Below, piece by piece: positions 1 through 64,000 of a stretch of 64,000 nucleotides of DNA. A program made the position numbers and the translations under genes. Under the pieces are notes generated by a model. It searched no databases, was not told where the DNA came from, and saw only the letters and a program-made list of their open reading frames with translations. The DNA lies in the NCBI RefSeq assembly GCF_028688795.1, contig NZ_JAQTXM010000010.1, forward strand, positions 48,040 through 112,039, read 5' to 3'. The DNA comes from Rhodoferax sp. GTDB taxonomy: Bacteria; Pseudomonadota; Gammaproteobacteria; Burkholderiales; Burkholderiaceae_C. Positions within the stretch are counted from its first letter, which is position 1, and every line of letters begins with the position of its first letter.

Positions 1-2
1 CT

Positions 3-560
3 GCCATTGGTCTCGCGGTGCTTGGCATTGCGCTTTTTTCGCTATCAAAACAAGAGCTATCTACGCATACGGATAAAGGGATAGAGGCTGATTTATCTTA
101 TAAATATGGCTGGCTTGGCAATTTGCTGGTGTTTGGCGCGGTGGTGTGTGAGGCGTCTTATGCCGTCATTGGCAAGAAGCTCACCGGTAGTTTGTCACCC
201 AAGCGCATCACCGCCCTGATCAATTTGTGGGGCTTGGCCTTGATGACGCCATTTGGGCTTTATGCGGCGTGGTCGTTTGACTTTGGCACGGTCACACCAG
301 GCATCTGGCTGCTGCTGGTGTTTTATGCGCTGGCCGCCAGCGTGTGGACAGTCTGGCTTTGGATGACGGGTCTGAAGGCCGTGCCAGCTGCCCGCGCCGG
401 GGTGTTCACGGTGATGCTGCCAATTTCAGCCGCTGCCGTGGGTGTAGGTGTATTGGGTGAAACCCTCAACACCATGCAGGTGCTGGCGTTTGGCCTGTGC
501 CTGGCCGGTGTGCTGCTGGCCACCCTGCCCGGCCAAAAAAGCCTTAGCCCAGGCGCTTAG
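3..560 (+). CDS. DMT-superfamily (EamA) transporter, 3' part
   Basis: C-terminal part of an inner-membrane drug/metabolite transporter of the EamA type; the reading frame is open to the left edge, so the true start lies outside the window. Several hydrophobic segments are visible (for example GNLLVFGAVVCEASYAVIG and WLLLVFYALAASVWTVWLW), and the end has the family pattern of a helix around AARAGVFTVMLPISAAAVGVGVLGE, which usually begins the last pair of helices. The substrate cannot be read from sequence. The gene converges on the rraA-like gene and their 3' ends overlap by 17 bp. Confidence 0.85.
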   Translation, partial: AIGLAVLGIALFSLSKQELSTHTDKGIEADLSYKYGWLGNLLVFGAVVCEASYAVIGKKLTGSLSPKRITALINLWGLALMTPFGLYAAWSFDFGTVTPGIWLLLVFYALAASVWTVWLWMTGLKAVPAARAGVFTVMLPISAAAVGVGVLGETLNTMQVLAFGLCLAGVLLATLPGQKSLSPGA

Positions 561-1065
561 CGCTCACCACCATGCCATCCGCATCGGCGTACAACCACTC
601 GCCTGGATTGACCCAGACGCCCTGAATTTGCACTGCCAAGTCTTTCAAACCCTGGTTCTGCTTTTCAGTGGGCAAGGGCATACTGGCCAGGGCACGAATG
701 CCGACGTCCAGTACAGCCAGTTCGCCAACATCGCGCACGCAACCGTCAATCACCACGCCGGCCCAGCCATTTCTTGCGGCAGCGGCACCCAGGTTACCGC
801 CCAAAAGCGCCCGGCGCAATGAGCCCGCGCCGTCAACCACCAAGACCTTGGCGACCCGCCCGGCAGGCGTCTCGTCATAACCGCACGAATCTACCGCCGC
901 CTTGACCAGCGAGTTGTCTTCAAAGCACTTCACCGTGACCACCGGTCCACAGAAAGCCTGGCGTGCACCATAGTCCTTGAACACAGGGGGCAACACCCGA
1001 AATAGCTCAGGCGAGTCATTTTTATGGGCATCACACAAGTCACAAGTGGCAAAGCTAGAGGTCAT
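544..1065 (-). CDS. rraA: RraA family protein (RNase E regulator / HMG-type aldolase fold)
   Basis: About 173 residues, the usual length of RraA proteins. It shows the substrate-pocket GGNLGAAAARNGWAGVVIDG segment and the DGCVRD motif that holds the aspartate/arginine pair of the fold. Family members either inhibit RNase E or act as 4-hydroxy-4-methyl-2-oxoglutarate or oxaloacetate aldolases, and the sequence alone does not separate these roles. I chose the ATG giving MTSSFATCDL rather than the one three codons upstream, because family proteins begin close to this point. It is a single gene transcribed leftward, divergent from the SWIB gene. Confidence 0.85.
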   Translation of the reverse strand: MTSSFATCDLCDAHKNDSPELFRVLPPVFKDYGARQAFCGPVVTVKCFEDNSLVKAAVDSCGYDETPAGRVAKVLVVDGAGSLRRALLGGNLGAAAARNGWAGVVIDGCVRDVGELAVLDVGIRALASMPLPTEKQNQGLKDLAVQIQGVWVNPGEWLYADADGMVVSAKRLG

Positions 1066-1257
1066 GAAAATCATCCTTTGTTGTTCATATTCATCAGAAA
1101 ATTGTAAAAGCTCTCACCAAGGCGCAAAAAACAAGCCCTTCCCCAGTGAAATTAGCGTCTGCCCCCTTGGAAACGCGCTATTTCTCCAGTAGCATTCGCT
1201 CCAACCAGCCTAGAGTGTGAGCTGGCGATTCACTAAACTTGAAAAGGACAATTCATT

Positions 1258-1710
1258 ATGGCAACTGCGAAAAAAGCGCCAGCGAAGAAAGTGGCTCCTG
1301 TCACGACAGCGGCACCGGCCAAAAAGGCCGCACCAGTGAAAGCTGCTGCCCCCGCAAAGAAGGTCGCTGTGAAAGCGGCTGCGCCGGCCAAGAAAGCCGC
1401 TCCAGCCAAAGCTGCTGCACCAGCTAAAAAAGTTGCTGCAAAAAAAGCACCGGCTGTCAAACGCACAGCAAACGCCGCTTTCATGAAAGCCTTGACACCC
1501 AGCGCAGCCTTGGCTGCCGTGGTCGGTGTGGGCCCCCTGCCGCGCACTGAAGTGGTCAAGCAATTGTGGGTCTACATCAAGAAGCACAAACTGCAAGACA
1601 GCGTCAACAAGCGCCTGATCAATGCCGATGCCAAACTGAAAGAAGTGTTTGGCAAGCTGCAAGTCAGCATGTTTGAAATGGCTGGCCTGATCGGCAAACA
1701 CCTGAAGTAA
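1258..1710 (+). CDS. Histone-H1-like Lys/Ala/Pro-rich protein with C-terminal SWIB domain
   Basis: 150 residues. The first ~70 are low-complexity AAPAKK-type repeats like eukaryotic histone H1 tails and bacterial AlgP/HupB tails, strongly basic and probably DNA-binding. Residues ~75-150 form a SWIB/MDM2 domain (FMKALTPSAALAAVVG ... RTEVVKQLWVYIKKHKLQD ... LKEVFGKLQVSMFEM). The pairing suggests a small nucleoid-associated protein; the partner of the SWIB fold is unknown in bacteria. AAAAGGACA ahead of the ATG is a good ribosome-binding site. The gene stands alone and ends at a strong terminator. The repeated AAPAKK codons also create long spurious antisense frames. Confidence 0.85.
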   Translation: MATAKKAPAKKVAPVTTAAPAKKAAPVKAAAPAKKVAVKAAAPAKKAAPAKAAAPAKKVAAKKAPAVKRTANAAFMKALTPSAALAAVVGVGPLPRTEVVKQLWVYIKKHKLQDSVNKRLINADAKLKEVFGKLQVSMFEMAGLIGKHLK

Positions 1711-1731
1711 TTTCTTCCAAGCTCCCGTCTG

Positions 1732-1760
1732 AAAGGCCGACACTTGTCGGCCTTTTTGTT
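1732..1760 (+). terminator. Rho-independent terminator after the SWIB gene
   Basis: Perfect 10-bp stem AAAGGCCGAC / GTCGGCCTTT around a 4-nt loop, followed by a T-run. It sits 21 bp after the SWIB stop codon and separates it from the peptide transporter operon. Confidence 0.9.
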
Positions 1761-1802
1761 TGTGGCATCATTCCACGCACTGCACAAAACAACTCCTTAC
1801 AA

Positions 1803-2807
1803 ATGCTGCGTTTCCTGCTAACCCGTTTTAGCCTCATCATTCCGACCTTCATCGGCATGACCCTGGTGGCTTTCTTCCTGATTCGCATGGTGCCGGGCGA
1901 CCCCATCGAAACCCTGGCCGGTGAACGAGGCATTGATGCCACACGCCACGCAGAGTTGCTCAAGGCCTATGGCCTGGACCGCCCGGTGATGGTGCAATAC
2001 GGCATCTACATTGGCCGCGTACTGCAAGGCGACCTGGGCAAATCCATCATTACCCATGAGCCAGTGCTCAATGAATTCATGGCGCTGTTTCCGGCCACCA
2101 TTGAACTGGCCTTGTGCGCCATTCTTTTCGCACTGATCATTGGCATACCGGCTGGCATTCTGGCCGCAGTCAAGCGCAACACCATCCTGGACCACGGCGT
2201 GATGGGCGTGTCGCTCACCGGCTATTCCATGCCTATTTTCTGGTGGGGTTTGCTGCTGATTTTGCTGTTCTCGGTGCAACTGGATTTAACACCGGTATCA
2301 GGTCGCATTTCGGTGCAATACTTCATTGAACCTGTCACCGGTTTTCTGCTGATTGACACTTGGCTTGCCGGTGACAAGGACGCCTTTTGGTCAACCGTCA
2401 CACACCTGATTTTGCCCACCATCGTGCTGGGCACCAACCCGCTGGCCGTCATTGCCCGCATGACACGTTCGGCCATGCTCGAAGTTCTGGGCGAAGACTA
2501 CATTCGTACCGCGCGTGCCAAGGGCTTGTCGAATTTTCGCGTGGTGGCATTGCACGCGCTGCGCAACGCGCTCATTCCGGTGATCACAGTCATTGGCCTG
2601 CAGGTCGGTGTGCTGTTCACCGGGGCCATCCTGACCGAAACCATTTTTTCATGGCCGGGCGTTGGCAAATGGATGATCGAGGCCATTGGCCGGCGCGACT
2701 ATCCGGTCTTGCAAGGCGGCATGTTGCTGCTGGGCGGCATGGTCATGATCGTCAATCTGTTGGTTGACGTGACCTACGGCATCATCAACCCACGCATCCG
2801 GCATTAA
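1803..2807 (+). CDS. dppB: Di/oligopeptide ABC transporter permease, DppB type
   Basis: 334-residue inner-membrane permease. It has the typical N-terminal helix MLRFLLTRFSLIIPTFIGMTLVAFFL, the periplasmic MVPGDPIETLAGERG segment of DppB/OppB proteins, and the cytoplasmic EAA loop that docks on the ATPase (TARAKGLSNFRVVALHALRNALIPV, split here for length: TARAKGLSNF then RVVALHALRN). It is the first gene of a five-gene transporter operon; dppC follows after 11 bp. Whether it moves dipeptides, oligopeptides, haem or another solute cannot be decided from the permease. Confidence 0.9.
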   Translation: MLRFLLTRFSLIIPTFIGMTLVAFFLIRMVPGDPIETLAGERGIDATRHAELLKAYGLDRPVMVQYGIYIGRVLQGDLGKSIITHEPVLNEFMALFPATIELALCAILFALIIGIPAGILAAVKRNTILDHGVMGVSLTGYSMPIFWWGLLLILLFSVQLDLTPVSGRISVQYFIEPVTGFLLIDTWLAGDKDAFWSTVTHLILPTIVLGTNPLAVIARMTRSAMLEVLGEDYIRTARAKGLSNFRVVALHALRNALIPVITVIGLQVGVLFTGAILTETIFSWPGVGKWMIEAIGRRDYPVLQGGMLLLGGMVMIVNLLVDVTYGIINPRIRH

Positions 2808-2818
2808 AGGCTCAACAC

Positions 2819-3715
2819 ATGGCGACCCTTGCCGAATCATCTGCATCCAGCGAACACCAACATCCCCTGCGCGAGTTCTGGGATTATTTTTCAACCAATA
2901 AAGGCGCAGTAGCTGGCCTGATCATTGTGCTGCTGGTGTTGCTGATGGCAGCCTTGGCGCCCTGGATTGCCCCCTACGCGCCCAACGACACCAACCCCAG
3001 CGTGTTCCTGACGCCCCCGGCGTGGCAGGCGGGCGGCTCCAGCGCGCACTGGCTGGGCACCGACGCGATTGGCCGCGATATTTTGTCGCGCCTGATTCAC
3101 GGTGCGCGCCTGTCCTTGGCGATCGGCCTGGCGGTGGTGGCACTTTCCGTGGTCTTGGGCACCGTGTTGGGCCTGACTGCTGGTTATTTCCGCGGCATTT
3201 TTGAAGTAGCCGTGATGCGCCTGATGGACATCATCCTGACCCTGCCCAGCCTGCTGCTGGCCATTGTCATTGTGGCCATTCTGGGCCCGGGGTTGATGAA
3301 CGCCATGCTGGCCGTGGCGGTGGTGGTGCTGCCGCATTACGTGCGCATCACACGCGCGGCGGTCATCACCGAAATGAGCCGCGACTACGTTACCGCTGCG
3401 CGCATGAACGGCGCCGGCCATCTGCGCCTGATGTTCAACGAGGTTCTGCCCAATTGCGCCGCCCCACTCATTGTGCAGGCCTCGCTGGGTATTTCGGCGG
3501 CCATTCTGGATGCCGCCGCCCTGGGCTTTCTGGGCCTGGGTGCGCAGCCGCCCTCACCAGAATGGGGAACCATGCTGGCAGATGCGCGCGAATTTGTTTT
3601 GCGTGCTTGGTGGGTGGTGACCTTCCCCGGTTTGGCTATTTTGATCACGGTGCTGGCTTTTAACCTGCTGGGTGATGGCCTGCGCGACGCGTTTGACCCC
3701 AAGCTCAAACGCTAA
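2819..3715 (+). CDS. dppC: Di/oligopeptide ABC transporter permease, DppC type
   Basis: 298 residues, the usual length for DppC/OppC. It has one N-terminal helix after a short cytoplasmic tail (GAVAGLIIVLLVLLMAALAPW), the family motif HWLGTDAIGRDILSRLIHGA and an EAA loop around TAARMNGAGHLRLMFNEVLPN. It pairs with the upstream DppB-like protein to form the membrane channel. The 11-bp gap and common strand indicate one transcript. Confidence 0.9.
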   Translation: MATLAESSASSEHQHPLREFWDYFSTNKGAVAGLIIVLLVLLMAALAPWIAPYAPNDTNPSVFLTPPAWQAGGSSAHWLGTDAIGRDILSRLIHGARLSLAIGLAVVALSVVLGTVLGLTAGYFRGIFEVAVMRLMDIILTLPSLLLAIVIVAILGPGLMNAMLAVAVVVLPHYVRITRAAVITEMSRDYVTAARMNGAGHLRLMFNEVLPNCAAPLIVQASLGISAAILDAAALGFLGLGAQPPSPEWGTMLADAREFVLRAWWVVTFPGLAILITVLAFNLLGDGLRDAFDPKLKR

Positions 3716-3727
3716 AAAAGTATTTTT

Positions 3728-4747
3728 ATGGCTCTGCTTGAAATAGAAAACCTCTCAGTTCAATTTCCGTCCAAGACTGCCGTGATGCACGCGGTAGACG
3801 GCGTCAGCTTGTCGCTTGACGCCGGTGAGGTGCTGGGTATTGTGGGCGAATCCGGCTCGGGAAAAAGCGTCACCATGATGGCGCTGATGGGATTGGTGTC
3901 CTTCCCGGGTGTGGTCACGGCTGACAAATTGCGCTTCGACGGGCATGACCTGCTCAGGCTCTCTGGCAGCGCGCGCAACAAGCTCATTGGCAAAGACGTG
4001 GCCATGATTTTTCAGGACCCCACCACCAGCCTGAACCCCTGCTTTACCGTCGGATTTCAGCTGGCTGAAGCGCTCAAGCTGCACTTGGGGATGGACAGCA
4101 AGGCAGCCCGCAAGCGCTCGATTGAACTGCTGGAGCAAGTGGGCATTCCCGCCCCAGAGAGCCGCCTGAACGTGTTTCCACACCAGATGTCAGGTGGCAT
4201 GAACCAGCGCGTGATGATTGCCATGGCCATTTCCTGCAAGCCCAAACTGTTGATTGCCGACGAGCCCACCACCGCACTCGACGTGACGATTCAGGCGCAA
4301 ATCCTCGACCTGCTGCGCACCCTGCAAAAAGACCTTGACATGGCGTTGGTGCTGATCACCCACAACATGGGCGTGGTGAGCGAGATGGCGCAGCGCGTGG
4401 CCGTGATGTACGCCGGGCAGATCATGGAAGAGCGCAGCGCCCATGACATTTTTGATGCGCCGCAACACCCCTACACCGAAGCCCTGATGGCCGCCATGCC
4501 CGAGCGGAGCGAAGGCGCCAGCCGCCTGGCCACCATTCCTGGCATGGTGCCCGGCCTGTATGACCGCCCCAGTGGCTGCCTTTTTGCACCGCGCTGCACT
4601 TACGCCAACAACCACTGCCGGGCAGACCGCCCGGCCTTGCGCGAGTGGCAAAGCGGCATGGTGCGCTGCCACTACCCACTGCTCCCTCTGACGGATACGC
4701 CTGAAACACCTGGCCTGGCTGCCCCGTTTCAAGGAGCCGCTTTATGA
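3728..4747 (+). CDS. dppD: Peptide ABC transporter ATPase, DppD type
   Basis: 339-residue cytoplasmic ATPase. Walker A GESGSGKS is at residues ~40-47, the Q-loop is in [12 protein letters not shown], the signature is SGGMNQR and Walker B is [12 protein letters not shown]. The C-terminal oligopeptide/dipeptide extension carries the cysteine-rich [15 protein letters not shown] segment of this subfamily, which may hold an Fe-S cluster in some relatives. It overlaps the next ATPase gene by 4 bp (ATGA), so the two are translationally coupled and probably work as a heterodimer. Confidence 0.92.
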
Positions 4748-5748
4748 GCCCAAGCAATTCAAACCAAGCACCCATCACTGAACCCGTGGTGGTGGCGCGT
4801 GACCTGAAACAGGTCTACAAAATCAGCCGGGGCTTTCTGCACCCGGCGGACCATCTGCAGGCGGTCAGCGGTGTGTCATTCAGCGTGCAGCCAGGCAAAA
4901 CACTGGCAGTGGTGGGCGAATCCGGCTGTGGCAAATCGACCCTCGCGCGCATGGTGTCGCTGATTGAGGTGCCTAGCTCAGGCGAGTTGTCCCTGGCAGG
5001 TGTGGATGTGGTCAAAGCCAGCACGCAAGAGCGTCACGCTTTGCGGCGCACGGTGCAACTGGTGTTTCAGAACCCGTTTGGTTCGCTCAACCCACGCAAG
5101 AAAATCGGTGCCATTTTGGCGTCTCCGCTGGAGATCAACACCAACTTGAATGCCGAGCAGCGCGCCACCCAGGCCCGCGCGATGCTGGCCCTGGTGGGCT
5201 TGCGCCCAGAACACTACGACCGCTACCCGCACATGTTTTCAGGCGGCCAGCGCCAGCGTATTGCGATTGCCCGTGCCCTGATGCTCAAACCGGCCCTGAT
5301 CGTGGCCGACGAGCCGGTGTCGGCGCTGGATGTGTCCGTTCAAGCCCAGGTGCTCAATCTGCTGGCAGACCTGCAGCAAGAGCTGGGGCTGGCTTACCTG
5401 TTTATCTCGCATGACCTGGGTGTGGTACGCCACATCGCCCATGATGTGCTGGTGATGTACCTAGGCCACGCGGTGGAGCAAGGCGAGAAAAAAACCATTT
5501 TTGCGCAGCCCCTGCACCCCTACACCCAAGCGCTGCTGGCCTCGACACCTGGCATTGTGGGCACTGGTGCTGCCAAAAAGCGCATCGTGCTCACCGGCGA
5601 ACTCCCCTCGCCCCTGAACCCGCCCAGCGGCTGCGTGTTTTCAACCCGCTGCCCACACGTCACAGCCCAATGCACCAGCGAGCGCCCGCTATTGCGCACG
5701 CTGGCTGGCAGGCAAGTTGCTTGCCATTTGGCTGAACAATTTGTTTAA
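4744..5748 (+). CDS. dppF: Peptide ABC transporter ATPase, DppF type
   Basis: 334 residues. Walker A GESGCGKS lies at ~58-65, the signature is SGGQRQR, Walker B is [12 protein letters not shown], and the C-terminal cysteine-rich extension ([15 protein letters not shown]) is typical of DppF/OppF. It is the partner of the preceding ATPase. It is followed by a 152-bp gap containing a long inverted repeat before the binding-protein gene. Confidence 0.92.
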
Positions 5749-5760
5749 TTTGATGTCTTT

Positions 5761-5859
5761 GGACTTACAAAAAATGGTCCCAGCTAGGCACACCGCCGAA
5801 GGCAGTACGCTTTGTACGACAAGGCGGTGCAACGACGCTGGGACAGTTTTTGTCAGTCC
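5761..5859. repeat. 99-bp imperfect palindrome between dppF and dppA
   Basis: The left arm GGACTTACAAAAAATGGTCC continues into CAGC, and the right arm is the near-exact reverse complement (GCTGGGACAGTTTTTGTCAG then TCC). Inside lies a second partly matched pair (CACCGCC / GGCGGTG) and a small GTAC...GTAC core. The RNA would fold into one long hairpin. It lies 41 bp upstream of dppA. It could stop or slow transcription from dppF, protect the dppA end of a processed transcript, or be a dispersed palindromic repeat; the sequence does not decide. Confidence 0.75.
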
Positions 5860-5900
5860 TCCCGCTGCAGCGCAGCATTAACCTGTAAGGAGTCGATAAG

Positions 5901-7526
5901 ATGACTTTTCTGAAATCAAAGCGCGCGTTCACCCTGAAGCGAACTGCCATGTGTGCACTGGCATTGCCGGCACTGCTGGCCATGAGCCAAGCGGGTGCAA
6001 AAACGCTGGTGTACTGCTCCGAAGGCAGCCCGGAAAACTTCTACCCTGGCATCAATACCACCGGCACGTCATTTGATGCAGGCGTGCAAATTTACGATAC
6101 TCCGGTGCAGTTCGAGCGCGGCGGTACAAAGGTGTTGCCTGCGCTAGCCTCCAGCTGGGACATCTCCAAAGACGGCAAGGAATACACCTTTCACCTGCGC
6201 AAAGGCGTGAAGTTTCACAGCAACAAAAACTTCACCCCCACCCGCGACTTCAATGCCGACGATTTCATCTTTTCGATCGAGCGCCAGTGGAAAAAAGAAG
6301 ACCCATACTTCAAGGTCACCAGCTCTAACCACTCGTACTTTGACGACATGGCCATGCCTAAACTGCTCAAGTCGGTGGACAAGGTCGATGAATACACCGT
6401 CAAGATCACACTGAACGCACCAGAAGCGCCTTTCCTGGCCAACATGGCCATGCCCCACAACGGAGTGCAATCCAAGGAATACGCCATTGCCATGCTGAAA
6501 GCTGGCACACCTGAAAAAATTGACCAGGAGCCATTGGGCACTGGGCCATTCACTTTGGTGCAATACCAAAAAGATGCCCTGATCCGCTACAAAGCCTTCC
6601 CACAATACTGGGCTGGCAAGGCCAAGATTGACGACCTGGTGTTTGCCATCACCCCCGATGCTTCAGTGCGCTGGGCCAAGCTGCAAAAGGGTGAGTGCCA
6701 TGTCATGCCCTACCCCAACCCAGCTGACGTCCCTGCCATGCGCAAGGATGCCAAGGTCACAGTGCTGGAGCAACCCGGTCTGAACGTGGGTTACCTGGCC
6801 TACAACACCACCAAGAAGCCATTCGACGACGTGCGTGTGCGCAAGGCCGTGAACATGGCCATCAACAAAAAAGCGATCGTGGACGCGGTTTACTTGGGAA
6901 CGGGCATTCCCGCCACCAACCCGATTCCACCCACCATGTGGTCATACAACAAAAGCATCAAGGACGACGCTTTCAACCCTGAAGAGGCCAAGAAACTGCT
7001 GGCCGCTGCTGGCCTGAAAGACGGCTTCACCACGGACCTGTGGGCCATGCCGGTGCAGCGCCCTTACAACCCCAACGCCAAACGCATTGCCGAACTGATG
7101 CAGGCCGACTTGGCCAAAGTCGGTATCAAGGCCGAGATCAAGAGTTTTGAATGGGGCGAATACCGCAAGCGCATGCAAGCCGGTGAGCACCAAATGGGTA
7201 TGCTGGGCTGGACCGGTGACAACGGTGACCCTGACAACTTCCTGAACACCTTGCTGGGTTGCGCATCATCCAAGACCAATGGATCCAACGTGGCCAAGTT
7301 TTGCTACCAGCCGTTTGAAGACCTGATCCAGAAAGCCAAGGTGACCTCCAACCAGGCTGAGCGCACCAAGCTCTATGAACAAGCCCAGGTGATCTTCAAA
7401 CAGCAAGCGCCGTGGTTCACCATTGCCCACGCCGTGGCGCTGAAACCGGTGCGCAAAGAAGTGACTGACTTCAAAATCAGCCCCTTTGGCACCCACGTGT
7501 TCTACGGCGTGGACATCGCCAAATAA
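5901..7526 (+). CDS. dppA: Periplasmic di/oligopeptide-binding protein, DppA type
   Basis: 541-residue family 5 solute-binding protein. A signal peptide runs to about AMSQAGA|K (hydrophobic core MCALALPALLAMSQAGA). The mature part opens with TLVYCSEGSPENFYPGINTTGTSFDA, close to E. coli DppA, and includes the family segment TYTFHLRKGVKFHSNKNFTP in slightly different form. The start has an AAGGAG site 7 nt upstream. The operon order with the binding protein last is reversed from E. coli dppABCDF. The resemblance to DppA supports dipeptides (possibly haem) as ligand. Confidence 0.92.
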   Translation: MTFLKSKRAFTLKRTAMCALALPALLAMSQAGAKTLVYCSEGSPENFYPGINTTGTSFDAGVQIYDTPVQFERGGTKVLPALASSWDISKDGKEYTFHLRKGVKFHSNKNFTPTRDFNADDFIFSIERQWKKEDPYFKVTSSNHSYFDDMAMPKLLKSVDKVDEYTVKITLNAPEAPFLANMAMPHNGVQSKEYAIAMLKAGTPEKIDQEPLGTGPFTLVQYQKDALIRYKAFPQYWAGKAKIDDLVFAITPDASVRWAKLQKGECHVMPYPNPADVPAMRKDAKVTVLEQPGLNVGYLAYNTTKKPFDDVRVRKAVNMAINKKAIVDAVYLGTGIPATNPIPPTMWSYNKSIKDDAFNPEEAKKLLAAAGLKDGFTTDLWAMPVQRPYNPNAKRIAELMQADLAKVGIKAEIKSFEWGEYRKRMQAGEHQMGMLGWTGDNGDPDNFLNTLLGCASSKTNGSNVAKFCYQPFEDLIQKAKVTSNQAERTKLYEQAQVIFKQQAPWFTIAHAVALKPVRKEVTDFKISPFGTHVFYGVDIAK

Positions 7527-7565
7527 GCAGACGCATGCGGGCTCGCCCCGCATTCATGCGCTTCA

Positions 7566-7594
7566 AAAAAGTCAGCATTCGCTGGCTTTTTTGC
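7566..7594. terminator. Bidirectional terminator between dppA and the MFS gene
   Basis: AAAAAAGTCAGC-ATTC-GCTGGCTTTTTT: a hairpin flanked by an A-run and a T-run, so it can end transcripts from both converging genes. A smaller GC hairpin (ATGCGGG / CCCGCAT) lies just upstream at about 7536-7553. Confidence 0.85.
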
Positions 7595-7636
7595 GTTGAA
7601 CTGCTAGCGAGGTGATGCCGCCAGCAAAGTGCAAGG

Positions 7637-8878
7637 TCAAGCCAATTTGGCTGTCTTGACAACGGGTTTGAGAGTGCGCTGGCCGACCCCCAGCGCCGCC
7701 ACCACACTCAGCAGCAGAACCGCTCCAGCGCCAATAAGCGTGGCGCTGTACCAGCCGCGATCCATGAACGCACCAAACACCAGCGGTGAGATGGCAAAAC
7801 CGGTGTCAAGCCCCGAATACACCAACCCATAGACCCGCCCGGTAGCCCCTTTGGGTGTGGCTTTCTTGATCATCATGTCGCGCGACGGCCCGCCAACGCC
7901 CACCGCAAACCCGGTTGCCGCCAGCACCACCATGGTCAGTGTGGCCCCAAAAATTCCGGTACCGCACAGTGCCAGCAAAACAGCTGCAGCCGCCATCGAC
8001 AGCGCCACCACACGGTCGCTGTGGCGTGCGCTGGAGGCCACAAAGCCCCCCACAAACACGCCAACTGCGCCACACAACATGTAAGCCGTGAGGGTCAGAG
8101 TGGCCGACTCAAAAGAGATACCGTGCATGGCTTTCAAAATCGACACCGAGAAACTTTGCACCACCGCCAGCGTCATGGTCGAGAGCAAAAAAAACGCAAA
8201 ACACCACCACACCACCGGCAGCTTCATGAACGCCATGCTGTGCTCAGCCGGGGTGTCGGGGTGCTGAACGGCAACCTGTGTGCTGAGCTTGTCGCGGTTC
8301 ACTACCAGCAGTGCCAACACCAGCACGAAAACCACCGCTGCCGCCAGATAAGCCGTACGCCAACTGCTCATGGCCGTGATGCCAACAAAAAACACCGGTG
8401 CCGCCGCCCAGCCCAAGTTGCCAGTGAGCCCATGGGCGCTGAAGGCGTGGCCCAGCCGTGCCGGCGACACCCGCTGGTTCAAAATCGTGAAGTCCACCGG
8501 GTGAAACGTGGCGTTAGCCAGACCCGCCAGCGCCGCCACCATCACCAGCCCGCTGTAACTGGTGATGGTTGATGCCAGCAGCGCCGCCAACGCAAACAGG
8601 CTCAACGCCCCAAACAACATGGGTCGTGCACCAATCTTGTCCACCACAAACCCAGCCGAGGCCTGCCCCAGCCCGGACACCACAAAAAATACGCTCATCA
8701 ACGCACCCAGTTGCGAAAAGCTCAAGCCGAATTCCACCATGAACACGGGAAACAGCGGCGGCAGCAGCAAATGCCCAAAGTGTGATGCGGCATGGGCCAG
8801 GCCCACCAAAGCAATGATGCTGGCATCCTGCTTGAGGGGCACAGGGGCGACGGAGGGATGAAAAGTGGTGCTCGACAT
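7637..8878 (-). CDS. MFS transporter, fosmidomycin-resistance (Fsr)-like
   Basis: 413 residues from the ATG giving MSSTTFHPSVAPVP, a 12-helix major facilitator protein. The segment ALVGLAHAASHFGHLLLPPLFP near the N-terminus and the following FGLSFSQLGALMSVFFVVSG are typical of the Fsr/YfnF branch. The loop motif GFVVDKIGARPMLFG is the MFS motif A. The reading frame is open 39 codons further upstream, but those codons encode a basic, non-membrane stretch, so the internal start is preferred. The substrate is unknown; export of a small anionic compound is plausible. Confidence 0.85.
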   Translation of the reverse strand: MSSTTFHPSVAPVPLKQDASIIALVGLAHAASHFGHLLLPPLFPVFMVEFGLSFSQLGALMSVFFVVSGLGQASAGFVVDKIGARPMLFGALSLFALAALLASTITSYSGLVMVAALAGLANATFHPVDFTILNQRVSPARLGHAFSAHGLTGNLGWAAAPVFFVGITAMSSWRTAYLAAAVVFVLVLALLVVNRDKLSTQVAVQHPDTPAEHSMAFMKLPVVWWCFAFFLLSTMTLAVVQSFSVSILKAMHGISFESATLTLTAYMLCGAVGVFVGGFVASSARHSDRVVALSMAAAAVLLALCGTGIFGATLTMVVLAATGFAVGVGGPSRDMMIKKATPKGATGRVYGLVYSGLDTGFAISPLVFGAFMDRGWYSATLIGAGAVLLLSVVAALGVGQRTLKPVVKTAKLA

Positions 8879-9043
8879 GCGCTGATTGTCGGGGAACTGC
8901 CGCGCACCGGCGCGAATAGGCTTGCTCCAAAAAATCCTGAAAATGCGCAAAGCCCAGGCCATCAAGATACCCCGGCCAAACAGACGTCGCCACAACGCCT
9001 TAAAGTTTGTAAGCTTGTCCCCCTCACTTCAGGAGAACAGACC

Positions 9044-9490
9044 ATGACCACAGGAACAGTGCGCCTTCACAGAGTGCTGCGTGCCACATCAGAAAAAATT
9101 TACAGAGCCTTCTTGCACCCGGACGCCATGTCGAAATGGATTGCACCCTACGGATTCACCTGCAAAGTGCACCACATGGACGCAAGGGTGGGCGGCACTT
9201 TCCGGATGACATTTGAAAACTTTTCCACTGGACAGGCGCACGCCTTCGGTGGCGAATACCTTGAACTCGTGCCCGGAGAGCGCCTGCGCTACAGCGACAA
9301 ATTTGACGACCCCAACCTGCCAGGCGAGATGCAGGTGACGATTTCCATTAAACCCGTGTCATGTGGGTCAGAGCTGTCGATTGTGCAAGAAGGCATCCCA
9401 GAACCCATTCCGCTGGAAATGTGTTACCTCGGCTGGCAAGAGTCGCTCTTGCAACTGGCCAATCTGGTCGAGCCAAATATCACAGGCTAG
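9044..9490 (+). CDS. SRPBCC (AHSA1-type) family protein
   Basis: 148 residues with the Bet v1-like/AHSA1 layout: VLRATSEKIYRAFLHPDAMSKW, the GGTFRMTFENFS strand pair, then GERLRYSDKFDDP and a C-terminal helix LGWQESLLQLANLVEP. These cytosolic proteins bind hydrophobic ligands in a cavity; the role here is unknown. AGGAGA lies 8 nt before the ATG. It is divergent from the MFS gene and convergent with clpB. An 8-bp inverted repeat (9507-9538, AGCCACCG / CGGTGGCT) follows the stop but has no T-run. Confidence 0.8.
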   Translation: MTTGTVRLHRVLRATSEKIYRAFLHPDAMSKWIAPYGFTCKVHHMDARVGGTFRMTFENFSTGQAHAFGGEYLELVPGERLRYSDKFDDPNLPGEMQVTISIKPVSCGSELSIVQEGIPEPIPLEMCYLGWQESLLQLANLVEPNITG

Positions 9491-9614
9491 AGCATTTGTG
9501 AAGGGAAGCCACCGAGCTGCCAAAGCGGCCCGGTGGCTGGTTCACACATCAGATTGCTATCAAGTAAGAAGCTTCTCACGCTTATTCCATATGGCCTAGA
9601 TGCCTAAAAGACTC

Positions 9615-12203
9615 TCAATTAAAGCTGAACTGCCCCGGCGCCTTGATCGGATCTACACCGACATGGATGATCGATTTGGGCGGAAACTTGCCTTCCAGCA
9701 ACAGTTTTGAGAGCGGGTTTTCCAGCCGCTGCTGAATGGCACGCTTCAACGGCCGAGCCCCAAACACCGGGTCAAACCCCACCTTGGCCAACTCGGCCAC
9801 AGCAGCGTCGGTGACCTCCAGCGTCAGGTCCATGTGCGCTAGTCGCGCCGTCAACACTGCCAGCTGAATCTTGGCAATGTCGGCAATGTGGCTGGCGTCC
9901 AAGCTGTGGAACACCACAGTTTCGTCAATGCGGTTCAAAAACTCGGGGCGAAAATGGTTTTTAAGCTCGTCGGTCACCGCGTCTTTCACGTCTTCATAGG
10001 GCTGGCCAACCATGTTCTGAATCATCTGCGAGCCGATGTTGCTGGTCATCACAATCACCGTGTTTTTAAAATCCACGGTCCGGCCCTGCCCGTCGGTCAG
10101 GCGGCCGTCGTCCAGCACTTGCAACAGCACGTTGAACACGTCAGGGTGGGCTTTTTCCACCTCATCAAGCAGCAACACGCTGTAAGGCTTGCGGCGCACG
10201 GCTTCCGTCAGGTAGCCGCCTTCTTCATAGCCGACATAACCCGGAGGCGCACCAATCAAACGCGCCACGCTGTGCTTTTCCATGAACTCGCTCATGTCGA
10301 TGCGCACCAAGTGGTCCTCGGAATCAAACAAGAACCCTGCCAGCGCCTTGCACAGCTCTGTTTTGCCGACGCCCGTAGGGCCAAGGAACAGGAAGGAGCC
10401 AGTCGGACGGTCCGGGTCGGACAGGCCGGAACGTGAACGGCGAATAGCGTTGGCCACCGCGCCAATGGCTTCATCCTGACCCACCACACGCTGGTGCAGT
10501 TTGGCTTCCATTTGCAACAACTTGTCGCGCTCGCCCTGCATCATTTTGCTCACCGGAATGCCAGTGGCACGGCTCACCACCTCGGCAATTTCCTCAGCAC
10601 CCACCTGAGTGCGCAGCAGGCGCGGTGCGGCACCCTCGGTACGGTTGGTTTCCTTGTCCTGGGCTTCTTTCAAACGTTTTTCCAAATCAGGCAGCTTGCC
10701 GTATTGCAACTCGGCCACCTTGTTGAAGTCGCCCTTGCGGGTGAATTCCTCGATCTGGAACTTAAGCTTGTCTATTTGCTCACGCAGGTCACCACTGCCT
10801 TGGGCACTGGCTTTTTCGGCTTTCCAGATTTCATCAAAATTGGCGATCTCTTTTTCTAGCGAGGTGATTTCGTCGTTGATCAGTTCCAGACGCTTGCGCG
10901 AAGCCTCGTCCTTTTCCTTTTTCACCGCTTCACGCTCGATGAGCAATTGAATTTTCCGGCGGTCTAGCTTGTCCATGACTTCGGGCTTGGAGTCCATCTC
11001 GATCTTGACCTTGCTGGCGGCCTCGTCGATCAAGTCAATTGCCTTGTCCGGCAGAAAACGATCGGTGATGTAGCGGTGGCTCAACTCGGCGGCGGCAACG
11101 ATGGCCGGATCGGTGATGTCCACATTGTGGTGTTTTTCGTATCGTTCTTTCAGGCCGCGCAAGATCGCAATGGTGGCCTCCACAGTAGGTTCACCCACCA
11201 GAATCTTCTGGAAGCGGCGCTCAAGGGCCGCATCCTTTTCAATGTACTTACGGTATTCATCCAGCGTGGTCGCACCCACACAGTGCAACTCGCCCCGCGC
11301 CAAAGCGGGTTTCAGCATGTTGCCCGCATCCATGGCGCCTTCAGCTTTGCCAGCGCCGACCATCGTATGGAGTTCGTCAATGAACACAATGGTCTGACCC
11401 TCGTCTTTGGCCAAGTCTTTAAGCACGTTTTTCAGCCGCTCTTCAAACTCGCCGCGGAACTTGGCACCCGCCAAAAGCGAGGCCATATCGAGCGAAAGCA
11501 CCCGTTTGCCTTTGAGCGACTCGGGCACTTCGCCCGCCACAATGCGCTGGGCTAAGCCTTCCACAATGGCGGTCTTGCCAACACCGGGCTCGCCAATCAA
11601 CACAGGGTTGTTTTTGGTGCGGCGCTGCAGCACCTGAATGGCACGGCGGATTTCGTCGTCACGGCCAATCACGGGGTCAAGTTTGCCCATGCGGGCGCGT
11701 TCGGTCAGGTCAATGCAGTATTTTTTGAGCGATTCACGCTGGTCTTCGGCATCCGCGCTGTCCACGTTCTGGCCGCCACGCACCGCATCGATGGCGGATT
11801 CCATGCTCTTGCGGGTCAGTCCGTTGGCGCGAGCGAGATTGCCGATTTCCAACTTGCTGTCGGACAGCGCGAGCAAAAACAACTCAGCCGCCACAAACTT
11901 GTCACCGCGTTTGATGGCTTCCTTCTCAGACGCTTGCAGCAACGACACCATGTCGCGCCCCACTTGCACCTGCTCTTGGCCGATGACTTGCGGCAGCCTT
12001 TTTACAGCAGCCTCGGCTGCAGCCAACAAACCCGGCACATTGACACCAGCGCGTTGCAACAGCGCTTTGGGTCCATCTTCCTGCTTGAGCATGGCCACCA
12101 GCATGTGGGCTGGCTCAATGTAGGCGTGGTCCTGCCCCAGCGCCAGGGACTGGGCATCGCCCAGGGCTTCTTGAAATTTGGTGGTGAATTTATCGGCACG
12201 CAT
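9615..12203 (-). CDS. clpB: ATP-dependent disaggregase ClpB
   Basis: 862 residues from the ATG giving [14 protein letters not shown] (E. coli ClpB is 857). The order is an N-terminal Clp domain ([11 protein letters not shown]), AAA-1 with Walker A GEPGVGKT, the long M-domain coiled coil containing [23 protein letters not shown]-2 with Walker A GPTGVGKT, and the conserved [11 protein letters not shown] near the end. It is a cytosolic hexamer that rescues aggregated proteins with DnaK. I rejected the upstream ATG four codons earlier because family proteins begin MR-DK. No heat-shock promoter was securely identified. Confidence 0.97.
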
Positions 12204-12322
12204 GACACACTCCAAAAGATTTTTGAACTGTTCATTACATGAGGGCCTTCGGCGCGCTTTTCAAGCGCTGGTGTCATGGCAGCCGAAAAATAAGGCTTAC
12301 AAACCTTGGGCCTATCAAGGCT

Positions 12323-12637
12323 TCAGGCGTTGATCAGCTTGACGGAAAAACTCTGGCCCGATGCGATGACGTCCAGCAAGCGGTCGATATTGGGGTGGCT
12401 GCCAGGGTGGGCGCGGGCATCGGTGGTGTGCTCGGCAAATAGTGCCAAGCCTGTCTGAGCCGCCGTCACGTTGATGCTGCCATACCTGGCAGTCAAGGCC
12501 GCGTAGACCGTCAGGGAGCCGGTCGTGCCGAGTTTGTTCTCGATGACGGCCACCACCGTACCTGCTTTGTTGAGCAGTTGCAATGCAGCCAAATGGGTCA
12601 CGGCAGGGAGTTCTTTGAGCGTGTCGGCGAAGGTCAT
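12323..12637 (-). CDS. DUF2322 family protein
   Basis: 104 residues from MTFADTLKEL, a small cytosolic protein matching the DUF2322 pattern as I know it: LPAVTHLAALQLLNKAG, ENKLGTTGSLTVYAALTARYG, then LFAEHTTDARAHPGSHPNID and RLLDVI. Function unknown. GGATC before the ATG is a modest ribosome-binding site. It lies just downstream of the DUF883 gene on the same strand and ahead of clpB. Confidence 0.75.
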   Translation of the reverse strand: MTFADTLKELPAVTHLAALQLLNKAGTVVAVIENKLGTTGSLTVYAALTARYGSINVTAAQTGLALFAEHTTDARAHPGSHPNIDRLLDVIASGQSFSVKLINA

Positions 12638-12721
12638 GACTTGATCCTTTTGATGGGCTAGCTTGAACTGTGAGCACACTAGCTGGCAAAACGCCGGTTT
12701 GTCGACCCACACTCTTGTCTG

Positions 12722-13042
12722 TCAGTCCCTTCCACGACGACAAATAAGCAGGCCTGCCACAAAGGCAACGCCAGCTGCGATGCCGACGGCCTTCCACGGT
12801 TCATGGTGGACATAGTCGTCGGTGGCTTGACCCGCGTCCTTGACTCTTTTGATGGATGCAGCTTGCAACTTGGCCAGGTCTTTCTTGTATTTTGCAATTT
12901 TGTCTTCCAGACGAAAACGCAAGTCGGTCACGTTTTCGCTGGTCTTGTCGGCAATCAACTGCAGGAGGTCCTGGGCGTCAGCAATCAACAGCTTGGTGTC
13001 TTCAATCAGAACTTGTCTGGTGACGGGATGGGTGTCGCTCAT
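12722..13042 (-). CDS. DUF883 / ElaB-YqjD-like membrane-anchored protein
   Basis: 106 residues with a charged amphipathic helical body (LIADAQDLLQLIADKTSENV, then RLEDKIAKYKKDLAKLQ) and a C-terminal helix GIAAGVAFVAGLLICRRGRD that anchors it in the inner membrane. The YVHHEPWKAVGIAAGVAFVAG end is the family hallmark. E. coli relatives ElaB/YqjD bind ribosomes in stationary phase; whether this one does is an inference. Confidence 0.85.
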   Translation of the reverse strand: MSDTHPVTRQVLIEDTKLLIADAQDLLQLIADKTSENVTDLRFRLEDKIAKYKKDLAKLQAASIKRVKDAGQATDDYVHHEPWKAVGIAAGVAFVAGLLICRRGRD

Positions 13043-13125
13043 GAGTGGGTTCTTTGCGAAAGTTGGAAAGGTAGTTGAGGGGACTGTCAGCAGCTTGAAG
13101 CGTCTGCCGGGCCATCATCAATTGA

Positions 13126-13611
13126 TCAGCCGTTGCTGGCGACGATGCCCCACTTGGCCAGCGCCGCATCGTCACTGACCCGGGCATCGACCCAGCGCGC
13201 GCCCTCTGGGGTTTGCTCTTTCTTCCAGAACGGCGCCTGGGTCTTGAGGTAGTCCATCAAGAATTCGCAAGCCTGGAAACTTTCGCCCCGATGCGCCGAG
13301 GTCACGGCGACCAGCACAATTTGGTCCAGCGGCTGCAACAGCCCAACCCGGTGGATGACGCGGACGCCAAAAATGTCAAACTTGGCGTGTGCCGCGTCGA
13401 TCATGGCCTCAATCGACTTTTCGGTCATGCCTGGGTAATGCTCCAGTTCCATGCTGCTGATGCGACCAGGCTCGCCCGCGGTATGGTCTCTGACGGTACC
13501 AATGAAGCTGCACACAGCCCCTACCCGCGCGTCCTGCGCGCGCAAGGTGGCAAGTTCTTCGGTCACATCAAAGTCAGCCGTTTGAATCGATACGCCCAGT
13601 ATTTTTTGCAT
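13126..13611 (-). CDS. moaE: Molybdopterin synthase catalytic subunit MoaE
   Basis: 161 residues. It carries the family segments AVCSFIGTVRDHTAGE, LEHYPGMTEKSIEAM, HRVGLLQPLDQIVLVAV and the active-site KKEQTPEGARWVD. It adds the dithiolene sulfurs to precursor Z using the MoaD thiocarboxylate. It lies 58 bp after moaD in a mobB-moeA-moaD-moaE order, so molybdenum-cofactor assembly is encoded as one leftward unit, although no molybdoenzyme is present in the window. Confidence 0.95.
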   Translation of the reverse strand: MQKILGVSIQTADFDVTEELATLRAQDARVGAVCSFIGTVRDHTAGEPGRISSMELEHYPGMTEKSIEAMIDAAHAKFDIFGVRVIHRVGLLQPLDQIVLVAVTSAHRGESFQACEFLMDYLKTQAPFWKKEQTPEGARWVDARVSDDAALAKWGIVASNG

Positions 13612-13620
13612 GAATTAGCC

Positions 13621-13664
13621 CTCTAGCCCTTATCTATATTGCGTAAGCAGCTATAAATCGCATA
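13621..13664 (-). repeat. AT-rich dispersed repeat, copy between moaD and moaE
   Basis: On the minus strand it reads TATAGCTGCTTACGC ... GATAAGGGCTAGAGG, the same framework as copies near 18.7, 51.9 and 54.0 kb. Present in the moaD-moaE spacer. Confidence 0.65.
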
Positions 13665-13669
13665 CGGAT

Positions 13670-13921
13670 TCAACCACCAGTCACCGGCGGAAAAAACGCC
13701 ACTTCAGCGCCCTCTGATAAAACCGTGGCTTCATCGCTGAGGGTTTGATTGAGTGCCACGCGCACCGATTTGCCACGCGCCAAGGCATCTGCGTGGTCAC
13801 CACCCAAGGCGATGAGTTCATCACGCAGCTCACCCAAGGTGTTCGCATCCGTGTCACGCAACTCGCTGCCTGTGCCGATGGCTTCGCGAATGGAGGCGAA
13901 ATATTTCACCGTAACTTTCAT
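13670..13921 (-). CDS. moaD: Molybdopterin synthase sulfur carrier subunit MoaD
   Basis: 83 residues with ubiquitin-like fold pattern (MKVTVKYFASIREAIG ... EVAFFPPVTGG) and the C-terminal Gly-Gly that is adenylated by MoeB and converted to a thiocarboxylate. The start overlaps the moeA stop by 4 bp. It forms the heterotetramer with MoaE encoded next. Confidence 0.95.
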   Translation of the reverse strand: MKVTVKYFASIREAIGTGSELRDTDANTLGELRDELIALGGDHADALARGKSVRVALNQTLSDEATVLSEGAEVAFFPPVTGG

Positions 13922-15225
13922 GCCAGCAGCTCCGAAAAAGGAATGAAGCGCACCACGTCACCGGGCGCAATGGTGCAGCCGGGTGGGTTGTCGACCAGGC
14001 CATCACCCCACACGACCGAGGTCAGCACGCCAGAACTCTGGTTGGTAAACAGCTCCAGGCCACCCGCCACGTTGCGCCTGACGCGTAAAAATTCACGACG
14101 TTTATCGGCTCTAGACCAAGTAAAGTCAGCGCGAACAGTTACTGAATTTGGAGCAACATCAAGTACGCCTTGCAGCTTGAGTAAAAACGGCCGCACCAGC
14201 AGCAGGAATGTGACAAAGCTCGACACCGGGTTACCGGGCAGCCCAATGAAGTGTGCACCGGCGGCGCTGTCACCGCCCGCCAACGGCGCACAAGCCGGAC
14301 CAGACGCTGATGCTGATGCTGCTCCCTGAGCGATCTGGCCATAGGCAAACGGCTTGCCCGGTTTGATGGCAATTTGCCACAGATCCAGATGGCCCAGGCT
14401 TTGCACGGCGGGCTTGATGTGGTCTTCTTCACCCACGGAGACGCCACCGCTGGTCAAAATCAGGTCATGGTGCTCAGCCGCGCCGCGCAGGGCGTCAATG
14501 GTGGCAGCGCGCTGGTCTGGAACGATGCCCAAGTCACTCACCTCGCAGCCCAAACGAACCAGCAAGGCTTTCAGGAAAAAGCGGTTCGAGTTGTAAATGG
14601 CTCCCGGCTTCATGTGCTCAGGCGGCACCTCGCCCGGCATCACCAGTTCGTCACCGGTTGAAAACAGCGCTACTTTTGGCCGGCGCACCACCGCCAGCTG
14701 ACTCGCACCAATACTGGCCGCCAGCCCAAGTGAAGCGGGCGTCAGGCGCTCACCTTTTGTAAGCACTACGGCACCGCGCGTGACATCTTCCCCAGCGCGG
14801 CGAATCCACTGGCCCAATTGGGGAACGATCTGAACCCGAACACTGCCATCAGGCTGCACGTCGCAGTCTTCCTGCATCACCACGGCATCGGCACCCTGGG
14901 GAATTGGCGCACCGGTAAAGATGCGTGCCACGGACATGGACGCCAACGCCTCGCCTGAACTGCCTGCCGCAATGCGCTGTGACACAGGCAGCGATTGGCT
15001 GGAGTCGGCTAGGTCAGCACCGCGCACCGCGTAGCCATCCATGGAACTGTTGTCCTGCGGCGGCACCTGCAGGGCAGACACCAGATCTTGCGCCAGCACC
15101 CGGCCGTCAGCATCAAATGTGGACACCTGCTCGACACCGTGCAGCTCAGTGGCGTAGCCCAGCAATTGGGCCAGCGCCTCATCAAGTGATCTCAGGGGCT
15201 TTTGAGCTGGGCGAGTGGTGGTCAT
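13918..15225 (-). CDS. moeA: Molybdopterin molybdenumtransferase MoeA
   Basis: 435 residues, somewhat longer than E. coli MoeA (411). Shows VPPQDNSSMDGYAVR, the FTGAPIPQGADAVVMQED segment, FSTGDELVMPG, TSGGVSVGEEDHIKP and the late FIGLPGNPVSSFVTF. It inserts molybdate into adenylated molybdopterin. Between the FAYGQ and FIGLPGNP motifs there is an Ala/Ser/Gly-rich insertion of about 30 residues (GAASASASGPACAPLAGG), which explains the extra length and is probably a surface loop. It overlaps mobB and moaD by 4 bp each. Confidence 0.95.
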   Translation of the reverse strand: MTTTRPAQKPLRSLDEALAQLLGYATELHGVEQVSTFDADGRVLAQDLVSALQVPPQDNSSMDGYAVRGADLADSSQSLPVSQRIAAGSSGEALASMSVARIFTGAPIPQGADAVVMQEDCDVQPDGSVRVQIVPQLGQWIRRAGEDVTRGAVVLTKGERLTPASLGLAASIGASQLAVVRRPKVALFSTGDELVMPGEVPPEHMKPGAIYNSNRFFLKALLVRLGCEVSDLGIVPDQRAATIDALRGAAEHHDLILTSGGVSVGEEDHIKPAVQSLGHLDLWQIAIKPGKPFAYGQIAQGAASASASGPACAPLAGGDSAAGAHFIGLPGNPVSSFVTFLLLVRPFLLKLQGVLDVAPNSVTVRADFTWSRADKRREFLRVRRNVAGGLELFTNQSSGVLTSVVWGDGLVDNPPGCTIAPGDVVRFIPFSELLA

Positions 15226-15761
15226 TGGTAGTTTTCAGCGTTGTAATCAAAGCGCTCGCCTTGCGAAAGCAGCCATTCAGCCACCGAGTCGGGGTCGTTC
15301 AGGTCAAGCACGGGCAGGCCGGTAGGCGTGGGCAACTGGCCCGGTGAATCGCTGGCAATGGCCGTGATGAAGTCGTCATCCATGTAACGCGCAGGCTTGC
15401 TTGATGAGGCACGCCAGACTTCAATTTTTAGCAAATCAGAGTCTTTGAAGCCCTCCACCAGAACCCAGTCCACCCCCTCGTACAACTCAGCCAGCAGATG
15501 GTGCACGGTGGGTCGGTTGGCCACCTCAAACTCACGCATCAGCGCAAACCGGGTGTCAGAGGCCACCACCACCTCGAACGCGCCCGCCTCACGGTGACGG
15601 TAGGTGTCTTTGCCGGGGTGGTCAATGTCAAACTTGTGGTGCGCGTGTTTCACCACCGAGACGCGCAGGCCCTTGAGTTTGAGCGCAGGTATCAGCCGCT
15701 CGACCAGCGTGGTCTTGCCCGAACCGGAAAACCCGGCGAATCCAACCACCTTCATTGTCAT
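15222..15761 (-). CDS. mobB: Molybdopterin-guanine dinucleotide biosynthesis protein B
   Basis: 179 residues. Walker A GFSGSGKTTLVERL is near the N-terminus, followed by VSVVKHAHHKFDIDHPGKDTYRHREAGA split around the conserved HHDFDID-type motif and the EAGA motif of MobB GTPases. It supports MobA in forming the guanine dinucleotide cofactor; mobA is not in the window. It is the first gene of the molybdenum-cofactor run. Confidence 0.93.
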   Translation of the reverse strand: MTMKVVGFAGFSGSGKTTLVERLIPALKLKGLRVSVVKHAHHKFDIDHPGKDTYRHREAGAFEVVVASDTRFALMREFEVANRPTVHHLLAELYEGVDWVLVEGFKDSDLLKIEVWRASSSKPARYMDDDFITAIASDSPGQLPTPTGLPVLDLNDPDSVAEWLLSQGERFDYNAENYQ

Positions 15762-15770
15762 TTACTCTCT

Positions 15771-15820
15771 TTTTAATAGCTACTAGTGAACATATCCATT
15801 GGGCTATAAGTCAATTAAGC
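15771..15820 (+). repeat. Degenerate copy of the AT-rich dispersed repeat
   Basis: Reads TTTTAATAGCTACTAGTGAA ... GGGCTATAAG, matching only the framework TAGCTNCTNG...GGGCTA. It lies in the thrC-mobB spacer. Confidence 0.4.
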
Positions 15821-15882
15821 CAAAATATTCAACACCTACACCAGCCGAATAATCTGTATGGATTTAACGCGCCATGGCGGTG

Positions 15883-17310
15883 TCAGGCACAGTTTTTAAC
15901 AATGAAGGCTTTGATCGCCTGCACATCGGCGGCCATGCTCACCACTCGTTTTGGCAACGCCTCAATGCCGATGAATCTGGCTGGACGGTCCGGCTGTTGG
16001 CCGGTTGCCTCCACAATGGTTTCGGCAAATTTGATGGGCAGCGCGGTTTCCAGCACGATCATCGGCACGCCCACCTGCAGGTGTTCTCGCGCCACCTTCA
16101 CGCCGTCGGCGGTGTGGGTGTCGATCATCATGCCGTGGCGCTCAAACGTGTCCTTGATGGTGGCCAAGCGGTCGGCATGGCTGCTTTTGCCACTCTCAAA
16201 CCCGTAGCGACCTGCAGCTTGGCTGAAAGCTGGGTGTGCTTCCAGGTCAAAAAATCCAACGCGGTTCAGCGCATCGCCAAAGAGCGACTTGATGCGCGCG
16301 CCATCGCGCCCGAGCAGATCAAAAACAAAGCGCTCGAAATTGCTGGCTTTGGAGATGTCCATTGAAGGGCTGGAGGTTTCATGCGTGTCGGCACTGGCCC
16401 GCACACGGTACACGCCGGTCTTGAAGAACTCGTCGAGCACATCGTTTTCATTGGTGGCAACGATCAAGCGGGCAATCGGCAGCCCCATCATGCGCGCCAC
16501 GTGGCCGGCGCAGACGTTGCCAAAGTTGCCACTCGGCACGGTAAAGCTGACCTTTTCGGTGTTTTTCTGGGTTGCCTGAAAGTAGCCAGCAAAGTAATAC
16601 ACCACCTGGGCCAACAGGCGCGCCCAGTTGATGGAGTTCACCGTGCCAATTTTGTACTGACGCTTGAACTCCAGGTCGTTGCTGACGGCCTTGACCATGT
16701 CCTGGCAGTCGTCAAACACGCCGTCCACAGCAATGTTGAAGATGTTGTCATCCATCAGGCTGAACATTTGCGCCTGCTGGAACGGGCTCATGCGCCCTTG
16801 CGGGCTGGTCATGAAGACGCGCACACCCTTTTTGCCACGCATGGCGTATTCGGCGGCGCTGCCGGTGTCGCCGCTGGTGGCGCCCAGAATGTTGAGTTCC
16901 TCGCCACGGCGCGCCAGTTCGTACTCAAACAAGTTGCCCAGCAACTGCATCGCCATGTCCTTGAAGGCCAGCGTTGGGCCGTTGGACAAGGCTTCGAGCC
17001 AGATGCCATTCTCAAGGTGGCGCAGCGGCACGATCTCGCCGGTGCCAAACACCTCGGCGGTGTAGGTCTTGGCACACAGGGCTTTGAGGTCAGCAGCAGG
17101 AATGTCGTCAATGTAGAGCGACAGCACCTCAAACGCCAGTTCGGCGTAGCCCTGCTGGTGGTACACATCACGCCAGCGATTCAGCGTGGCGTCGTCAACC
17201 TGCGGGTAACTTGCCGGCAGGTACAGGCCGCCATCGGGCGCCAAACCTTCAAGCAAGATGTCACAAAAACGCTTGGGCGAGGTGTCGCCACGAGTGGAGA
17301 TGTAATTCAT
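15883..17310 (-). CDS. thrC: Threonine synthase
   Basis: 475 residues from MNYISTRGDTSPKRFCDILL. This is the long proteobacterial type, with the PLP-lysine region in LSNGPTLAFKDMAMQLLGNL, GATSGDTGSAAEYAMRGKKG for phosphate binding and PSGNFGNVCAGHVARMMGLP. It converts O-phosphohomoserine to threonine. It starts 1 bp after the hom stop codon, so the two are co-translated. A longer upstream frame exists but runs through the end of hom. Confidence 0.96.
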   Translation of the reverse strand: MNYISTRGDTSPKRFCDILLEGLAPDGGLYLPASYPQVDDATLNRWRDVYHQQGYAELAFEVLSLYIDDIPAADLKALCAKTYTAEVFGTGEIVPLRHLENGIWLEALSNGPTLAFKDMAMQLLGNLFEYELARRGEELNILGATSGDTGSAAEYAMRGKKGVRVFMTSPQGRMSPFQQAQMFSLMDDNIFNIAVDGVFDDCQDMVKAVSNDLEFKRQYKIGTVNSINWARLLAQVVYYFAGYFQATQKNTEKVSFTVPSGNFGNVCAGHVARMMGLPIARLIVATNENDVLDEFFKTGVYRVRASADTHETSSPSMDISKASNFERFVFDLLGRDGARIKSLFGDALNRVGFFDLEAHPAFSQAAGRYGFESGKSSHADRLATIKDTFERHGMMIDTHTADGVKVAREHLQVGVPMIVLETALPIKFAETIVEATGQQPDRPARFIGIEALPKRVVSMAADVQAIKAFIVKNCA

Positions 17311-17311
17311 G

Positions 17312-18649
17312 TCAGGCCAATTCTTCCTTGCGGATGCGGGTGATGGGCTCCAGCACGCTGGGCAGCGCTTGCATTTGAGCAATGGCGGCGTTCATTTTGG
17401 ACTCCACACAGTCGTGCGTCAGGATGATCACATCGGTTTGCGGCACTTGGGGTTGGCTGACACTGTCTAGGCCAATTTCGTCGGCTTCGCGCTGCAACAC
17501 GGCGTCAATGCTGATGCCTGCGTCCGCCAGAATGCCGGTCACTTTGGCCAGCACACCGGTCTCGTCAGCCACGCGCAGTCGCAGGTAATAGCTGGTGACG
17601 ACGTCGCTCATCGGTAACACCGGCAAATTGCTCATGGCATTGGGCTGGAACGCCAGGTGTGGCACGCGGTGCGCGGCGTCTGCGGTGTGCAGGCGGGTGA
17701 TGTCGACCAGGTCGGCAATCACCGCACTGGCAGTGGGCTCAGAACCAGCGCCCTTGCCGTAATACAGGGTGGTGCCCACGGCATCACCCTGCACCACCAC
17801 GGCGTTCATGGCACCTTCTACGTTAGCGATCAAGCGCTTGGCTGGAATCAGGCAAGGGTGTACACGCAGCTCAATGCCCGCGGGCACACGCTTTGTGATG
17901 CCCAGCAGTTTGATGCGGTAGCCCAACTGTTCAGCATATTTGATGTCAGCCGCACCGAGCTTGGTGATGCCTTCGACGTAAGCTTTGTCAAACTGCACCG
18001 GAATGCCAAAAGCAATTGCGCTCATGATGGTGGCCTTGTGTGCAGCGTCCACACCTTCAATGTCAAAGGTGGGGTCAGCTTCGGCGTAGCCCAATGCTTG
18101 AGCTTCTTTGAGCGCCACGGCAAAGTCAAGGCCCTTGTCGCGCATTTCACTCAGGATGAAGTTGGTGGTGCCGTTGATGATGCCGGCAATCCACTGGATG
18201 CTGTTGGCAGTCAGGCCCTCGCGCAGCGCCTTGATGATCGGGATGCCACCGGCCACGGCCGCTTCAAACGCCACCATCACGCCTTTGGCAGATGCGGCAG
18301 CAAAAATCTCGGTGCCATGGACAGCCAGCAACGCCTTGTTGGCGGTGACCACATGTTTACCCGCAGCTATGGCTTCCAAAACCAGCGTTTTGGCGACGCC
18401 ATAACCACCGATCAACTCGATGACGATGTCAATGTCCGGGTTGGCAATGATTGCACGGGCGTCGTTAACCACGGTCACGCCTGGGCCGACCAACTCCTGG
18501 GCACGCGCCACATTCAGGTCGGCCACCATAGTGATTTCAATGCCACGACCCGCGCGACGCTTGATTTCTTCTTGGTTACGGCGCAGCACATTGAATGTGC
18601 CCGAGCCAACAACGCCAATGCCGAGCAGACCAACTTGAATAGGTTTCAT
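17312..18649 (-). CDS. hom: Homoserine dehydrogenase with C-terminal ACT domain
   Basis: 445 residues. NAD(P)-binding GLLGIGVVGSGTFNVL is at the N-terminus, followed by the family motif GVDAAHKATIMSAIAFG and the catalytic-lysine region. The C-terminal third is an ACT domain (LRLRVADETGVLAKVTGILADAG) for threonine feedback. It reduces aspartate semialdehyde to homoserine. The gene sits between alaA and thrC on the same strand, the common Burkholderiales order. Confidence 0.96.
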   Translation of the reverse strand: MKPIQVGLLGIGVVGSGTFNVLRRNQEEIKRRAGRGIEITMVADLNVARAQELVGPGVTVVNDARAIIANPDIDIVIELIGGYGVAKTLVLEAIAAGKHVVTANKALLAVHGTEIFAAASAKGVMVAFEAAVAGGIPIIKALREGLTANSIQWIAGIINGTTNFILSEMRDKGLDFAVALKEAQALGYAEADPTFDIEGVDAAHKATIMSAIAFGIPVQFDKAYVEGITKLGAADIKYAEQLGYRIKLLGITKRVPAGIELRVHPCLIPAKRLIANVEGAMNAVVVQGDAVGTTLYYGKGAGSEPTASAVIADLVDITRLHTADAAHRVPHLAFQPNAMSNLPVLPMSDVVTSYYLRLRVADETGVLAKVTGILADAGISIDAVLQREADEIGLDSVSQPQVPQTDVIILTHDCVESKMNAAIAQMQALPSVLEPITRIRKEELA

Positions 18650-18670
18650 AGTGTTTATAAGTAAATTGAG

Positions 18671-18720
18671 CCTCTAGCCCTTATTAAATAAGCGCAGATA
18701 GCTATAAAAATAATAGTAAT
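18671..18720 (-). repeat. AT-rich dispersed repeat, alaA-hom spacer
   Basis: Minus-strand reading: TTTTTATAGCTATCTGCGCT then TATTTAATAAGGGCTAGAGG. It fills nearly all of the 71-bp gap between alaA and hom and contains a small AATAAGG/CTTATT pairing. Confidence 0.65.
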
Positions 18721-19947
18721 TTAGTTGCTGTGGCGCTTGCGATAGCTTTCCAGAAACTTGGCAACCCGGGCAATGGCTTCGCGCAAGTCGTCTTCATGCG
18801 GCAAAAAGACAATGCGGAAATGGTCCGGTGTGGCCCAATTGAAGCCGGTGCCTTGCACCAGCATCACCTTGGTTTCCTGCAGCAATTCAAGAAAAAATTG
18901 CTGATCGTCTGCAATCGGGTACATCAGCGGGTCAAGCCGGGGAAACATGTACAGCGCCGCCACGGGCTTGACGCAACTCACCCCCGGAATGGCCGTGATG
19001 AGTTCATAGGCCAAGTCACGCTGGCGACGCAGGCGACCGCCTTCACACACCAGGTCATTGATGCTCTGGTAGCCGCCAAGCGCGGTCTGAATCGCGTATT
19101 GACCCGGCACGTTGGAGCACAAGCGCATGTTGGAGAGCATGTTCAGGCCCTCGATATAGTCTTTGGCAGGTTTCTTGTCGCCCGAGACAACCAACCAGCC
19201 TGCCCGGTAACCGCAGGAGCGATAGCTTTTGGAGAGCGAATTGAAGGTGAGCGTCAAAACGTCTTCGCTCAATGAGCCAATGGCTGTGTGTTTGGCACCG
19301 TCGTACAACACCTTGTCATAGACCTCGTCAGCAAAAATCACCAGGTTGTGCTCGCGCGCAATCTGCACCAGCGCTTTCAACAACTCATCGGAGTAAAGCG
19401 CACCCGTGGGGTTGTTGGGGTTGATCACCACCAAGCCCTTGGTACGGGGCGTTATCTTGCTGCGTAAATCGCTCAAGTCCGGCATCCAGCCATTGGCCTC
19501 GTCACACAGGTAATGCACCGGTGTGCCGCCCGACAGACTCGCAGCAGCCGTCCACAGCGGGTAGTCAGGCGATGGCAGCAAGATTTCATCGCCATCGTCC
19601 AGCAACGCATTGGTGGCCATGACGATCAATTCGCTGGCACCGTTGCCCAGATAAATGTCATCCAGCGTCACGCCTTTGATGCCCTGCTTCTGGGTTTCGT
19701 GCATGACCGCCTTGCGCGCCGCAAAAATGCCTTTGCTGTCTGAATAGCCCGCCGAATTGGGCAGGTTGCGGATCATGTCCTGCTGAATTTCTTCAGGCGA
19801 ATCAAAGCCAAACACGGCCAGGTTGCCAATGTTTAGCTTGATGATCTTGTGACCGTCTTCTTCCATCTGGCGCGCCGCGTCCATGATGGGACCGCGAATG
19901 TCGTAACAGACGTTAGCCAGTTTGGCTGATTTGCGTATGGTCTTCAA
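18721..19947 (-). CDS. alaA: Alanine/pyruvate aminotransferase, AlaA-type
   Basis: 408 residues if started at the TTG giving (M)KTIRKSAKLANVCYDIRGPI; a strong GGAGGG lies just before that TTG, and relatives begin at this point. The upstream ATG would add 17 residues without family support. PLP-lysine region SLSKSYRSCGYRAGW, VINPNNPTGALYS and DEVYDKVLYD are visible. It belongs to fold type I and most likely interconverts pyruvate/glutamate and alanine. It may be transcribed with hom and thrC. Confidence 0.9.
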   Translation of the reverse strand: MKTIRKSAKLANVCYDIRGPIMDAARQMEEDGHKIIKLNIGNLAVFGFDSPEEIQQDMIRNLPNSAGYSDSKGIFAARKAVMHETQKQGIKGVTLDDIYLGNGASELIVMATNALLDDGDEILLPSPDYPLWTAAASLSGGTPVHYLCDEANGWMPDLSDLRSKITPRTKGLVVINPNNPTGALYSDELLKALVQIAREHNLVIFADEVYDKVLYDGAKHTAIGSLSEDVLTLTFNSLSKSYRSCGYRAGWLVVSGDKKPAKDYIEGLNMLSNMRLCSNVPGQYAIQTALGGYQSINDLVCEGGRLRRQRDLAYELITAIPGVSCVKPVAALYMFPRLDPLMYPIADDQQFFLELLQETKVMLVQGTGFNWATPDHFRIVFLPHEDDLREAIARVAKFLESYRKRHSN

Positions 19948-20052
19948 AGTCCCTCCGGGCGTGGCTGCTGGGTAGCGAAACCTATAATTTGAACACAAGT
20001 TTTACCGCTGCTATTACACGCTAACCAACTGCCAATCCCGAGCCCCAACACC

Positions 20053-20424
20053 ATGAAATTTCACCCTGACGTCAGCCACATGCAATCCATCCAAGCCTAT
20101 GGCCCTGGCTGGGTCCAGGTGGCAGACGAAAAGTTGGAAAGTAGTGTCGTGCTGACTTCCCGTGGCGAGCGTTTTCCTTGGCATTGCACGCGCTTTGAAG
20201 ACTTGAGCTTGGCACATTTTGAACAATTGGCCGCCTTGCAGACTGAACTCGTGATTTTTGGCAGCGGGACACGCTTGCGTTTCCCGCCTGCAGCCTTGAT
20301 CCGCACCCTGATAGAACGCCAGATCGGCGTCGAGACCATGGACACCCAGGCCGCCTGCCGAACCTACAACGTGCTCGCCAATGAGGGCCGCAGCGTCGCG
20401 GTGGCGCTGCTGCTGGAGTCATAA
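20053..20424 (+). CDS. Mth938-like domain protein (DUF498)
   Basis: 123 residues. The pattern YGPGWVQVADEKLESSVVL, LVIFGSGTRLRFPPAALI and GVETMDTQAACRTYNVLANEGR is that of the Mth938-like fold, seen also in the NDUFAF3 complex I assembly factor family. Cytosolic; exact role unknown in bacteria. It is divergent from alaA and followed after 171 bp by bcp. Confidence 0.85.
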   Translation: MKFHPDVSHMQSIQAYGPGWVQVADEKLESSVVLTSRGERFPWHCTRFEDLSLAHFEQLAALQTELVIFGSGTRLRFPPAALIRTLIERQIGVETMDTQAACRTYNVLANEGRSVAVALLLES

Positions 20425-20595
20425 AGCTTTGATGCACCAATGCGGGACACCGCTGCAGACGCAAATCCGCATCGATCGATCTGGGAAATCAGAGTAAAAT
20501 ATGGCGCTTGTAGTCGAGGGCGCACGGGCGAATAAAGAGGATAGTGTCCCCGACTTGAGAGAACGACGTATCCTGTCACACAAGATTGAAGAAAC

Positions 20596-21081
20596 ATGGC
20601 GATTGTTGTCAATAAACCCCTCCCCGAATTTGAATCCAATGCCACAAACGGTATTCGCGTCACCAACACGTCCCACGTGGGGCAAGTGATTATTTTGTAC
20701 TTTTACCCCAAAGACAATACGCCCGGTTGTACCACTGAAGCCATGCAGTTTCGCGACCGCTACAAAGATTTTGTTAAAGCTGGTGCCGAGGTGTTTGGCG
20801 TATCTCGTGACAACATGAAATCGCATGACGAGTTCAAATCCAAACTAGAGTTGCCTTTTGAGTTGATTGCCGACACCGAAGAAAAAATGTGCCACATGTT
20901 CGGTGTGGTCAAAAATAAGATCATGTACGGCAAGAAAGTCAAGGGGATCGAGCGCAGCACTTTCCTGATCGGTGCCGATGGCACCCTGAAAGAAGAATGG
21001 CGCGGCCTCAAAGTACCCGGCCACGTTGACGATGTCCTGAAGGCTGTCAAAGCGCTGAAAAAAGCGCCCGCTCTGGCCTGA
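20596..21081 (+). CDS. bcp: Thiol peroxidase of the Bcp/PrxQ family
   Basis: 161 residues. The peroxidatic site FYPKDNTPGCTTEAMQFRD is clear. The second cysteine found five residues later in many Bcp proteins (C-x4-C) is alanine/methionine here; another Cys lies near EEKMCHMFG. So it is either one-Cys or uses an atypical resolving residue. It detoxifies H2O2 and organic peroxides in the cytosol with thioredoxin or another thiol. It probably has its own promoter. Confidence 0.92.
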   Translation: MAIVVNKPLPEFESNATNGIRVTNTSHVGQVIILYFYPKDNTPGCTTEAMQFRDRYKDFVKAGAEVFGVSRDNMKSHDEFKSKLELPFELIADTEEKMCHMFGVVKNKIMYGKKVKGIERSTFLIGADGTLKEEWRGLKVPGHVDDVLKAVKALKKAPALA

Positions 21082-21191
21082 CCTGCCGACCGTGGGCTGA
21101 CCCGATCAGCCCAAAGCGTTGTGAAGCTGCATTGTCACAAAGCCTCGTGCATAATGATTTGCATGACGAAGTCCAGCTTCCCCAATTTCAA

Positions 21192-21236
21192 AACAGCCGC
21201 CCTGGTGACAAGGCGGCTGTTTTGCTTTTTGAACCA
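21192..21236 (+). terminator. Rho-independent terminator between bcp and phoH
   Basis: AACAGCCGCC / GGCGGCTGTT (10 bp) with a 10-nt loop and a T-rich tail (TTTTGCTTTTT). It lies 110 bp after bcp and 29 bp before the PhoH start, so it could also act as a leader attenuator for the latter. Confidence 0.8.
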
Positions 21237-21264
21237 CCACTTTTTAAACGCTTGAGAGCAATCC

Positions 21265-22968
21265 ATGCCTTTGCCAACCGCTCCAAACAAACGTGCCGCC
21301 CTGCTGTCTGTGCAAGATTACAACGTTCCGCCACGGCCCAAGGCCAAAGCGCCCCAAGCCAGGCCACAGGCAGCCCTGCAACCTGAATTGATAGAGACCG
21401 TGGCAACCGCTTTGCCGCAAGTCGCCTCACCGACGGCTAGGACAACAGAAGTGGCAACACCGCCGGCAACCAAGACAACTAGCCGGCGCCGCACAGTCGC
21501 CAACACTTCAGCGCCCGTCGCAACACCTGCAGCACTCCCCGCCGTTGAGCTGATAAAAGTCAAACCAAAACGCCTTAGCGGCCCAGCAAAGCTGTTTGTG
21601 CTTGACACCAACGTGCTGCTGCATGACCCAAGCTGCTTGTTCCGGTTTGAAGAGCACGATGTGTTTTTGCCCATGATCGTGCTCGAAGAGTTGGATGCCC
21701 ACAAAAAAGGCATGACCGAAGTTGCCAGAAATGGCCGTCAAACCAGCCGATCCCTGGATGCACTCGTAGAGCGCCATAACGCAGACATCAGCTCGGGTCT
21801 GTTGCTTAGCGTTACCGGTCACCGTGAAGCGCGTGGCCGCTTGTTCTTTCAAACCCAGTTGCTCGACTACGACCTGCCAACCAGCCTGCCACAAGGCAAG
21901 GCAGACAACCAGATTCTCGGCGTGGTGGAGGCGCTACGCAAGCAACATGCGCCGCGTGACGTGGTCCTGGTATCCAAAGACATCAACATGCGCGTCAAGG
22001 CCAGGGCATTGGGCTTGAGTGCCGAAGACTACCAAAACGACAAGACCCTCGAAGATGGTGACCTGTTGTACTCGGGCGCCTACGCCCTACCCCCTGATTT
22101 TTGGAGCACACACGGTGCCGCTGTGGAAAGTTGGCAACAAGGCGCACACACGTTTTACCGCGTCAGCGGCCCGGTCGTACCACAACTGTTGATCAACCAG
22201 TTTGTCTACTTTGAAGCCCCCGGCGAACCCAGCCTGTACGCCAAGGTGACCGAAATCCGTGGAAAGACAGCCGTATTCAGAACTCTGAGAGACTTTACGC
22301 ACCTGAAAAATGCCGTGTGGGGCATCACCACCCGTAACAGGGAACAAAACTTCGCCGTGAACCTGTTGATGGACCCTGAGATTGACTTTGTCACCCTCAC
22401 CGGCACAGCAGGCACGGGAAAAACCCTGATGGCATTGGCGGCGGGCTTGACGCAGGTGCTCGATGAGCGCCGCTACACAGAAATCATCGTGACCCGCGCC
22501 ACCGTGAGCGTGGGTGAAGACATCGGGTTTTTACCCGGTACTGAAGAAGAAAAAATGGGTCCCTGGATGGGCGCGCTCGACGACAACCTGGAAGTGCTCG
22601 GCAAAACCGACACATCTGCTGGCGAATGGGGGCGAGCCGCAACCAATGAGTTGATCAGAAGCCGCATCAAAATCAAGAGCATGAACTTTATGCGCGGGCG
22701 CACATTTTTGAACAAGTATGTGATTATTGATGAAGCGCAGAATCTGACCCCCAAACAGATGAAAACGCTCATCACCCGGGCTGGACCTGGCACCAAGATC
22801 ATTTGCATGGGCAACATTGCCCAGATCGATACACCTTACCTGACCGAAGGTTCTTCTGGTTTGACCTACGCCGTGGACAAATTCAAGGGCTGGCCACACA
22901 GCGGTCACATCACGCTGGCGCGCGGTGAGCGCTCACGGCTGGCCGACTTTGCCAGTGAAGTCCTCTGA
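21265..22968 (+). CDS. PIN-PhoH fusion ATPase (PhoH2/YlaK-like)
   Basis: 567 residues. Residues ~1-105 are Ala/Pro/Thr-rich and probably disordered. A PIN nuclease domain begins at FVLDTNVLLHDPSCLFRF, with acidic residues at VLEELDAHKKG and DNQILGVVEAL. The PhoH ATPase domain has Walker A GTAGTGKTLMALAAG and Walker B NKYVIIDEAQNLTPKQMKT. PhoH2 proteins of this layout have RNA helicase and RNase activity in mycobacteria; activity here is inferred from conserved residues. It is convergent with dnaB. Confidence 0.9.
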   Translation: MPLPTAPNKRAALLSVQDYNVPPRPKAKAPQARPQAALQPELIETVATALPQVASPTARTTEVATPPATKTTSRRRTVANTSAPVATPAALPAVELIKVKPKRLSGPAKLFVLDTNVLLHDPSCLFRFEEHDVFLPMIVLEELDAHKKGMTEVARNGRQTSRSLDALVERHNADISSGLLLSVTGHREARGRLFFQTQLLDYDLPTSLPQGKADNQILGVVEALRKQHAPRDVVLVSKDINMRVKARALGLSAEDYQNDKTLEDGDLLYSGAYALPPDFWSTHGAAVESWQQGAHTFYRVSGPVVPQLLINQFVYFEAPGEPSLYAKVTEIRGKTAVFRTLRDFTHLKNAVWGITTRNREQNFAVNLLMDPEIDFVTLTGTAGTGKTLMALAAGLTQVLDERRYTEIIVTRATVSVGEDIGFLPGTEEEKMGPWMGALDDNLEVLGKTDTSAGEWGRAATNELIRSRIKIKSMNFMRGRTFLNKYVIIDEAQNLTPKQMKTLITRAGPGTKIICMGNIAQIDTPYLTEGSSGLTYAVDKFKGWPHSGHITLARGERSRLADFASEVL

Positions 22969-23044
22969 ATTTCCGGTAGTCCAGCAGTCAATACGCCATT
23001 AAATAGTAGCGAATAGCGTTTGAATAGTTGAGGCTGGGAGCTTT

Positions 23045-24454
23045 TTAAAAATCGCCACTGGCACTACTGGCCATGGATTCAAACTTGGTGATCTTGTTCA
23101 GGAACGTCAGCTTCACCACACCGGTGGGGCCGTTACGTTGCTTGGCAATGATCACCTCGGCCACGCCCGGTTCTTTGCAGGCGTCCTTGGTGTAGTACTC
23201 GTCACGGTAAATGAACATGATGATGTCGGCATCTTGCTCAATGGCGCCTGACTCGCGCAAATCGCTCATCATGGGCCGTTTGTCTGGCCGCTGCTCGACA
23301 CTTCGATTAAGCTGCGACAGCGCAATCACCGGGCATTTCAGTTCCTTGGCGAGCATCTTCAAACCCCGGGAAATTTCGCCTAGCTCGGTGGCACGGTTTT
23401 CGCCATCGCTGCCGTTCGAGCCACTCATTAACTGCAAATAGTCGACCACAATCAGGCCCAACTGACCGCACTGGCGCGACAACCGGCGTGCATTGGCACG
23501 CAGTTCGCTGGAAGTCAACCCTGCACTCTCATCAATGTGCAACGAAATGGTGCGAAGCTTTTCAATAGCCTCAGAGAGCCGTGGCCATTCGTCATCCGTT
23601 AACTTGCCAGTGCGCAAATGGCCTTGGTCAATACGCCCAATAGATCCAACTATACGCACCGCCAACTGGGCAGCACCCATTTCCATGGAGAACACAGCCA
23701 CAGGCAGGCCTTCATTCAAGGCCACATGCTCGGCAATGTTGATGGCCAAGGCGGTTTTCCCCATCGAAGGCCGAGCGGCCAACACCACTAGGTCTCCGCC
23801 CTGCAAACCGGCCGTCATGCGGTCCAGGTCGTAAAAACCAGTTGGCACCCCAGTGACATCATTGGGGTTGTCGGCCATCTCCTGGACCCGATCGAGCAGA
23901 TCGACCACCAGTTTGTCCATGGTCTGGAAACCCTGTTTGGTGCGAGCCCCCTCCTCACCAATATTGAAAATCTTTTGCTCTGCCTCGTCCAGAATCGACG
24001 CCACTGGCCGACCTTTTGGATTGAATGCATTGGCTGAAATTTCTTCGCTGGTGGACACCAGCTTGCGCAGAATCGAGCGATCCCGCACGATCTCTGCGTA
24101 ACGCCGAATATTGCCGGCACTAGGCACATACTGCGCAAGTGCATTCAGATAGCTCAAGCCACCAATTTCTTCAGCTTTTCCAGAACTCTGCAACTGCTCA
24201 TACACCGTGATCACGTCGGCCGGCTTGGACGCATTGATCAGCACACTCATGGCCGCGAAGACCGCCCTGTGCTCGTAGCGGTAAAAATCTTGCTCGGTGA
24301 GCACATCACTGACCCGATCCCAGGCAGCGTTGTCGAGCAACAGGCCGCCAAGCACGCTGGATTCCGCTTCAATCGAGTGTGGCGGGATACGCAGTTGGGC
24401 GACTTGGCGGTCGGTACCGAAATCGTCGGTCAGGGGTGAAAGCACAGCAGACAT
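23045..24454 (-). CDS. dnaB: Replicative DNA helicase DnaB
   Basis: 469 residues. N-terminal primase-interacting domain (HSIEAESSVLGGLLLDNAAWD) and a RecA-like helicase domain with Walker A ARPSMGKTALAINI and Walker B LGLIVVDYLQLMSG. No intein is present. It unwinds the fork as a hexamer. It follows rplI on the same strand after a 180-bp gap with a terminator, the usual rpsF-priB-rpsR-rplI-dnaB neighbourhood. Confidence 0.97.
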   Translation of the reverse strand: MSAVLSPLTDDFGTDRQVAQLRIPPHSIEAESSVLGGLLLDNAAWDRVSDVLTEQDFYRYEHRAVFAAMSVLINASKPADVITVYEQLQSSGKAEEIGGLSYLNALAQYVPSAGNIRRYAEIVRDRSILRKLVSTSEEISANAFNPKGRPVASILDEAEQKIFNIGEEGARTKQGFQTMDKLVVDLLDRVQEMADNPNDVTGVPTGFYDLDRMTAGLQGGDLVVLAARPSMGKTALAINIAEHVALNEGLPVAVFSMEMGAAQLAVRIVGSIGRIDQGHLRTGKLTDDEWPRLSEAIEKLRTISLHIDESAGLTSSELRANARRLSRQCGQLGLIVVDYLQLMSGSNGSDGENRATELGEISRGLKMLAKELKCPVIALSQLNRSVEQRPDKRPMMSDLRESGAIEQDADIIMFIYRDEYYTKDACKEPGVAEVIIAKQRNGPTGVVKLTFLNKITKFESMASSASGDF

Positions 24455-24582
24455 GGTTTTTTTCCTTCAGACTCCTGATGCTATGTCGTGCTAAAGCAAG
24501 TGTCGAGTGAAAAGCTGGGCACAACACTGGGACAACATGTGCATAAGCTGTGCAAATGACACTGACCCAAAAATAAAAAAGC

Positions 24583-24616
24583 AAAAGCCGCCAAGGCTCA
24601 CGCCCCAGCGGCTTTT
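24583..24616 (-). terminator. Terminator of the rpsF-rplI operon
   Basis: AAAAGCCGC / GCGGCTTTT stem read on the minus strand, followed by TTTTGCTTTTTTATTTTTG. It lies 19 bp after rplI and insulates dnaB. Confidence 0.85.
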
Positions 24617-24634
24617 CAAAAACAAGCTTAAAAC

Positions 24635-25087
24635 TTAAGCTGTTTCGCCGTAAACCGACACGGTCACGTCAACGACCACGTCTGTGTGCAACGCGATGCT
24701 GACTGTGCTGTCGCTCACTACCTTGATCGGGCCGTTTGGCATGCGAACTTGAGCCTTGGCAACCTTGTAACCTGACTTGGTCAACTCTTCGGCGATGTCT
24801 GCATTGGTCACGGAACCAAACAAACGACCATCAACGCCAGCCTTTTGCGTCAGCTTGAAAGTGCTACCTGCAAGCTTTTCACCAATGGCTTGGCATGCGG
24901 CCAAAGTAGCTGCAGCTGCTTTTTCGAGTTCAGCGCGGCGTACTTCAAACTCTTGCTTCGCGGACTCTGTGGCCCGACGGGCGCGGCCAGTAGGAATCAG
25001 GAAATTGCGGGCATAGCCGTCTTTCACACGAACGATTTCACCGAGATTGCCAAGGTTCACCACCTTGTCGAGCAGAATGATTTGCAT
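24635..25087 (-). CDS. rplI: 50S ribosomal protein L9
   Basis: 150 residues, standard length. N-terminal [19 protein letters not shown] and the [17 protein letters not shown] segment match L9, followed by the long connecting helix and C-terminal domain. It binds 23S rRNA near the L1 stalk. Last gene of the rpsF-priB-rpsR-rplI operon. Confidence 0.98.
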
Positions 25088-25098
25088 GGTTGTGGTCC

Positions 25099-25383
25099 TT
25101 AGATCTTGTGCTGATCGCTGTACGGCAACATGGCCAAAAAGCGTGCGCGCTTAATGGCAGTGTTGAGTTGACGCTGGAAAATAGCGCGGGTGCCAGTCAG
25201 ACGTGCTGGAATGATCTTGCCATTTTCAGCGATGAAATCCCGAAGGGTGTCGATGTCTTTGTAGTCAATCTCTTCAACGCCTGTTACCGTGAAACGGCAA
25301 AAGCGCTTGCGCTTGAAGAGCAAATTTTGTGCTGGGCGCTTTGGGCGCTTGTCTTTGTTGTTGAAACGTTTTGGTCCGGCCAT
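25099..25383 (-). CDS. rpsR: 30S ribosomal protein S18
   Basis: 94 residues. Basic N-terminal tail, then [25 protein letters not shown], the S18 signature, and [13 protein letters not shown]. It sits beside S6 on the platform of the small subunit. It lies 11 bp from rplI. Confidence 0.98.
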
Positions 25384-25412
25384 GATGGACTCCTTAAATA
25401 TTTGGAAAAGCT

Positions 25413-25712
25413 TTAATCTTTTGCGAATTCTTGAATATGAAACACAAGCTGCTTGGTGCCACGCGGGGTTGCCAAAAAACCTTTGAACTTCCAGTTGCTA
25501 CCGATATCCTGAAGGACCAGTCGCTCAGCAACTGAACCAAAAGAAACCGACTTCACGAGTGCCTTGACTTGCCTTACCTGACCTGCCTCTGTCATTTCTG
25601 ACGCATGTTCAAGCTTGCAATTGACCGCTGGAACGCCCGAAGGCGTGTAGCGCAAGGCATCGATTTCCGCAACATCAGCCGTTAAAGTAAGTTGATTGAA
25701 TTCAATACTCAC
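25413..25712 (-). CDS. priB: Primosomal replication protein N (PriB)
   Basis: 99 residues from a GTG start giving (M)[21 protein letters not shown] single OB-fold with the PriB pattern [20 protein letters not shown] and [19 protein letters not shown]. It helps restart stalled forks with PriA and DnaT/DnaC-type loaders. I chose the GTG because PriB proteins are about 100 residues; the frame stays open a further 22 codons, overlapping rpsF. The GTG lies 23 bp after the rpsF stop. Confidence 0.9.
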
Positions 25713-25734
25713 CGCTTGCTGACACTCAAGTGCT

Positions 25735-26100
25735 TCAAGCCTGGTATTCAGCCTGCTGCGTCTTGCGGGCGTCTTCACGCTCGACTGTCTTCATCATTGA
25801 AGAAGGGCCGGTGTCGGCTTTTTTCTTCAATACGGTGAGGTGACGCAACACAGCATCGTTGAACTTGAAGGCGTGTTCAAGTTCAGCCATCACGGCTTGA
25901 TCGGCTTCGATATTGACGCACAGATAATGCGCTTTGGCGAGCTTGTTGATCATATAGACCAACTGACGACGACCCCAGTCTTCGACACGATGTACTTTAC
26001 CGCCACCGGCCACGATCATGCCTTTGTAGCGCTCCAGCATAGCTGGCACTTGTTCGCTCTGATCCGGATGGATCATGAGAATGATTTCATAATGACGCAT
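25735..26100 (-). CDS. rpsF: 30S ribosomal protein S6
   Basis: 121 residues. [21 protein letters not shown] and [20 protein letters not shown] are diagnostic of S6. It is the first gene of the operon; GAAGGAGT upstream is a strong ribosome-binding site. Confidence 0.98.
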
Positions 26101-26210
26101 TGAAACTCCTTCTGGATAAACCTCAATTGAGGCAAGAAAACCACCCTCAGCGTCTCATTGAGGTGTAGTAAGGTAAGCCTTAAATTATAGCTTTTTCTAG
26201 CCCGGTGATT

Positions 26211-28523
26211 TCAAACGGTGTGCGGCGCACGTGAAGTCGGCGTCAGCAGGCTCACTACTACCGTCACGATCAAACCTGCACTGACACCAAAGACACCTGC
26301 GGACACAGGCTCAATATCAAACCACAGCCCAGGGCCCCACAGCCCGAGAACTGATCTCACGACAGGGGCGTTGATGACCATGTAGTAAAGCGTCAGACTC
26401 AAACCCACCAACATGCCGCTGATGGCGCCCTGGCGTGTTGCCCGTTTCCAAAAAATACCCAAGATCATCGCCGGCACAAACGCTGCACCCGCTAATGAAA
26501 ACGAAGCCGACACCAAAAACAGAATGTCGGCCGGTCTTTGCGCTGCAACATATGCAGCCAGCAAGGCGACCAACAGCAGAGCGAACTTGGACAGCATCAC
26601 GCGCCGAACAGCACCGGCACGGTCATTTTCACCTTGATAAAACAAATCATGTGCCAGCGCGTTACCGATCGTTAGCAACAGACCATCAGCCGTTGACAAC
26701 GCTGCAGCCAGGCCACCAGCAGCCACCAAACCGGACACAACATAGGGCAAGCCGCCAATTTCTGGCGTGGCCAGCATGACAATGTCGGCTCCGAGTTTTA
26801 GTTCGGCAAACTGCAAAATATGGTCACCATTGATGTCACTCACCGATATGAGGGCGGGGTCAACTTTTGCCCATTGGGCGATCCAGACTGGCAATTCCTC
26901 AAATCTTTGCCCCACCAAGTGCCCCATGATCTCAAACTTGACCAACACGGCCAGGGCAGGTGCAGCGAGATAGAGCAAAGCGATAAAAAACAACGACCAA
27001 GTTACTGAGTTTCTGGTGTCTGCCACAGAACGCGTTGTGTAAAAGCGCGTCAGCAAGTGCGGCAGCCCTGCGGTGCCAATCATCAGGCAAAACATCAACG
27101 CGAGAAAATTGCGCCTGGAGGCGTTGAAAAGTTGCTGATCATTCTCTGACCCGCCCGGATCTCCCGCAAAAGGACGGGTGTGAGCTGGCATGCCCCCCAA
27201 TGGCTGGGCCCGCTCCATGTTTTCAACCATGGCACGCGTCCACCGCTCCCGAGCCGCCTCTTCATCCCGTGGCATAGCGGCTAACTCGCGCCGCGCAGCC
27301 ACAATGACAGATTCTTCCGCGTGCGTCTCGGACAAGCGCAATATCTCCGTCTTACGCGTCTTTATTTCAAGCTCAAGCGACTCTGCGACGTTTTCCAACT
27401 TCCGGGCATAGTCGGTCGAGCGTCTTGCGTATTCGTAGATCACATCCTTCTCTGGCGCCGAGTCGGTTAATTTGCGCTCCAGTTCCGCAATTTTTGACAA
27501 TTGCTGCCCATAGACGAAAGGCGCCAATGGGTTACCCAATTGTTTGTAAGCCAGCCAAGACACTGGGATCAAAAAAGCCAGAATGAGTACCACATATTGG
27601 GTCACCTGTGTCCACGTTACAGCGCGCATGCCGCCCAAAAATGAGCAGACCAACACACCGCCCAAACCCAGCAAGATGCCTATCTCAAATTGCACACCTG
27701 TCAAGCGGGATGTAATTAGCCCTACACCGTAAATTTGGGCCACCACATACGTAAAAGAACACAACACAGCAGACCACGCCGCAATGATGCGGGGCCAACG
27801 TCCACCGTAGCGCACGCCAAAGAAATCAGGTACGGTGTACAAATTCATCTTGCGTAGGTGGGGTGCCACCAACAAGGCTAACAGGCAAAACCCGCCGGTC
27901 CAACCCAACACATAGACCAAGCCACCGGGCTGAGACCCAGAGCCGGAAAAGCCTTGCAAGTAAAGTCCACCCGCCATGCTGATGAACGAGGCCGCACTCA
28001 TCCAGTCCGCAGCAACTGCCATGCCGTTGTACATGGCAGGAATACGTCGTCCAGCCACATAATATTCCGAGGCCTTTGAAGTGCGACCAAAAATACCCAC
28101 GAGCGCGTAAAAAAATACAGTGGCAAAAAGAAAAATGGCGCCAACCCAGATCCGTCGTAAACCCGACTGCTCAGCGAGTGTGAGTGCGCCTAGAAATAAC
28201 AAAAATACCACCAAAAACAAGGCAAACCGCTTGTGAATGCGCATGGCGTAACGGGCATACGCAGCATCCGGGGCCGCACTGGCGCGCTCGTTACGGTTGG
28301 CAAACCAGGCAAACAAGGCCACGATCAGAATAAAAACAAAAACGCTTCCCTGCGCCGCAAACCAATACGCCAACGGCCAGCCGGCGACGACCTGTTGCAG
28401 ATCATGGGCAAAGAAAACGATGCCAAAAGACGCAACAAACCAGCAAAACAAAAGCCAACCTCGCAAGCTTGAGACGCTTACAAGAGGCTGGCTTTGATTC
28501 AAAGGCACATCAGGGTTCATCAT
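26211..28523 (-). CDS. Na+/solute symporter (VC_2705-like) with fused DUF4212 small subunit
   Basis: 770 residues. Residues ~20-78 (FCWFVASFGIVFFAHDLQQV, then GWPLAYWFAAQGSVFVFILI) match the two-helix DUF4212 protein that is normally a separate subunit. The rest is an SSF-family symporter (MYNGMAVAADWMSAASFISM, GLVAAGGLAAALSTADGLLL). A hydrophilic charged insert at ~340-455 (ELERKLTDSAPEKDVIYEYA, LESLELEIKTRKTEI-type heptads) is probably a cytoplasmic coiled coil. Substrates of relatives are acetate/pyruvate-like carboxylates; placement beside PEP synthase fits import of C2-C3 acids, by inference. Confidence 0.85.
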   Translation of the reverse strand: MMNPDVPLNQSQPLVSVSSLRGWLLFCWFVASFGIVFFAHDLQQVVAGWPLAYWFAAQGSVFVFILIVALFAWFANRNERASAAPDAAYARYAMRIHKRFALFLVVFLLFLGALTLAEQSGLRRIWVGAIFLFATVFFYALVGIFGRTSKASEYYVAGRRIPAMYNGMAVAADWMSAASFISMAGGLYLQGFSGSGSQPGGLVYVLGWTGGFCLLALLVAPHLRKMNLYTVPDFFGVRYGGRWPRIIAAWSAVLCSFTYVVAQIYGVGLITSRLTGVQFEIGILLGLGGVLVCSFLGGMRAVTWTQVTQYVVLILAFLIPVSWLAYKQLGNPLAPFVYGQQLSKIAELERKLTDSAPEKDVIYEYARRSTDYARKLENVAESLELEIKTRKTEILRLSETHAEESVIVAARRELAAMPRDEEAARERWTRAMVENMERAQPLGGMPAHTRPFAGDPGGSENDQQLFNASRRNFLALMFCLMIGTAGLPHLLTRFYTTRSVADTRNSVTWSLFFIALLYLAAPALAVLVKFEIMGHLVGQRFEELPVWIAQWAKVDPALISVSDINGDHILQFAELKLGADIVMLATPEIGGLPYVVSGLVAAGGLAAALSTADGLLLTIGNALAHDLFYQGENDRAGAVRRVMLSKFALLLVALLAAYVAAQRPADILFLVSASFSLAGAAFVPAMILGIFWKRATRQGAISGMLVGLSLTLYYMVINAPVVRSVLGLWGPGLWFDIEPVSAGVFGVSAGLIVTVVVSLLTPTSRAPHTV

Positions 28524-28532
28524 CGAAAGATG

Positions 28533-28552
28533 ATGGCACCTGCCGGTGCCAT
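28533..28552 (-). promoter_or_regulatory. Perfect hairpin between ppsA and the symporter
   Basis: ATGGCACC-TGCC-GGTGCCAT, an 8-bp perfect stem with 4-nt loop, 10 bp upstream of the symporter ATG. There is no clear T-run, so an attenuator, RNA-stability or translational element is likelier than a full terminator. Confidence 0.5.
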
Positions 28553-28568
28553 GTGTTGTAGGTGTTTT

Positions 28569-30962
28569 CTATGGCTTGGCAAGGTTTTGCCAAGTTGCCA
28601 TCACCGTATCTGGGTTCAAGGAGATGGACGAAATGCCTTCCTTCATGAGCCACTTGGCAAAGTCAGGGTGGTCGCTGGGGCCTTGGCCACAAATACCAAT
28701 ATATTTGCCCTCTGCGAGGCAGGCACTAATGGCCTGGCTGATCAAGGTCGTCACGGCTGGGTCACGCTCATCAAAGTCTTTGGCAAGCACTTCCAGCCCA
28801 GAATCACGGTCCAGACCCAATGTGAGCTGGGTCAGGTCATTAGAACCAATCGAGAAGCCGTCAAAATACTGCAAGAAGTCTTTCGCCAAAATAGCGTTGC
28901 TGGGAATCTCGCACATCATGATCAATTTCAAATCGTTCTCACCGCGCTTCAAACCTTGCGCAGCCAACAACTCGGTCACCTTTTTCGCTTGGCCAAGTGT
29001 GCGAACAAAAGGCACCATGACCTGCACGTTGGTCAAGCCCATGTCATGACGTACTCGTTTAAGGGCCTCACACTCCATTGCAAAAGCTTCACCAAAATCT
29101 GCGCTGATGTACCGTGCGGCACCCCGGAAACCCAACATTGGGTTTTCTTCTTCAGGCTCATAGCGGCTGCCACCAATAAGCTTGCGGTACTCATTGCTCT
29201 TGAAATCAGACAAACGAACAATGACTGGCTTCGGCCAGAACGCAGCAGCAATGGTGGCCACGCCTTCAGCGACGCGGTCCACATAAAAGGCACGCGGTGA
29301 CGCGTGGCCCCTAGCTACAGATTCAACCGCCTTTTTCAAATCGGCGTCCACATTCGGGTAATCCAAAATGGCTTTGGGGTGCACACCAATGTTGTTGTTG
29401 ATGATGAACTCAAGCCGTGCAAGACCCACCCCCGCGTTTGGCAATTGGCAGAAATCAAATGCCAGCTGAGGATTGCCCACATTCATCATGATCTTGACGT
29501 CAATATCAGGCATCTGACCACGCTGCACTTCAGATACTTCGGTTTCAATCAGGCCGTCGTAAATGAAACCAGTGTCACCTTCGGCGCAGCTGACCGTCAC
29601 CAGCATGCCATCTTTGAGCACCGAGTCAGCATGCCCGCAACCCACCACGGCAGGAATGCCCAACTCGCGCGCGATGATGGCCGCATGGCAGGTGCGCCCG
29701 CCACGGTTGGTCACGATGGCCGAGGCACGCTTCATCACTGGCTCCCAATTCGGGTCAGTCATGTCAGTAACGAGGACATCACCCGGTTGCACGCGGTCCA
29801 TCTCACTCAGGTTGTGAACCACTTTGACCGGTCCCGTGCCAATTTTTTGACCAATAGCGCGGCCTTCAACCAGTACCGTGCCTTTGCCCTTGAGTTTGTA
29901 ACGGTGCTCGGCCTTGCCTGCAGCCTGACTCTTAACAGTCTCGGGGCGGGCCTGCAAAATATACAACTCACCATCCAGACCATCCTTGCCCCATTCAATG
30001 TCCATTGGACGGCCATAATGATCTTCGATAACCAGCGCATAGGCTGCTAACTTTTGCACATCGGCATCCGAGAGCGAGTAGCGATTGCGAAGCTCTATAG
30101 GCACGTCCGTGGTCTTAACTAGATGGCCAGTCGCCGCCTTTTCCTCGGGCGTGGAGAACTGCATCTGGATCAATTTGGAGCCCAGATTGCGACGAATCAG
30201 CGCAAGGTTACCGGCCTTGAGCATGGGCTTGTGCACATAAAACTCATCAGGATTGACGGCGCCTTGAACTACCGTCTCACCCAGGCCATAGCTTGACGTG
30301 ATGAACACCACCTGGTCAAAACCAGATTCGGTATCAAGCGTGAACATCACCCCTGCAGCCCCTAGATCGGAACGCACCATGCGTTGAATACCAGCGCTAA
30401 GTGCGACATGCTCATGGGCAAAACCCTTGTGCACCCGATAACTGATGGCACGGTCGTTGTAGAGTGAGGCAAACACTTCGCGAATCTTGTGCAATACGGC
30501 CTCTATACCGGTGACGTTCAAAAAGGTCTCTTGCTGTCCGGCAAACGAGGCGTCCGGCAAATCTTCAGCTGTGGCCGATGAGCGCACCGCAAAGGACGCT
30601 TTGTCGCTGCCGCCTGACAGAGTTTCAAACGCTAGACGAATTTCCTTCTCGACCTCAGCAGGAAACGGCTGCGATTCCACCATGGCACGAATCTCAGCGC
30701 CAACCACGGCAAGCGCATTCACGTCGTCGGTGTCAAGAGCGCTCAGACGAGCGTTGATCTTGCTAGTCAAATCGCCAAAGGACAGGAACTCCCGGAAGGC
30801 ATGGGCCGTGGTCGCAAAACCGGTCGGCACCTTCACGCCCGTGGGCAAATTCGAAATCATTTCACCCAAGCTGGCATTTTTGCCACCAACCGAATCAACG
30901 TCGGTCATTCTCAACTGTTCAAAAGGGACGACCAGTGCGGTCGGTGCAAAAAGTGCTGACAT
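28569..30962 (-). CDS. ppsA: Phosphoenolpyruvate synthase
   Basis: 797 residues, close to E. coli PpsA (792). N-terminal ATP-grasp part ([20 protein letters not shown]), the phospho-His swivelling domain ([20 protein letters not shown]) and the C-terminal pyruvate-binding barrel ending in [17 protein letters not shown]. It converts pyruvate and ATP to PEP, AMP and Pi for gluconeogenesis. It is divergent from its regulator ppsR with 242 bp between the start codons. Confidence 0.97.
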
Positions 30963-31204
30963 GGGAAAACTCCAGAAGTTAAAAAACCTGCATCAATAAC
31001 AAGCCCAATCAGCGGCATGCCATCGCAGCGTACACCCGCTCACTTTTTAGTTGTGTTGTTGAATCGGTTTTGCGCTTGAAAATTGGTTGGATAATGATTA
31101 TTGTAGGCGTTGACTGAGCCTGCAATTTGACACCCATAGCCACCAAGGAAGTCGCCGATCTGCTCGCAGTCACAGCTTCTTCACGAACCAACCTGAGCTT
31201 CTTC

Positions 31205-32026
31205 ATGCCCAATCGCACAGTTTTTTTTGTTTCAGACGGTACCGGTATTACTGCCGAAACATTTGGTGGCGCCATCCTGGCCCAATTTGAGGTCAATTTG
31301 CACTGCGTCCGCTTGCCGTTTGTTGATACAGTTGACAAAGCACACCAAACTGTTCGCCAGATCAACCAAGCCGGTGCTCACGACAACAAGCGCCCCATTG
31401 TGTTCACCACTTTGGCCAACGAAGATGTGTTCAGGGTGATCAGCGAGGGCTGCGAAGGCATGCTGATGGACATGTTTGGCACCTTCGTCAACCCGCTTGA
31501 AACAGAGTTGGGCATCAAGTCCAACCACCGCATTGGCCGTTTCAGTGACGCCAGCAAGAGCAAGCAGTACCAGTCTCGCATTGACGCCATCAATTTCTCG
31601 CTGGACCACGATGACGGTCAGTCCCATCGCGACCTGGCCAGCTCCGACGTAATCCTGGTCGGCGTGAGCCGTAGCGGCAAGACACCCACCTCACTCTATT
31701 TGGCCATGCAGTATGGCCTGAAGGCCTCCAACTACCCACTGATCCCCGAGGATTTTGAACGCCAGGACTTGCCGCCGGCGCTCAAACCACACCAAAAGAA
31801 ACTTTTTGGCTTGACCATCCTGCCGGAGCGTTTGAGTGAGATCCGCAACGAGCGCCGTCCCAACTCCAAATACGCATCCATCGAAAATTGCCGTCATGAG
31901 GTGCGTGAGGCAGAGGCCATGATGCGACGCTCCGGGATTCGCTGGCTATCAACCACCACCAAGTCCATTGAAGAAATCTCGACCACGATTCTTCAGGAAC
32001 TCCGCCCTGAGCGGCTGGCTTACTGA
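31205..32026 (+). CDS. ppsR: PEP synthase regulatory kinase/phosphorylase PpsR
   Basis: 273 residues from MPNRTVFFVSDGTGITAETF. DUF299-type bifunctional regulator that uses ADP to phosphorylate a threonine of PpsA and removes it with phosphate. The P-loop VGVSRSGKTPTSLYLAMQYG and the N-terminal SDGTGIT motif are both intact. A longer frame begins at an upstream TTG 78 nt earlier but lacks family support. Placement next to ppsA supports the assignment. Confidence 0.95.
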   Translation: MPNRTVFFVSDGTGITAETFGGAILAQFEVNLHCVRLPFVDTVDKAHQTVRQINQAGAHDNKRPIVFTTLANEDVFRVISEGCEGMLMDMFGTFVNPLETELGIKSNHRIGRFSDASKSKQYQSRIDAINFSLDHDDGQSHRDLASSDVILVGVSRSGKTPTSLYLAMQYGLKASNYPLIPEDFERQDLPPALKPHQKKLFGLTILPERLSEIRNERRPNSKYASIENCRHEVREAEAMMRRSGIRWLSTTTKSIEEISTTILQELRPERLAY

Positions 32027-32035
32027 GCATTTGAT

Positions 32036-32770
32036 TTGGGGCAGACAAGCACTGAGGGCAGGCGCGGCGTGCATCGCATCTTTTACATCGGATTTGGTGT
32101 GGTTTGCCTGCATGCCGCAATCCTTTGGCGCATACCGATTGACTCAGAACCAATCATCGTGACGGCTCCGGTTTTTATGCTTCAGATGATGCCCACGGTA
32201 CCAACACCACTGCCAGTCAGCACCCCGACAACGACCCCAGCAACTGCGGCAAAAGCGCCCAATCGCCAAAAGAATTCCAATCTTCGTCCGGAAAGATCCG
32301 TTTCACCCAAACCACAAGAGAACGTGCAGGTTGGCGACAGGCCACGATCAGCCCCCGACAAAGCCGAAAGCCAGTCAACCACGTCAGGTTCACATGTGAC
32401 TCCAAGCTTGCCCACCCAGTCTGCACCGGGTAAGACCGAAACGGGTTTAGCACAAACTGGCCCAGCCATTTCTGCGCTTCCTCCCAGCCTTCAATTGCCA
32501 TCGAGCGCTGCCGACTACCTGAACAACCCGGCACCGGTCTATCCAGCGATCAGTCAACGTTTGGGCGAACAGGGAAAAGTCGTGCTTCGGGTCTTAATCA
32601 CAAAAGACGGCAGCGCGCGCCAGGCTGAAATTCAAGAGTCAAGCGGATTTGACCGACTCGATCAGGCCGCTTTGCGAGCGGTGATGGGCTGGCGCTATGT
32701 GCCCGGACGTCGCGCAGGCGTTCCGCAAGACATGTGGTTCAATGTGCCCATCAACTTCGCTCTCAAATAG
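32036..32770 (+). CDS. TonB-family energy transducer-like protein
   Basis: About 244 residues from a TTG start; a GTG eleven codons later is equally possible. One N-terminal membrane helix (FYIGFGVVCLHAAILWRI), a ~110-residue Pro/Thr/Ser-rich periplasmic linker, and a C-terminal TonB domain (PAPVYPAISQRLGEQGKVVL, QAALRAVMGWRYVPGRRAG). It would link an ExbB/ExbD motor to outer-membrane receptors, but no exbBD or receptor is nearby. It starts 9 bp after ppsR. The end is 8 bp from the convergent GlcG/HbpS gene. Confidence 0.8.
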   Translation: MGQTSTEGRRGVHRIFYIGFGVVCLHAAILWRIPIDSEPIIVTAPVFMLQMMPTVPTPLPVSTPTTTPATAAKAPNRQKNSNLRPERSVSPKPQENVQVGDRPRSAPDKAESQSTTSGSHVTPSLPTQSAPGKTETGLAQTGPAISALPPSLQLPSSAADYLNNPAPVYPAISQRLGEQGKVVLRVLITKDGSARQAEIQESSGFDRLDQAALRAVMGWRYVPGRRAGVPQDMWFNVPINFALK

Positions 32771-32778
32771 AAGCCAGT

Positions 32779-33186
32779 TCAAAGCCCCAGCGCGGCAATC
32801 CCGGCGCGGGCAATCTGCGCATCTTCAGTAGATTTCACGCCGCTCACACCAACGGCACCCAGGCATTGACCATCCTTGAGGATGGGAACACCACCTTCGA
32901 GCATGCCGGAGATGCCTGGCGCGCTGAGAAAAGAACTACGGCCGCCGTTAATAACGTCTTCATAGACCTTACTCTCCCGACGACCCAACGCAGCCGTATG
33001 GGCTTTGGCTGGTGCAATGTGCGCAGAAATAGCGGGAGCGCCATCAAGCCGCTGCAGCCAGAGCAAATGCCCCCCGTCGTCCACCACTGCAATGGTGACG
33101 GCCCAATTGTTTTGAGTGGCGCAGGCCTCTGCGGCTTGTGCTATTTTCTTGACGTCAGACAGTTCCAGAACCGGTTTGTGTTGCAT
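32779..33186 (-). CDS. GlcG/HbpS family (haem-degrading/-binding) protein
   Basis: 135 residues from MQHKPVLELSDVKKIAQAAE. The pattern ATQNNWAVTIAVVDDGGHLL, LDGAPAISAHIAPAKAHTAA and GMLEGGVPILKDGQCLGAVG-VSG is that of GlcG/HbpS proteins. HbpS relatives bind haem extracellularly; others act in glycolate or diol metabolism. There is no signal peptide here, so a cytosolic protein of unknown role is most likely. The open frame continues upstream, but that part resembles nothing. Confidence 0.85.
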   Translation of the reverse strand: MQHKPVLELSDVKKIAQAAEACATQNNWAVTIAVVDDGGHLLWLQRLDGAPAISAHIAPAKAHTAALGRRESKVYEDVINGGRSSFLSAPGISGMLEGGVPILKDGQCLGAVGVSGVKSTEDAQIARAGIAALGL

Positions 33187-33371
33187 CGCATTGAGCCTAA
33201 AAAAAGTGAAGTTGAGAGCATAACGCGCCGACCCACGCCCAATGGCTCCAAAGCGGTTACAAGTATCCTCACAATTAGTAGGAGCCGGCCAAGTGGGGTT
33301 TCTTGACGAATGTCTATTCGCCCTAAAATCGCGATCACTGATCAATTAACCCCTGCAAAAGGAGTCAAACA

Positions 33372-34067
33372 ATGACCAATCGAATTCAATCCATTAACCC
33401 AGGCTATGGTTCTGGCGCAATGATGCAAGAGCGCAACAAGGTTCTGCGCAACACCTACTGGTTACTGGCCATGAGTTTGGTGCCCACCGTGCTGGGCGCT
33501 TGGCTTGGCGTGGCAACTGGCATCACGCAGTCCTTGTCAGGCGGTATTGGCCTGGTTGTTTTTCTGGGCGGCGCGTTCGGGTTCATGTACGCCATTGAAA
33601 AGACCAAGAATTCGGCCGCTGGCGTGCCGGTGTTGCTGGGATTCACCTTTTTCATGGGCTTGATGCTCTCGCGCATGATCGCGATGGTGTTGGGTTTCAA
33701 AAATGGCCCCGACCTGATCATGACGGCATTCGGCGGCACCGCTGGCGTGTTCCTTGTCATGGCGAGCCTGTCCAGCGTCATCAAACGTGACTTGTCTGGC
33801 ATGGGTAAGTGGTTGTTTGTGGGTGCACTGGCTATTGTTGTGGGTGGCGTGATCAACGTTTTTGTGGGCTCTACCGCGGGCATGATGGCTATTTCGGTGG
33901 CCGCCATCGGCGTTTTCAGCGCTTACATGCTGTATGACCTGAAACGCATCGTGGACGGTGGTGAAACCAACTACATCAGCGCCACCTTGGCCCTGTATCT
34001 TGACATCATCAATGTGTTCCAGAGCCTGCTGGCTTTGCTGGGCATTTTTGGCGGCGAACGCGATTGA
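33372..34067 (+). CDS. Bax inhibitor-1 / YccA family membrane protein
   Basis: 231 residues with seven hydrophobic segments (YWLLAMSLVPTVLGAWLGVA, LVVFLGGAFGFMYAIEKTKN, MISVAAIGVFSAYMLYDLKR in close form). The AYMLYDLKRIVDGGETNYIS motif with two acidic residues is the BI-1 signature. E. coli YccA modulates the FtsH protease; calcium or proton leak is proposed for other relatives. AAAAGGAG lies 8 nt before the ATG. It ends at a strong terminator. Confidence 0.92.
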   Translation: MTNRIQSINPGYGSGAMMQERNKVLRNTYWLLAMSLVPTVLGAWLGVATGITQSLSGGIGLVVFLGGAFGFMYAIEKTKNSAAGVPVLLGFTFFMGLMLSRMIAMVLGFKNGPDLIMTAFGGTAGVFLVMASLSSVIKRDLSGMGKWLFVGALAIVVGGVINVFVGSTAGMMAISVAAIGVFSAYMLYDLKRIVDGGETNYISATLALYLDIINVFQSLLALLGIFGGERD

Positions 34068-34087
34068 GGGTTTACCTCAATCCTTTG

Positions 34088-34114
34088 AAAAAGGGCCCTA
34101 ATGGGCCTTTTTTC
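34088..34114 (+). terminator. Rho-independent terminator after the YccA gene
   Basis: AAAAAGGGCCC-TAAT-GGGCC followed by TTTTTTT, 20 bp after the stop codon. Confidence 0.9.
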
Positions 34115-34178
34115 TTGCATCAGACAGCCGTTGTTTCAAGCTCATAATTTGCCTGTCGGTTTTACCAGAATCCCTACC

Positions 34179-34535
34179 ATGCCCATGTCCAAACGCCTGC
34201 TGATTGTTCTTGCAGCCCTGCTGCTGTCAGCCTGCGACTTGTTAGGCTTGGGGCCAGACCCCAGAATTGCGCAAAAAGAAGCAGATGCTAAGGCTATTGG
34301 CGGTGCGTGTCGGCACGGCCTGCGCAGCATTGAAGACTGCTACACCCTGAACAAGGGCATTGCCAAGGCAGCTATCTTTACTGGCTGGCGCGAAATGGAC
34401 GAGTACATGCGCGAAAACAAGATTGAAGGCATTCGCGCAGAAATTCAACCCCAGCCTCCGGCAACTGCACCGACTGCCCCAGTTGAAGAAGTCATTCAGG
34501 AAGCCAAGCCCAAGGCCAAAGCTGCTGCGCATTAG
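34179..34535 (+). CDS. Small lipoprotein of unknown function
   Basis: 118 residues from MPMSKRLLIVLAALLLSACD. The lipobox LLSAC gives acylation at Cys19-20 and an aspartate at +2, which would keep it in the inner membrane if the E. coli rule holds. The mature part has two further cysteines (GGACRHGLRSIEDCYTLN), likely a disulfide, and the end is a Pro/Ala/Lys-rich tail. I do not recognise a family. It is convergent with rlmD. Confidence 0.7.
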   Translation: MPMSKRLLIVLAALLLSACDLLGLGPDPRIAQKEADAKAIGGACRHGLRSIEDCYTLNKGIAKAAIFTGWREMDEYMRENKIEGIRAEIQPQPPATAPTAPVEEVIQEAKPKAKAAAH

Positions 34536-34570
34536 CGCTGGCTGCCGAATCATGCGGCGCCGACGCGCGT

Positions 34571-36013
34571 TTACGACGCGAGTTCAAACACCGCCATGCT
34601 CTCCACATGCGCAGTGTGGGGAAACATGTTGATGACACCCGCGGCCGTGCAACGGTAACCCGCCTGGTGCACTAACAGGCCTGCGTCCCTGGCCAAGGTG
34701 GCCGGATTACAACTGACATACACAATGCGTTGGGGAGGTGTCCAATTTAGGGCGCCTGGCGTTGCAGGATGGTCCGCAAGCCCAAGCTTTTGCTGATGCA
34801 GATCTGCCAACGCCCCTACCAGCGCAAACGCCCCTTCACGCGGCGGGTCGACCAGCCACTTGTCAGACACACCGTCCTGAATGAGCACATCGGGCGTCAT
34901 TTCAAACAAATTTCTCGCTACAAAATAAGTAGCTGCTAGCGCTTTACTCATAAGGGCTACAGCCTTATTTTTCATATAATTTTCACGCGAACGAGCTACC
35001 AGCGCCTCGCTGCCTTCAATACCCAGCACCTCACGCGCCTGCGTCGCAATAGGCAAGGTGAAGTTGCCAAGACCACAAAACCAGTCAATCACCCGTTCAT
35101 GCGGCTTGGCGTCTAGCAAGCGAAGTGCCCGCGACACCAGCACGCGGTTGATCTGCGGGTTCACCTGTGTGAAATCGGTCGGCTTGAACGGCATGCGAAT
35201 ACCAAACTCTGGCAATGCGTAGCCAAGTTCTTCGCCGCCTTCATCGAGCAAACAGACCGTCTCTGGCCCTTTGGACTGCAACCACCATTGCACACTTGGA
35301 TTCTCCAGGGCAAAGGTTCGCAGGCGCGCCAAATCAGCAGCACTGAGGGGCTCAAGGTGGCGCAGCACCAGCGCTGTCACCTCGTCACCACACGCCAACT
35401 CAATCTGCGGACAAGTTTCAACCGCTTCCAGCGACGCAATCAACGCCCGTAACGGCATCAACATGGCACTGACAAACGGCGGCAACACCGGGCACACCTT
35501 CATGTCGGCCACATAGCGACTTTTGCGCTCATGAAAGCCGACCAACACTTCGCCCTTTTTACGCACAAAACGCACCGACAAGCGTGCCCGATAGCGATAG
35601 CCCCATGACGGGCCTTCGATGGGGCGCAGCATCATCTCGGGCTTGACTTTGCCCAAATGCCACAGACTGTCCTCAAGCGCACGTTGCTTAACGGCGATCT
35701 GTGCGCCGGGGTGCAAATGCTGCATCTTGCAGCCACCACAGGCGCCGATGTGCAGACCAAAATGTGGGCACAGAGGCTCTACGCGCTGTGAGGACTCACG
35801 GTGCACCGCAGTCAGCGTGCCTCGCTCCCAGTTGTGTTTGGTTCGGTTGATGTTGGCGCTAACGTACTCAAATGGCAGCGCACCATCGATGAACACCACC
35901 TTGCCATCAGGCTTGTGAGCCACCCCCTGGGCCTCAAGGTCAAGCGATTCAACAAACAGTGCCTCAGCGGGTACGCCAGCCGGCGTGGCTGCCTTTTCAG
36001 AAGATTCAGTCAT
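34571..36013 (-). CDS. rlmD: 23S rRNA (uracil1939-C5)-methyltransferase RlmD
   Basis: 480 residues. N-terminal TRAM-like region, Fe-S ligands in [22 protein letters not shown]-binding [16 protein letters not shown] and the catalytic cysteine loop [13 protein letters not shown]. It uses SAM to methylate U1939 of 23S rRNA. Between [10 protein letters not shown] and VARNLFEMT the stretch [19 protein letters not shown] is encoded by a copy of the AT-rich dispersed repeat, in frame. It follows surE-pcm-nlpD on the same strand. Confidence 0.94.
34916..34985 (+). repeat. AT-rich dispersed repeat inside rlmD
   Basis: Plus-strand reading GCTACAAAATAAGTAGCTGC then TAGCGCTTTACTCATAAGGG and CTACAGCCTTATTTTTCATA. 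It aligns closely with the copy at 49.05-49.12 kb and keeps the rlmD frame open. Confidence 0.7.
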
Positions 36014-36068
36014 TCAATCAGATTTCAAAAAAAGCCCGCCATTGTGGTCGGGCGGGGCGCAGCACGAG

Positions 36069-36896
36069 TTAACGAACCGGCAGGTACTTGGCTGGGTCGA
36101 CAGGTTTGCCTTGGCGGCGGACCTCAAAATGCAGCTTGACGCGGTCAGCGTCGCTGCTGCCCATTTCAGCAATTTTCTGTCCCTTGAGCACGGCCTGGTC
36201 CTCTTTAACCAACAGCGCACGGTTGTGTGCGTACGCCGTCAAAAAAACGTTGTCGTGCTTGAGAATGATCAAATTGCCATAGCCACGCAAACCGGCACCG
36301 ACATAAACCACGCGCCCATCTGCCGCAGCCAACACCGGGTCACCCGCCGCGCCGCCAATATCCAGGCCCTTGTTTTTTACGTCATCAAAGCCTGCCAGCA
36401 CCGCACCATTGGCAGGCCATATCCAGTCAATGTCGCCTTCTGCAGCAACAGGCTTGGCGGCGCTGGCCGGTGTACTGGCTGCCACAGCGGCTGGGCCTGC
36501 AACGGTCTCGGTCACCACAGGTTTGCTCACCGGTTTGACCACGACACCTGATTCCACTGGGGGAACGACCCTCAGCACTTGTCCGACTTCAATTCGGTTT
36601 GGATTCTCAACATTGCTCCAGCGCGCGATGTCTTGCGGGTTCTGACCGTTTTCTATTGCGATACGCCGCAAGGTGTCACCTGGTTTGACGGTGTAATACC
36701 CAGGCCGACCCGCATTCTCGAAACCCTGAGGCTGCTTTACAGGCGCGACATCAGCACCTACCGCGCCTGTGCCATTGGTGGAAGTTCGGGCCCGATCCTC
36801 GACAGGCGCACGGTTCAAGCTGTTGCTGCTGCAACCTGCCAACATCAGCATCGCTGCGACCAGACACAAACCCAACCATTGATTCAATCTATTCAT
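36069..36896 (-). CDS. nlpD: NlpD-type LysM/M23 lipoprotein (amidase activator)
   Basis: 275 residues from MNRLNQWLGLCLVAAMLMLAGC; lipobox LAGC. A LysM domain (YYTVKPGDTLRRIAIENGQN) binds peptidoglycan, then a Pro/Val/Ala linker, then an M23/LytM domain ending in LHFEVRRQGKPVDPAKYLPV. The zinc ligands are altered (NKGLDIGG in place of HxGxD; KLHFEV in place of HLHFEV), as in E. coli NlpD, so it should activate an amidase (AmiC) rather than cut peptidoglycan. Located after pcm in the classical surE-pcm-nlpD cluster; rpoS is not next. Confidence 0.9.
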   Translation of the reverse strand: MNRLNQWLGLCLVAAMLMLAGCSSNSLNRAPVEDRARTSTNGTGAVGADVAPVKQPQGFENAGRPGYYTVKPGDTLRRIAIENGQNPQDIARWSNVENPNRIEVGQVLRVVPPVESGVVVKPVSKPVVTETVAGPAAVAASTPASAAKPVAAEGDIDWIWPANGAVLAGFDDVKNKGLDIGGAAGDPVLAAADGRVVYVGAGLRGYGNLIILKHDNVFLTAYAHNRALLVKEDQAVLKGQKIAEMGSSDADRVKLHFEVRRQGKPVDPAKYLPVR

Positions 36897-36906
36897 GTAA
36901 TCCCCA

Positions 36907-37713
36907 TCATGCAACACCCGATTTTAGGGGAACGAAGTGCACCGCCTCCATAACTGTCTGGCGTAAGCCCTGAGCCGTCTTGTCGATCACCACCAACGCC
37001 TGTCGCGCCGGGCTCGCGGCACCGGATGAGACCGGCGCTACCAAACGCCCCCCAACTGCCAACTGGTCAATCCAGGCCTGCGGCACCGCTTCACCGCCTG
37101 CTGCCGCAATGATGCCCGCATAGGGCGCGCCCTTGGCGTAGCCCACCATGCCGTCACCAAACAGCAGGTGCACATTGGCTAAACGCAAAGGCCGCAGGTT
37201 GTCACGCGCCTTGTCATGCAGACCACGCAAGCGCTCAATTGAGTACACCTCGTTGCATAACAGGCTGAGCACCGCCGCCTGATAACCGCAACCGGTGCCA
37301 ACTTCGAGCACCCGGCCCATGCGCCCCGGATTTCCCAGACGCAACAGCGCCAACATTCGCGACACCACCCCTGGTTTTGAAATGGTTTGCCCAAGACCAA
37401 TCGGCAAGCTGGTGTCTTCATAGGCCTGATTCACCAGCGCCGTATCCACAAATCGATGGCGCTCAATGCTGCCCATGGCCTGCAACACCATGGCATCTTC
37501 GATGCCCTGCTGCGCCAACTTGGCCACCATGCTGCGGCGCACAGCGCTTGAGTCCATGCCCAACCCTTGCGCAGGATACAGCGCACGTGCATGCGCCAGG
37601 GCTTGCGCTTGCGCCGGCGCAGGCCGCACCGGTACCGCGCCGGCACGCGGCAAATCCAGCCGCGCCGGGAACCCTGGCCTAAGCTTGATGCCCGCAGGCT
37701 TGTGCTGCGTCAT
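36907..37713 (-). CDS. pcm: Protein-L-isoaspartate O-methyltransferase
   Basis: 268 residues, longer than usual because of a ~55-residue Ala/Pro-rich N-terminal extension (AGAVPVRPAPAQAQALAHAR). The catalytic part has YEDTSLPIGLGQTISKPGVV, SAM-binding VLEVGTGCGYQAAVLS and the late region AAGGEAVPQAWIDQLAVGGR. It repairs isoaspartyl residues. The ATG overlaps the surE stop codon (TGATG), so the two are coupled. Confidence 0.94.
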   Translation of the reverse strand: MTQHKPAGIKLRPGFPARLDLPRAGAVPVRPAPAQAQALAHARALYPAQGLGMDSSAVRRSMVAKLAQQGIEDAMVLQAMGSIERHRFVDTALVNQAYEDTSLPIGLGQTISKPGVVSRMLALLRLGNPGRMGRVLEVGTGCGYQAAVLSLLCNEVYSIERLRGLHDKARDNLRPLRLANVHLLFGDGMVGYAKGAPYAGIIAAAGGEAVPQAWIDQLAVGGRLVAPVSSGAASPARQALVVIDKTAQGLRQTVMEAVHFVPLKSGVA

Positions 37714-38486
37714 CAGGCAGACTTGATGGGATTGCCGAGTTTTGACGCTGTTTGCGCCCAGTAACTCAAGTGATCGTGGTCTGTCAGATCTACCTTGAGT
37801 GGCGTCATAGCGACGTGACCCTGTGCTGTGGCATGAAAATCAGTGCCTTCTGCATCATCTTTGGCAGGGCCTGCTGCACCAATCCAATACATGGTTTCAC
37901 CGCGTGGGCTTTGCTGGGTAATGACTGGCTCAGCGGCGTGACGGCGCCCCAGTCGGCACAGCTTGACGTGTTTCAGTTGGTCCAAAGGCAAATTGGGAAT
38001 ATTCACGTTCAACAACCAGGGTGTGGCACCAATCAGGTTTTGCTCAAACATTTGTAGCACCAATTCACGCGCCTTGGCTGCTGCGGCATCTAGGTGAAGC
38101 CAATTTCGCTCCACCTGCGAAAAAGCAATCGACGGCACGCCAAACAAAAAACCCTCCATCGCCGCTCCCACCGTGCCGGAATAGATGGTGTCGTCGCCCA
38201 TGTTGGCGCCGTTGTTGATGCCTGACAACACCAGATCAGGTCGGTAATCCAGCAAACCCGTCAGGGCGATGTGAACGCAATCGGCGGGGGTGCCATTCAC
38301 ATACCTGAAGCCGTTGGCAACCCGTTGCACATACAGAGGCGTATGCAGGGTGAGTGCATTGGATTTGGCGCTGTTGTTGTGCTCTGGTGCCACCACCTCG
38401 ACCTCAGCCACATCCTTCAGCGCCTCATACAGCGCAACCACGCCTGGTGCCTGGAACCCATCGTCATTTGAAATCAAAATTTTCAT
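37713..38486 (-). CDS. surE: 5'/3'-nucleotidase SurE
   Basis: 257 residues from [20 protein letters not shown]. The metal-binding SNDDG motif, [19 protein letters not shown], and [20 protein letters not shown] are all intact. It dephosphorylates nucleoside monophosphates and may act on polyphosphate. The open frame begins 25 codons earlier but the internal ATG matches family starts. First gene of surE-pcm-nlpD. Confidence 0.96.
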
Positions 38487-38585
38487 GCTGCCACCTGTTA
38501 TTGATTGAATTGTAGGGGCCCCTGTCACAGCGGCAATCGACATTGCCCGGACAATTTTCACCCTGAAGCACCACTTTTTGGCCTG

Positions 38586-39470
38586 TCAATCTGGGACAAC
38601 TGGCACGTGGAGTTGCTCGGTCAAAAACAGCAACAACTCAGACGGCTCGGCGGACAGCGCCTCACTGGGGTCATGCCGTCCTGCCACAGGCAGCAATTGC
38701 ACCCTGCCCTCAAGGCCAGCGGCCGACAAACGCCGGGCGTCCTCAAACGGTACCAGGTCGTCATCCCACCCATGCACCAACAATACCGGACAACGCACTT
38801 GCCCTATGCTGCGGATGGGCGCAATGTCATCAAACTTGGCACCAATCACGTGTTGCACATAGCGCATCACATACCACCCCACGCCAAAGTAAGGAATGTG
38901 GTGGCTGGCCAACAGGCGGCGCATCACCTCAAAGGGATGCGCAAAGGCACTGATGCTGACCACCGCGCGAATGTCATCGCGCCGCGTGGCGCTCAGCAAG
39001 GCTGCGCCAGCGCCTACCGAATGCCCAATCACAGCCAGCCGACTGGCATCCACCTGTGGCTGTTGGGCCAGCCAATCCAGCCCCGCTTCGATGTCTTGTG
39101 CAAAACGTGGCAACGACGTAAAGGCTTCATCACCACTGGCACCATGGCAACGCGCATCCAGCACAAACACCGCAAAACCGGCACCCGACAAGGGCACCAC
39201 TGAGGGCAGCATCATGCTTGCGTTGGCACCCCAGCCGTGCATCACCAAAACCGCAGGTGCTGGTGATACGCCTGGTGCAGGCACAAACCACGCAAAAAGA
39301 GTTTTGCCATTGGGGCCAGGAATGTAAACCGGGAGCGCTGACAAACCCAGCGACTCGGGCGACATTTGCGCAGCAATCCGAGGCGCCCGCAAACCCTTCA
39401 AAATAAAAAAATGGGCGGCCATTCGTGCCGCCCAAACCCCAACCAAGCTGAAAGTAAACGTCAACAGCAT
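38586..39470 (-). CDS. Alpha/beta hydrolase with N-terminal membrane helix
   Basis: 294 residues. An N-terminal hydrophobic stretch (LLTFTFSLVGVWAARMAAHF) likely anchors it. The hydrolase core shows the oxyanion region VLVMHGWGANASMML, the nucleophile elbow VIGHSVGAGAALLS, the acid in LVHGWDDDLVPFEDARRL and the final His in PVAGRHDPSEA. It is probably an esterase or peptidase-like enzyme; the substrate is unknown. It lies upstream of surE on the same strand with a 99-bp gap. Confidence 0.85.
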   Translation of the reverse strand: MLLTFTFSLVGVWAARMAAHFFILKGLRAPRIAAQMSPESLGLSALPVYIPGPNGKTLFAWFVPAPGVSPAPAVLVMHGWGANASMMLPSVVPLSGAGFAVFVLDARCHGASGDEAFTSLPRFAQDIEAGLDWLAQQPQVDASRLAVIGHSVGAGAALLSATRRDDIRAVVSISAFAHPFEVMRRLLASHHIPYFGVGWYVMRYVQHVIGAKFDDIAPIRSIGQVRCPVLLVHGWDDDLVPFEDARRLSAAGLEGRVQLLPVAGRHDPSEALSAEPSELLLFLTEQLHVPVVPD

Positions 39471-39500
39471 GGCAGAGGTGGTGTGAATTCCATTTGAAAG

Positions 39501-40937
39501 TTACTGTGGAATCATGAAGGTTGATTTTTCGTCCAGACGGCCTGGGCTGTCCAAGGACTCAATGACAAAGTGAATCGGGTGCGTGCCAGGCGCGGCGGCT
39601 TCGGGAGGTGCTTGCACACGCAGTGCCATCGTGCCAGCCTGAGTCGATGCAAGGCTGATCGTGTCATCTGAGGTAATCAAAAGCCCAGGCAAACCGCTCA
39701 CTGAAATCTTATAGCGCTGGGATGATTCCGTGGCGTTCATGACCTGAATGCGGTAGACGTTCTCCACCTTGCCAGCATCCACCACGCGAGCCATCACGCC
39801 ACGGTCACGAACCAGATTGGCCTTAAACGGTGTACGCATCGCCAAGCTGACAAAAATGGCCACCACAATCCCAAGCAATATGGTGGTGTAAACCAGTACC
39901 CGAGGCCGCATCACGCGTTTCACGGTCTGCTCTTTGGTCCAGTGGTTGTTCATGGCATTTTCGGTCGAGTACTTGACCAAGCCACGCGGGTAACCCACCT
40001 TGTCCATCACCGTGTCACACACGTCAGCGCAGGCACCGCAGCCAATACATTCGTACTGCAAGCCGTTGCGAATATCAATGCCCGTGGGACAAACTTGCAC
40101 ACATAAACTGCAATCCACACAAGCACCCAGGTTCAGAACGGACAAATCAGCCTTCTTGGAGCGTGGGCCGCGTGGCTCGCCGCGCTCTGCGTCATAGGTC
40201 ACGATCAGGGTGTCTTTGTCGAACATGGCGCTTTGGAAGCGTGCATAAGGGCACATGTGTTTGCAAACCTGCTCACGCATGAAGCCAGCATTGCCGTACG
40301 TGGCGAACGCATAAAAGAAGACCCAGAAAAATTCCCAGGCCGCCAGCTTGCCACCCAAAAATGCATCGGCCATGTCCCGCATCGGCACAAAGTAACCCAC
40401 AAACGTGAAACCGGTCCAGAAAGCAAACGCAATCCACAAAAATTGTTTACCCGCCTTGCGAGCGAACTTCTCTGCAGTCATGGGGCCTTCGTCACGGCGG
40501 ATACGTGCAGAGCGGTCACCTTCGAGCTTCTTTTCTATCCATAAAAAGATTTCGGTGTAAACCGTTTGTGGACAGGCATAGCCACACCACAAGCGTCCCG
40601 CCACGGCCGTAAACAAAAACAGCGACAAAGCAGCAATGATCATCAAACCAGTGAGGTAAATGAAGTCTTGCGGGTACAGCACCAAGCCAAAAATATAGAA
40701 GCGGCGCACGCTCAAATCAAACAGCACCGCCTGACGCTGGCCCCACTCGATCCACGGCAAGCCATAGAAAATGATTTGTGTGACCCACACCATGATCCAG
40801 CGCCAATTGGAGAACACCCCGGACACGCTGCGTGGGTAAATCTTTTGATGCGATGCATACAGAGAGACGAGCTCTTCGTCAGGCGCCGCAACGGCAATGG
40901 GTATTACCTTTTTGGGTTCTTTGTTTTCAGTGGTCAT
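39501..40937 (-). CDS. ccoG: Cytochrome oxidase accessory protein CcoG (RdxA/FixG)
   Basis: 478 residues from MTTENKEPKKVIPIAVAAPD. Inner-membrane protein with N-terminal helices and a two-cluster ferredoxin domain (CVDCSLCVQVCPTGIDIRNG, then CIGCGACADVCDTVMDKVG), then a periplasmic Ig-like C-terminus (IxG region). CcoG reduces copper for cbb3 oxidase assembly in relatives. No ccoNOPQ is present here. It starts 10 bp after the metallo-hydrolase stop codon, downstream of the second sigma-54-like promoter. Confidence 0.93.
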   Translation of the reverse strand: MTTENKEPKKVIPIAVAAPDEELVSLYASHQKIYPRSVSGVFSNWRWIMVWVTQIIFYGLPWIEWGQRQAVLFDLSVRRFYIFGLVLYPQDFIYLTGLMIIAALSLFLFTAVAGRLWCGYACPQTVYTEIFLWIEKKLEGDRSARIRRDEGPMTAEKFARKAGKQFLWIAFAFWTGFTFVGYFVPMRDMADAFLGGKLAAWEFFWVFFYAFATYGNAGFMREQVCKHMCPYARFQSAMFDKDTLIVTYDAERGEPRGPRSKKADLSVLNLGACVDCSLCVQVCPTGIDIRNGLQYECIGCGACADVCDTVMDKVGYPRGLVKYSTENAMNNHWTKEQTVKRVMRPRVLVYTTILLGIVVAIFVSLAMRTPFKANLVRDRGVMARVVDAGKVENVYRIQVMNATESSQRYKISVSGLPGLLITSDDTISLASTQAGTMALRVQAPPEAAAPGTHPIHFVIESLDSPGRLDEKSTFMIPQ

Positions 40938-40947
40938 CAGGGATTCC

Positions 40948-41583
40948 TCAGAAGGTAGAGACAAGTAATTTTTTTTGAGACAGCGCCGCCATGTGCGCCA
41001 GGAACTCATCGCGCGTCAGGCTGGCAAAAAACGGATGCCAGCGGCGCTGCTCCAGTACCGTGCTGACTGCGCGCGCGCGCTGCTCATGGCCGGCGAACAG
41101 CAATGTTTCGTCTGGCAAGGTAAATATCCGTTGGGTCACACTGTCCCACAAGGCTTCAGGTGCTGCTGGATGCGGCTGGTGCGGACAGGCTGCGACCGCC
41201 AGCAGGCCACCGCAAAACAGCCGATCGCGCCACCCGAAACTCAAACAAGTTGGTGTATGGCCCGGCGTGGGCAGAACCCGCACCAACTCACCACCAAACG
41301 GCAACACGGCACCCTCATTCAAGCGTAATGCATCCAACATGTCACCCTGAACAAATGGCGCACCCAAACGTGCCAGCTTTGTGCGCTCATCGGGCTGCAA
41401 GGCATCATGCTGGTGGGTGCGCAACACCCAGCGCAAACGCAGATCGCGCTCGGCCAGTAGCGCCAAGAGGACGGGCATGTCACACGCGTGCGGGTCAACC
41501 AATACTGCTTCACGGGCATCCTGGTCAGCCAGCAAATAAGTCAACTCACCGCTGGCCTCGTTGTGCAAGATACGGAAGTACAC
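40948..41583 (-). CDS. Degenerate metallo-beta-lactamase-fold hydrolase (persulfide-dioxygenase-like)
   Basis: 211 residues from the GTG giving (M)YFRILHNEASGELTYLLADQ. GGAG sits 8 nt before it. The fold resembles glyoxalase-II/ETHE1/Blh proteins (TYLLADQDAREAVLVDP, GHTPTCLSFGWRDRLFCGGL, FAGHEQRA). The metal motif TH-x-H-x-D-H reads THQHDALQP, losing the Asp-His pair, and the usual GD after it reads CGG. Histidines in GHTP and GHEQ remain. So metal binding is altered and activity uncertain. An alternative ATG at 41631 would add 16 residues without family support. Confidence 0.75.
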   Translation of the reverse strand: MYFRILHNEASGELTYLLADQDAREAVLVDPHACDMPVLLALLAERDLRLRWVLRTHQHDALQPDERTKLARLGAPFVQGDMLDALRLNEGAVLPFGGELVRVLPTPGHTPTCLSFGWRDRLFCGGLLAVAACPHQPHPAAPEALWDSVTQRIFTLPDETLLFAGHEQRARAVSTVLEQRRWHPFFASLTRDEFLAHMAALSQKKLLVSTF

Positions 41584-41584
41584 G

Positions 41585-41638
41585 TTAGCGACTCCGCAAC
41601 GGATGCTTGATTTCGACAATTTTGGGGGCATTCATCAT
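41585..41638 (-). CDS. 17-residue leader/remnant ORF before the metallo-hydrolase gene
   Basis: Encodes MMNAPKIVEIKHPLRSR, with an excellent GAGGAAAA ribosome-binding site 6 nt before the first ATG; its TAA lies one base before the GTG of the next gene. Translation could be coupled to that gene by reinitiation. The KIVEIKHPL core resembles the N-terminus of uracil phosphoribosyltransferase (E. coli Upp begins MKIVEVKHPL), so it may be a deletion remnant rather than an evolved leader. A sequencing frameshift joining it to the hydrolase cannot be excluded. Confidence 0.45.
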   Translation of the reverse strand: MMNAPKIVEIKHPLRSR

Positions 41639-41654
41639 GGCAGTTTTCCTCAAT

Positions 41655-41668
41655 TTGATTGTTATCAA
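41655..41668. promoter_or_regulatory. FNR/ANR-type box TTGATTGTTATCAA
   Basis: Perfect match to the FNR consensus TTGAT-N4-ATCAA, just downstream of and touching the -12 part of the sigma-54-like element. Its position could place FNR over the transcription start or allow a second FNR-dependent start near 41620. Confidence 0.6.
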
Positions 41669-41683
41669 TCAAGATCCATGCCA
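41668..41683 (-). promoter_or_regulatory. Sigma-54-like -24/-12 promoter, metallo-hydrolase/ccoG unit
   Basis: Minus-strand TGGCATGGATCTTGAT, differing at two of 16 positions from the element upstream of cydP. It follows TGGCAY-N5-TTG; the -12 dinucleotide is GA rather than the usual GC in both copies. Palindromic sites lie about 100 bp upstream. Confidence 0.6.
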
Positions 41684-41758
41684 AATGTGCAGATAAATCC
41701 TTATTCTAATAAATTCATAGAGTTATAGAAAAATAATGCCCCCTACAGTCTGCCTCCC

Positions 41759-42208
41759 TCAAGCAGAACTGCCAATATTGGCAGCAGTTGACATGCCATG
41801 TTGGCAGTCCTGACTGCTGTCGGTGTTGACCATGTGGTCAGCCATCTGGGTGAACGTGCCAATCAGCCAGGATTGAAAAGCTGCATCAGGCACCTGCTCA
41901 GTGATCGCTTGCGTCATGCACAGCATCCATTCGTCCCGCATGGTTTGGCTGACCGCGTAAGGCGCGTGGCGCATGCGCAGGCGCGGGTGGCCTTTTTTCT
42001 CCATGTAAAGCGGCGGGCCACCCAACCAGCCTGACAAAAATTCAAACAGGCTTTGGCCGCTACCGTCCAGCGTGGCCGGGTGCATTTGGCGCACACCATA
42101 GGCCTCTGGCAACTCATCCATCAACTCATAAAACCGATGCACCAGGCGCTTGATGCCGGCTTCACCACCCAAAACCTCGTAAGGCGCCATTGCTGTCGTT
42201 GAATTCAT
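41759..42208 (-). CDS. Group II truncated haemoglobin
   Basis: 149 residues. PYEVLGGEAGIKRLVHRFYE is the helix A/B start, GHPRLRMRHAPYAV holds the proximal His, and RDEWMLCM carries the Trp of helix G typical of group II. Such globins bind O2 or NO and may detoxify NO or deliver oxygen. The ATG overlaps the SQR-like stop codon by 4 bp, so it is the last gene of the cyd operon. The 3' end of the gene contains the palindromes at 41769-41806. Confidence 0.88.
   Translation of the reverse strand: MNSTTAMAPYEVLGGEAGIKRLVHRFYELMDELPEAYGVRQMHPATLDGSGQSLFEFLSGWLGGPPLYMEKKGHPRLRMRHAPYAVSQTMRDEWMLCMTQAITEQVPDAAFQSWLIGTFTQMADHMVNTDSSQDCQHGMSTAANIGSSA
41769..41806. promoter_or_regulatory. Candidate activator sites for the metallo-hydrolase/ccoG promoter
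   Basis: Two palindromes: CTGCCAATATTGGCAG (perfect, 16 bp, 41769-41784) and TGCCA-TGT-TGGCA (41794-41806). They lie within the end of the globin gene about 100 bp upstream of the -24/-12 element. The TGGCAG and TTGACA words recur in the upstream region of the activator gene at 47.5 kb. Confidence 0.5.
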
Positions 42209-43335
42209 TTGTACTTCCTCAGGTAAGCGCCCTCAAACCCCCGCTTGACCCAATGGAGCAGGCGCGAAGAAGGCAAAATAATTTGACGCTTTTGGTTGCG
42301 AAACACCATAGTGCCATGGTCAATGGCATCAATGATGCAGATCAGTTCAATCTTGAAGGTGGCCTGCGGGGTGCGCCCATTCAAGCCATCGAGCAAGTTG
42401 ACGGCTGCAGCAGCGGCCTGTAGGTCAGCCATGTGCGCCTGCTTGGGCATCCAATCCGGACCCGGAAAACTACCCGAGTCGCCCACGACGTACACATGTG
42501 GCGAGCCCTCAACCCGGCATTGCGCGTCAGCCTTCAACAAGCCACCGGGTGAACGTGCCAGATCGGTCTGATCAAACCACAAATTGCCGGTCATTCCTGG
42601 CATGAAGAGGATCAAATCTGCTGCGAACTCCCCCCCCTCAGTCACCACCCTGTCCGCCTCAAAGCGCACCATCTTGTGGCCCAGATGGGTACGAATGCCC
42701 CGCCGCGCCATCTCAATGAGCAAATGCTTGACAGCTTTGGGCCCCAGGCGGTTACCCGGCTCATTAGAAGGGTTGAAAAATATCAACTCGAACTTGTCGC
42801 GCCGCCCCTCGCGCTTGAGTTGCTCGTCAATACCAAACAAAAACTCAAACATCGGACCACCGCGCACGGCACTGGGCTCATTGGGGTTGCCGGCAAAACC
42901 AATGGCAATCGTGCCGCCCGTCATCGCTTTCAGCCGATCACGAATCTTCTCGGCAGCAGCAATGCCCTCACAAGGCGTGATGGCGTGCTCGATACCGGGC
43001 AACTTTTTGATGAAACGACCACCTGACGCAATCACCAAAGCATCGTTACGCACCTCACCGGCCGTTGAATCGACACATCTGCCCCCTTCACGCAGGCCTG
43101 TCACTTCAGCGGCTACGTGCTTGACACGCATACGGGTAAAAAAATTGGCTAGGGGAACAACCAATTGTTCACGGCGACGCAATCCACTGGGAATCCAGAT
43201 GATGCCCGGCAGGTAATGCAATTCCGCACGTGGCGCGATCAGGGTGATCTCGGCCTGCGCGTCTCGTTGGCGAAGCTCGCGCACAGCCGACAGGGCGCCA
43301 AATCCTGAGCCGATGACGGTAATTTGATAAGGCAT
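42205..43335 (-). CDS. Sulfide:quinone reductase-like FAD flavoprotein
   Basis: 376 residues from MPYQITVIGSGFGALSAVRE. Rossmann FAD site at the N-terminus, second site in ALVIASGGRFIKKLPG, and the FAD-closing motif VYVVGDSGSFPGPDWMPKQA. Cysteines in AITPCEGIAAAEK and IELICIIDAIDHG lie where SQRs keep two of their redox cysteines (my alignment by eye). SQR oxidises sulfide to polysulfide and reduces quinone, which the adjacent bd oxidase could reoxidise. A type II NADH dehydrogenase-like role is the main alternative. Confidence 0.75.
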   Translation of the reverse strand: MPYQITVIGSGFGALSAVRELRQRDAQAEITLIAPRAELHYLPGIIWIPSGLRRREQLVVPLANFFTRMRVKHVAAEVTGLREGGRCVDSTAGEVRNDALVIASGGRFIKKLPGIEHAITPCEGIAAAEKIRDRLKAMTGGTIAIGFAGNPNEPSAVRGGPMFEFLFGIDEQLKREGRRDKFELIFFNPSNEPGNRLGPKAVKHLLIEMARRGIRTHLGHKMVRFEADRVVTEGGEFAADLILFMPGMTGNLWFDQTDLARSPGGLLKADAQCRVEGSPHVYVVGDSGSFPGPDWMPKQAHMADLQAAAAAVNLLDGLNGRTPQATFKIELICIIDAIDHGTMVFRNQKRQIILPSSRLLHWVKRGFEGAYLRKYK

Positions 43336-43404
43336 GTCTCGTTGGTTTCTTTCAATTGATTCATTCATTTCCAATGCGGGACGCCTGTCATCAGCCCTGC
43401 GCAA

Positions 43405-43701
43405 TCATGAAAAACGTAACCAGGCTGCCAAAAGTAGCGCACCCAAGCAAGCCCAGCCCGAAAAAAGCCAGCGCCACAGTACAAACCGCGGCTTAAATCC
43501 CACGCCATTGACCAAGCCCGCACTCATGGCCCAAAAAACAGCCGATGCAAAACCATGGTCCACAACACCGCCCTGCCCCGCAAACATGAACGGGTAAATG
43601 CTGCCACCCAACATGATGGCCAGCGCCACGGCCAGACTTAAAGGCCGCATGGGTGATACAGCGGGTTTTGTTGCAGAGTCTTCAAACACCGCGACACTCA
43701 A
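43405..43701 (-). CDS. ybgE: Cyd operon membrane protein, YbgE-like
   Basis: About 98 residues if started at the TTG overlapping the cydX stop; GTG codons at 43695-43689 or the ATG at 43650 are alternatives. Three hydrophobic helices: SLAVALAIMLGGSIYPFMFA, ASAVFWAMSAGLVNGVGF and LFSGWACLGALLLAAW. The WAMSAGLVNGVGFKPRFVLW segment matches YbgE proteins of cyd operons. Role in oxidase assembly or stability is not well established. Confidence 0.75.
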   Translation of the reverse strand: MSVAVFEDSATKPAVSPMRPLSLAVALAIMLGGSIYPFMFAGQGGVVDHGFASAVFWAMSAGLVNGVGFKPRFVLWRWLFSGWACLGALLLAAWLRFS

Positions 43702-43814
43702 TCGTTCTTGCCACGAGAGTCTTCCCGCGCCTCCTGGGTTTCGCCCCACATGGCGTTCAAAATGGCCAGTAACACCGCAAAACCCACACCCAATACCCAA
43801 GTGAAATACCACAT
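43698..43814 (-). CDS. cydX: Cytochrome bd oxidase small subunit CydX
   Basis: 38 residues, MWYFTWVLGVGFAVLLAILN then AMWGETQEAREDSRGKND. The MWYFTWVLG start and the single helix followed by a charged tail are hallmarks of CydX/CbdX, which stabilises the haems of the bd complex. It is separated from cydB by the Rieske gene, which is unusual. Confidence 0.92.
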   Translation of the reverse strand: MWYFTWVLGVGFAVLLAILNAMWGETQEAREDSRGKND

Positions 43815-43834
43815 GTCAATTCCTTCGTGTGCGG

Positions 43835-44461
43835 TCAAGCCGCGTTGTCTTCACCAATGAGCAACCGGCCCTCAGCCAGATACTGGTGTGGCGGCACCTC
43901 AAGATTGGTGGGTGCCGGTTTGTTTTTGAACACGCGGCCCGCCAAATCAAAGGTGGAACCGTGGCACGGGCAAAAAAATCCGCCTTTCCAATCGGCCCCC
44001 ACACTGGGGTTTGCCGAGCCTGTAGCCACCGCATTGGGCGAACAGCCAAGGTGCGTACAAATGCCCACCGCCACAAAGTACTCGGGTTTGATGGATCGGT
44101 GCGTGTTCTGCGCATAAGCAGGCTGCTGGGATGTGACGACTGACGCCGGATCCACCAACTGGTCGTCCTGCGCGGCCAGACCCGCCAGCATCTCAGGCGT
44201 GCGCCGCATGACCCACACCGGCTCGCCGCGCCACTCGACGGTTTTCACCGCGCCCGGGGCAATGTCTGAAATGTCTGCTTCTACCGCTGCACCAGCGGCC
44301 TTGGCGCGCTCACTGGGTGCAAAACTGGACACCAGCGGCAGGGCCACAGCGGCCGCCGCTACGCCCGCCGCAGCAGCGGTGAGCAGAACCATCTGGCGGC
44401 GCTCAGCGTCATGGTCGCTGGCGTTGGCCGCCAAGGCATCAAAAGTGACAGAAGCAGTCAT
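43835..44461 (-). CDS. Rieske [2Fe-2S] protein (PetA-like) within the cyd operon
   Basis: 208 residues from MTASVTFDALAANASDHDAE. An Arg-Arg-containing N-terminus (ERRQMVLLTAAAAGVAAAAV) gives one membrane helix with Tat-like character. Cluster ligands are CTHLGC and CPCHGS, with the downstream Gly-Pro-type loop (KNKPAPTNLEVPP) of bc1 Rieske proteins. In bc1 it moves electrons from quinol to cytochrome c1. No cytochrome b or c1 gene is in the window. It starts 32 bp after cydB and ends 20 bp before cydX. Confidence 0.92.
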   Translation of the reverse strand: MTASVTFDALAANASDHDAERRQMVLLTAAAAGVAAAAVALPLVSSFAPSERAKAAGAAVEADISDIAPGAVKTVEWRGEPVWVMRRTPEMLAGLAAQDDQLVDPASVVTSQQPAYAQNTHRSIKPEYFVAVGICTHLGCSPNAVATGSANPSVGADWKGGFFCPCHGSTFDLAGRVFKNKPAPTNLEVPPHQYLAEGRLLIGEDNAA

Positions 44462-44493
44462 TAGGAACTCCAAAAAATATCGAAAGGTGCGAC

Positions 44494-45630
44494 TCAATAG
44501 GCCGCATGGTCATGCTCTTGCACATAAGCCGCAGTCACCTTGCCGCGCATCACGCTGTAGGCCCATGAGGTGTAAATAATGATCAAAGGCATAAAAATCA
44601 TGGTGGCCCAGAACATGATGCCCAATGTCAGATGGCTTGATACGCTGTCCCACACGGTCAGGCTGGCTGAGGGCATGCTGCTTGAAGGCATCACAAACGG
44701 GAACATGGATGCACCCGCCGTGCCGATCACCCCCACCACGGCCAGCGATGACGCCACAAAAGCAGTGAGCGTTTTGCGCAGCACCAGCAGCAGCGCTGCG
44801 CTCAGAGCACCCAGCACGCCCAACGCAGGCAAAGCCCACATCAGCGGTTGGTGGGCGTAGTTGGCCATCCAGGCGCCGGCTTCACGCACCACGGTCTTGT
44901 TCAATGGGTCAGGCAGATCAGAAGGGTTAATCACCGAGGTGATGCGGTAGCCGTCTATCGCTTGCAGCCAGACACCCGCCGCCACAAACGCCAGCACCAT
45001 CACCACGGCGGCACCAATAGCACCCTTGATGGCCCGAGCCTGGATGACGCCCTCCGTACGGTGGGCCAAATAGCTGCCACCCTGCAAGGTGATCATGGCG
45101 CTGCTCACCACACCTACCAGCAAGGCAAACGGGTTGAGCAGCTGCCAGAAACTGCCGGTGTAGGTCGACACCAAATAAGCATCAAACTGAAATGGCACAC
45201 CCTGCAGCAAATTGCCAAAAGCCACGCCAAAGATCACGGGTGGCACAAAGCCGCCGATGAACAAGCCCCAGTCCCACACGCTGCGCCAAGTGCTGTTGTG
45301 GATTTTGCTGCGGTAGTCAAACCCCACCGGCCTGAAAAACAGCGCCCACAACACCAGCAGCATGGCCCAGTAAAACCCACTGAATGCCGTGGCATAGACC
45401 AATGGCCAGGCGGCAAAAATGGCACCACCGCCGGTGATGAACCACACCTGGTTGCCGTCCCAGTGCGGTCCCACGGTGTTGATCACCACACGGCGTTCCA
45501 GGTCGCTCTTGCCCACAAAAGGCAGTAAAGTGCCCACGCCCATGTCGTGACCGTCCATGATGGCAAAACCCACCAGCAGCACACCCACCAGCACCCACCA
45601 AATGATTTTTAGCGTTGAATAGTCAAACAT
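44494..45630 (-). CDS. cydB: Cytochrome bd oxidase subunit II
   Basis: 378 residues from MFDYSTLKIIWWVLVGVLLV. The GFAIMDGHDMGVGTLLPFVG segment and FWQLLNPFALLVGVVSSAMI are typical of CydB. It forms a heterodimer with CydA in the inner membrane. It begins 10 bp after cydA. Confidence 0.96.
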   Translation of the reverse strand: MFDYSTLKIIWWVLVGVLLVGFAIMDGHDMGVGTLLPFVGKSDLERRVVINTVGPHWDGNQVWFITGGGAIFAAWPLVYATAFSGFYWAMLLVLWALFFRPVGFDYRSKIHNSTWRSVWDWGLFIGGFVPPVIFGVAFGNLLQGVPFQFDAYLVSTYTGSFWQLLNPFALLVGVVSSAMITLQGGSYLAHRTEGVIQARAIKGAIGAAVVMVLAFVAAGVWLQAIDGYRITSVINPSDLPDPLNKTVVREAGAWMANYAHQPLMWALPALGVLGALSAALLLVLRKTLTAFVASSLAVVGVIGTAGASMFPFVMPSSSMPSASLTVWDSVSSHLTLGIMFWATMIFMPLIIIYTSWAYSVMRGKVTAAYVQEHDHAAY

Positions 45631-45640
45631 GATGTGCCTT

Positions 45641-47215
45641 TCAAGCGTGTGCGGGTACAGAGGATGAGTTGCTCTCGCTTTGATAGCGTCCAGTACCCAG
45701 ACTGCCTGGGCCCATGCGGGCAAACTTCACCATCAAAAACATCTCGACCACCAGCAGCACGGTGTAAAACCCGATAAAGCCCGCCAATGAGCCATACAGG
45801 CTATTGACGCTCAGGGTGGACACTGACATGTGGGTTGGCAGCACACCATAAATCGTCCAGGGCTGGCGGCCGTACTCCGCCACAAACCAGCCCAACTCAC
45901 AGGCAATCCAGGGCGCAGGCAGCATCCACAGCGCGGCTTTCAGCAACCATGGTTTTTGCATGAAGTTTGATTTGAGCGTGCTGTAAAACGCCAGGCCAAA
46001 CAGTAGCAACATGGCAAACCCCAAGCCCACCATGATGCGGAAACCCCAAAACAAGGGCGTGACGCGTGGCACCGTGTCATTCACGGCTTTTTCAATGACC
46101 TCGGGGGTGGCCTGGCGCACATCGACCACGTATTTTTTCAGCAGCAGACCAAAGCCCAAGTCGGCCTTGTGTTGTTCAAATACCTGCTTGGCTACGGCAT
46201 CGCTTCGGTTGGCACGCAAGGCTTCGAGCGCTGTCACCGCCACGATGCCGTTGACGATTCGCTCACGGTTTTTCGCCTTGATGTCGTGAATGCCAGGAAT
46301 TTCTTTGGAGATGGAACGTGTGCCGATCAAGCCCATGACCCAAGGGATTTCAATTTCCCAGTCGTTCTTTTGTTCGGCTTCGTTGATACCCGCCACCAGC
46401 GTCAGCCCAGCCGGTGCCGGCTTGGTTTCCCACATGGCTTCCATGGCGGCCAGCTTGGTTTGCTGCGCTTCACCCACGGTGTAGCCGGATTCGTCACCCA
46501 GGACGATCACGCTCAGTACAGAGGCCAGGCCAAAGGCGGCGGCGACGCGAAAACTACGCTTGGCAAAAGCCACATCGCGCTTTTTCAGCAAATACCAACT
46601 TGAAATCGACATCACAAACATGGCCCCGGTGGTGTAACCAGCGGACACCGTGTGCACAAACTTGGCCTGGGCATCGGGGTTGAACAATACAGCCCAAAAG
46701 TCTGTCATTTCCATGCGCATGGTCTGGTAGCTGAACTCGGCACCCACTGGGTTTTGCATCCAGCCGTTGGCGATCAATATCCACAGCGCGCTCAGGTTGG
46801 TGCCCACCGCCATCAACACCGTCACCAGCAAATGCTGCGGCCGTGACAACCTGTCCCAGCCAAAAAAGAACAGGCCGATCATGGTCGACTCAAGAAAAAA
46901 CGCCATCAGCCCTTCAATGGCCAGCGGTGCCCCAAAAATGTCGCCCACATAATGCGAGTAATACGCCCAGTTGGTTCCAAACTGAAATTCCAGCGTGATG
47001 CCTGTGGTCACGCCCAAGGCAAAGTTGATACCAAACAACTTGCCCCAGAAACGTGTCATGTCTTTCCAGACCACGTTGCCCGTAATCACGTAAACACTCT
47101 CCATGATCACCAGCAACCACACCATGCCAATGGTGAGCGGCACAAACAAAAAGTGGTAGAGCGCAGTGGCCGCAAATTGCAGCCTTGACAAGTCAACCAG
47201 TTGGTCAGAAATCAT
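45641..47215 (-). CDS. cydA: Cytochrome bd oxidase subunit I
   Basis: 524 residues, as E. coli CydA (522). [20 protein letters not shown] carries the haem b595/d ligand histidine; the [20 protein letters not shown] and long Q-loop region ([20 protein letters not shown]) indicate the long-Q-loop type. It oxidises quinol and reduces O2 to water without proton pumping; bd oxidases tolerate sulfide, cyanide and NO better than haem-copper oxidases. It overlaps cydP by 4 bp. Confidence 0.97.
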
Positions 47216-47394
47216 TTGTTATCTCCTTCGATTGACACAGAACCTTGAACCAGCGCCTGCGCGGCCATGCCTGAGGCATCCACCGTGACCCGCTGATCCC
47301 TTACAAAACCCCACCACAGTCCAAACAACAGCACCAGCTTGATGACCAGCACCACGCCCAAGCGCTTCACCAGCAATTGGTCAGCGGGCATCAT
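47212..47394 (-). CDS. cydP: Cytochrome oxidase putative small subunit CydP
   Basis: 60 residues: one membrane helix ([20 protein letters not shown]) followed by [18 protein letters not shown]. The LFGLWW.FVRDQRV pattern matches the small CydP protein encoded before cydAB in several Proteobacteria. First gene of the operon; its ATG is 36 bp from the -12 part of the sigma-54-like promoter. Confidence 0.85.
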
Positions 47395-47429
47395 GACAAG
47401 GCACAGTGCAAAGGGACATAACCAGTGTT

Positions 47430-47445
47430 ATCAATATCCGTGCCA
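47430..47445 (-). promoter_or_regulatory. Sigma-54-like -24/-12 promoter of the cyd operon
   Basis: Minus-strand TGGCACGGATATTGAT: a perfect TGGCAC -24 block, five-base spacer, then TTGAT (consensus TTGCW). It lies 36 bp before cydP and next to a gene for a sigma-54 activator, which supports function. Confidence 0.65.
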
Positions 47446-47526
47446 AACTGAAAATAGAAAAAATTCATTTGATTTCAACACCTTACAAATTTCCACGCAG
47501 TGAATGAAACCGCCACGTCACAGGGT

Positions 47527-47555
47527 TGCTGACATATATGGCAGTGCTGTCAGCA
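47527..47555. promoter_or_regulatory. Inverted repeat, candidate upstream activator site
   Basis: TGCTGACA - 13 nt - TGTCAGCA, perfect 8-bp arms, with an internal TGGCAG-TG-CTGTCA half-match. Its centre is about 104 bp upstream of the cyd -24/-12 element, the usual distance for an enhancer-binding protein, and about 60 bp before the activator gene itself. Confidence 0.6.
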
Positions 47556-47601
47556 TTTTTGGCATACAGTCTGCGACAGCTTCATTTGAAAAAGGTTCAG
47601 C

Positions 47602-49023
47602 TTGAAACCGCTTCCAGAACTCATGTCATTTGTGGAAGGCCTGCCAGAGCCACACATCTTGTTTGACACCCAATACCGCATCCTGGCGGCCAATGCTGCC
47701 TACCGGCGCCAGTTCAGCCCGGATCGCAGCGTGGTCGGGCGCACCTGTTACGAGGTCTCGCACCGCTTCAGCGTGCCATGCGACCAGGCCGGTGAATCCT
47801 GCCCACTGGCGCGCTCGCGTGAATCAGGCCAGCGTGAACGCGTGCTGCACCTGCACCACACGTCCAAAGGTGAGGAATACGTCAACATTGAACTTGCGCC
47901 CCTGCTCGATGCCAGCGGCCAGCAGGCTTTCTACGTTGAGAAAATGGAGTCTATGCGGGTGGCACAAGGACAAGCCACCGCTCAGGGACTGATTGGCCGC
48001 AGCCCGGCGTTTGTGCACATGCTGAGTCTGGTGGCGCGGGTGGCACCCTCCATGGCCACGGTATTGCTGCTGGGCGAATCCGGCACCGGCAAAGAACTGG
48101 TCGCGCGGGCCGTGCACGAGGCCAGCAATCGCGCAAACCGTGCCCTGGTGCCGGTAGATTGTTCAAGCCTGCCTGAGAACCTGTTTGAATCCGAGCTGTT
48201 TGGCCATGAGCGCGGGGCGTTTACCGGCGCCAACACAGCGCGTGGCGGTTTGGTGGAGGCAGCCAGTGGCGGCACGCTGTTTCTGGATGAAGTGGGCGAC
48301 ATCCCGCTCACCATGCAAGTCAAGCTGCTGCGCCTGCTAGAAACCGGCACTTACCGGCGCGTGGGCAGCACCGAGCAACGCCATGCCGACATCCGCGTGG
48401 TGTCAGCCACTCACCGCGACCTGGACCAGATGGTGGCCCAGGGGCGCTTTCGTGAAGACCTGTATTACCGCCTGAGCACGTTCCCGATCCGCCTGCCCGC
48501 GCTGCGTGAGCGCGACAGTGACATTGCCTTGCTAGCCAATGCCCTGCTGGCGCGTGTAGCGCCCCAACGAAAATTGGCACTAAGCGAAGGTGCAGTGCAG
48601 CTGCTGCAAGCGCAAGACTACCCTGGCAATGTGCGTGAACTGCGCAACCTGCTGGAGCGCTCGGCCTTGCTGTGTGACGGCGACACGCTAGAGACCATCC
48701 ACGTGACGCAAGCGCTGCAATCAGGCCGGCGCAATGCGCCAAACATGGCCAACGGTTACGCGCCCGCGGGGTCGAACATTCACGGCGTGGCCTATACCAA
48801 TGCAGCGCCAGCTAACGCGATCATTTCTTCGCTGAAGCCTGGGCAACTGTCGCTGCCCGCCGCCAGCCCTGGAGCCTTGGCGAGTGTGGCGCAGGCCGCG
48901 TTGTTGGACATGGCACTGGCCCACACCGGCAGCCGAGCAGAGCTTGCCGCACAGTTGGGTATCAGCGAGCGTTCGCTATACCGCAAGCTCAAAGCGCTCA
49001 ACTTCAACCGCAATTTAGATTGA
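47602..49023 (+). CDS. fisR: Sigma-54 activator with N-terminal Cys-containing PAS-like domain, FisR-like
   Basis: 473 residues from a TTG start with AAAAGG upstream. Domain order: PAS-like sensor (1-~125), AAA+ domain with Walker A GESGTGKELVARAV and the sigma-54 contact loop ESELFGHERGAFTGA, then a Fis-type HTH at the end (AELAAQLGISERSLYRKLKA). Sensor cysteines are at 49, 60 and 67. FisR of Cupriavidus pinatubonensis, as I recall, senses sulfane sulfur with Cys53, Cys64 and Cys71: identical spacing (11 and 7). The divergent cyd-SQR operon is the likely target. NorR-like NO sensing is less likely since there is no GAF domain. Confidence 0.85.
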   Translation: MKPLPELMSFVEGLPEPHILFDTQYRILAANAAYRRQFSPDRSVVGRTCYEVSHRFSVPCDQAGESCPLARSRESGQRERVLHLHHTSKGEEYVNIELAPLLDASGQQAFYVEKMESMRVAQGQATAQGLIGRSPAFVHMLSLVARVAPSMATVLLLGESGTGKELVARAVHEASNRANRALVPVDCSSLPENLFESELFGHERGAFTGANTARGGLVEAASGGTLFLDEVGDIPLTMQVKLLRLLETGTYRRVGSTEQRHADIRVVSATHRDLDQMVAQGRFREDLYYRLSTFPIRLPALRERDSDIALLANALLARVAPQRKLALSEGAVQLLQAQDYPGNVRELRNLLERSALLCDGDTLETIHVTQALQSGRRNAPNMANGYAPAGSNIHGVAYTNAAPANAIISSLKPGQLSLPAASPGALASVAQAALLDMALAHTGSRAELAAQLGISERSLYRKLKALNFNRNLD

Positions 49024-49044
49024 AACTGAGACTGCAATTGCAGT

Positions 49045-49117
49045 TTTAAATGCTACTTAATAAATAGCTACTAACGCTTATTTTAAAATGGCTACAGGCT
49101 ATATTGCCATATAAAAC
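49045..49117 (+). repeat. AT-rich dispersed repeat after fisR
   Basis: Reads TGCTACTTAATAAATAGCTA then CTAACGCTTATTTTAAAATG and GCTACAGGCTATATTGCCAT. Closest partner of the copy inside rlmD. It fills the fisR/carboxymuconolactone-decarboxylase-like spacer. Confidence 0.65.
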
Positions 49118-49465
49118 TCAAGCCGATGCAATGACATCAAAAGCGGCCAACGCCTCAGCTACCAGCATCAGCCCCGGGCCACCGCCCATGTAAACGCACA
49201 CGCCCATCGCTTCTTCAAGTTCGGCGCGGGTGCAGCCCAAGCGGTGCAGCGCCTTGATGTGAAACGCGATACAGCCCGAGCAGTGCTGCGTGATGCCAAT
49301 GGAAAGGGCAATCAATTCCTTGTGTTTGGCGCTGACCACGCCCTCAGCCATGGCAGCCTTGGCCATTTGGCCAAAACCCAGCATGGTTTCACTTTGTGAT
49401 TTGCGAAAAGGCCCCAGGTTTTCATTGATGCTTTTCATCAAACCGATGGAATCAAACGTGCTCAT
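49118..49465 (-). CDS. Carboxymuconolactone decarboxylase (AhpD-like) family protein
   Basis: 115 residues from MSTFDSIGLMKSINENLGPF. The core ELIALSIGITQHCSGCIAFH keeps the AhpD pattern C-x-x-C-x3-H of thiol-active members, so a redox or peroxidase-related role is more likely than ring decarboxylation. It ends with EEAMGVCVYMGGGPGLMLVA. It lies 22 bp after the unknown periplasmic-protein gene on the same strand and may share its transcript. Confidence 0.88.
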   Translation of the reverse strand: MSTFDSIGLMKSINENLGPFRKSQSETMLGFGQMAKAAMAEGVVSAKHKELIALSIGITQHCSGCIAFHIKALHRLGCTRAELEEAMGVCVYMGGGPGLMLVAEALAAFDVIASA

Positions 49466-49487
49466 AGCGCTCCTTGTGTGGAAAAAA

Positions 49488-50213
49488 TTAACCAAATTTG
49501 GCAAACAACTTGCTGTACGGCCCCTTCAGCTTAGACGCAGCCTCCTTGGCGGCGGCCGTGTCCTGGTTCAATAAAGCCGCTTCCAGGTTGGCAACCGACT
49601 GGATCACCGCCTTAAGCAGGCTCGTGAACTCCTCATTTGACTGCAACTCCTTTGAGGACTGCTCATCAAGTTGGCGCGCCAGATAACTCAAAGTGCCTGC
49701 CTGCGCCGTCAAAAGCTGCAGCCCCTTGGGCTTGGCCAGGGTGTCGCTACCATGGACCATGATGACCTCCATCTGGCCGTGGTACGCGTTCATGTGGTCA
49801 CTGAACACCACCACATTGTTACGTTGGCGCATGTCAGCCATGACCTCACGGGCGTGTTCCAGGGTGTTGTGGGCATCGGCAAGTTGGTTGGCATTGACCT
49901 CTGCCAAAGCCTTGGTGTAGACCTTGGCGACCTCGGCCACCGAGGCTGCAAACGCCTGATCACGATCGTAGGGAGCCGCTGGTTTGGCACCAAACTGGGT
50001 GCTGAGTTTGTCCCAGGCTTGTTGCGCCTGGGTCACCGCCTGCTGGGCTTCCGGCTGTGACTTGCCGTTGGTCTTGTACAAGGCCATGCGGTATGGCCCA
50101 TTGGCGACCTGCATGGCGTCTGTCACGGGGTCAGCCGCGTGGGCCAACGCACCAAACGACAGCGCGAGTGCCAAACTGATGGTTTTCAAAGGGCGGTTGA
50201 TGCGTGTGGTCAT
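49488..50213 (-). CDS. Periplasmic helical protein of unknown function
   Basis: 241 residues from MTTRINRPLKTISLALALSF. A signal peptide cleaves after GALAHA|ADP. The mature part is almost all helix with many Gln/Ala/Lys residues (QPEAQQAVTQAQQAWDKLST, ADAHNTLEHAREVMADMRQR). A His/Met-rich stretch, FSDHMNAYHGQMEVIMVHG, could bind metal. I do not recognise the family. It is divergent from the TlpA-like gene and adjacent to the AhpD-like gene, which suggests a periplasmic redox context. Confidence 0.65.
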   Translation of the reverse strand: MTTRINRPLKTISLALALSFGALAHAADPVTDAMQVANGPYRMALYKTNGKSQPEAQQAVTQAQQAWDKLSTQFGAKPAAPYDRDQAFAASVAEVAKVYTKALAEVNANQLADAHNTLEHAREVMADMRQRNNVVVFSDHMNAYHGQMEVIMVHGSDTLAKPKGLQLLTAQAGTLSYLARQLDEQSSKELQSNEEFTSLLKAVIQSVANLEAALLNQDTAAAKEAASKLKGPYSKLFAKFG

Positions 50214-50379
50214 GGTCAAAATCTTTGTGTTGTTGAGGCCTTGAGTTTGTGACTGCCAAGTCAACACCGGGTAATCCAAGGTGCAAGTATTGTAAAGATA
50301 AGCCTTATCTGATTTATGAAGCAGACGGTTATGTTGCGGACAGCGACAAGGCCCAATGCGTGGCCAGTAAGATACGGCC

Positions 50380-50922
50380 ATGAACCCCACGCGCCGACGC
50401 TTCACCACCAGTTTGCCTGTCCTTGGCGCCATGATGTTGGGCGCGCGCCATGGCGGTTTGTTGGCGCAAACCACACCTGCGGCCATGGAAGCGGTGGCCC
50501 CACCACTGCCCGTGGTAGGCACCACGCTGACCTTGCCCGAAGTGGCCCTGTTTGACGGCACCGTTTTCAAGCCAGAGCAAGCTAAGGGCCGCATCACCCT
50601 GATTTATTGGTGGGCTAGCACGTGCCCGTTTTGTGCACTGCAAAGCCCAGAGATGCAAAAGCTGTGGCAAGCCCAGCAAGCCCACGGCCTGCGCATGCTG
50701 GCGCTTTCCGTGGACAAAAAGCCTGCCGACGCCGTGGCTTACCTGCAGAAAAAAGGCTATACCTTTCCTGCGGCGTGGGTCACGCCTGACATACACAAAG
50801 TGCTTCCCAAACCGCGGGGTTTGCCGGTCACCTTGGTGCTTGGGCGTGATGGGCGTGTGTTGCAAGCCGAAAGAGGCCAGATGTTCCCAGAGGATGTGGC
50901 ACAACTTGCCAGTTGGCTGTAA
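50380..50922 (+). CDS. TlpA-like periplasmic thioredoxin
   Basis: 180 residues. The N-terminus MNPTRRRFTTSLPVLGAMML has a twin-arginine-like signal. The thioredoxin fold follows with the redox site WWASTCPFCALQSPEMQKLW (CPFC) and the cis-proline region KPRGLPVTLVLGRDGRV. Such proteins reduce apocytochrome or oxidase copper-site disulfides or act as periplasmic disulfide reductases; the partner is unknown. Confidence 0.88.
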   Translation: MNPTRRRFTTSLPVLGAMMLGARHGGLLAQTTPAAMEAVAPPLPVVGTTLTLPEVALFDGTVFKPEQAKGRITLIYWWASTCPFCALQSPEMQKLWQAQQAHGLRMLALSVDKKPADAVAYLQKKGYTFPAAWVTPDIHKVLPKPRGLPVTLVLGRDGRVLQAERGQMFPEDVAQLASWL

Positions 50923-50982
50923 TCCCTTGTGCTATTTTTCATTAGCTACTAACCCCATACAAACCAGCTGCGCTTAACCGCC

Positions 50983-51435
50983 ATGACACACAAGAACGCT
51001 GCACTGCCGAGCTCGTTTTCACAGCAAATCAACGGCAACTTCATTGGCATGCTGCACTGGTCGCAGCTTGATGACTTGTGGCTCAAGGTGCGCACCCAGC
51101 CGCAGGGCTGGTACGCCAGCCAGGTCGGTGAAGCAGCGCCACTACAGCCCATGACTACCGTTGCGCTCAATCAGTTCATTGACGAAGTTGATGCGCTGTT
51201 GCGGCATGAGCACCAGCACAACTACTGCGGCATCGTCTATGCCGACAGTCCCGAGCAGCCGGCTTTCATCAAAATCTACGACCCGCACCACCTTGGTTCA
51301 TTCTGTAGCCATGGCGGTGCCGTCATCCAACCGCGCTGGGTGTTGTCACGCGTTCAGCCTGAGCGCTTTGAAGAAGATGTGCCCCTGCCCGGCTCGCGCC
51401 AGAGCTGGTGGCAGCGCATGTTTGCCAGCCGCTGA
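50983..51435 (+). CDS. Conserved-looking hypothetical protein
   Basis: 150 residues, no signal peptide or membrane segment. Features include INGNFIGMLHWSQLDDLWLK, FIDEVDALLRHEHQHNYCGI, and IKIYDPHHLGSFCSHGGAVI; the His/Cys-rich CSHGG and HEHQHNYC stretches might bind metal. I do not recognise a family. It follows the TlpA-like gene by 60 bp on the same strand, so it may be co-transcribed. Confidence 0.65.
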   Translation: MTHKNAALPSSFSQQINGNFIGMLHWSQLDDLWLKVRTQPQGWYASQVGEAAPLQPMTTVALNQFIDEVDALLRHEHQHNYCGIVYADSPEQPAFIKIYDPHHLGSFCSHGGAVIQPRWVLSRVQPERFEEDVPLPGSRQSWWQRMFASR

Positions 51436-51437
51436 AG

Positions 51438-51614
51438 TCAGTCGTCGGGGAGCCCTACACAAACCGGACAACCGCGCAAAATAGGCATCAGCCATCTAAA
51501 CGGCCATTGGGGCTCAAGCCACACCCAAAGCCGATAGCCGGGATACATCAGCAAGAAGAACAGCAGAGCATCGAGCCTGCCACCGAAATTCTGCGTCCAC
51601 AAAAGGGAAAGCAA
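51438..51614 (-). CDS. Possible small membrane protein
   Basis: 58 residues from a TTG with GGGGACGG upstream. Reading LLSLLWTQNFGGRLDALLFF then LLMYPGYRLWVWLEPQWPFR and WLMPILRGCPVCVGLPDD: one or two hydrophobic helices and a C-P-V-C pair. A different frame just upstream encodes another hydrophobic start (VLKLLFAALFMGTVVCFPF), so this may be a frameshifted gene. It is the only protein-like signal in the otherwise gene-free stretch 51436-51919; nothing convincing is seen at 51615-51860. Confidence 0.35.
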   Translation of the reverse strand: MLSLLWTQNFGGRLDALLFFLLMYPGYRLWVWLEPQWPFRWLMPILRGCPVCVGLPDD

Positions 51615-51861
51615 ACCACCGTCCCCATAAAGAGGGCGGCAAACAGGAGCTTGAGAACCCGATTCGGCTTAAAAATTGACGCATTGGCATACCAAAATTT
51701 TCAATGCCGCAGGTTACAGGGCGTTGCTAAAAATCAGTTCCTGGTCACTCTCACCCAAATACCAAGGTCTGCCGGAACGAATGCTTGGTGTTGAGCTGCA
51801 AAAGACTTTGCCGGAAAAACTGGCTCAGTTGCCAAATCCGCTCGACAGCGCCAGGTTAACT

Positions 51862-51919
51862 AATTTTGATAGCTGCTTGCGCTTTATTAATAAGGGATAG
51901 AGGGTCATTTTATATAAAT
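51862..51919 (+). repeat. AT-rich dispersed repeat next to the LysR gene
   Basis: Reads TTTTGATAGCTGCTTGCGCT then TTATTAATAAGGGATAGAGG and GTCATTTTATATAAATTT. It abuts the LysR stop codon. Confidence 0.65.
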
Positions 51920-52831
51920 TTATTGCGCCAGTCCAGCCACCACAAAATCAATCCACACGCGCAGCTTCGCGGGCAGATACCGGTTTGGCGGGTACAGCAG
52001 CCAGGCGGTGCCGGCGTAGTCGGTCAGGTGCGCCCAGTCGGGCAGCACGCACACCAGTTGGCCACTGGCCAGGGCCGCTGCGGCGGTGAATTCGGGCAGG
52101 CTGGCCATGCCCAAATGACTCGAAGCACCATCGAGGCGCATTTCACTGTGGTTGACCACATAGCGGCCACTAACGCGCACAGTGGCCATGTCACCGTCTT
52201 TTTGAAAGCGCCAATGACGGTCACGCTCGTCTTCGCCCAGGTACAGGCAACTGTGCTGCACCAGCTCACGCGGGTGCAAAGGCGTGCCATGCGCGGCCAA
52301 ATAGGCGGGGCTGGCGCACACGAGGTGGCGAATTGGCATCAAGGGCCGGCCCGCCAGCCCGGGCGGTGGCGCGTTGGTGATGCGAATGGCCAAGTCGATG
52401 GCTTCCTCAAACACATCGACCGTGCGGTCGGTGACGATGAGCTGTACATCCACCTCGGGGTAACGCGCCAAAAAAGTCGGCATCAACGGGTGAATCACCT
52501 GCCGACCAAAAGCCTTGGGCATGCTGATGCGCACCAGCCCGCTGGGTGTGGCGCTTTGGGTGTCGCTGAGCGCCATCACCTCACGTACCGCAACCACCAG
52601 CGCCTGGCAACGCGGCAAAGCGGCAAGGCCCGCCTCGGTTAAACGCAGCTTGCGGGTGGTGCGCTCCAGCAGGCGCACACGCAGCAAGCCTTCGAGCCGG
52701 GCCACTTGGCGGCTGACAGCGGATGGGGTCAAGCCCAGTTGCCGCGCAGCTTCTGAAAAACTGGCCGATTCAGCAACACGGGCAAATACGGCCATGTCGG
52801 CCAGGTTTTCAAGCGGTTGATTGATGCTCAT
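51920..52831 (-). CDS. LysR-type transcriptional regulator
   Basis: 303 residues. The N-terminal winged HTH (FARVAESASFSEAARQLGLT, PSAVSRQVARLEGLLRVRLL) and the effector domain are complete. It is divergent from the EamA transporter with 175 bp between the start codons, the standard arrangement for a LysR protein controlling its neighbour. The ligand is unknown; the intergenic region was not resolved into a specific T-N11-A site. Confidence 0.92.
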   Translation of the reverse strand: MSINQPLENLADMAVFARVAESASFSEAARQLGLTPSAVSRQVARLEGLLRVRLLERTTRKLRLTEAGLAALPRCQALVVAVREVMALSDTQSATPSGLVRISMPKAFGRQVIHPLMPTFLARYPEVDVQLIVTDRTVDVFEEAIDLAIRITNAPPPGLAGRPLMPIRHLVCASPAYLAAHGTPLHPRELVQHSCLYLGEDERDRHWRFQKDGDMATVRVSGRYVVNHSEMRLDGASSHLGMASLPEFTAAAALASGQLVCVLPDWAHLTDYAGTAWLLYPPNRYLPAKLRVWIDFVVAGLAQ

Positions 52832-53006
52832 GACGCACTGGTTATGTTCTAAATGATGTGATTATCACGGCATACGAATTAATCTACCATGCGCATAGGA
52901 CTCAGCCCATGCAGGGCATCGCCACCATTCCTTGGCATAGCGCGCCTGATCCGCCATCCAGTGCGCCTGAACTCTTGAACCAATACGCCAACACGCCATT
53001 TGCACC

Positions 53007-53897
53007 ATGACCACCCTCACCCTGAACCAACCCAAACACCTGCTGCGCCTGTCTGACCTCACCCTGCTGGCAGTGGTCATGGTTTGGGGCACCAGCTACG
53101 GCGTGGCCAAAGGCGCGCTCAACTTCTACCCGGTACTGGGTTTTTTGGCGGTACGTTTTGGCATCACCTTCGCCCTGCTGCTGCCCACATTACTTTGCGC
53201 GCCATGGCCGCAGCAACGCGACGCCCTGCGCACCGGCCTGCCGCTGGGTGCCTTAATGTTGGGAATTTTCTTGTGCGAAACCTTTGGTGTGGCACACACC
53301 CAGGCCAGCAATGCGGCGTTTTTGATCAGCCTGTGTGTCGTGTTCACGCCGTTTGCCGAATGGTGGCTGATGGGCCGCCGCCCGGCGCAGGCCATGTTTG
53401 TGTTTGCTGGCGTCTCGCTGCTGGGCGCGGCGCTACTCAGCGGAGGTTGGTCGGGTAGCCTGGGTTGGGGCGATGGACTGATGCTGGCTGCGGCCGTGCT
53501 GCGCGCCATCACGGTGTGCAAAACCAGCCAACTCACGCGCCACAGCAGCGCGTCAAGCCTGGCGCTGACCGCTGTGCAAGCCGGTGTGATTACCGCAGGT
53601 TGTGTGCTGCTGACACTGTTGACCGCAGACAGCTTGCCCGCGCTGCCCACCGAACCCGCCTTCTGGCAAGCCACGACCTACCTCGTGCTCGGCTGCACCG
53701 TGTTTGCCTTCTTTGCGCAAAACTGGGCCTTGAAGCACAGCGCGCCCAGCCGTGTGGCTTTGCTGACCAGCAGCGAGCCGGCTTTTGGCGCGCTGTTTGC
53801 AGTGCTTTGGCTGAATGAATCCTTGAGCGTGGTCGGCTGGATCGGTGGTGCATTGATCGTCTTGGCCGCGACGTGGACAACGCTGCGCCGCCCCTAG
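53007..53897 (+). CDS. EamA/DMT-family exporter
   Basis: 296 residues with ten predicted helices in two EamA repeats (LLAVVMVWGTSYGVAKGALN at the first, AVFAFFAQNWALKHSAPSRVAL-type segment near the end). The final helix pair around LWLNESLSVVGWIGGALIVL is typical. Probably exports an amino acid or metabolite; regulated by the divergent LysR gene by inference. Confidence 0.9.
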   Translation: MTTLTLNQPKHLLRLSDLTLLAVVMVWGTSYGVAKGALNFYPVLGFLAVRFGITFALLLPTLLCAPWPQQRDALRTGLPLGALMLGIFLCETFGVAHTQASNAAFLISLCVVFTPFAEWWLMGRRPAQAMFVFAGVSLLGAALLSGGWSGSLGWGDGLMLAAAVLRAITVCKTSQLTRHSSASSLALTAVQAGVITAGCVLLTLLTADSLPALPTEPAFWQATTYLVLGCTVFAFFAQNWALKHSAPSRVALLTSSEPAFGALFAVLWLNESLSVVGWIGGALIVLAATWTTLRRP

Positions 53898-53947
53898 AAA
53901 GAATAAAAGCGAAGCCTGCGACGGCTCTGGCGAGGGCTACGACCGTC

Positions 53948-54022
53948 ATTTATATGCTATTTTTTATGTAGCTACTTGCGCTTTATTTAAAAAACCTGCA
54001 AGCCATTTTTATATAAATTTAT
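53948..54022 (+). repeat. AT-rich dispersed repeat after the EamA gene
   Basis: Reads GCTATTTTTTATGTAGCTAC then TTGCGCTTTATTTAAAAAAC and ends in CCATTTTTATATAAATTTA, the last part shared with the copy at 51.9 kb. Confidence 0.65.
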
Positions 54023-54074
54023 GGCACAAATCAGGACCATGTGAAAGCAGCAGCGCAGCTGCCTCAAGCTCACA

Positions 54075-54443
54075 ATGACCAATATTTCAATAACAGGCGA
54101 CACCGAGGGCCGCATCTATGACAACGAGGGGCTGAACGCCATCATTGGCCTGATCGTGACACCGGCTGGCGCGGTGCTGATTGACAGCAACCAAAGGCAT
54201 CCAGACCATCGCCCACATCGATGCGCAAGCCGACCGGGCCTGACACCCGGCTGGCACTTGGCGGCACGGTGATCAAACTCAAACACGCCCACGGCGGCCA
54301 CACGCCCGGCGACACGCTGTGGCTGCTGGACGTCACCTCCGGCTAGGCTTGGCTCGAATCATTTGCCCTGATTGGCGCCAACAAGCCTGCCACCATCGTG
54401 CCCGGACACGGTAAGGTCACCAACCTAAAGGAATACTGCCTAG
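54075..54443 (+). pseudogene. Decayed metallo-beta-lactamase-fold hydrolase
   Basis: Pieces of one protein appear in successive frames: GLNAIIGLIVTPAGAVLIDS, then after a frameshift KGIQTIAHIDAQADRA and a stop, then HAHGGHTPGDTLWLLDVTSG and a stop, then LIGANKPATIVPGHGKVTN. The order and the H-x-x-GGHTPGD and PGHG motifs match SoxH/quinoprotein-relay type hydrolases. An internal part with the HxHxDH motif is missing. It lies next to the rhodanese genes, so it may once have belonged to that sulfur-related cluster. Confidence 0.8.
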
Positions 54444-54490
54444 TATCTTTTCGTCAGGGGCATCAAGATGTTTTCCCTGCTGAGGCCTGC

Positions 54491-55093
54491 TTAACGTGCG
54501 AGGGGCAGAGGTCGGTTGCCCGATACAGTGGTCAGGCCAATGCCCTCCCAGTCCAGCATGCCGCCGCGGTAGTAGAAAATTTTGGCAACCGGGTAGCCCA
54601 GGTTCACGATTCTTGCAATGCCGGTGGGGCTTTGCACACACATCGGGCCATAGCAGAACGCAACGATCTTTGCTGCCTGATGGCAGTCCCAGGCTTTGCC
54701 AGGCAGAAGCTTGCAGCCCAGCACATCCAGACGATCTTCCATTTCGTTATAGGGTATGTGGTAGCTGTTGGGAATGGTGGCGTCCAAGGGTTCATCGTCG
54801 TCCCGCATGTCGATGACCATGGCGCCTGGGTCGTTGAGCGCCTGCAACACGTCAAGCTCGTTGACCGGTGTGACGCCGGCAACGGGCACCAGCGGCTGAA
54901 CGAAACCCTTGGGTTCACCGCAAGCTGTTTTGACGCGCCGGATCAAAAAAGGCCCCTTTGGGGTTTGCACGACAAATTCGTGACTGTCCTTGGTGATGCG
55001 AAGTGGCAATTTATCCTCAGCCCGCACTGGCAGGCTGCACATGACAACCAGCAATGCCAGAGCCGTTATGCGCTCTATTCCTTGATGCTGCAT
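54491..55093 (-). CDS. Periplasmic rhodanese-like protein
   Basis: 200 residues with a signal peptide (ITALALLVVMCSLPVRA|ED). The rhodanese domain spans ~75-195: ALNDPGAMVIDMRDDDEPLD, then the active-site loop AFCYGPMCVQSPTGIARIVN with Cys in the loop, then KIFYYRGGMLDWEGIGL. The loop is longer than the usual six residues. It would transfer sulfane sulfur or a related oxyanion-derived group in the periplasm. It is the last gene of the octaheme/porin operon and overlaps the preceding rhodanese gene by 19 bp. Confidence 0.85.
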   Translation of the reverse strand: MQHQGIERITALALLVVMCSLPVRAEDKLPLRITKDSHEFVVQTPKGPFLIRRVKTACGEPKGFVQPLVPVAGVTPVNELDVLQALNDPGAMVIDMRDDDEPLDATIPNSYHIPYNEMEDRLDVLGCKLLPGKAWDCHQAAKIVAFCYGPMCVQSPTGIARIVNLGYPVAKIFYYRGGMLDWEGIGLTTVSGNRPLPLAR

Positions 55094-56121
55094 TTATCGC
55101 CTTTGCAGGAGATTTCTGCGTCAAGGAAAGACACATTTGTGTAACCCTTGCGCCCCAGAATGTCAAAAGTCTTCTGGCTCTTGGCACCGGTGGCGCAATT
55201 CACATACACCGGCACATCCTTGGGCACCTGAGCGAAGTCTTTTTCCATCTGTTCGATGGGAAGGTTCACTGCGCCTTGGAAATGCCCACGCGCAAAGTCT
55301 TTGGCTGGTCGCACATCCAAAATAAATTTACCCGAGGCAACCGCATCTTCAAAAACCTTTGGTGCCACTTGACCTGGACCGTAGATGGGTGCCCAAGTGA
55401 TCTTGGTCAGCGCTGGTGCTGCAGCCAAAGCGCCCTTCCAGGCACTGGCCGGAAAATAAGCCAGGCGCCGGAAGTCTTGCTCACGAAGGTCTTCCATCAC
55501 GGCGTTCACGGCCACCATGTCACCGCGCTCCAGGACCACAATCGGCGCATTTCTGGAAAGCAGGGCCAAAGCGTCGTGACCCTTTTTGCCTTTAAGGTCT
55601 TCAAGCGCCAGCTGAACCACCTGATTTGATGCCACCGACACGGTGTCTTTGCCCGGTGCTGTGTCGATCAGCACAAGATTGCCCTTTTTGATGAATGCCT
55701 CGGCGGCCAGCAGGGGCTGTGCTTTCTCGTTCCAACCTGGCACGCCGTTGCGATAGACCCAGACATCGGTGTAACCCATTTGTCTGAACATGACAGCAGA
55801 GTCGATTGACAAAGTGCACTCACGCCCGGCGCAGTAAAAAACCAACTTGCCGCTCTTGGGTATACCCAGTTTGTCGGCGCTTCCCGCTTCGTTTTTGAGC
55901 ATGTCCAGCGGCAGATTGACAGCCCCCGGAATGTGGCCGGAGTTGAATTTTCCGGCGGGGCGGCTGTCTACCAACCAGACGCTTTTGCCAATAGCACCTT
56001 GTTCGTAATAGCTCACCATTTGGTCATTGACTACTTCGTCCGCTTCAACCTTGACATCAGCCGCCAGTGCGCTAAAAACCAATGCGCTGAACAACGCCAG
56101 CGTCAAAAACATGCGTTTCAT
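55075..56121 (-). CDS. Periplasmic multi-domain rhodanese, ExtH-like
   Basis: 348 residues with signal peptide (LTLALFSALVFSALAADVKV). Domain 1 (~30-135) has VDSRPAGKFNSGHIPGAVNL and the active loop YCAGRECTLSIDSAV. A middle domain lacks a catalytic cysteine. The last domain (~255-345) has LDVRPAKDFARGHFQGAVNL and the loop NCATGAKSQKTF. The C-terminal EISCKGDKCSIKE adds two cysteines. Geobacter ext clusters encode a rhodanese (ExtH) beside porin ExtI and small protein ExtJ, the same neighbours as here. Confidence 0.85.
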   Translation of the reverse strand: MKRMFLTLALFSALVFSALAADVKVEADEVVNDQMVSYYEQGAIGKSVWLVDSRPAGKFNSGHIPGAVNLPLDMLKNEAGSADKLGIPKSGKLVFYCAGRECTLSIDSAVMFRQMGYTDVWVYRNGVPGWNEKAQPLLAAEAFIKKGNLVLIDTAPGKDTVSVASNQVVQLALEDLKGKKGHDALALLSRNAPIVVLERGDMVAVNAVMEDLREQDFRRLAYFPASAWKGALAAAPALTKITWAPIYGPGQVAPKVFEDAVASGKFILDVRPAKDFARGHFQGAVNLPIEQMEKDFAQVPKDVPVYVNCATGAKSQKTFDILGRKGYTNVSFLDAEISCKGDKCSIKE

Positions 56122-56170
56122 AACTTCACTCCTTGAACATGAAAACTACGTCTCCGCGTCAACTGACGAC

Positions 56171-56203
56171 GCGCCAGCTGTCGGGAGACTCGACTGCTGG
56201 CGC
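56171..56203 (-). promoter_or_regulatory. Intercistronic hairpin between the small periplasmic gene and rhodanese
   Basis: GCGCCAGC-T-GTCG-GGAGACT-CGAC-T-GCTGGCGC: 12 paired bases with one T/T mismatch, 12 bp after the stop of the small protein gene and with no T-run. Likely an RNA-stability or processing element, giving unequal expression within the operon. Confidence 0.65.
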
Positions 56204-56215
56204 AGCGAAAGCAAC

Positions 56216-56536
56216 TCAGCAGCCAGCGGTTTTCTTGAACGACTTGCTGGTGTTCTTGCCGTCTTTGTCAAAACGGGCGCGGATTTCATCACCCGCCTGG
56301 ATGCGTTTGTCCTTGAACTTGTCCAGGGTCAGGTCGTCGGTGATGGTGATGCTGACCGCCTCGCCGGTCTTGCTGTCCTTGAGCACAGCGATGGCGGATT
56401 TGCCATCGGCAGCCATGGTGATCTTGGTGACCGGGCCAACCATTTTGCCTTCGTCGGCGAAAGCGTTGACGCTGAAGGTGGCGCTGGACAGGCCCAGTAC
56501 AGCCACGGCGATGAGGGTTGAGAGTTTGGATTTCAT
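56216..56536 (-). CDS. Small periplasmic protein, ExtJ-like position
   Basis: 106 residues with a signal peptide (LIAVAVLGLSSATFSVNAFA|D). The mature part is a short beta-rich domain (GPVTKITMAADGKSAIAVLK, AVSITITDDLTLDKFKDKRI) ending KTAGC with a lone C-terminal cysteine. The fold suggests an OB- or PepSY-like small domain; I do not recognise it firmly. Placement between porin and rhodanese matches ExtJ of the Geobacter cluster. Confidence 0.7.
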   Translation of the reverse strand: MKSKLSTLIAVAVLGLSSATFSVNAFADEGKMVGPVTKITMAADGKSAIAVLKDSKTGEAVSITITDDLTLDKFKDKRIQAGDEIRARFDKDGKNTSKSFKKTAGC

Positions 56537-56568
56537 GGTGAGACTCCTGTTGAGAAAATAAAAGTGAA

Positions 56569-58377
56569 TCAGAACTTGACTTCAAAAGTGGCATAGAGGT
56601 TGGTAGCGTTTTCCAGTGGTGTTGTGGTCATCATTTGGCCATTGACATCACCAATCGCCACTGGCGCGCCGACCCAGTTGTTACTGCCGGTGTAATCAAA
56701 CTTGTAGTACTGCACACCTACGCGGAAAAAGGCCTTGCTGAAGTAGGACGAGATCGGTTGACGGTCCAGTTCTTCTATCCAGTAGGCTTCATAAACATTG
56801 CCGCGTGTGCCGACCTTGGCGGTCCACATATCGTCGGCAGCCGGGGCAAAAGTGATCCAGTTTTTCGAACCATGATTCCATTCAAAGCCAAACTTGGACT
56901 TAGATGGCAGGTCGTAACGCATGCCTAGGGCAAAGGCCGTGCCGGTCTTGCTGGTGGGGGCTTCTGGGTTAAAGAAGGCACCACTCATCAGGCCTTGAAA
57001 GCCAAATTGGGCAGACACATTGTTGTTGGGATGGGTAATGCTCATGCCCACATCACCAAAGATTTGCAGCGTACCTGGCCCCACATTCTTGTGTGTGCTC
57101 ATGAAGCCCACGCCTAGCCAGTCGATGTCACCCAAATTGGTTTTTTCCACTGTGTTGCCAAAGTAAGTGGCGTTCATGGTCGGCGCATCAAAGATGTTCA
57201 TGCCACGGTTCCATTGCAACCAGACGCGCAGCGGGTCGGTATCGATTGGAACCAGGGAGATACCGACCATATCGGTGTCTTTCAGGGAGTTACCGCTTGA
57301 ATTGGTGAACCCGGCCTCCAGGCCACGGCCGTAGCAGAATTTGGCATACGCGCCGGGTAGCGAATCAATTTCGGGCGCATAGCCCAGCGTCACTCCGTCA
57401 AAGGCGTAATCGACCAGCAACGATGGCGTGCCGCCGTTACCGGGGCGCTCGGCACCGTTGTTGCGCAGATTGCTGGGGGCTCCGCCAGTTGAAGGCCGCC
57501 GCCCAATCGATAACCACATCTCTTTGTCAGCAATGTTGCTCCAGGTGGCATAGACCCGGTCGACGTTAAGGTAGCTGTTAGAAGGCACATGGCCAAGCGT
57601 GCCGTCAAACACGCCGACCCGGTCTGCAAAAAACGGTGCGCTGCCAGCATTGGTCACAGCACTGTCATTTTGCGAGCCAAACACCTTGTACATGTTCAGC
57701 CGGGCCGAGACGCTGACATCCTGCGTGGCCTTGGCATTCAAATCTAGCTCAAAGCGGTTGCTGTAAAGGCTGGTGTTTTTGGGCTTATACGCGGGCACGG
57801 TCTTGGCAAAAGCACCCATGGCACCGGCCATGGCTGCATTGGCACCAAGGAATGCATTTGCCTGCTCATATGTGCCAACCCCATTCATGCCTTGAGCGAA
57901 CCCCATTAACCCAGTGAGTGCCTGAGCCGATGTCCACCCAGGATTCAGACTGGACGCTGCAGCCGGGTTGGCAAAAAACTCCCCCTGCAAGGTGTTTTGC
58001 GCATTGGCAAAAGTTGCATTCACATCAGTAAATGTTTTTGTCTGCCCTTCTAGGTAGTCATAGCGGAAGCGGTAGTCGCCTCCCACGGTGAGCCAACTGC
58101 CCAGTGATTTCTTTTGCAACAGGGCCATCTGACCCTTCAGGTCTTCCAGCGCAGCAGCGTCGGGGTTGGCGGCCGCCGCGCTCACCGCTTTGACTTGCTC
58201 GGCGGTTTGGGCTGACTTGGCTTCATTGGCTTTGACCTGTGCCTTTAGTGCCTCCAGCTCGCGTGACATCGCCTCAATGCGATTCATCAAATCAGCCTCG
58301 GTGGCAATGGCAGCCGCTGGCATCAGCATGCCTGCGATCACGGCGACCAGCAGTTTTTGTTTAAACCTCTTATCCAT
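56569..58377 (-). CDS. DUF3373-like outer-membrane porin, ExtI-like
   Basis: 602 residues. Signal peptide (LLVAVIAGMLMPAAAIA|TE), then a coiled coil (LMNRIEAMSRELEALKAQVK, ANEAKSAQTAEQVKAVSA), then a beta barrel starting WLTVGGDYRFRYDYLEGQTK and ending with the outer-membrane signal NATNLYATFEVKF. DUF3373 porins include ExtI of Geobacter, reported to affect selenite/tellurite reduction. It may let oxyanions in or shield a cytochrome conduit. It lies 36 bp after the cytochrome b gene. Confidence 0.85.
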   Translation of the reverse strand: MDKRFKQKLLVAVIAGMLMPAAAIATEADLMNRIEAMSRELEALKAQVKANEAKSAQTAEQVKAVSAAAANPDAAALEDLKGQMALLQKKSLGSWLTVGGDYRFRYDYLEGQTKTFTDVNATFANAQNTLQGEFFANPAAASSLNPGWTSAQALTGLMGFAQGMNGVGTYEQANAFLGANAAMAGAMGAFAKTVPAYKPKNTSLYSNRFELDLNAKATQDVSVSARLNMYKVFGSQNDSAVTNAGSAPFFADRVGVFDGTLGHVPSNSYLNVDRVYATWSNIADKEMWLSIGRRPSTGGAPSNLRNNGAERPGNGGTPSLLVDYAFDGVTLGYAPEIDSLPGAYAKFCYGRGLEAGFTNSSGNSLKDTDMVGISLVPIDTDPLRVWLQWNRGMNIFDAPTMNATYFGNTVEKTNLGDIDWLGVGFMSTHKNVGPGTLQIFGDVGMSITHPNNNVSAQFGFQGLMSGAFFNPEAPTSKTGTAFALGMRYDLPSKSKFGFEWNHGSKNWITFAPAADDMWTAKVGTRGNVYEAYWIEELDRQPISSYFSKAFFRVGVQYYKFDYTGSNNWVGAPVAIGDVNGQMMTTTPLENATNLYATFEVKF

Positions 58378-58413
58378 CTCTTACTCCTAAAACGTCGAAA
58401 AATTGTTTGGCAC

Positions 58414-59034
58414 TCAGGTGCGCTTGGCTGCTGGGGTTTCATCTTCGATGTCTTCCCAGCCGGTGATCATTGATTTGACGTGCGCCGTCACCGTGTGGCC
58501 GGTCGTGGCCAGGTACAGGTGCGAGATCAAAAACGCCAGCATCAAAAAGGCGCCTATGGTGTGGGCTGTCGCAACCCACTTTAGGCTGAGCCCGGTCAAG
58601 CCCCAGGCTGCCCAATCGGCGTAAAACAGGTAGAGCCAGCCAGAGAGCCAGATCAAGGGGCTCAACAGGGTGAGCACGCCCAGATAGGTGAGCAACTGCA
58701 GCGGGTTGTGCTTGCGGCTTGACGTCGGTTTGAACGGGTGCGGCTCACCTTTGAAAATGCCAGACGAATAAAAGTTGGCCACAGCCACGATTTTTTGTGT
58801 GGTGGGAATGTATTGCCGCCATTCGCCAGTAGTCAGGTGCCAGAAGATGGCAAATACCCACAGGCCCACCAAGGTCCAGGCGGCGATGGTGTGGAGGTTG
58901 ACAGCTTTCTCGAACCCGAACACGGTGTAGGTGCCGTGCACCTCAAAGCCAGTGAGCAGCATAAAAATAATCAGCGCAGCCTGACTCCAGTGCCAAAAGC
59001 GCTCGAAACCCTTGAATAAATAGATGCGTGCCAT
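58414..59034 (-). CDS. Di-haem cytochrome b (b561/Ni-Fe-hydrogenase cytochrome b fold)
   Basis: 206 residues, four helices with the haem histidines in FERFWHWSQAALIIFMLLTG, FEKAVNLHTIAAWTLVGLWV, ATAHTIGAFLMLAFLISHLY and near FAIFWHLTTGEW. It should take electrons from quinol on the membrane and pass them to the octaheme cytochrome encoded just upstream (13-bp gap). This is the same role as b-type cytochrome ExtP or PhsC-type subunits. Confidence 0.88.
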   Translation of the reverse strand: MARIYLFKGFERFWHWSQAALIIFMLLTGFEVHGTYTVFGFEKAVNLHTIAAWTLVGLWVFAIFWHLTTGEWRQYIPTTQKIVAVANFYSSGIFKGEPHPFKPTSSRKHNPLQLLTYLGVLTLLSPLIWLSGWLYLFYADWAAWGLTGLSLKWVATAHTIGAFLMLAFLISHLYLATTGHTVTAHVKSMITGWEDIEDETPAAKRT

Positions 59035-59047
59035 GATGATGTGCTCC

Positions 59048-60652
59048 TTATTTGTGGTTGCGCTTGCCGGCGACGATGCGAATCAGGCCGTGGCCCAGCA
59101 CACCCAACAACACAAGCAAGATGACTGTCCATCCAACCTTGTCGAGCCCGGCCATGTGGTCACGGTTGCGTCCTGGCATGTACACACCATCAATTTTTTC
59201 CAGCCGACCAGCGTTGGCGTGGCAATCTGTGCACCCCAGCGCCTTTTCTTTGGGCGCCACCATGTGGGTGATGAGCCAGGCGCTTTCGGTCTCGATGAAA
59301 TCGAGCTTGCCTGAGAACGGCAGTTTGGCAGTCGTCATCCCGGCAGCCACCGCCTTGTCCCAGTTGAAGTTTTTCCAGAACGCGGTGTCGTCGTTGCCTG
59401 CCAGATGGGTGATGACGAGTTGTTTGTTCACCGAGTCATAAATCTGCTTGCCACGGAACATTTTGACGGGCCAGATCATCGATTTGCCGTCGGTGGCACT
59501 GCCTTCAAAGCGGTTGATCTGAACCGGTTTTTCGCCTTTTTCAATCTTGTCGGTCTGCAGTGTGTAGTTAACGGTTCCGTTGAACCAGACGTATTCGGGC
59601 ACCACGTTTTCTTGCCAGACGAAGTCACCCTTGATGGTCATGTAAGTGTCGTAACCGTCTTCGTCTTTGACGGTCATGGGTTTGCCGTCCTTATCCAACT
59701 TGCCAGCGGTGGACCAGTCCCACGACATCTTTGTGGGCTGGCCGCCACGGGCAAACGCCGGAATGTGGCAAGTCTGGCAAGCAATCTTGGCAGTGTGCTC
59801 ATTGAGCCTGGCCACTGGGTGCGGGGTCTGCCCGTGACACGCCTGACAAGTGGCAGGGTTGGTCGTTTCCACCTTGCCGCGCAGATGGGCTGGAGCTTTG
59901 TCTAAAGCGGTAGGGGAATAGCGGCTGCCGGGTACCTGGTGGCCCTCTGTCTTGTGACATGTCGCGCAGGTGAAGTTGTTGCCTTTGGTGTCCATATGCA
60001 CATCAAGTGCCTTGTCTGGGGCATCCAGCGAGGAGTCTAGGTCACCATGTTTGACCCCGTCACCACCGCCACCGTTAAAGTGACAAGCGCCGCAGGTGGT
60101 GCGCTGGGTTGGGCCGACCTTTTGGGCTATTTCTTTCAAGTTGATGCCACGAATGATCTTGCCCGAACCCGCAGGAAACTCGGTGTCTTTGACGACCGGG
60201 TTACCGGCAAAGCCTGAAGGTTTTTTGTACTTGCCGGTGTGATCATGACAAGCCAGGCAATCTACGTTTTCTTGGGACTTGAAATCAAACGTGTCATCTT
60301 TCCAGCCATAGCCAATGTGGCAACTGTTGCAAGCGGCCTCATTTGATTTGACCGAAGTGCAAAAGTTATTGACGATGTGTTTTTTACCCAGCACCTGCTT
60401 GGTGTTGGGGTTTACAAACTCCCATTTCCAGTGCTGCGTCTGGTGGATTTGTTTGGAGGCCTCGGTGTGGCAGCTCAAACAAGCCTTGGTCACTTCTGGG
60501 CCAGAGGCAAAGTCCTGGTCCAAAACCTTGAACTTGCTGTGATCAGCGGTGGTTTTGAGCAAATTGGCAACAGGGTCTGCGGTTGCAGCATGAGCCGTCG
60601 ACAGCAGCAATCCAACTGCAAATACGGCCGTCATCAGATATCGCATACGCAT
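59048..60652 (-). CDS. Octaheme c-type cytochrome, tetrathionate-reductase (Otr) family
   Basis: 534 residues. Signal peptide (LMTAVFAVGLLLSTAHA|ATA) and eight CxxCH motifs in order: CLSCH, CNSCH, CLACH, CGACH, CATCH, CQACH, CQTCH, CTDCH. After the last haem a C-terminal helix (GWTVILLVLLGVLGHGLIRI) anchors it to the inner membrane, so it faces the periplasm. Otr proteins reduce tetrathionate, nitrite or hydroxylamine in vitro; the physiological acceptor of this branch is not known. First gene of the six-gene operon. Confidence 0.92.
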   Translation of the reverse strand: MRMRYLMTAVFAVGLLLSTAHAATADPVANLLKTTADHSKFKVLDQDFASGPEVTKACLSCHTEASKQIHQTQHWKWEFVNPNTKQVLGKKHIVNNFCTSVKSNEAACNSCHIGYGWKDDTFDFKSQENVDCLACHDHTGKYKKPSGFAGNPVVKDTEFPAGSGKIIRGINLKEIAQKVGPTQRTTCGACHFNGGGGDGVKHGDLDSSLDAPDKALDVHMDTKGNNFTCATCHKTEGHQVPGSRYSPTALDKAPAHLRGKVETTNPATCQACHGQTPHPVARLNEHTAKIACQTCHIPAFARGGQPTKMSWDWSTAGKLDKDGKPMTVKDEDGYDTYMTIKGDFVWQENVVPEYVWFNGTVNYTLQTDKIEKGEKPVQINRFEGSATDGKSMIWPVKMFRGKQIYDSVNKQLVITHLAGNDDTAFWKNFNWDKAVAAGMTTAKLPFSGKLDFIETESAWLITHMVAPKEKALGCTDCHANAGRLEKIDGVYMPGRNRDHMAGLDKVGWTVILLVLLGVLGHGLIRIVAGKRNHK

Positions 60653-60763
60653 TAAAACGCTCCTAGGTTGCCCTTGTTAAAGTTGCATCGCAACAACGAC
60701 GTCACGACAACATTTGGGTATCGCTGTTTGTGTTGATGCTAATTTGATGTCTCGAATGATTCA

Positions 60764-60777
60764 CTGATCTATATCAA
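60764..60777. promoter_or_regulatory. FNR-like box CTGATCTATATCAA
   Basis: One mismatch to TTGAT-N4-ATCAA. It lies 112 bp upstream of the octaheme gene, at a distance that allows a -41.5 activating site with a ~75-nt leader. It would make the operon responsive to oxygen limitation. Confidence 0.45.
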
Positions 60778-60858
60778 TAAATTCGCATGTTCAGATGTGC
60801 AAATTGACTTAAGAAATGGCAACACATAACGGCAAAGAGGAACGGCGGCATAATGAAT

Positions 60859-60874
60859 GTAATTATTCAATTAC
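60859..60874. promoter_or_regulatory. Palindrome GTAATT-ATTC-AATTAC, candidate TetR operator
   Basis: Perfect 6-bp arms, 11 bp before the TetR start codon; the flanks TGAAT / TTCA extend the symmetry with one extra base. Position suggests autorepression. Confidence 0.5.
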
Positions 60875-60884
60875 TTCAATAAAT

Positions 60885-61550
60885 ATGGAAGTCTTAGACA
60901 CTCCCGTCAAACAGCGCACTGAGGTGCGCCAAGCCAGTCTGGTTGAAGCCGCGCTGCTACTGGCCGCACAGCGCAGCCCGGCGAGCATCACCACCGGTGA
61001 TCTGGCACGCGCAGTGGGCATCACACAAGGGGCTGTGTTCCGGCACTTTGCCAGCAAAGAGGCGATCTGGCTGGCTGTGCTTGACTGGGTGACCGAGACG
61101 CTGCTGACGCAACTGCAAGCCGCTGCTGACGCAGCCAACCTGGCAAGCGATGGCCACTCAAAAGGACAGAAGCCACTTGCCCCCCTGCACGCGGTCTTTT
61201 TGGCCCACGTCGACTTCGTGGTGGCGCACCCGGGCGTGCCGCGGGTGATGTTTCAGGAGCTGCAAAGCCCTGGCGACACCGCCCTGAAGTCCAGCGTGCG
61301 CGGCCTGATGCAGCGTTACCGCCAGTTGCTCATGCAGCTCCTGACGCAAGCCCAGGACGACCAAACCATTGCATCGGACACCGACCTGCCCTCTGCTGCC
61401 GTGTTGTTCATTGGATCAGTGCAAGGGCTGGTGATGCAAGCCTTGATGTCTGGCAACGTGTCCGCCATGACCAAGCAGGCGCCAGGTGTGTTTGCCATTT
61501 ATCAGCGCGGCCTGCAAGCTGCCCCCAACGATTCACAAGGAACCCCATGA
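60885..61550 (+). CDS. TetR/AcrR-family repressor
   Basis: 221 residues from MEVLDTPVKQRTEVRQASLV. HTH: ITTGDLARAVGITQGAVFRH followed by FASKEAIWLAVLDWV. The ligand domain ends around YQRGLQAAP. It overlaps the adaptor gene by 4 bp (ATGA), so it is co-expressed with the exporter it probably controls. A longer frame starts 23 codons earlier but lacks TetR features and would cover the palindrome. Confidence 0.92.
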   Translation: MEVLDTPVKQRTEVRQASLVEAALLLAAQRSPASITTGDLARAVGITQGAVFRHFASKEAIWLAVLDWVTETLLTQLQAAADAANLASDGHSKGQKPLAPLHAVFLAHVDFVVAHPGVPRVMFQELQSPGDTALKSSVRGLMQRYRQLLMQLLTQAQDDQTIASDTDLPSAAVLFIGSVQGLVMQALMSGNVSAMTKQAPGVFAIYQRGLQAAPNDSQGTP

Positions 61551-62743
61551 ACTCACAAGCCCTCCTCAAACGCCGACTCATCATGGGTGCGGTTGCCCTG
61601 GCCCTGATCGGCGGCATGGCCTATGTATCGCTTCGCACCGGACCGCTGGCACCCATCAAGGTCACCGTGGCTCAGCCCACCGAGGGCACGTTGAGCCCGG
61701 CCATTTTTGGCATCGGGACGGTTGAGGCCCGACGCAGCTGGATGGTGGGCCCCACCGTGGCTGGCCGGGTGTTGAGCGTGAGGGTGGATGTGGGCGACAG
61801 CGTTAAAGCCGGCCAACTGTTGGCCGAAATGGACCCGGTGGACTTGAGCCAGCGCCTGGCCGCACTGGATGCGTCACTGGCACGCGCTGGCAGTGTGCAG
61901 GCAGCTGCACAGGCGCAGCTGCTTGACGCCAGCGCACGGCGCAAGTTGGCCACCATCAACACCCAGCGCAATCAAGATTTGGCGCGGCAAAACTTCATCA
62001 GCTCTGGCGCGCTGGATGCCAAACTACAGGAACAAGCCTCGGCAGAGGCCGCCGTGCAAGCCGCGCAAGCCAATCTGGTGGGTTCTGGCCAAGACGCAGC
62101 GCGGTTGAAAGCTGAACGCGCCGCCCTGGCACAACAACGCGACAACGTGCGCCTGTTTGCCCCAGCTGACGCCATCGTCACCACGCGCGATGCCGAAGCC
62201 GGCAGCACCGTGGTGGCGGGCCAACCGGTGCTGCGTCTGATGGACCCAGGTAGCTTATGGGTCAAGATGCGGGTGGACCAGGGCCGCTCTGCCGGACTGG
62301 CCAGCGGCATCAAGGCCCACATCGTATTGCGCTCAAACCCACAAACCCCGTTGGGTGGCCAGGTGGCGCGCATTGAGTTGCTGGCCGACAGCGTGACCGA
62401 GGAGCGCATCGCGCAAGTCGCATTTGATGCGCCGCCCAACGGCCTGTCGGTGGGTGAAATGGCTGAAGTGACGCTGCAACTGCCCGCCACAGCGCCAGCG
62501 CTGTTGCTGCCCAACGCCGCCCTCCAGCGTCAAAACGGCCAAAGCGGGGTCTGGCGCATCCAAGATGGCAAGCCTGAATTTGCCCCCGTGCAACTCGGCA
62601 CGCAAAGCCTGGACGGCCAGGTGCAGGTGCTCAAAGGCCTGGATAAAAATGACCGGGTGGTGATCTATAGCCAAAAAGCCCTGAGCAACGGTGCCCGCAT
62701 CTCGGTGGTGGACGCACTGGTGAAGCCAGAGGCGACCCAATGA
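61547..62743 (+). CDS. HlyD/DevB-type periplasmic adaptor of an ABC exporter
   Basis: 398 residues. One N-terminal helix (MGAVALALIGGMAYVSL), then the lipoyl half-motif GTVEARRSWMVGPTVAGRVL, a coiled-coil hairpin (~95-190, Ala/Gln/Leu-rich), the second lipoyl half (DAIVTTRDAEAGSTVVAGQP) and a beta-barrel end. It links an inner-membrane exporter to an outer-membrane channel. It overlaps the permease gene by 4 bp. Confidence 0.9.
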   Translation: MNSQALLKRRLIMGAVALALIGGMAYVSLRTGPLAPIKVTVAQPTEGTLSPAIFGIGTVEARRSWMVGPTVAGRVLSVRVDVGDSVKAGQLLAEMDPVDLSQRLAALDASLARAGSVQAAAQAQLLDASARRKLATINTQRNQDLARQNFISSGALDAKLQEQASAEAAVQAAQANLVGSGQDAARLKAERAALAQQRDNVRLFAPADAIVTTRDAEAGSTVVAGQPVLRLMDPGSLWVKMRVDQGRSAGLASGIKAHIVLRSNPQTPLGGQVARIELLADSVTEERIAQVAFDAPPNGLSVGEMAEVTLQLPATAPALLLPNAALQRQNGQSGVWRIQDGKPEFAPVQLGTQSLDGQVQVLKGLDKNDRVVIYSQKALSNGARISVVDALVKPEATQ

Positions 62744-63933
62744 TCAGCCTGGCCGGACGCGACATTCTGCACGGCTGGGGCAAGTTCGCCCTGACCGGCC
62801 TGGGGCTCGGGCTGCTGATTGGTGTGACGCTCTCTATGGCTGGCATCTACCGCGGCATGGTGGACGACGCGCAGGCGCTCATCTCAAACAGCCAAGCTGA
62901 TCTGTGGGTGGTACAAAAAGACACCCAAGGCCCGTATGCCGAGGCCTCCAGCATCAAGGACGATGTGGTGCGCAGTGTGCGCGGCATGCCCGGCGTGGCG
63001 CAAGCTGCCAACGTGACTTACCTCACCATGCAGGTGCAGCGCCCCAGCGGCGATGAGGCGCGGACCATGGTGGTCGGCGTCGAGCCCGGCCAGCCCGGCG
63101 CACCCGGCTACCTGGTGGCAGGCCGCCAACTCACCCGCGACCACTATGAGGCGGTGGCCGATATCAAAACCGGCTTGAAACTGGGCGATGCGGTGCGTGT
63201 GCGCCGCCACAGCTACCAGGTGGTGGGGCTGACGCAACGGATGGTGTCATCCGGCGGTGACCCCATGCTTTTCGTGCCTTTGAAAGACGCGCAAGAAGCG
63301 CAGTTTTTGAAAGACAACGACACCATTCAGAATGAGCGCACCCGCACGGCTGCCAACCCGGCCTTCAACCGCCCCGGCGTGCCGGGCTTGCTGGATGCCG
63401 TGCAAAACCTGCAGACCAGCAGCCACAACGTCAACGCCGTGCTGGTGCAGTTGCAGCCTGGCTGGCAAGCCGATGAAGTGGCCGAGTCATTGACACGCTG
63501 GAAACATGTGCAGGTGTTCACCCGCGCCGGCATGGAAGAGATACTGGTGGCCAAACTGATTGCCACCTCGGCCAAGCAAATTGGCATGTTTCTGGGCATT
63601 TTATCGGTGGTGAGCGCGGCCATTGTGGCCTTCATCATCTACACCATGACCTTGGGGAAACTGCGCGAAATTGCGGTGCTCAAGCTCATTGGCACGCGCA
63701 ACACCACCATTGCCGGAATGATCCTGCAGCAAGCCTTGGGACTGGGGCTGATTGGCTTCATTGTGGGAAAAATCGTGGCCACCGCCTGGGCACCCATCTT
63801 TCCCAAATACGTGCTGCTGATGCCACGTGACGCCGTCATTGGGCTGGTTGCCACGCTGGTGATTTGCGCCCTGGCCAGCACACTGGCGATTCGCGTGGCG
63901 CTCAAGGTGGACCCCGCAGAAGCGATTGGATGA
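62740..63933 (+). CDS. FtsX/MacB-like ABC exporter permease (DevC type)
   Basis: 397 residues. One N-terminal helix (FALTGLGLGLLIGVTLSMAG), a large periplasmic MacB-like domain (~40-260), then three C-terminal helices around MFLGILSVVSAAIVAFIIYT, LGLGLIGFIVGKIVATAWAP and AVIGLVATLVICALASTLAI. The four-helix layout is that of FtsX/DevC permeases. It works with the adaptor before it and the ATPase after it. Cargo unknown. Confidence 0.9.
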   Translation: MISLAGRDILHGWGKFALTGLGLGLLIGVTLSMAGIYRGMVDDAQALISNSQADLWVVQKDTQGPYAEASSIKDDVVRSVRGMPGVAQAANVTYLTMQVQRPSGDEARTMVVGVEPGQPGAPGYLVAGRQLTRDHYEAVADIKTGLKLGDAVRVRRHSYQVVGLTQRMVSSGGDPMLFVPLKDAQEAQFLKDNDTIQNERTRTAANPAFNRPGVPGLLDAVQNLQTSSHNVNAVLVQLQPGWQADEVAESLTRWKHVQVFTRAGMEEILVAKLIATSAKQIGMFLGILSVVSAAIVAFIIYTMTLGKLREIAVLKLIGTRNTTIAGMILQQALGLGLIGFIVGKIVATAWAPIFPKYVLLMPRDAVIGLVATLVICALASTLAIRVALKVDPAEAIG

Positions 63934-64000
63934 ACCCCATGAACACAAGTAACACAAGTAGCACAAGCTCGGGCGGCATCCGCATTGAAGGCCTGCGCAA
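63930..64000 (+). CDS. ABC exporter ATPase, N-terminal fragment
   Basis: Only the first 23 codons are in the window: MNPMNTSNTSSTSSGG then IRIEGLR, the usual beta-strand start of an ABC nucleotide-binding domain. The start overlaps the permease stop. The N-terminus contains a short tandem repeat of ACACAAGTA-like units. The ATPase identity is inferred from gene order (adaptor-permease-ATPase). Confidence 0.65.
   Translation, partial: MNPMNTSNTSSTSSGGIRIEGLR

What the first reader, a model, noticed from the sequence alone, without database searches (positions are those of the whole stretch)
39501..49023. Putative sulfide/polysulfide-responsive cytochrome bd regulon under a FisR-like sigma-54 activator
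Seen: the activator at 47602-49023 has sensor cysteines at 49, 60 and 67 and is divergent from cydP-cydA-cydB-Rieske-cydX-ybgE, which continues into an SQR-like flavoprotein and a truncated globin; a persulfide-dioxygenase-like fold gene and ccoG follow. Known: FisR of Cupriavidus uses three cysteines with spacing 11 and 7 to sense sulfane sulfur and activates sqr/pdo; bd oxidases resist sulfide. Inferred: sulfide arriving from outside induces a resistant oxidase that takes electrons from sulfide through quinone, with the globin handling NO or O2. I know of no described operon with this whole set.
Basis: partly seen in the sequence, partly recalled or inferred. Interest (0 to 1): 0.85.

Follow-up and report, generated by a model that had tools for sequence, protein, structure and literature searches.

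The report
Sulfur-sensing switch for cytochrome bd
A bacterium of the Burkholderiales group carries a FisR-type sulfur-sensing activator beside two matching DNA switches, which very probably turn on a sulfide-tolerant respiratory enzyme together with a spare respiratory subunit and altered relatives of two sulfur enzymes.

Summary
The activator (47602-49023) belongs to the FisR family: 105 of 106 activators examined carry the C-x4-H-x5-C-x6-C motif. New here: the cluster holds two copies of one switch, a palindrome (CTGCCA-N4-TGKCAG) 83-85 bp upstream of a sigma-54 -24/-12 site. One lies before cydP, the other before the MBL gene and ccoG. A relaxed form of this pair occurs exactly twice in the 5-Mb genome, at these two places; controls gave none. 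In a relative, copies flank one FisR and face a PDO-SQR set and cydP-cydA.

The metabolic half is weakened. The 'SQR' has Arg for a catalytic Cys (37 of 37 rows). The 'PDO' lost an iron-ligand Asp (34 of 36) and gained an invariant Cys. A canonical SQR lies elsewhere in the genome. The Rieske is a separate paralogue of the bc1 subunit, found mostly beside FisR or cyd genes.

Best reading: a FisR paralogue senses sulfane sulfur and remodels respiration (bd oxidase, alternative Rieske, CcoG). Signal and direct activation are inferred. A sulfide-responsive repressor of bd genes (YgaV) is already reported in E. coli. New variant of a known kind.

The parts
47602..49023 (+). FisR-family sigma-54 activator; sensor Cys codons 47746-47748, 47779-47781, 47800-47802
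   Evidence: (PAS_4, Sigma54_activat, HTH_8); motif in 105 of 106 activators examined
47529..47544 (-). UAS 1, CTGCCATATATGTCAG
   Evidence: dyad enriched across 98 intergenic regions
47430..47445 (-). sigma-54-type promoter 1, TGGCACG-N4-TTGAT, 35 nt before the cydP ATG
47212..47394 (-). cydP
   Evidence: NCBIfam NF045611 above cut-off
45641..47215 (-). cydA
   Evidence: PF01654
44494..45633 (-). cydB
   Evidence: TIGR00203 above cut-off
43835..44461 (-). Rieske protein, paralogue of the bc1 subunit PetA
   Evidence: TIGR01416 above cut-off; separate group in a tree
43698..43808 (-). cydX
   Evidence: TIGR02106 above cut-off
43405..43659 (-). ybgE
   Evidence: PF09600, (NCBIfam equivalog below its cut-off)
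42205..43344 (-). SQR-fold flavoprotein with C125/R161/C276/C336
41759..42208 (-). truncated globin
   Evidence: PF01152
41769..41784 (-). UAS 2, CTGCCAATATTGGCAG (over the end of the globin gene); a further TGCCA-N3-TGGCA lies at about 41794-41806
41668..41683 (-). sigma-54-type promoter 2, TGGCATG-N4-TTGAT, 36 nt before the upstream MBL ATG
40948..41631 (-). PDO-like MBL protein without the iron-ligand Asp (start may lie about 48 nt inside)
39501..40937 (-). ccoG (start placed by comparison with L274; the longest ORF begins at 41009)
   Evidence: PF11614, PF13746
39412..39434 (-). terminator-like hairpin with T run after ccoG
   Evidence: 21 such sites in the stretch, 17.0 expected, so a single site is weak evidence; this one has 7 G-C pairs and a run of 7 T

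Best explanation
A FisR-family activator, in a subfamily apart from the FisR-like protein beside the PDO/SQR genes of C. metallidurans, controls two sigma-54 operons. Unit 1 is cydP-cydA-cydB-Rieske-cydX-ybgE-SQR-like-globin; unit 2 is MBL-ccoG. Shown by sequence: the sensor motif, two matching UAS/sigma-54 modules, and recurrence of such modules before cyd, Rieske, ccoG and PDO-like genes in relatives. Inferred: sulfane sulfur (from sulfide or polysulfide) links Cys49 and Cys60 as in Cupriavidus FisR; the activator then binds the CTGCCA-N4-TGKCAG UAS and opens sigma-54 promoters. Inferred physiology: when sulfide or persulfide harms haem-copper respiration, the cell makes the sulfide-resistant bd oxidase, a spare Rieske subunit for bc1, and CcoG, which helps copper delivery to cbb3 oxidase (recalled role). 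The SQR-like and PDO-like proteins are derived family members with altered active sites, so their chemistry is probably not classical sulfide or GSSH oxidation; persulfide handling or quinone reduction with another donor is a guess.
For: Motif in 105 of 106 activators examined, in every gene context seen. UAS 47529-47544 and 41769-41784, 83 and 85 bp upstream of a sigma-54 site. Relaxed UAS+sigma-54 pattern: 2 hits in the whole 4.99-Mb genome, both here, 0 in both controls. Strict pattern in 150 family genomes: 6 hits in 4 genomes, of which 2 own, 1 before MBL-ccoG in a same-genus genome about 240 kb from its activator, 2 flanking one FisR in G372 and facing a PDO-like gene and cydP-cydA, 1 in G358 with no recognised gene. 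59 of 98 divergent regions hold the pair, 0.2 expected. 106 pair hits against 0 in reversed controls over 3.57 Mb of partly overlapping loci; next gene cydP 22, cydA 16, Rieske 16, ccoG 8, MBL 7, others named 11, unnamed gene 15, no gene 11. A relaxed pair pattern lies on both sides of the C. metallidurans CH34 activator, one copy facing PDO/SQR-like genes. A Pseudoalteromonas activator (about 42% identical) is divergent from annotated cydP, cydB, cydX and YbgE. A. baumannii raises cydAB with sulfide (PMC7315123, passages).
Against: No expression data. The inducer is transferred from Cupriavidus FisR. The A. baumannii FisR responds to sulfide without these cysteines (PMC7315123), so the Cys-sulfur link is not proven for the whole family. 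The activator lies in a clade apart from the one with the C. metallidurans protein (FastTree). The UAS consensus was derived from the same regions that were then counted, so searches are partly circular. 39 of 98 divergent regions show no pair at the set thresholds. The UAS pattern alone, with two mismatches, is at chance level in the window (21 found, 22.4 expected). The -12 element here is TTGA, not TTGC.
Confidence: 0.75

Rival explanations
1. The activator responds to NO or nitrosative stress; bd oxidase, truncated globin and spare Rieske are an NO-defence set.
For: Truncated globin in the operon; NO-tolerant bd oxidase in an abstract listed. In some relatives a multihaem cytochrome (Pfam Cytochrome_cB; I read it as OTR-type from recall) sits in the operon.
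Against: The PAS domain carries the FisR cysteine motif in 105 of 106 activators examined. Neighbours in relatives include PDO-like, SQR-like, rhodanese and DUF302 genes. The same UAS type serves PDO/SQR-like genes.
Confidence: 0.08
2. The conserved C-x4-H-x5-C-x6-C set binds a metal or Fe-S cluster, and the activator senses redox state, O2 or a metal rather than sulfane sulfur.
For: The His is as conserved as the cysteines: all 101 motifs scored fit C[YHF]xxSHxxxxPC[DHN]xxGExC. CcoG and Rieske are metal-linked proteins.
Against: A tetrasulfide between the equivalent Cys53 and Cys64 was reported for Cupriavidus FisR (PMC9495516, passage).
Confidence: 0.12
3. Neighbourhood only: cyd is driven by other regulators and the activator acts elsewhere.
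For: In several relatives the activator lies next to other genes.
Against: The only two UAS/sigma-54 pairs found in this genome are in this cluster.
Confidence: 0.04

Closest known systems
FisR - pdo - sqr of Cupriavidus (C. pinatubonensis, Li et al. 2017, not read; C. metallidurans CH34 locus examined here as L326, unannotated, genes named by similarity)
   Same: sigma-54 activator with PAS Cys triad, divergent operon, sigma-54 promoter, same UAS type
   Different: targets here are bd oxidase, Rieske paralogue, ccoG and altered SQR/PDO relatives; the activator is in another clade
Acinetobacter baumannii FisR and sulfide-induced cydAB (PMC7315123, passages)
   Same: the sulfide response includes FisR targets and cydAB
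   Different: there FisR drives pdo1-sqr-tauE, cydAB is a separate locus, and FisR lacks the sensor cysteines; no FisR control of cydAB is stated in the passages seen
YgaV of Escherichia coli (PMC11858517, passage)
   Same: sulfide-responsive control of cytochrome bd oxidase genes
   Different: a repressor under sulfide-free conditions, not a sigma-54 activator
Exchangeable Rieske subunits of Rubrivivax gelatinosus bc1 (Ouchane 2005, not read; cited in PMC4013037 and PMC6256036, passages seen)
   Same: second Rieske gene outside the bc1 cluster
   Different: whether that second gene is the FisR-linked type was not tested
Type I SQR of Acidithiobacillus / Aquifex
   Different: catalytic Cys160 equivalent is Arg
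ETHE1-type persulfide dioxygenase
   Same: fold (TM-score about 0.75)
   Different: iron-ligand Asp replaced by Gly, new Cys140

Membership tests
FisR-type sulfane-sulfur activators | PAS + sigma-54 AAA+ + Fis HTH | tested here: met
   GAFTGA is in the translation
FisR-type sulfane-sulfur activators | three sensor Cys in the PAS domain, first two 11 apart | tested here: met
   Cys53-Cys64 reported in PMC9495516, three conserved Cys in PMC9774590; the position of the third Cys of FisR is known to me only from recall and the finding
FisR-type sulfane-sulfur activators | UAS and sigma-54 promoter type shared with PDO/SQR-linked activators | tested here: met
FisR-type sulfane-sulfur activators | same clade as the C. 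metallidurans activator | tested here: not met
   separate clades of 49 rows (99) and 15 rows (100) in a FastTree of 103 rows: a subfamily of its own. Further cyd-linked and PDO/SQR-linked activators lie outside both
FisR-type sulfane-sulfur activators | activation by sulfane sulfur | not testable with these tools
   needs experiment
cytochrome bd oxidase (CydABX) | CydA, CydB and CydX families | tested here: met
   (TIGR00203 and TIGR02106 above cut-off; the CydA NCBIfam equivalogs are below their cut-offs, Pfam is above)
cytochrome bd oxidase (CydABX) | haem ligands of CydA | not tested
   no call was made for this
sulfide:quinone oxidoreductase | SQR fold | tested here: met
sulfide:quinone oxidoreductase | redox-active Cys pair (Cys160/Cys356 in A. 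ferrooxidans numbering; roles recalled) | tested here: not met
   Arg161 in 37 of 37 rows and 24 of 24; Cys336 kept; canonical SQR rows have Cys in 7 of 7 and 18 of 18
persulfide dioxygenase | 2-His-1-Asp iron triad (ETHE1 numbering recalled) | tested here: not met
   H73 in 36 of 36 and H125 in 35 of 36; Asp replaced by Gly in 34 of 36
bc1 Rieske subunit | cluster ligand motifs CTHLGC and CxCH[GA]S | tested here: met
   32 of 32 loci, window included
bc1 Rieske subunit | encoded with cytochrome b and c1 | tested here: not met
   in the window its neighbours are cydB and cydX; the genome's other Rieske gene stands before genes that I read as cytochrome b and c1

The most novel reading that the evidence does not exclude
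A dedicated FisR paralogue runs a sulfur-triggered respiratory swap: it replaces the haem-copper oxidase by bd, exchanges the Rieske subunit of bc1 for a sulfide-adapted isoform, renews cbb3 through CcoG, and uses an Arg-for-Cys SQR and an Asp-less PDO with new cysteines for a so far undescribed persulfide or quinone chemistry.
Probability: 0.25. Interest if true: 0.8.

Novelty: new variant of a known kind. Interest (0 to 1): 0.6.

Why it matters
Sulfide induction of bd oxidase is reported, and in E. coli a sulfide-responsive repressor (YgaV) acts on bd genes (PMC11858517, passage). A sulfur-sensing activator of cyd with defined DNA sites was not found in the papers searched here. The cluster also ties a spare Rieske subunit to sulfur stress and points to two conserved enzyme families with altered active sites. 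Each claim can be tested in harmless Burkholderiales.

Tried and rejected
Rejected: one single operon (a second promoter was found). Rejected: a classical SQR-PDO pathway from these two genes. The alignment of Cys125 of the SQR-like protein with canonical Cys128 is ambiguous: MAFFT pairs them, A1 and HMMER do not. The first gene calls by ORF length were poor in GC-rich DNA and were replaced by a codon-usage caller; its gene starts and small genes are approximate. Four of 110 loci gave no activator gene (L087, L100, L178, L198). Eight of 106 had no divergent gene close by and were left out of the promoter counts. Five were left out of the activator tree for length (L093, L177, L179, L193, L207). 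The 37 SQR-like rows of A1 were picked from 79 called plus the window; of the 36 MBL rows of A2, 20 are from loci, 15 were picked from 120 listed proteins, one is the window. MBL hits at 24-31% identity are treated as PDO-type or other MBL proteins, not as orthologues. The UAS match at 12477 has no sigma-54 site at the distance tested. In the Rieske tree bc1 rows come only from the loci held (5 distinct), not from all 28 genomes. Literature: searches (FisR, cyd, sulfide, Rieske terms; Rieske) searched an open-access library; only the top rows were listed, and none of those seen describes FisR control of cyd or of a Rieske gene. Seen of papers: titles and abstract starts; passages of PMC7315123, PMC8148161, PMC9495516, PMC5322542, PMC12170894, PMC6256036, PMC4013037, PMC11858517 and PMC9774590. 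Li et al. 2017 and Ouchane et al. 2005 were not read.
Full report
Check of the observation. The window is part of a 4,988,259-base genome; the closest named relatives found are Comamonadaceae such as Rhodoferax sp.. The activator at 47602-49023 has PAS_4, a sigma-54 AAA+ domain and a Fis HTH, and Cys at 49, 60 and 67. ccoG probably begins near 40937, judging by a relative.

Is the activator FisR? Published FisR of Cupriavidus forms a tetrasulfide between Cys53 and Cys64, spacing 11 (PMC9495516, passage), and has three conserved Cys (PMC9774590, passage). In 110 loci examined, an activator gene was called in 106, window included. The motif was found in 101 within the stretch scanned, and 4 of the 5 misses have it further along a long open frame; only L228 lacks it. 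The C. metallidurans CH34 activator next to PDO- and SQR-like genes is 50% identical. In a FastTree of 103 rows (five loci left out) the window protein lies in a 49-row clade (support 99; neighbours cyd 22, Rieske/ccoG 16, other 9, pdo/sqr 2). The CH34 protein lies in a 15-row clade (100; pdo/sqr 10, other 4, both 1). Further cyd-linked and pdo/sqr-linked rows lie outside both. So it is a FisR-family member in a subfamily of its own. No second activator of this kind was found in this genome; the other 12 hits match only residues 118-406.

The two switches. The region between the activator and cydP holds CTGCCATATATGTCAG (47529-47544) and TGGCACGGATATTGAT (47430-47445). The region around the globin stop and before the MBL gene holds CTGCCAATATTGGCAG (41769-41784) and TGGCATGGATCTTGAT (41668-41683). 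The gaps are 83 and 85 bp. By itself the UAS pattern with two mismatches is at chance level in the window (21 found, 22.4 expected), and 3 places match it exactly. The pair is what counts: a relaxed pair pattern occurs twice in the genome, both here, with 0 in both control readings. With a strict pattern in 150 family genomes there were 6 hits in 4 genomes: two own; one before MBL-ccoG (74% and 87% identical) in a same-genus genome, about 240 kb from its activator; two flanking one FisR in G372, facing a PDO-like gene (after a 64-aa ORF) and cydP-cydA; one in G358 with no recognised gene. Over 98 divergent regions, 88 have a sigma-54 site (9.0 expected), 67 a UAS (6.5 expected) and 59 the pair (0.2 expected). 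The UAS was defined on these regions, so these counts are partly circular; the genome-wide scans and the G414 and G372 cases are the more independent checks. In 3.57 Mb of loci, partly overlapping, 106 pair hits were found against 0 in reversed controls. The next gene was cydP 22, cydA 16, Rieske 16, ccoG 8, MBL 7, other named 11, unnamed 15, none 11.

Conservation of the cluster. The activator has matches at E <= 1e-85 in 60 of 300 order genomes and 57 of 299 family genomes; the SQR-like protein in 17 of 300 and 32 of 299 at 1e-60. The activator is divergent from cydA in 36 of 121 and 12 of 80 records. All of Rieske, SQR-like, globin and MBL are also present in 5 (window included) and 6 of these; three of the 6 repeat regions of the 5, so 8 are distinct. 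Named examples are L274 (Rhodoferax sp.), L262 (Polaromonas sp.), L256 (Hydrogenophaga taeniospiralis), L279 (Rubrivivax sp.) and L304 (Methylibium sp.). Relatives add DUF302, rhodanese, SLAC1-family, SCO1, Nitro_FeMo-Co and multihaem cytochrome genes. One record places a PDO-like gene directly before cydA (L226). In a gammaproteobacterial plasmid record the divergent genes are annotated cydP, cydB, cydX and YbgE.

Mechanism. Shown: genes, motifs, modules, conservation. Inferred: sulfane sulfur as signal, action at the UAS, and physiological benefit. Literature: sulfide raises cydAB in A. baumannii, where FisR drives pdo1-sqr-tauE and lacks the cysteines (PMC7315123, passages); in E. coli the sulfide-responsive YgaV represses bd genes without sulfide (PMC11858517, passage). 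I found no paper describing FisR control of cyd in the searches listed.

Verdict. The regulatory claim is strong on sequence, the sulfide-oxidation claim weak. New variant of a known kind. Interest 0.60, lowered from a draft value of 0.62 after the YgaV passage was seen.

Noticed in passing
47430-47445, 41668-41683; family-wide: The -12 element of these sigma-54 sites is TTGA or TTGT in the window's family (A 26, T 6, C 4, G 1 of 37 strong sites) but TTGC in most sites of other families (C 25, A 9, T 2 of 36). A lineage shift in sigma-54 recognition is possible.
   Followed up: partly
43835-44461: The cyd-operon Rieske belongs to a paralogue group found mostly beside FisR or cyd genes.
   Followed up: yes
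L078, L080, L089, L091: FisR relatives with the same Cys motif sit beside PsrABC-like, ferredoxin-ccoG and multihaem-cytochrome/cytochrome b561 genes: a wider FisR regulon (names mostly from my reading of the sequences).
   Followed up: partly
L260, L267, L270 and others: SQR-like gene near a canonical-type SQR and an efflux-pump-like set, without FisR in the locus (names partly from my reading).
   Followed up: no
49118-49504: CMD-family (AhpD-like) gene on the other side of the activator; CMD relatives also lie near SQR clusters.
   Followed up: no
38586-39470: Alpha/beta-hydrolase-like gene after ccoG (my reading), recurring near other FisR loci; a terminator-like hairpin lies near its start.
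   Followed up: no
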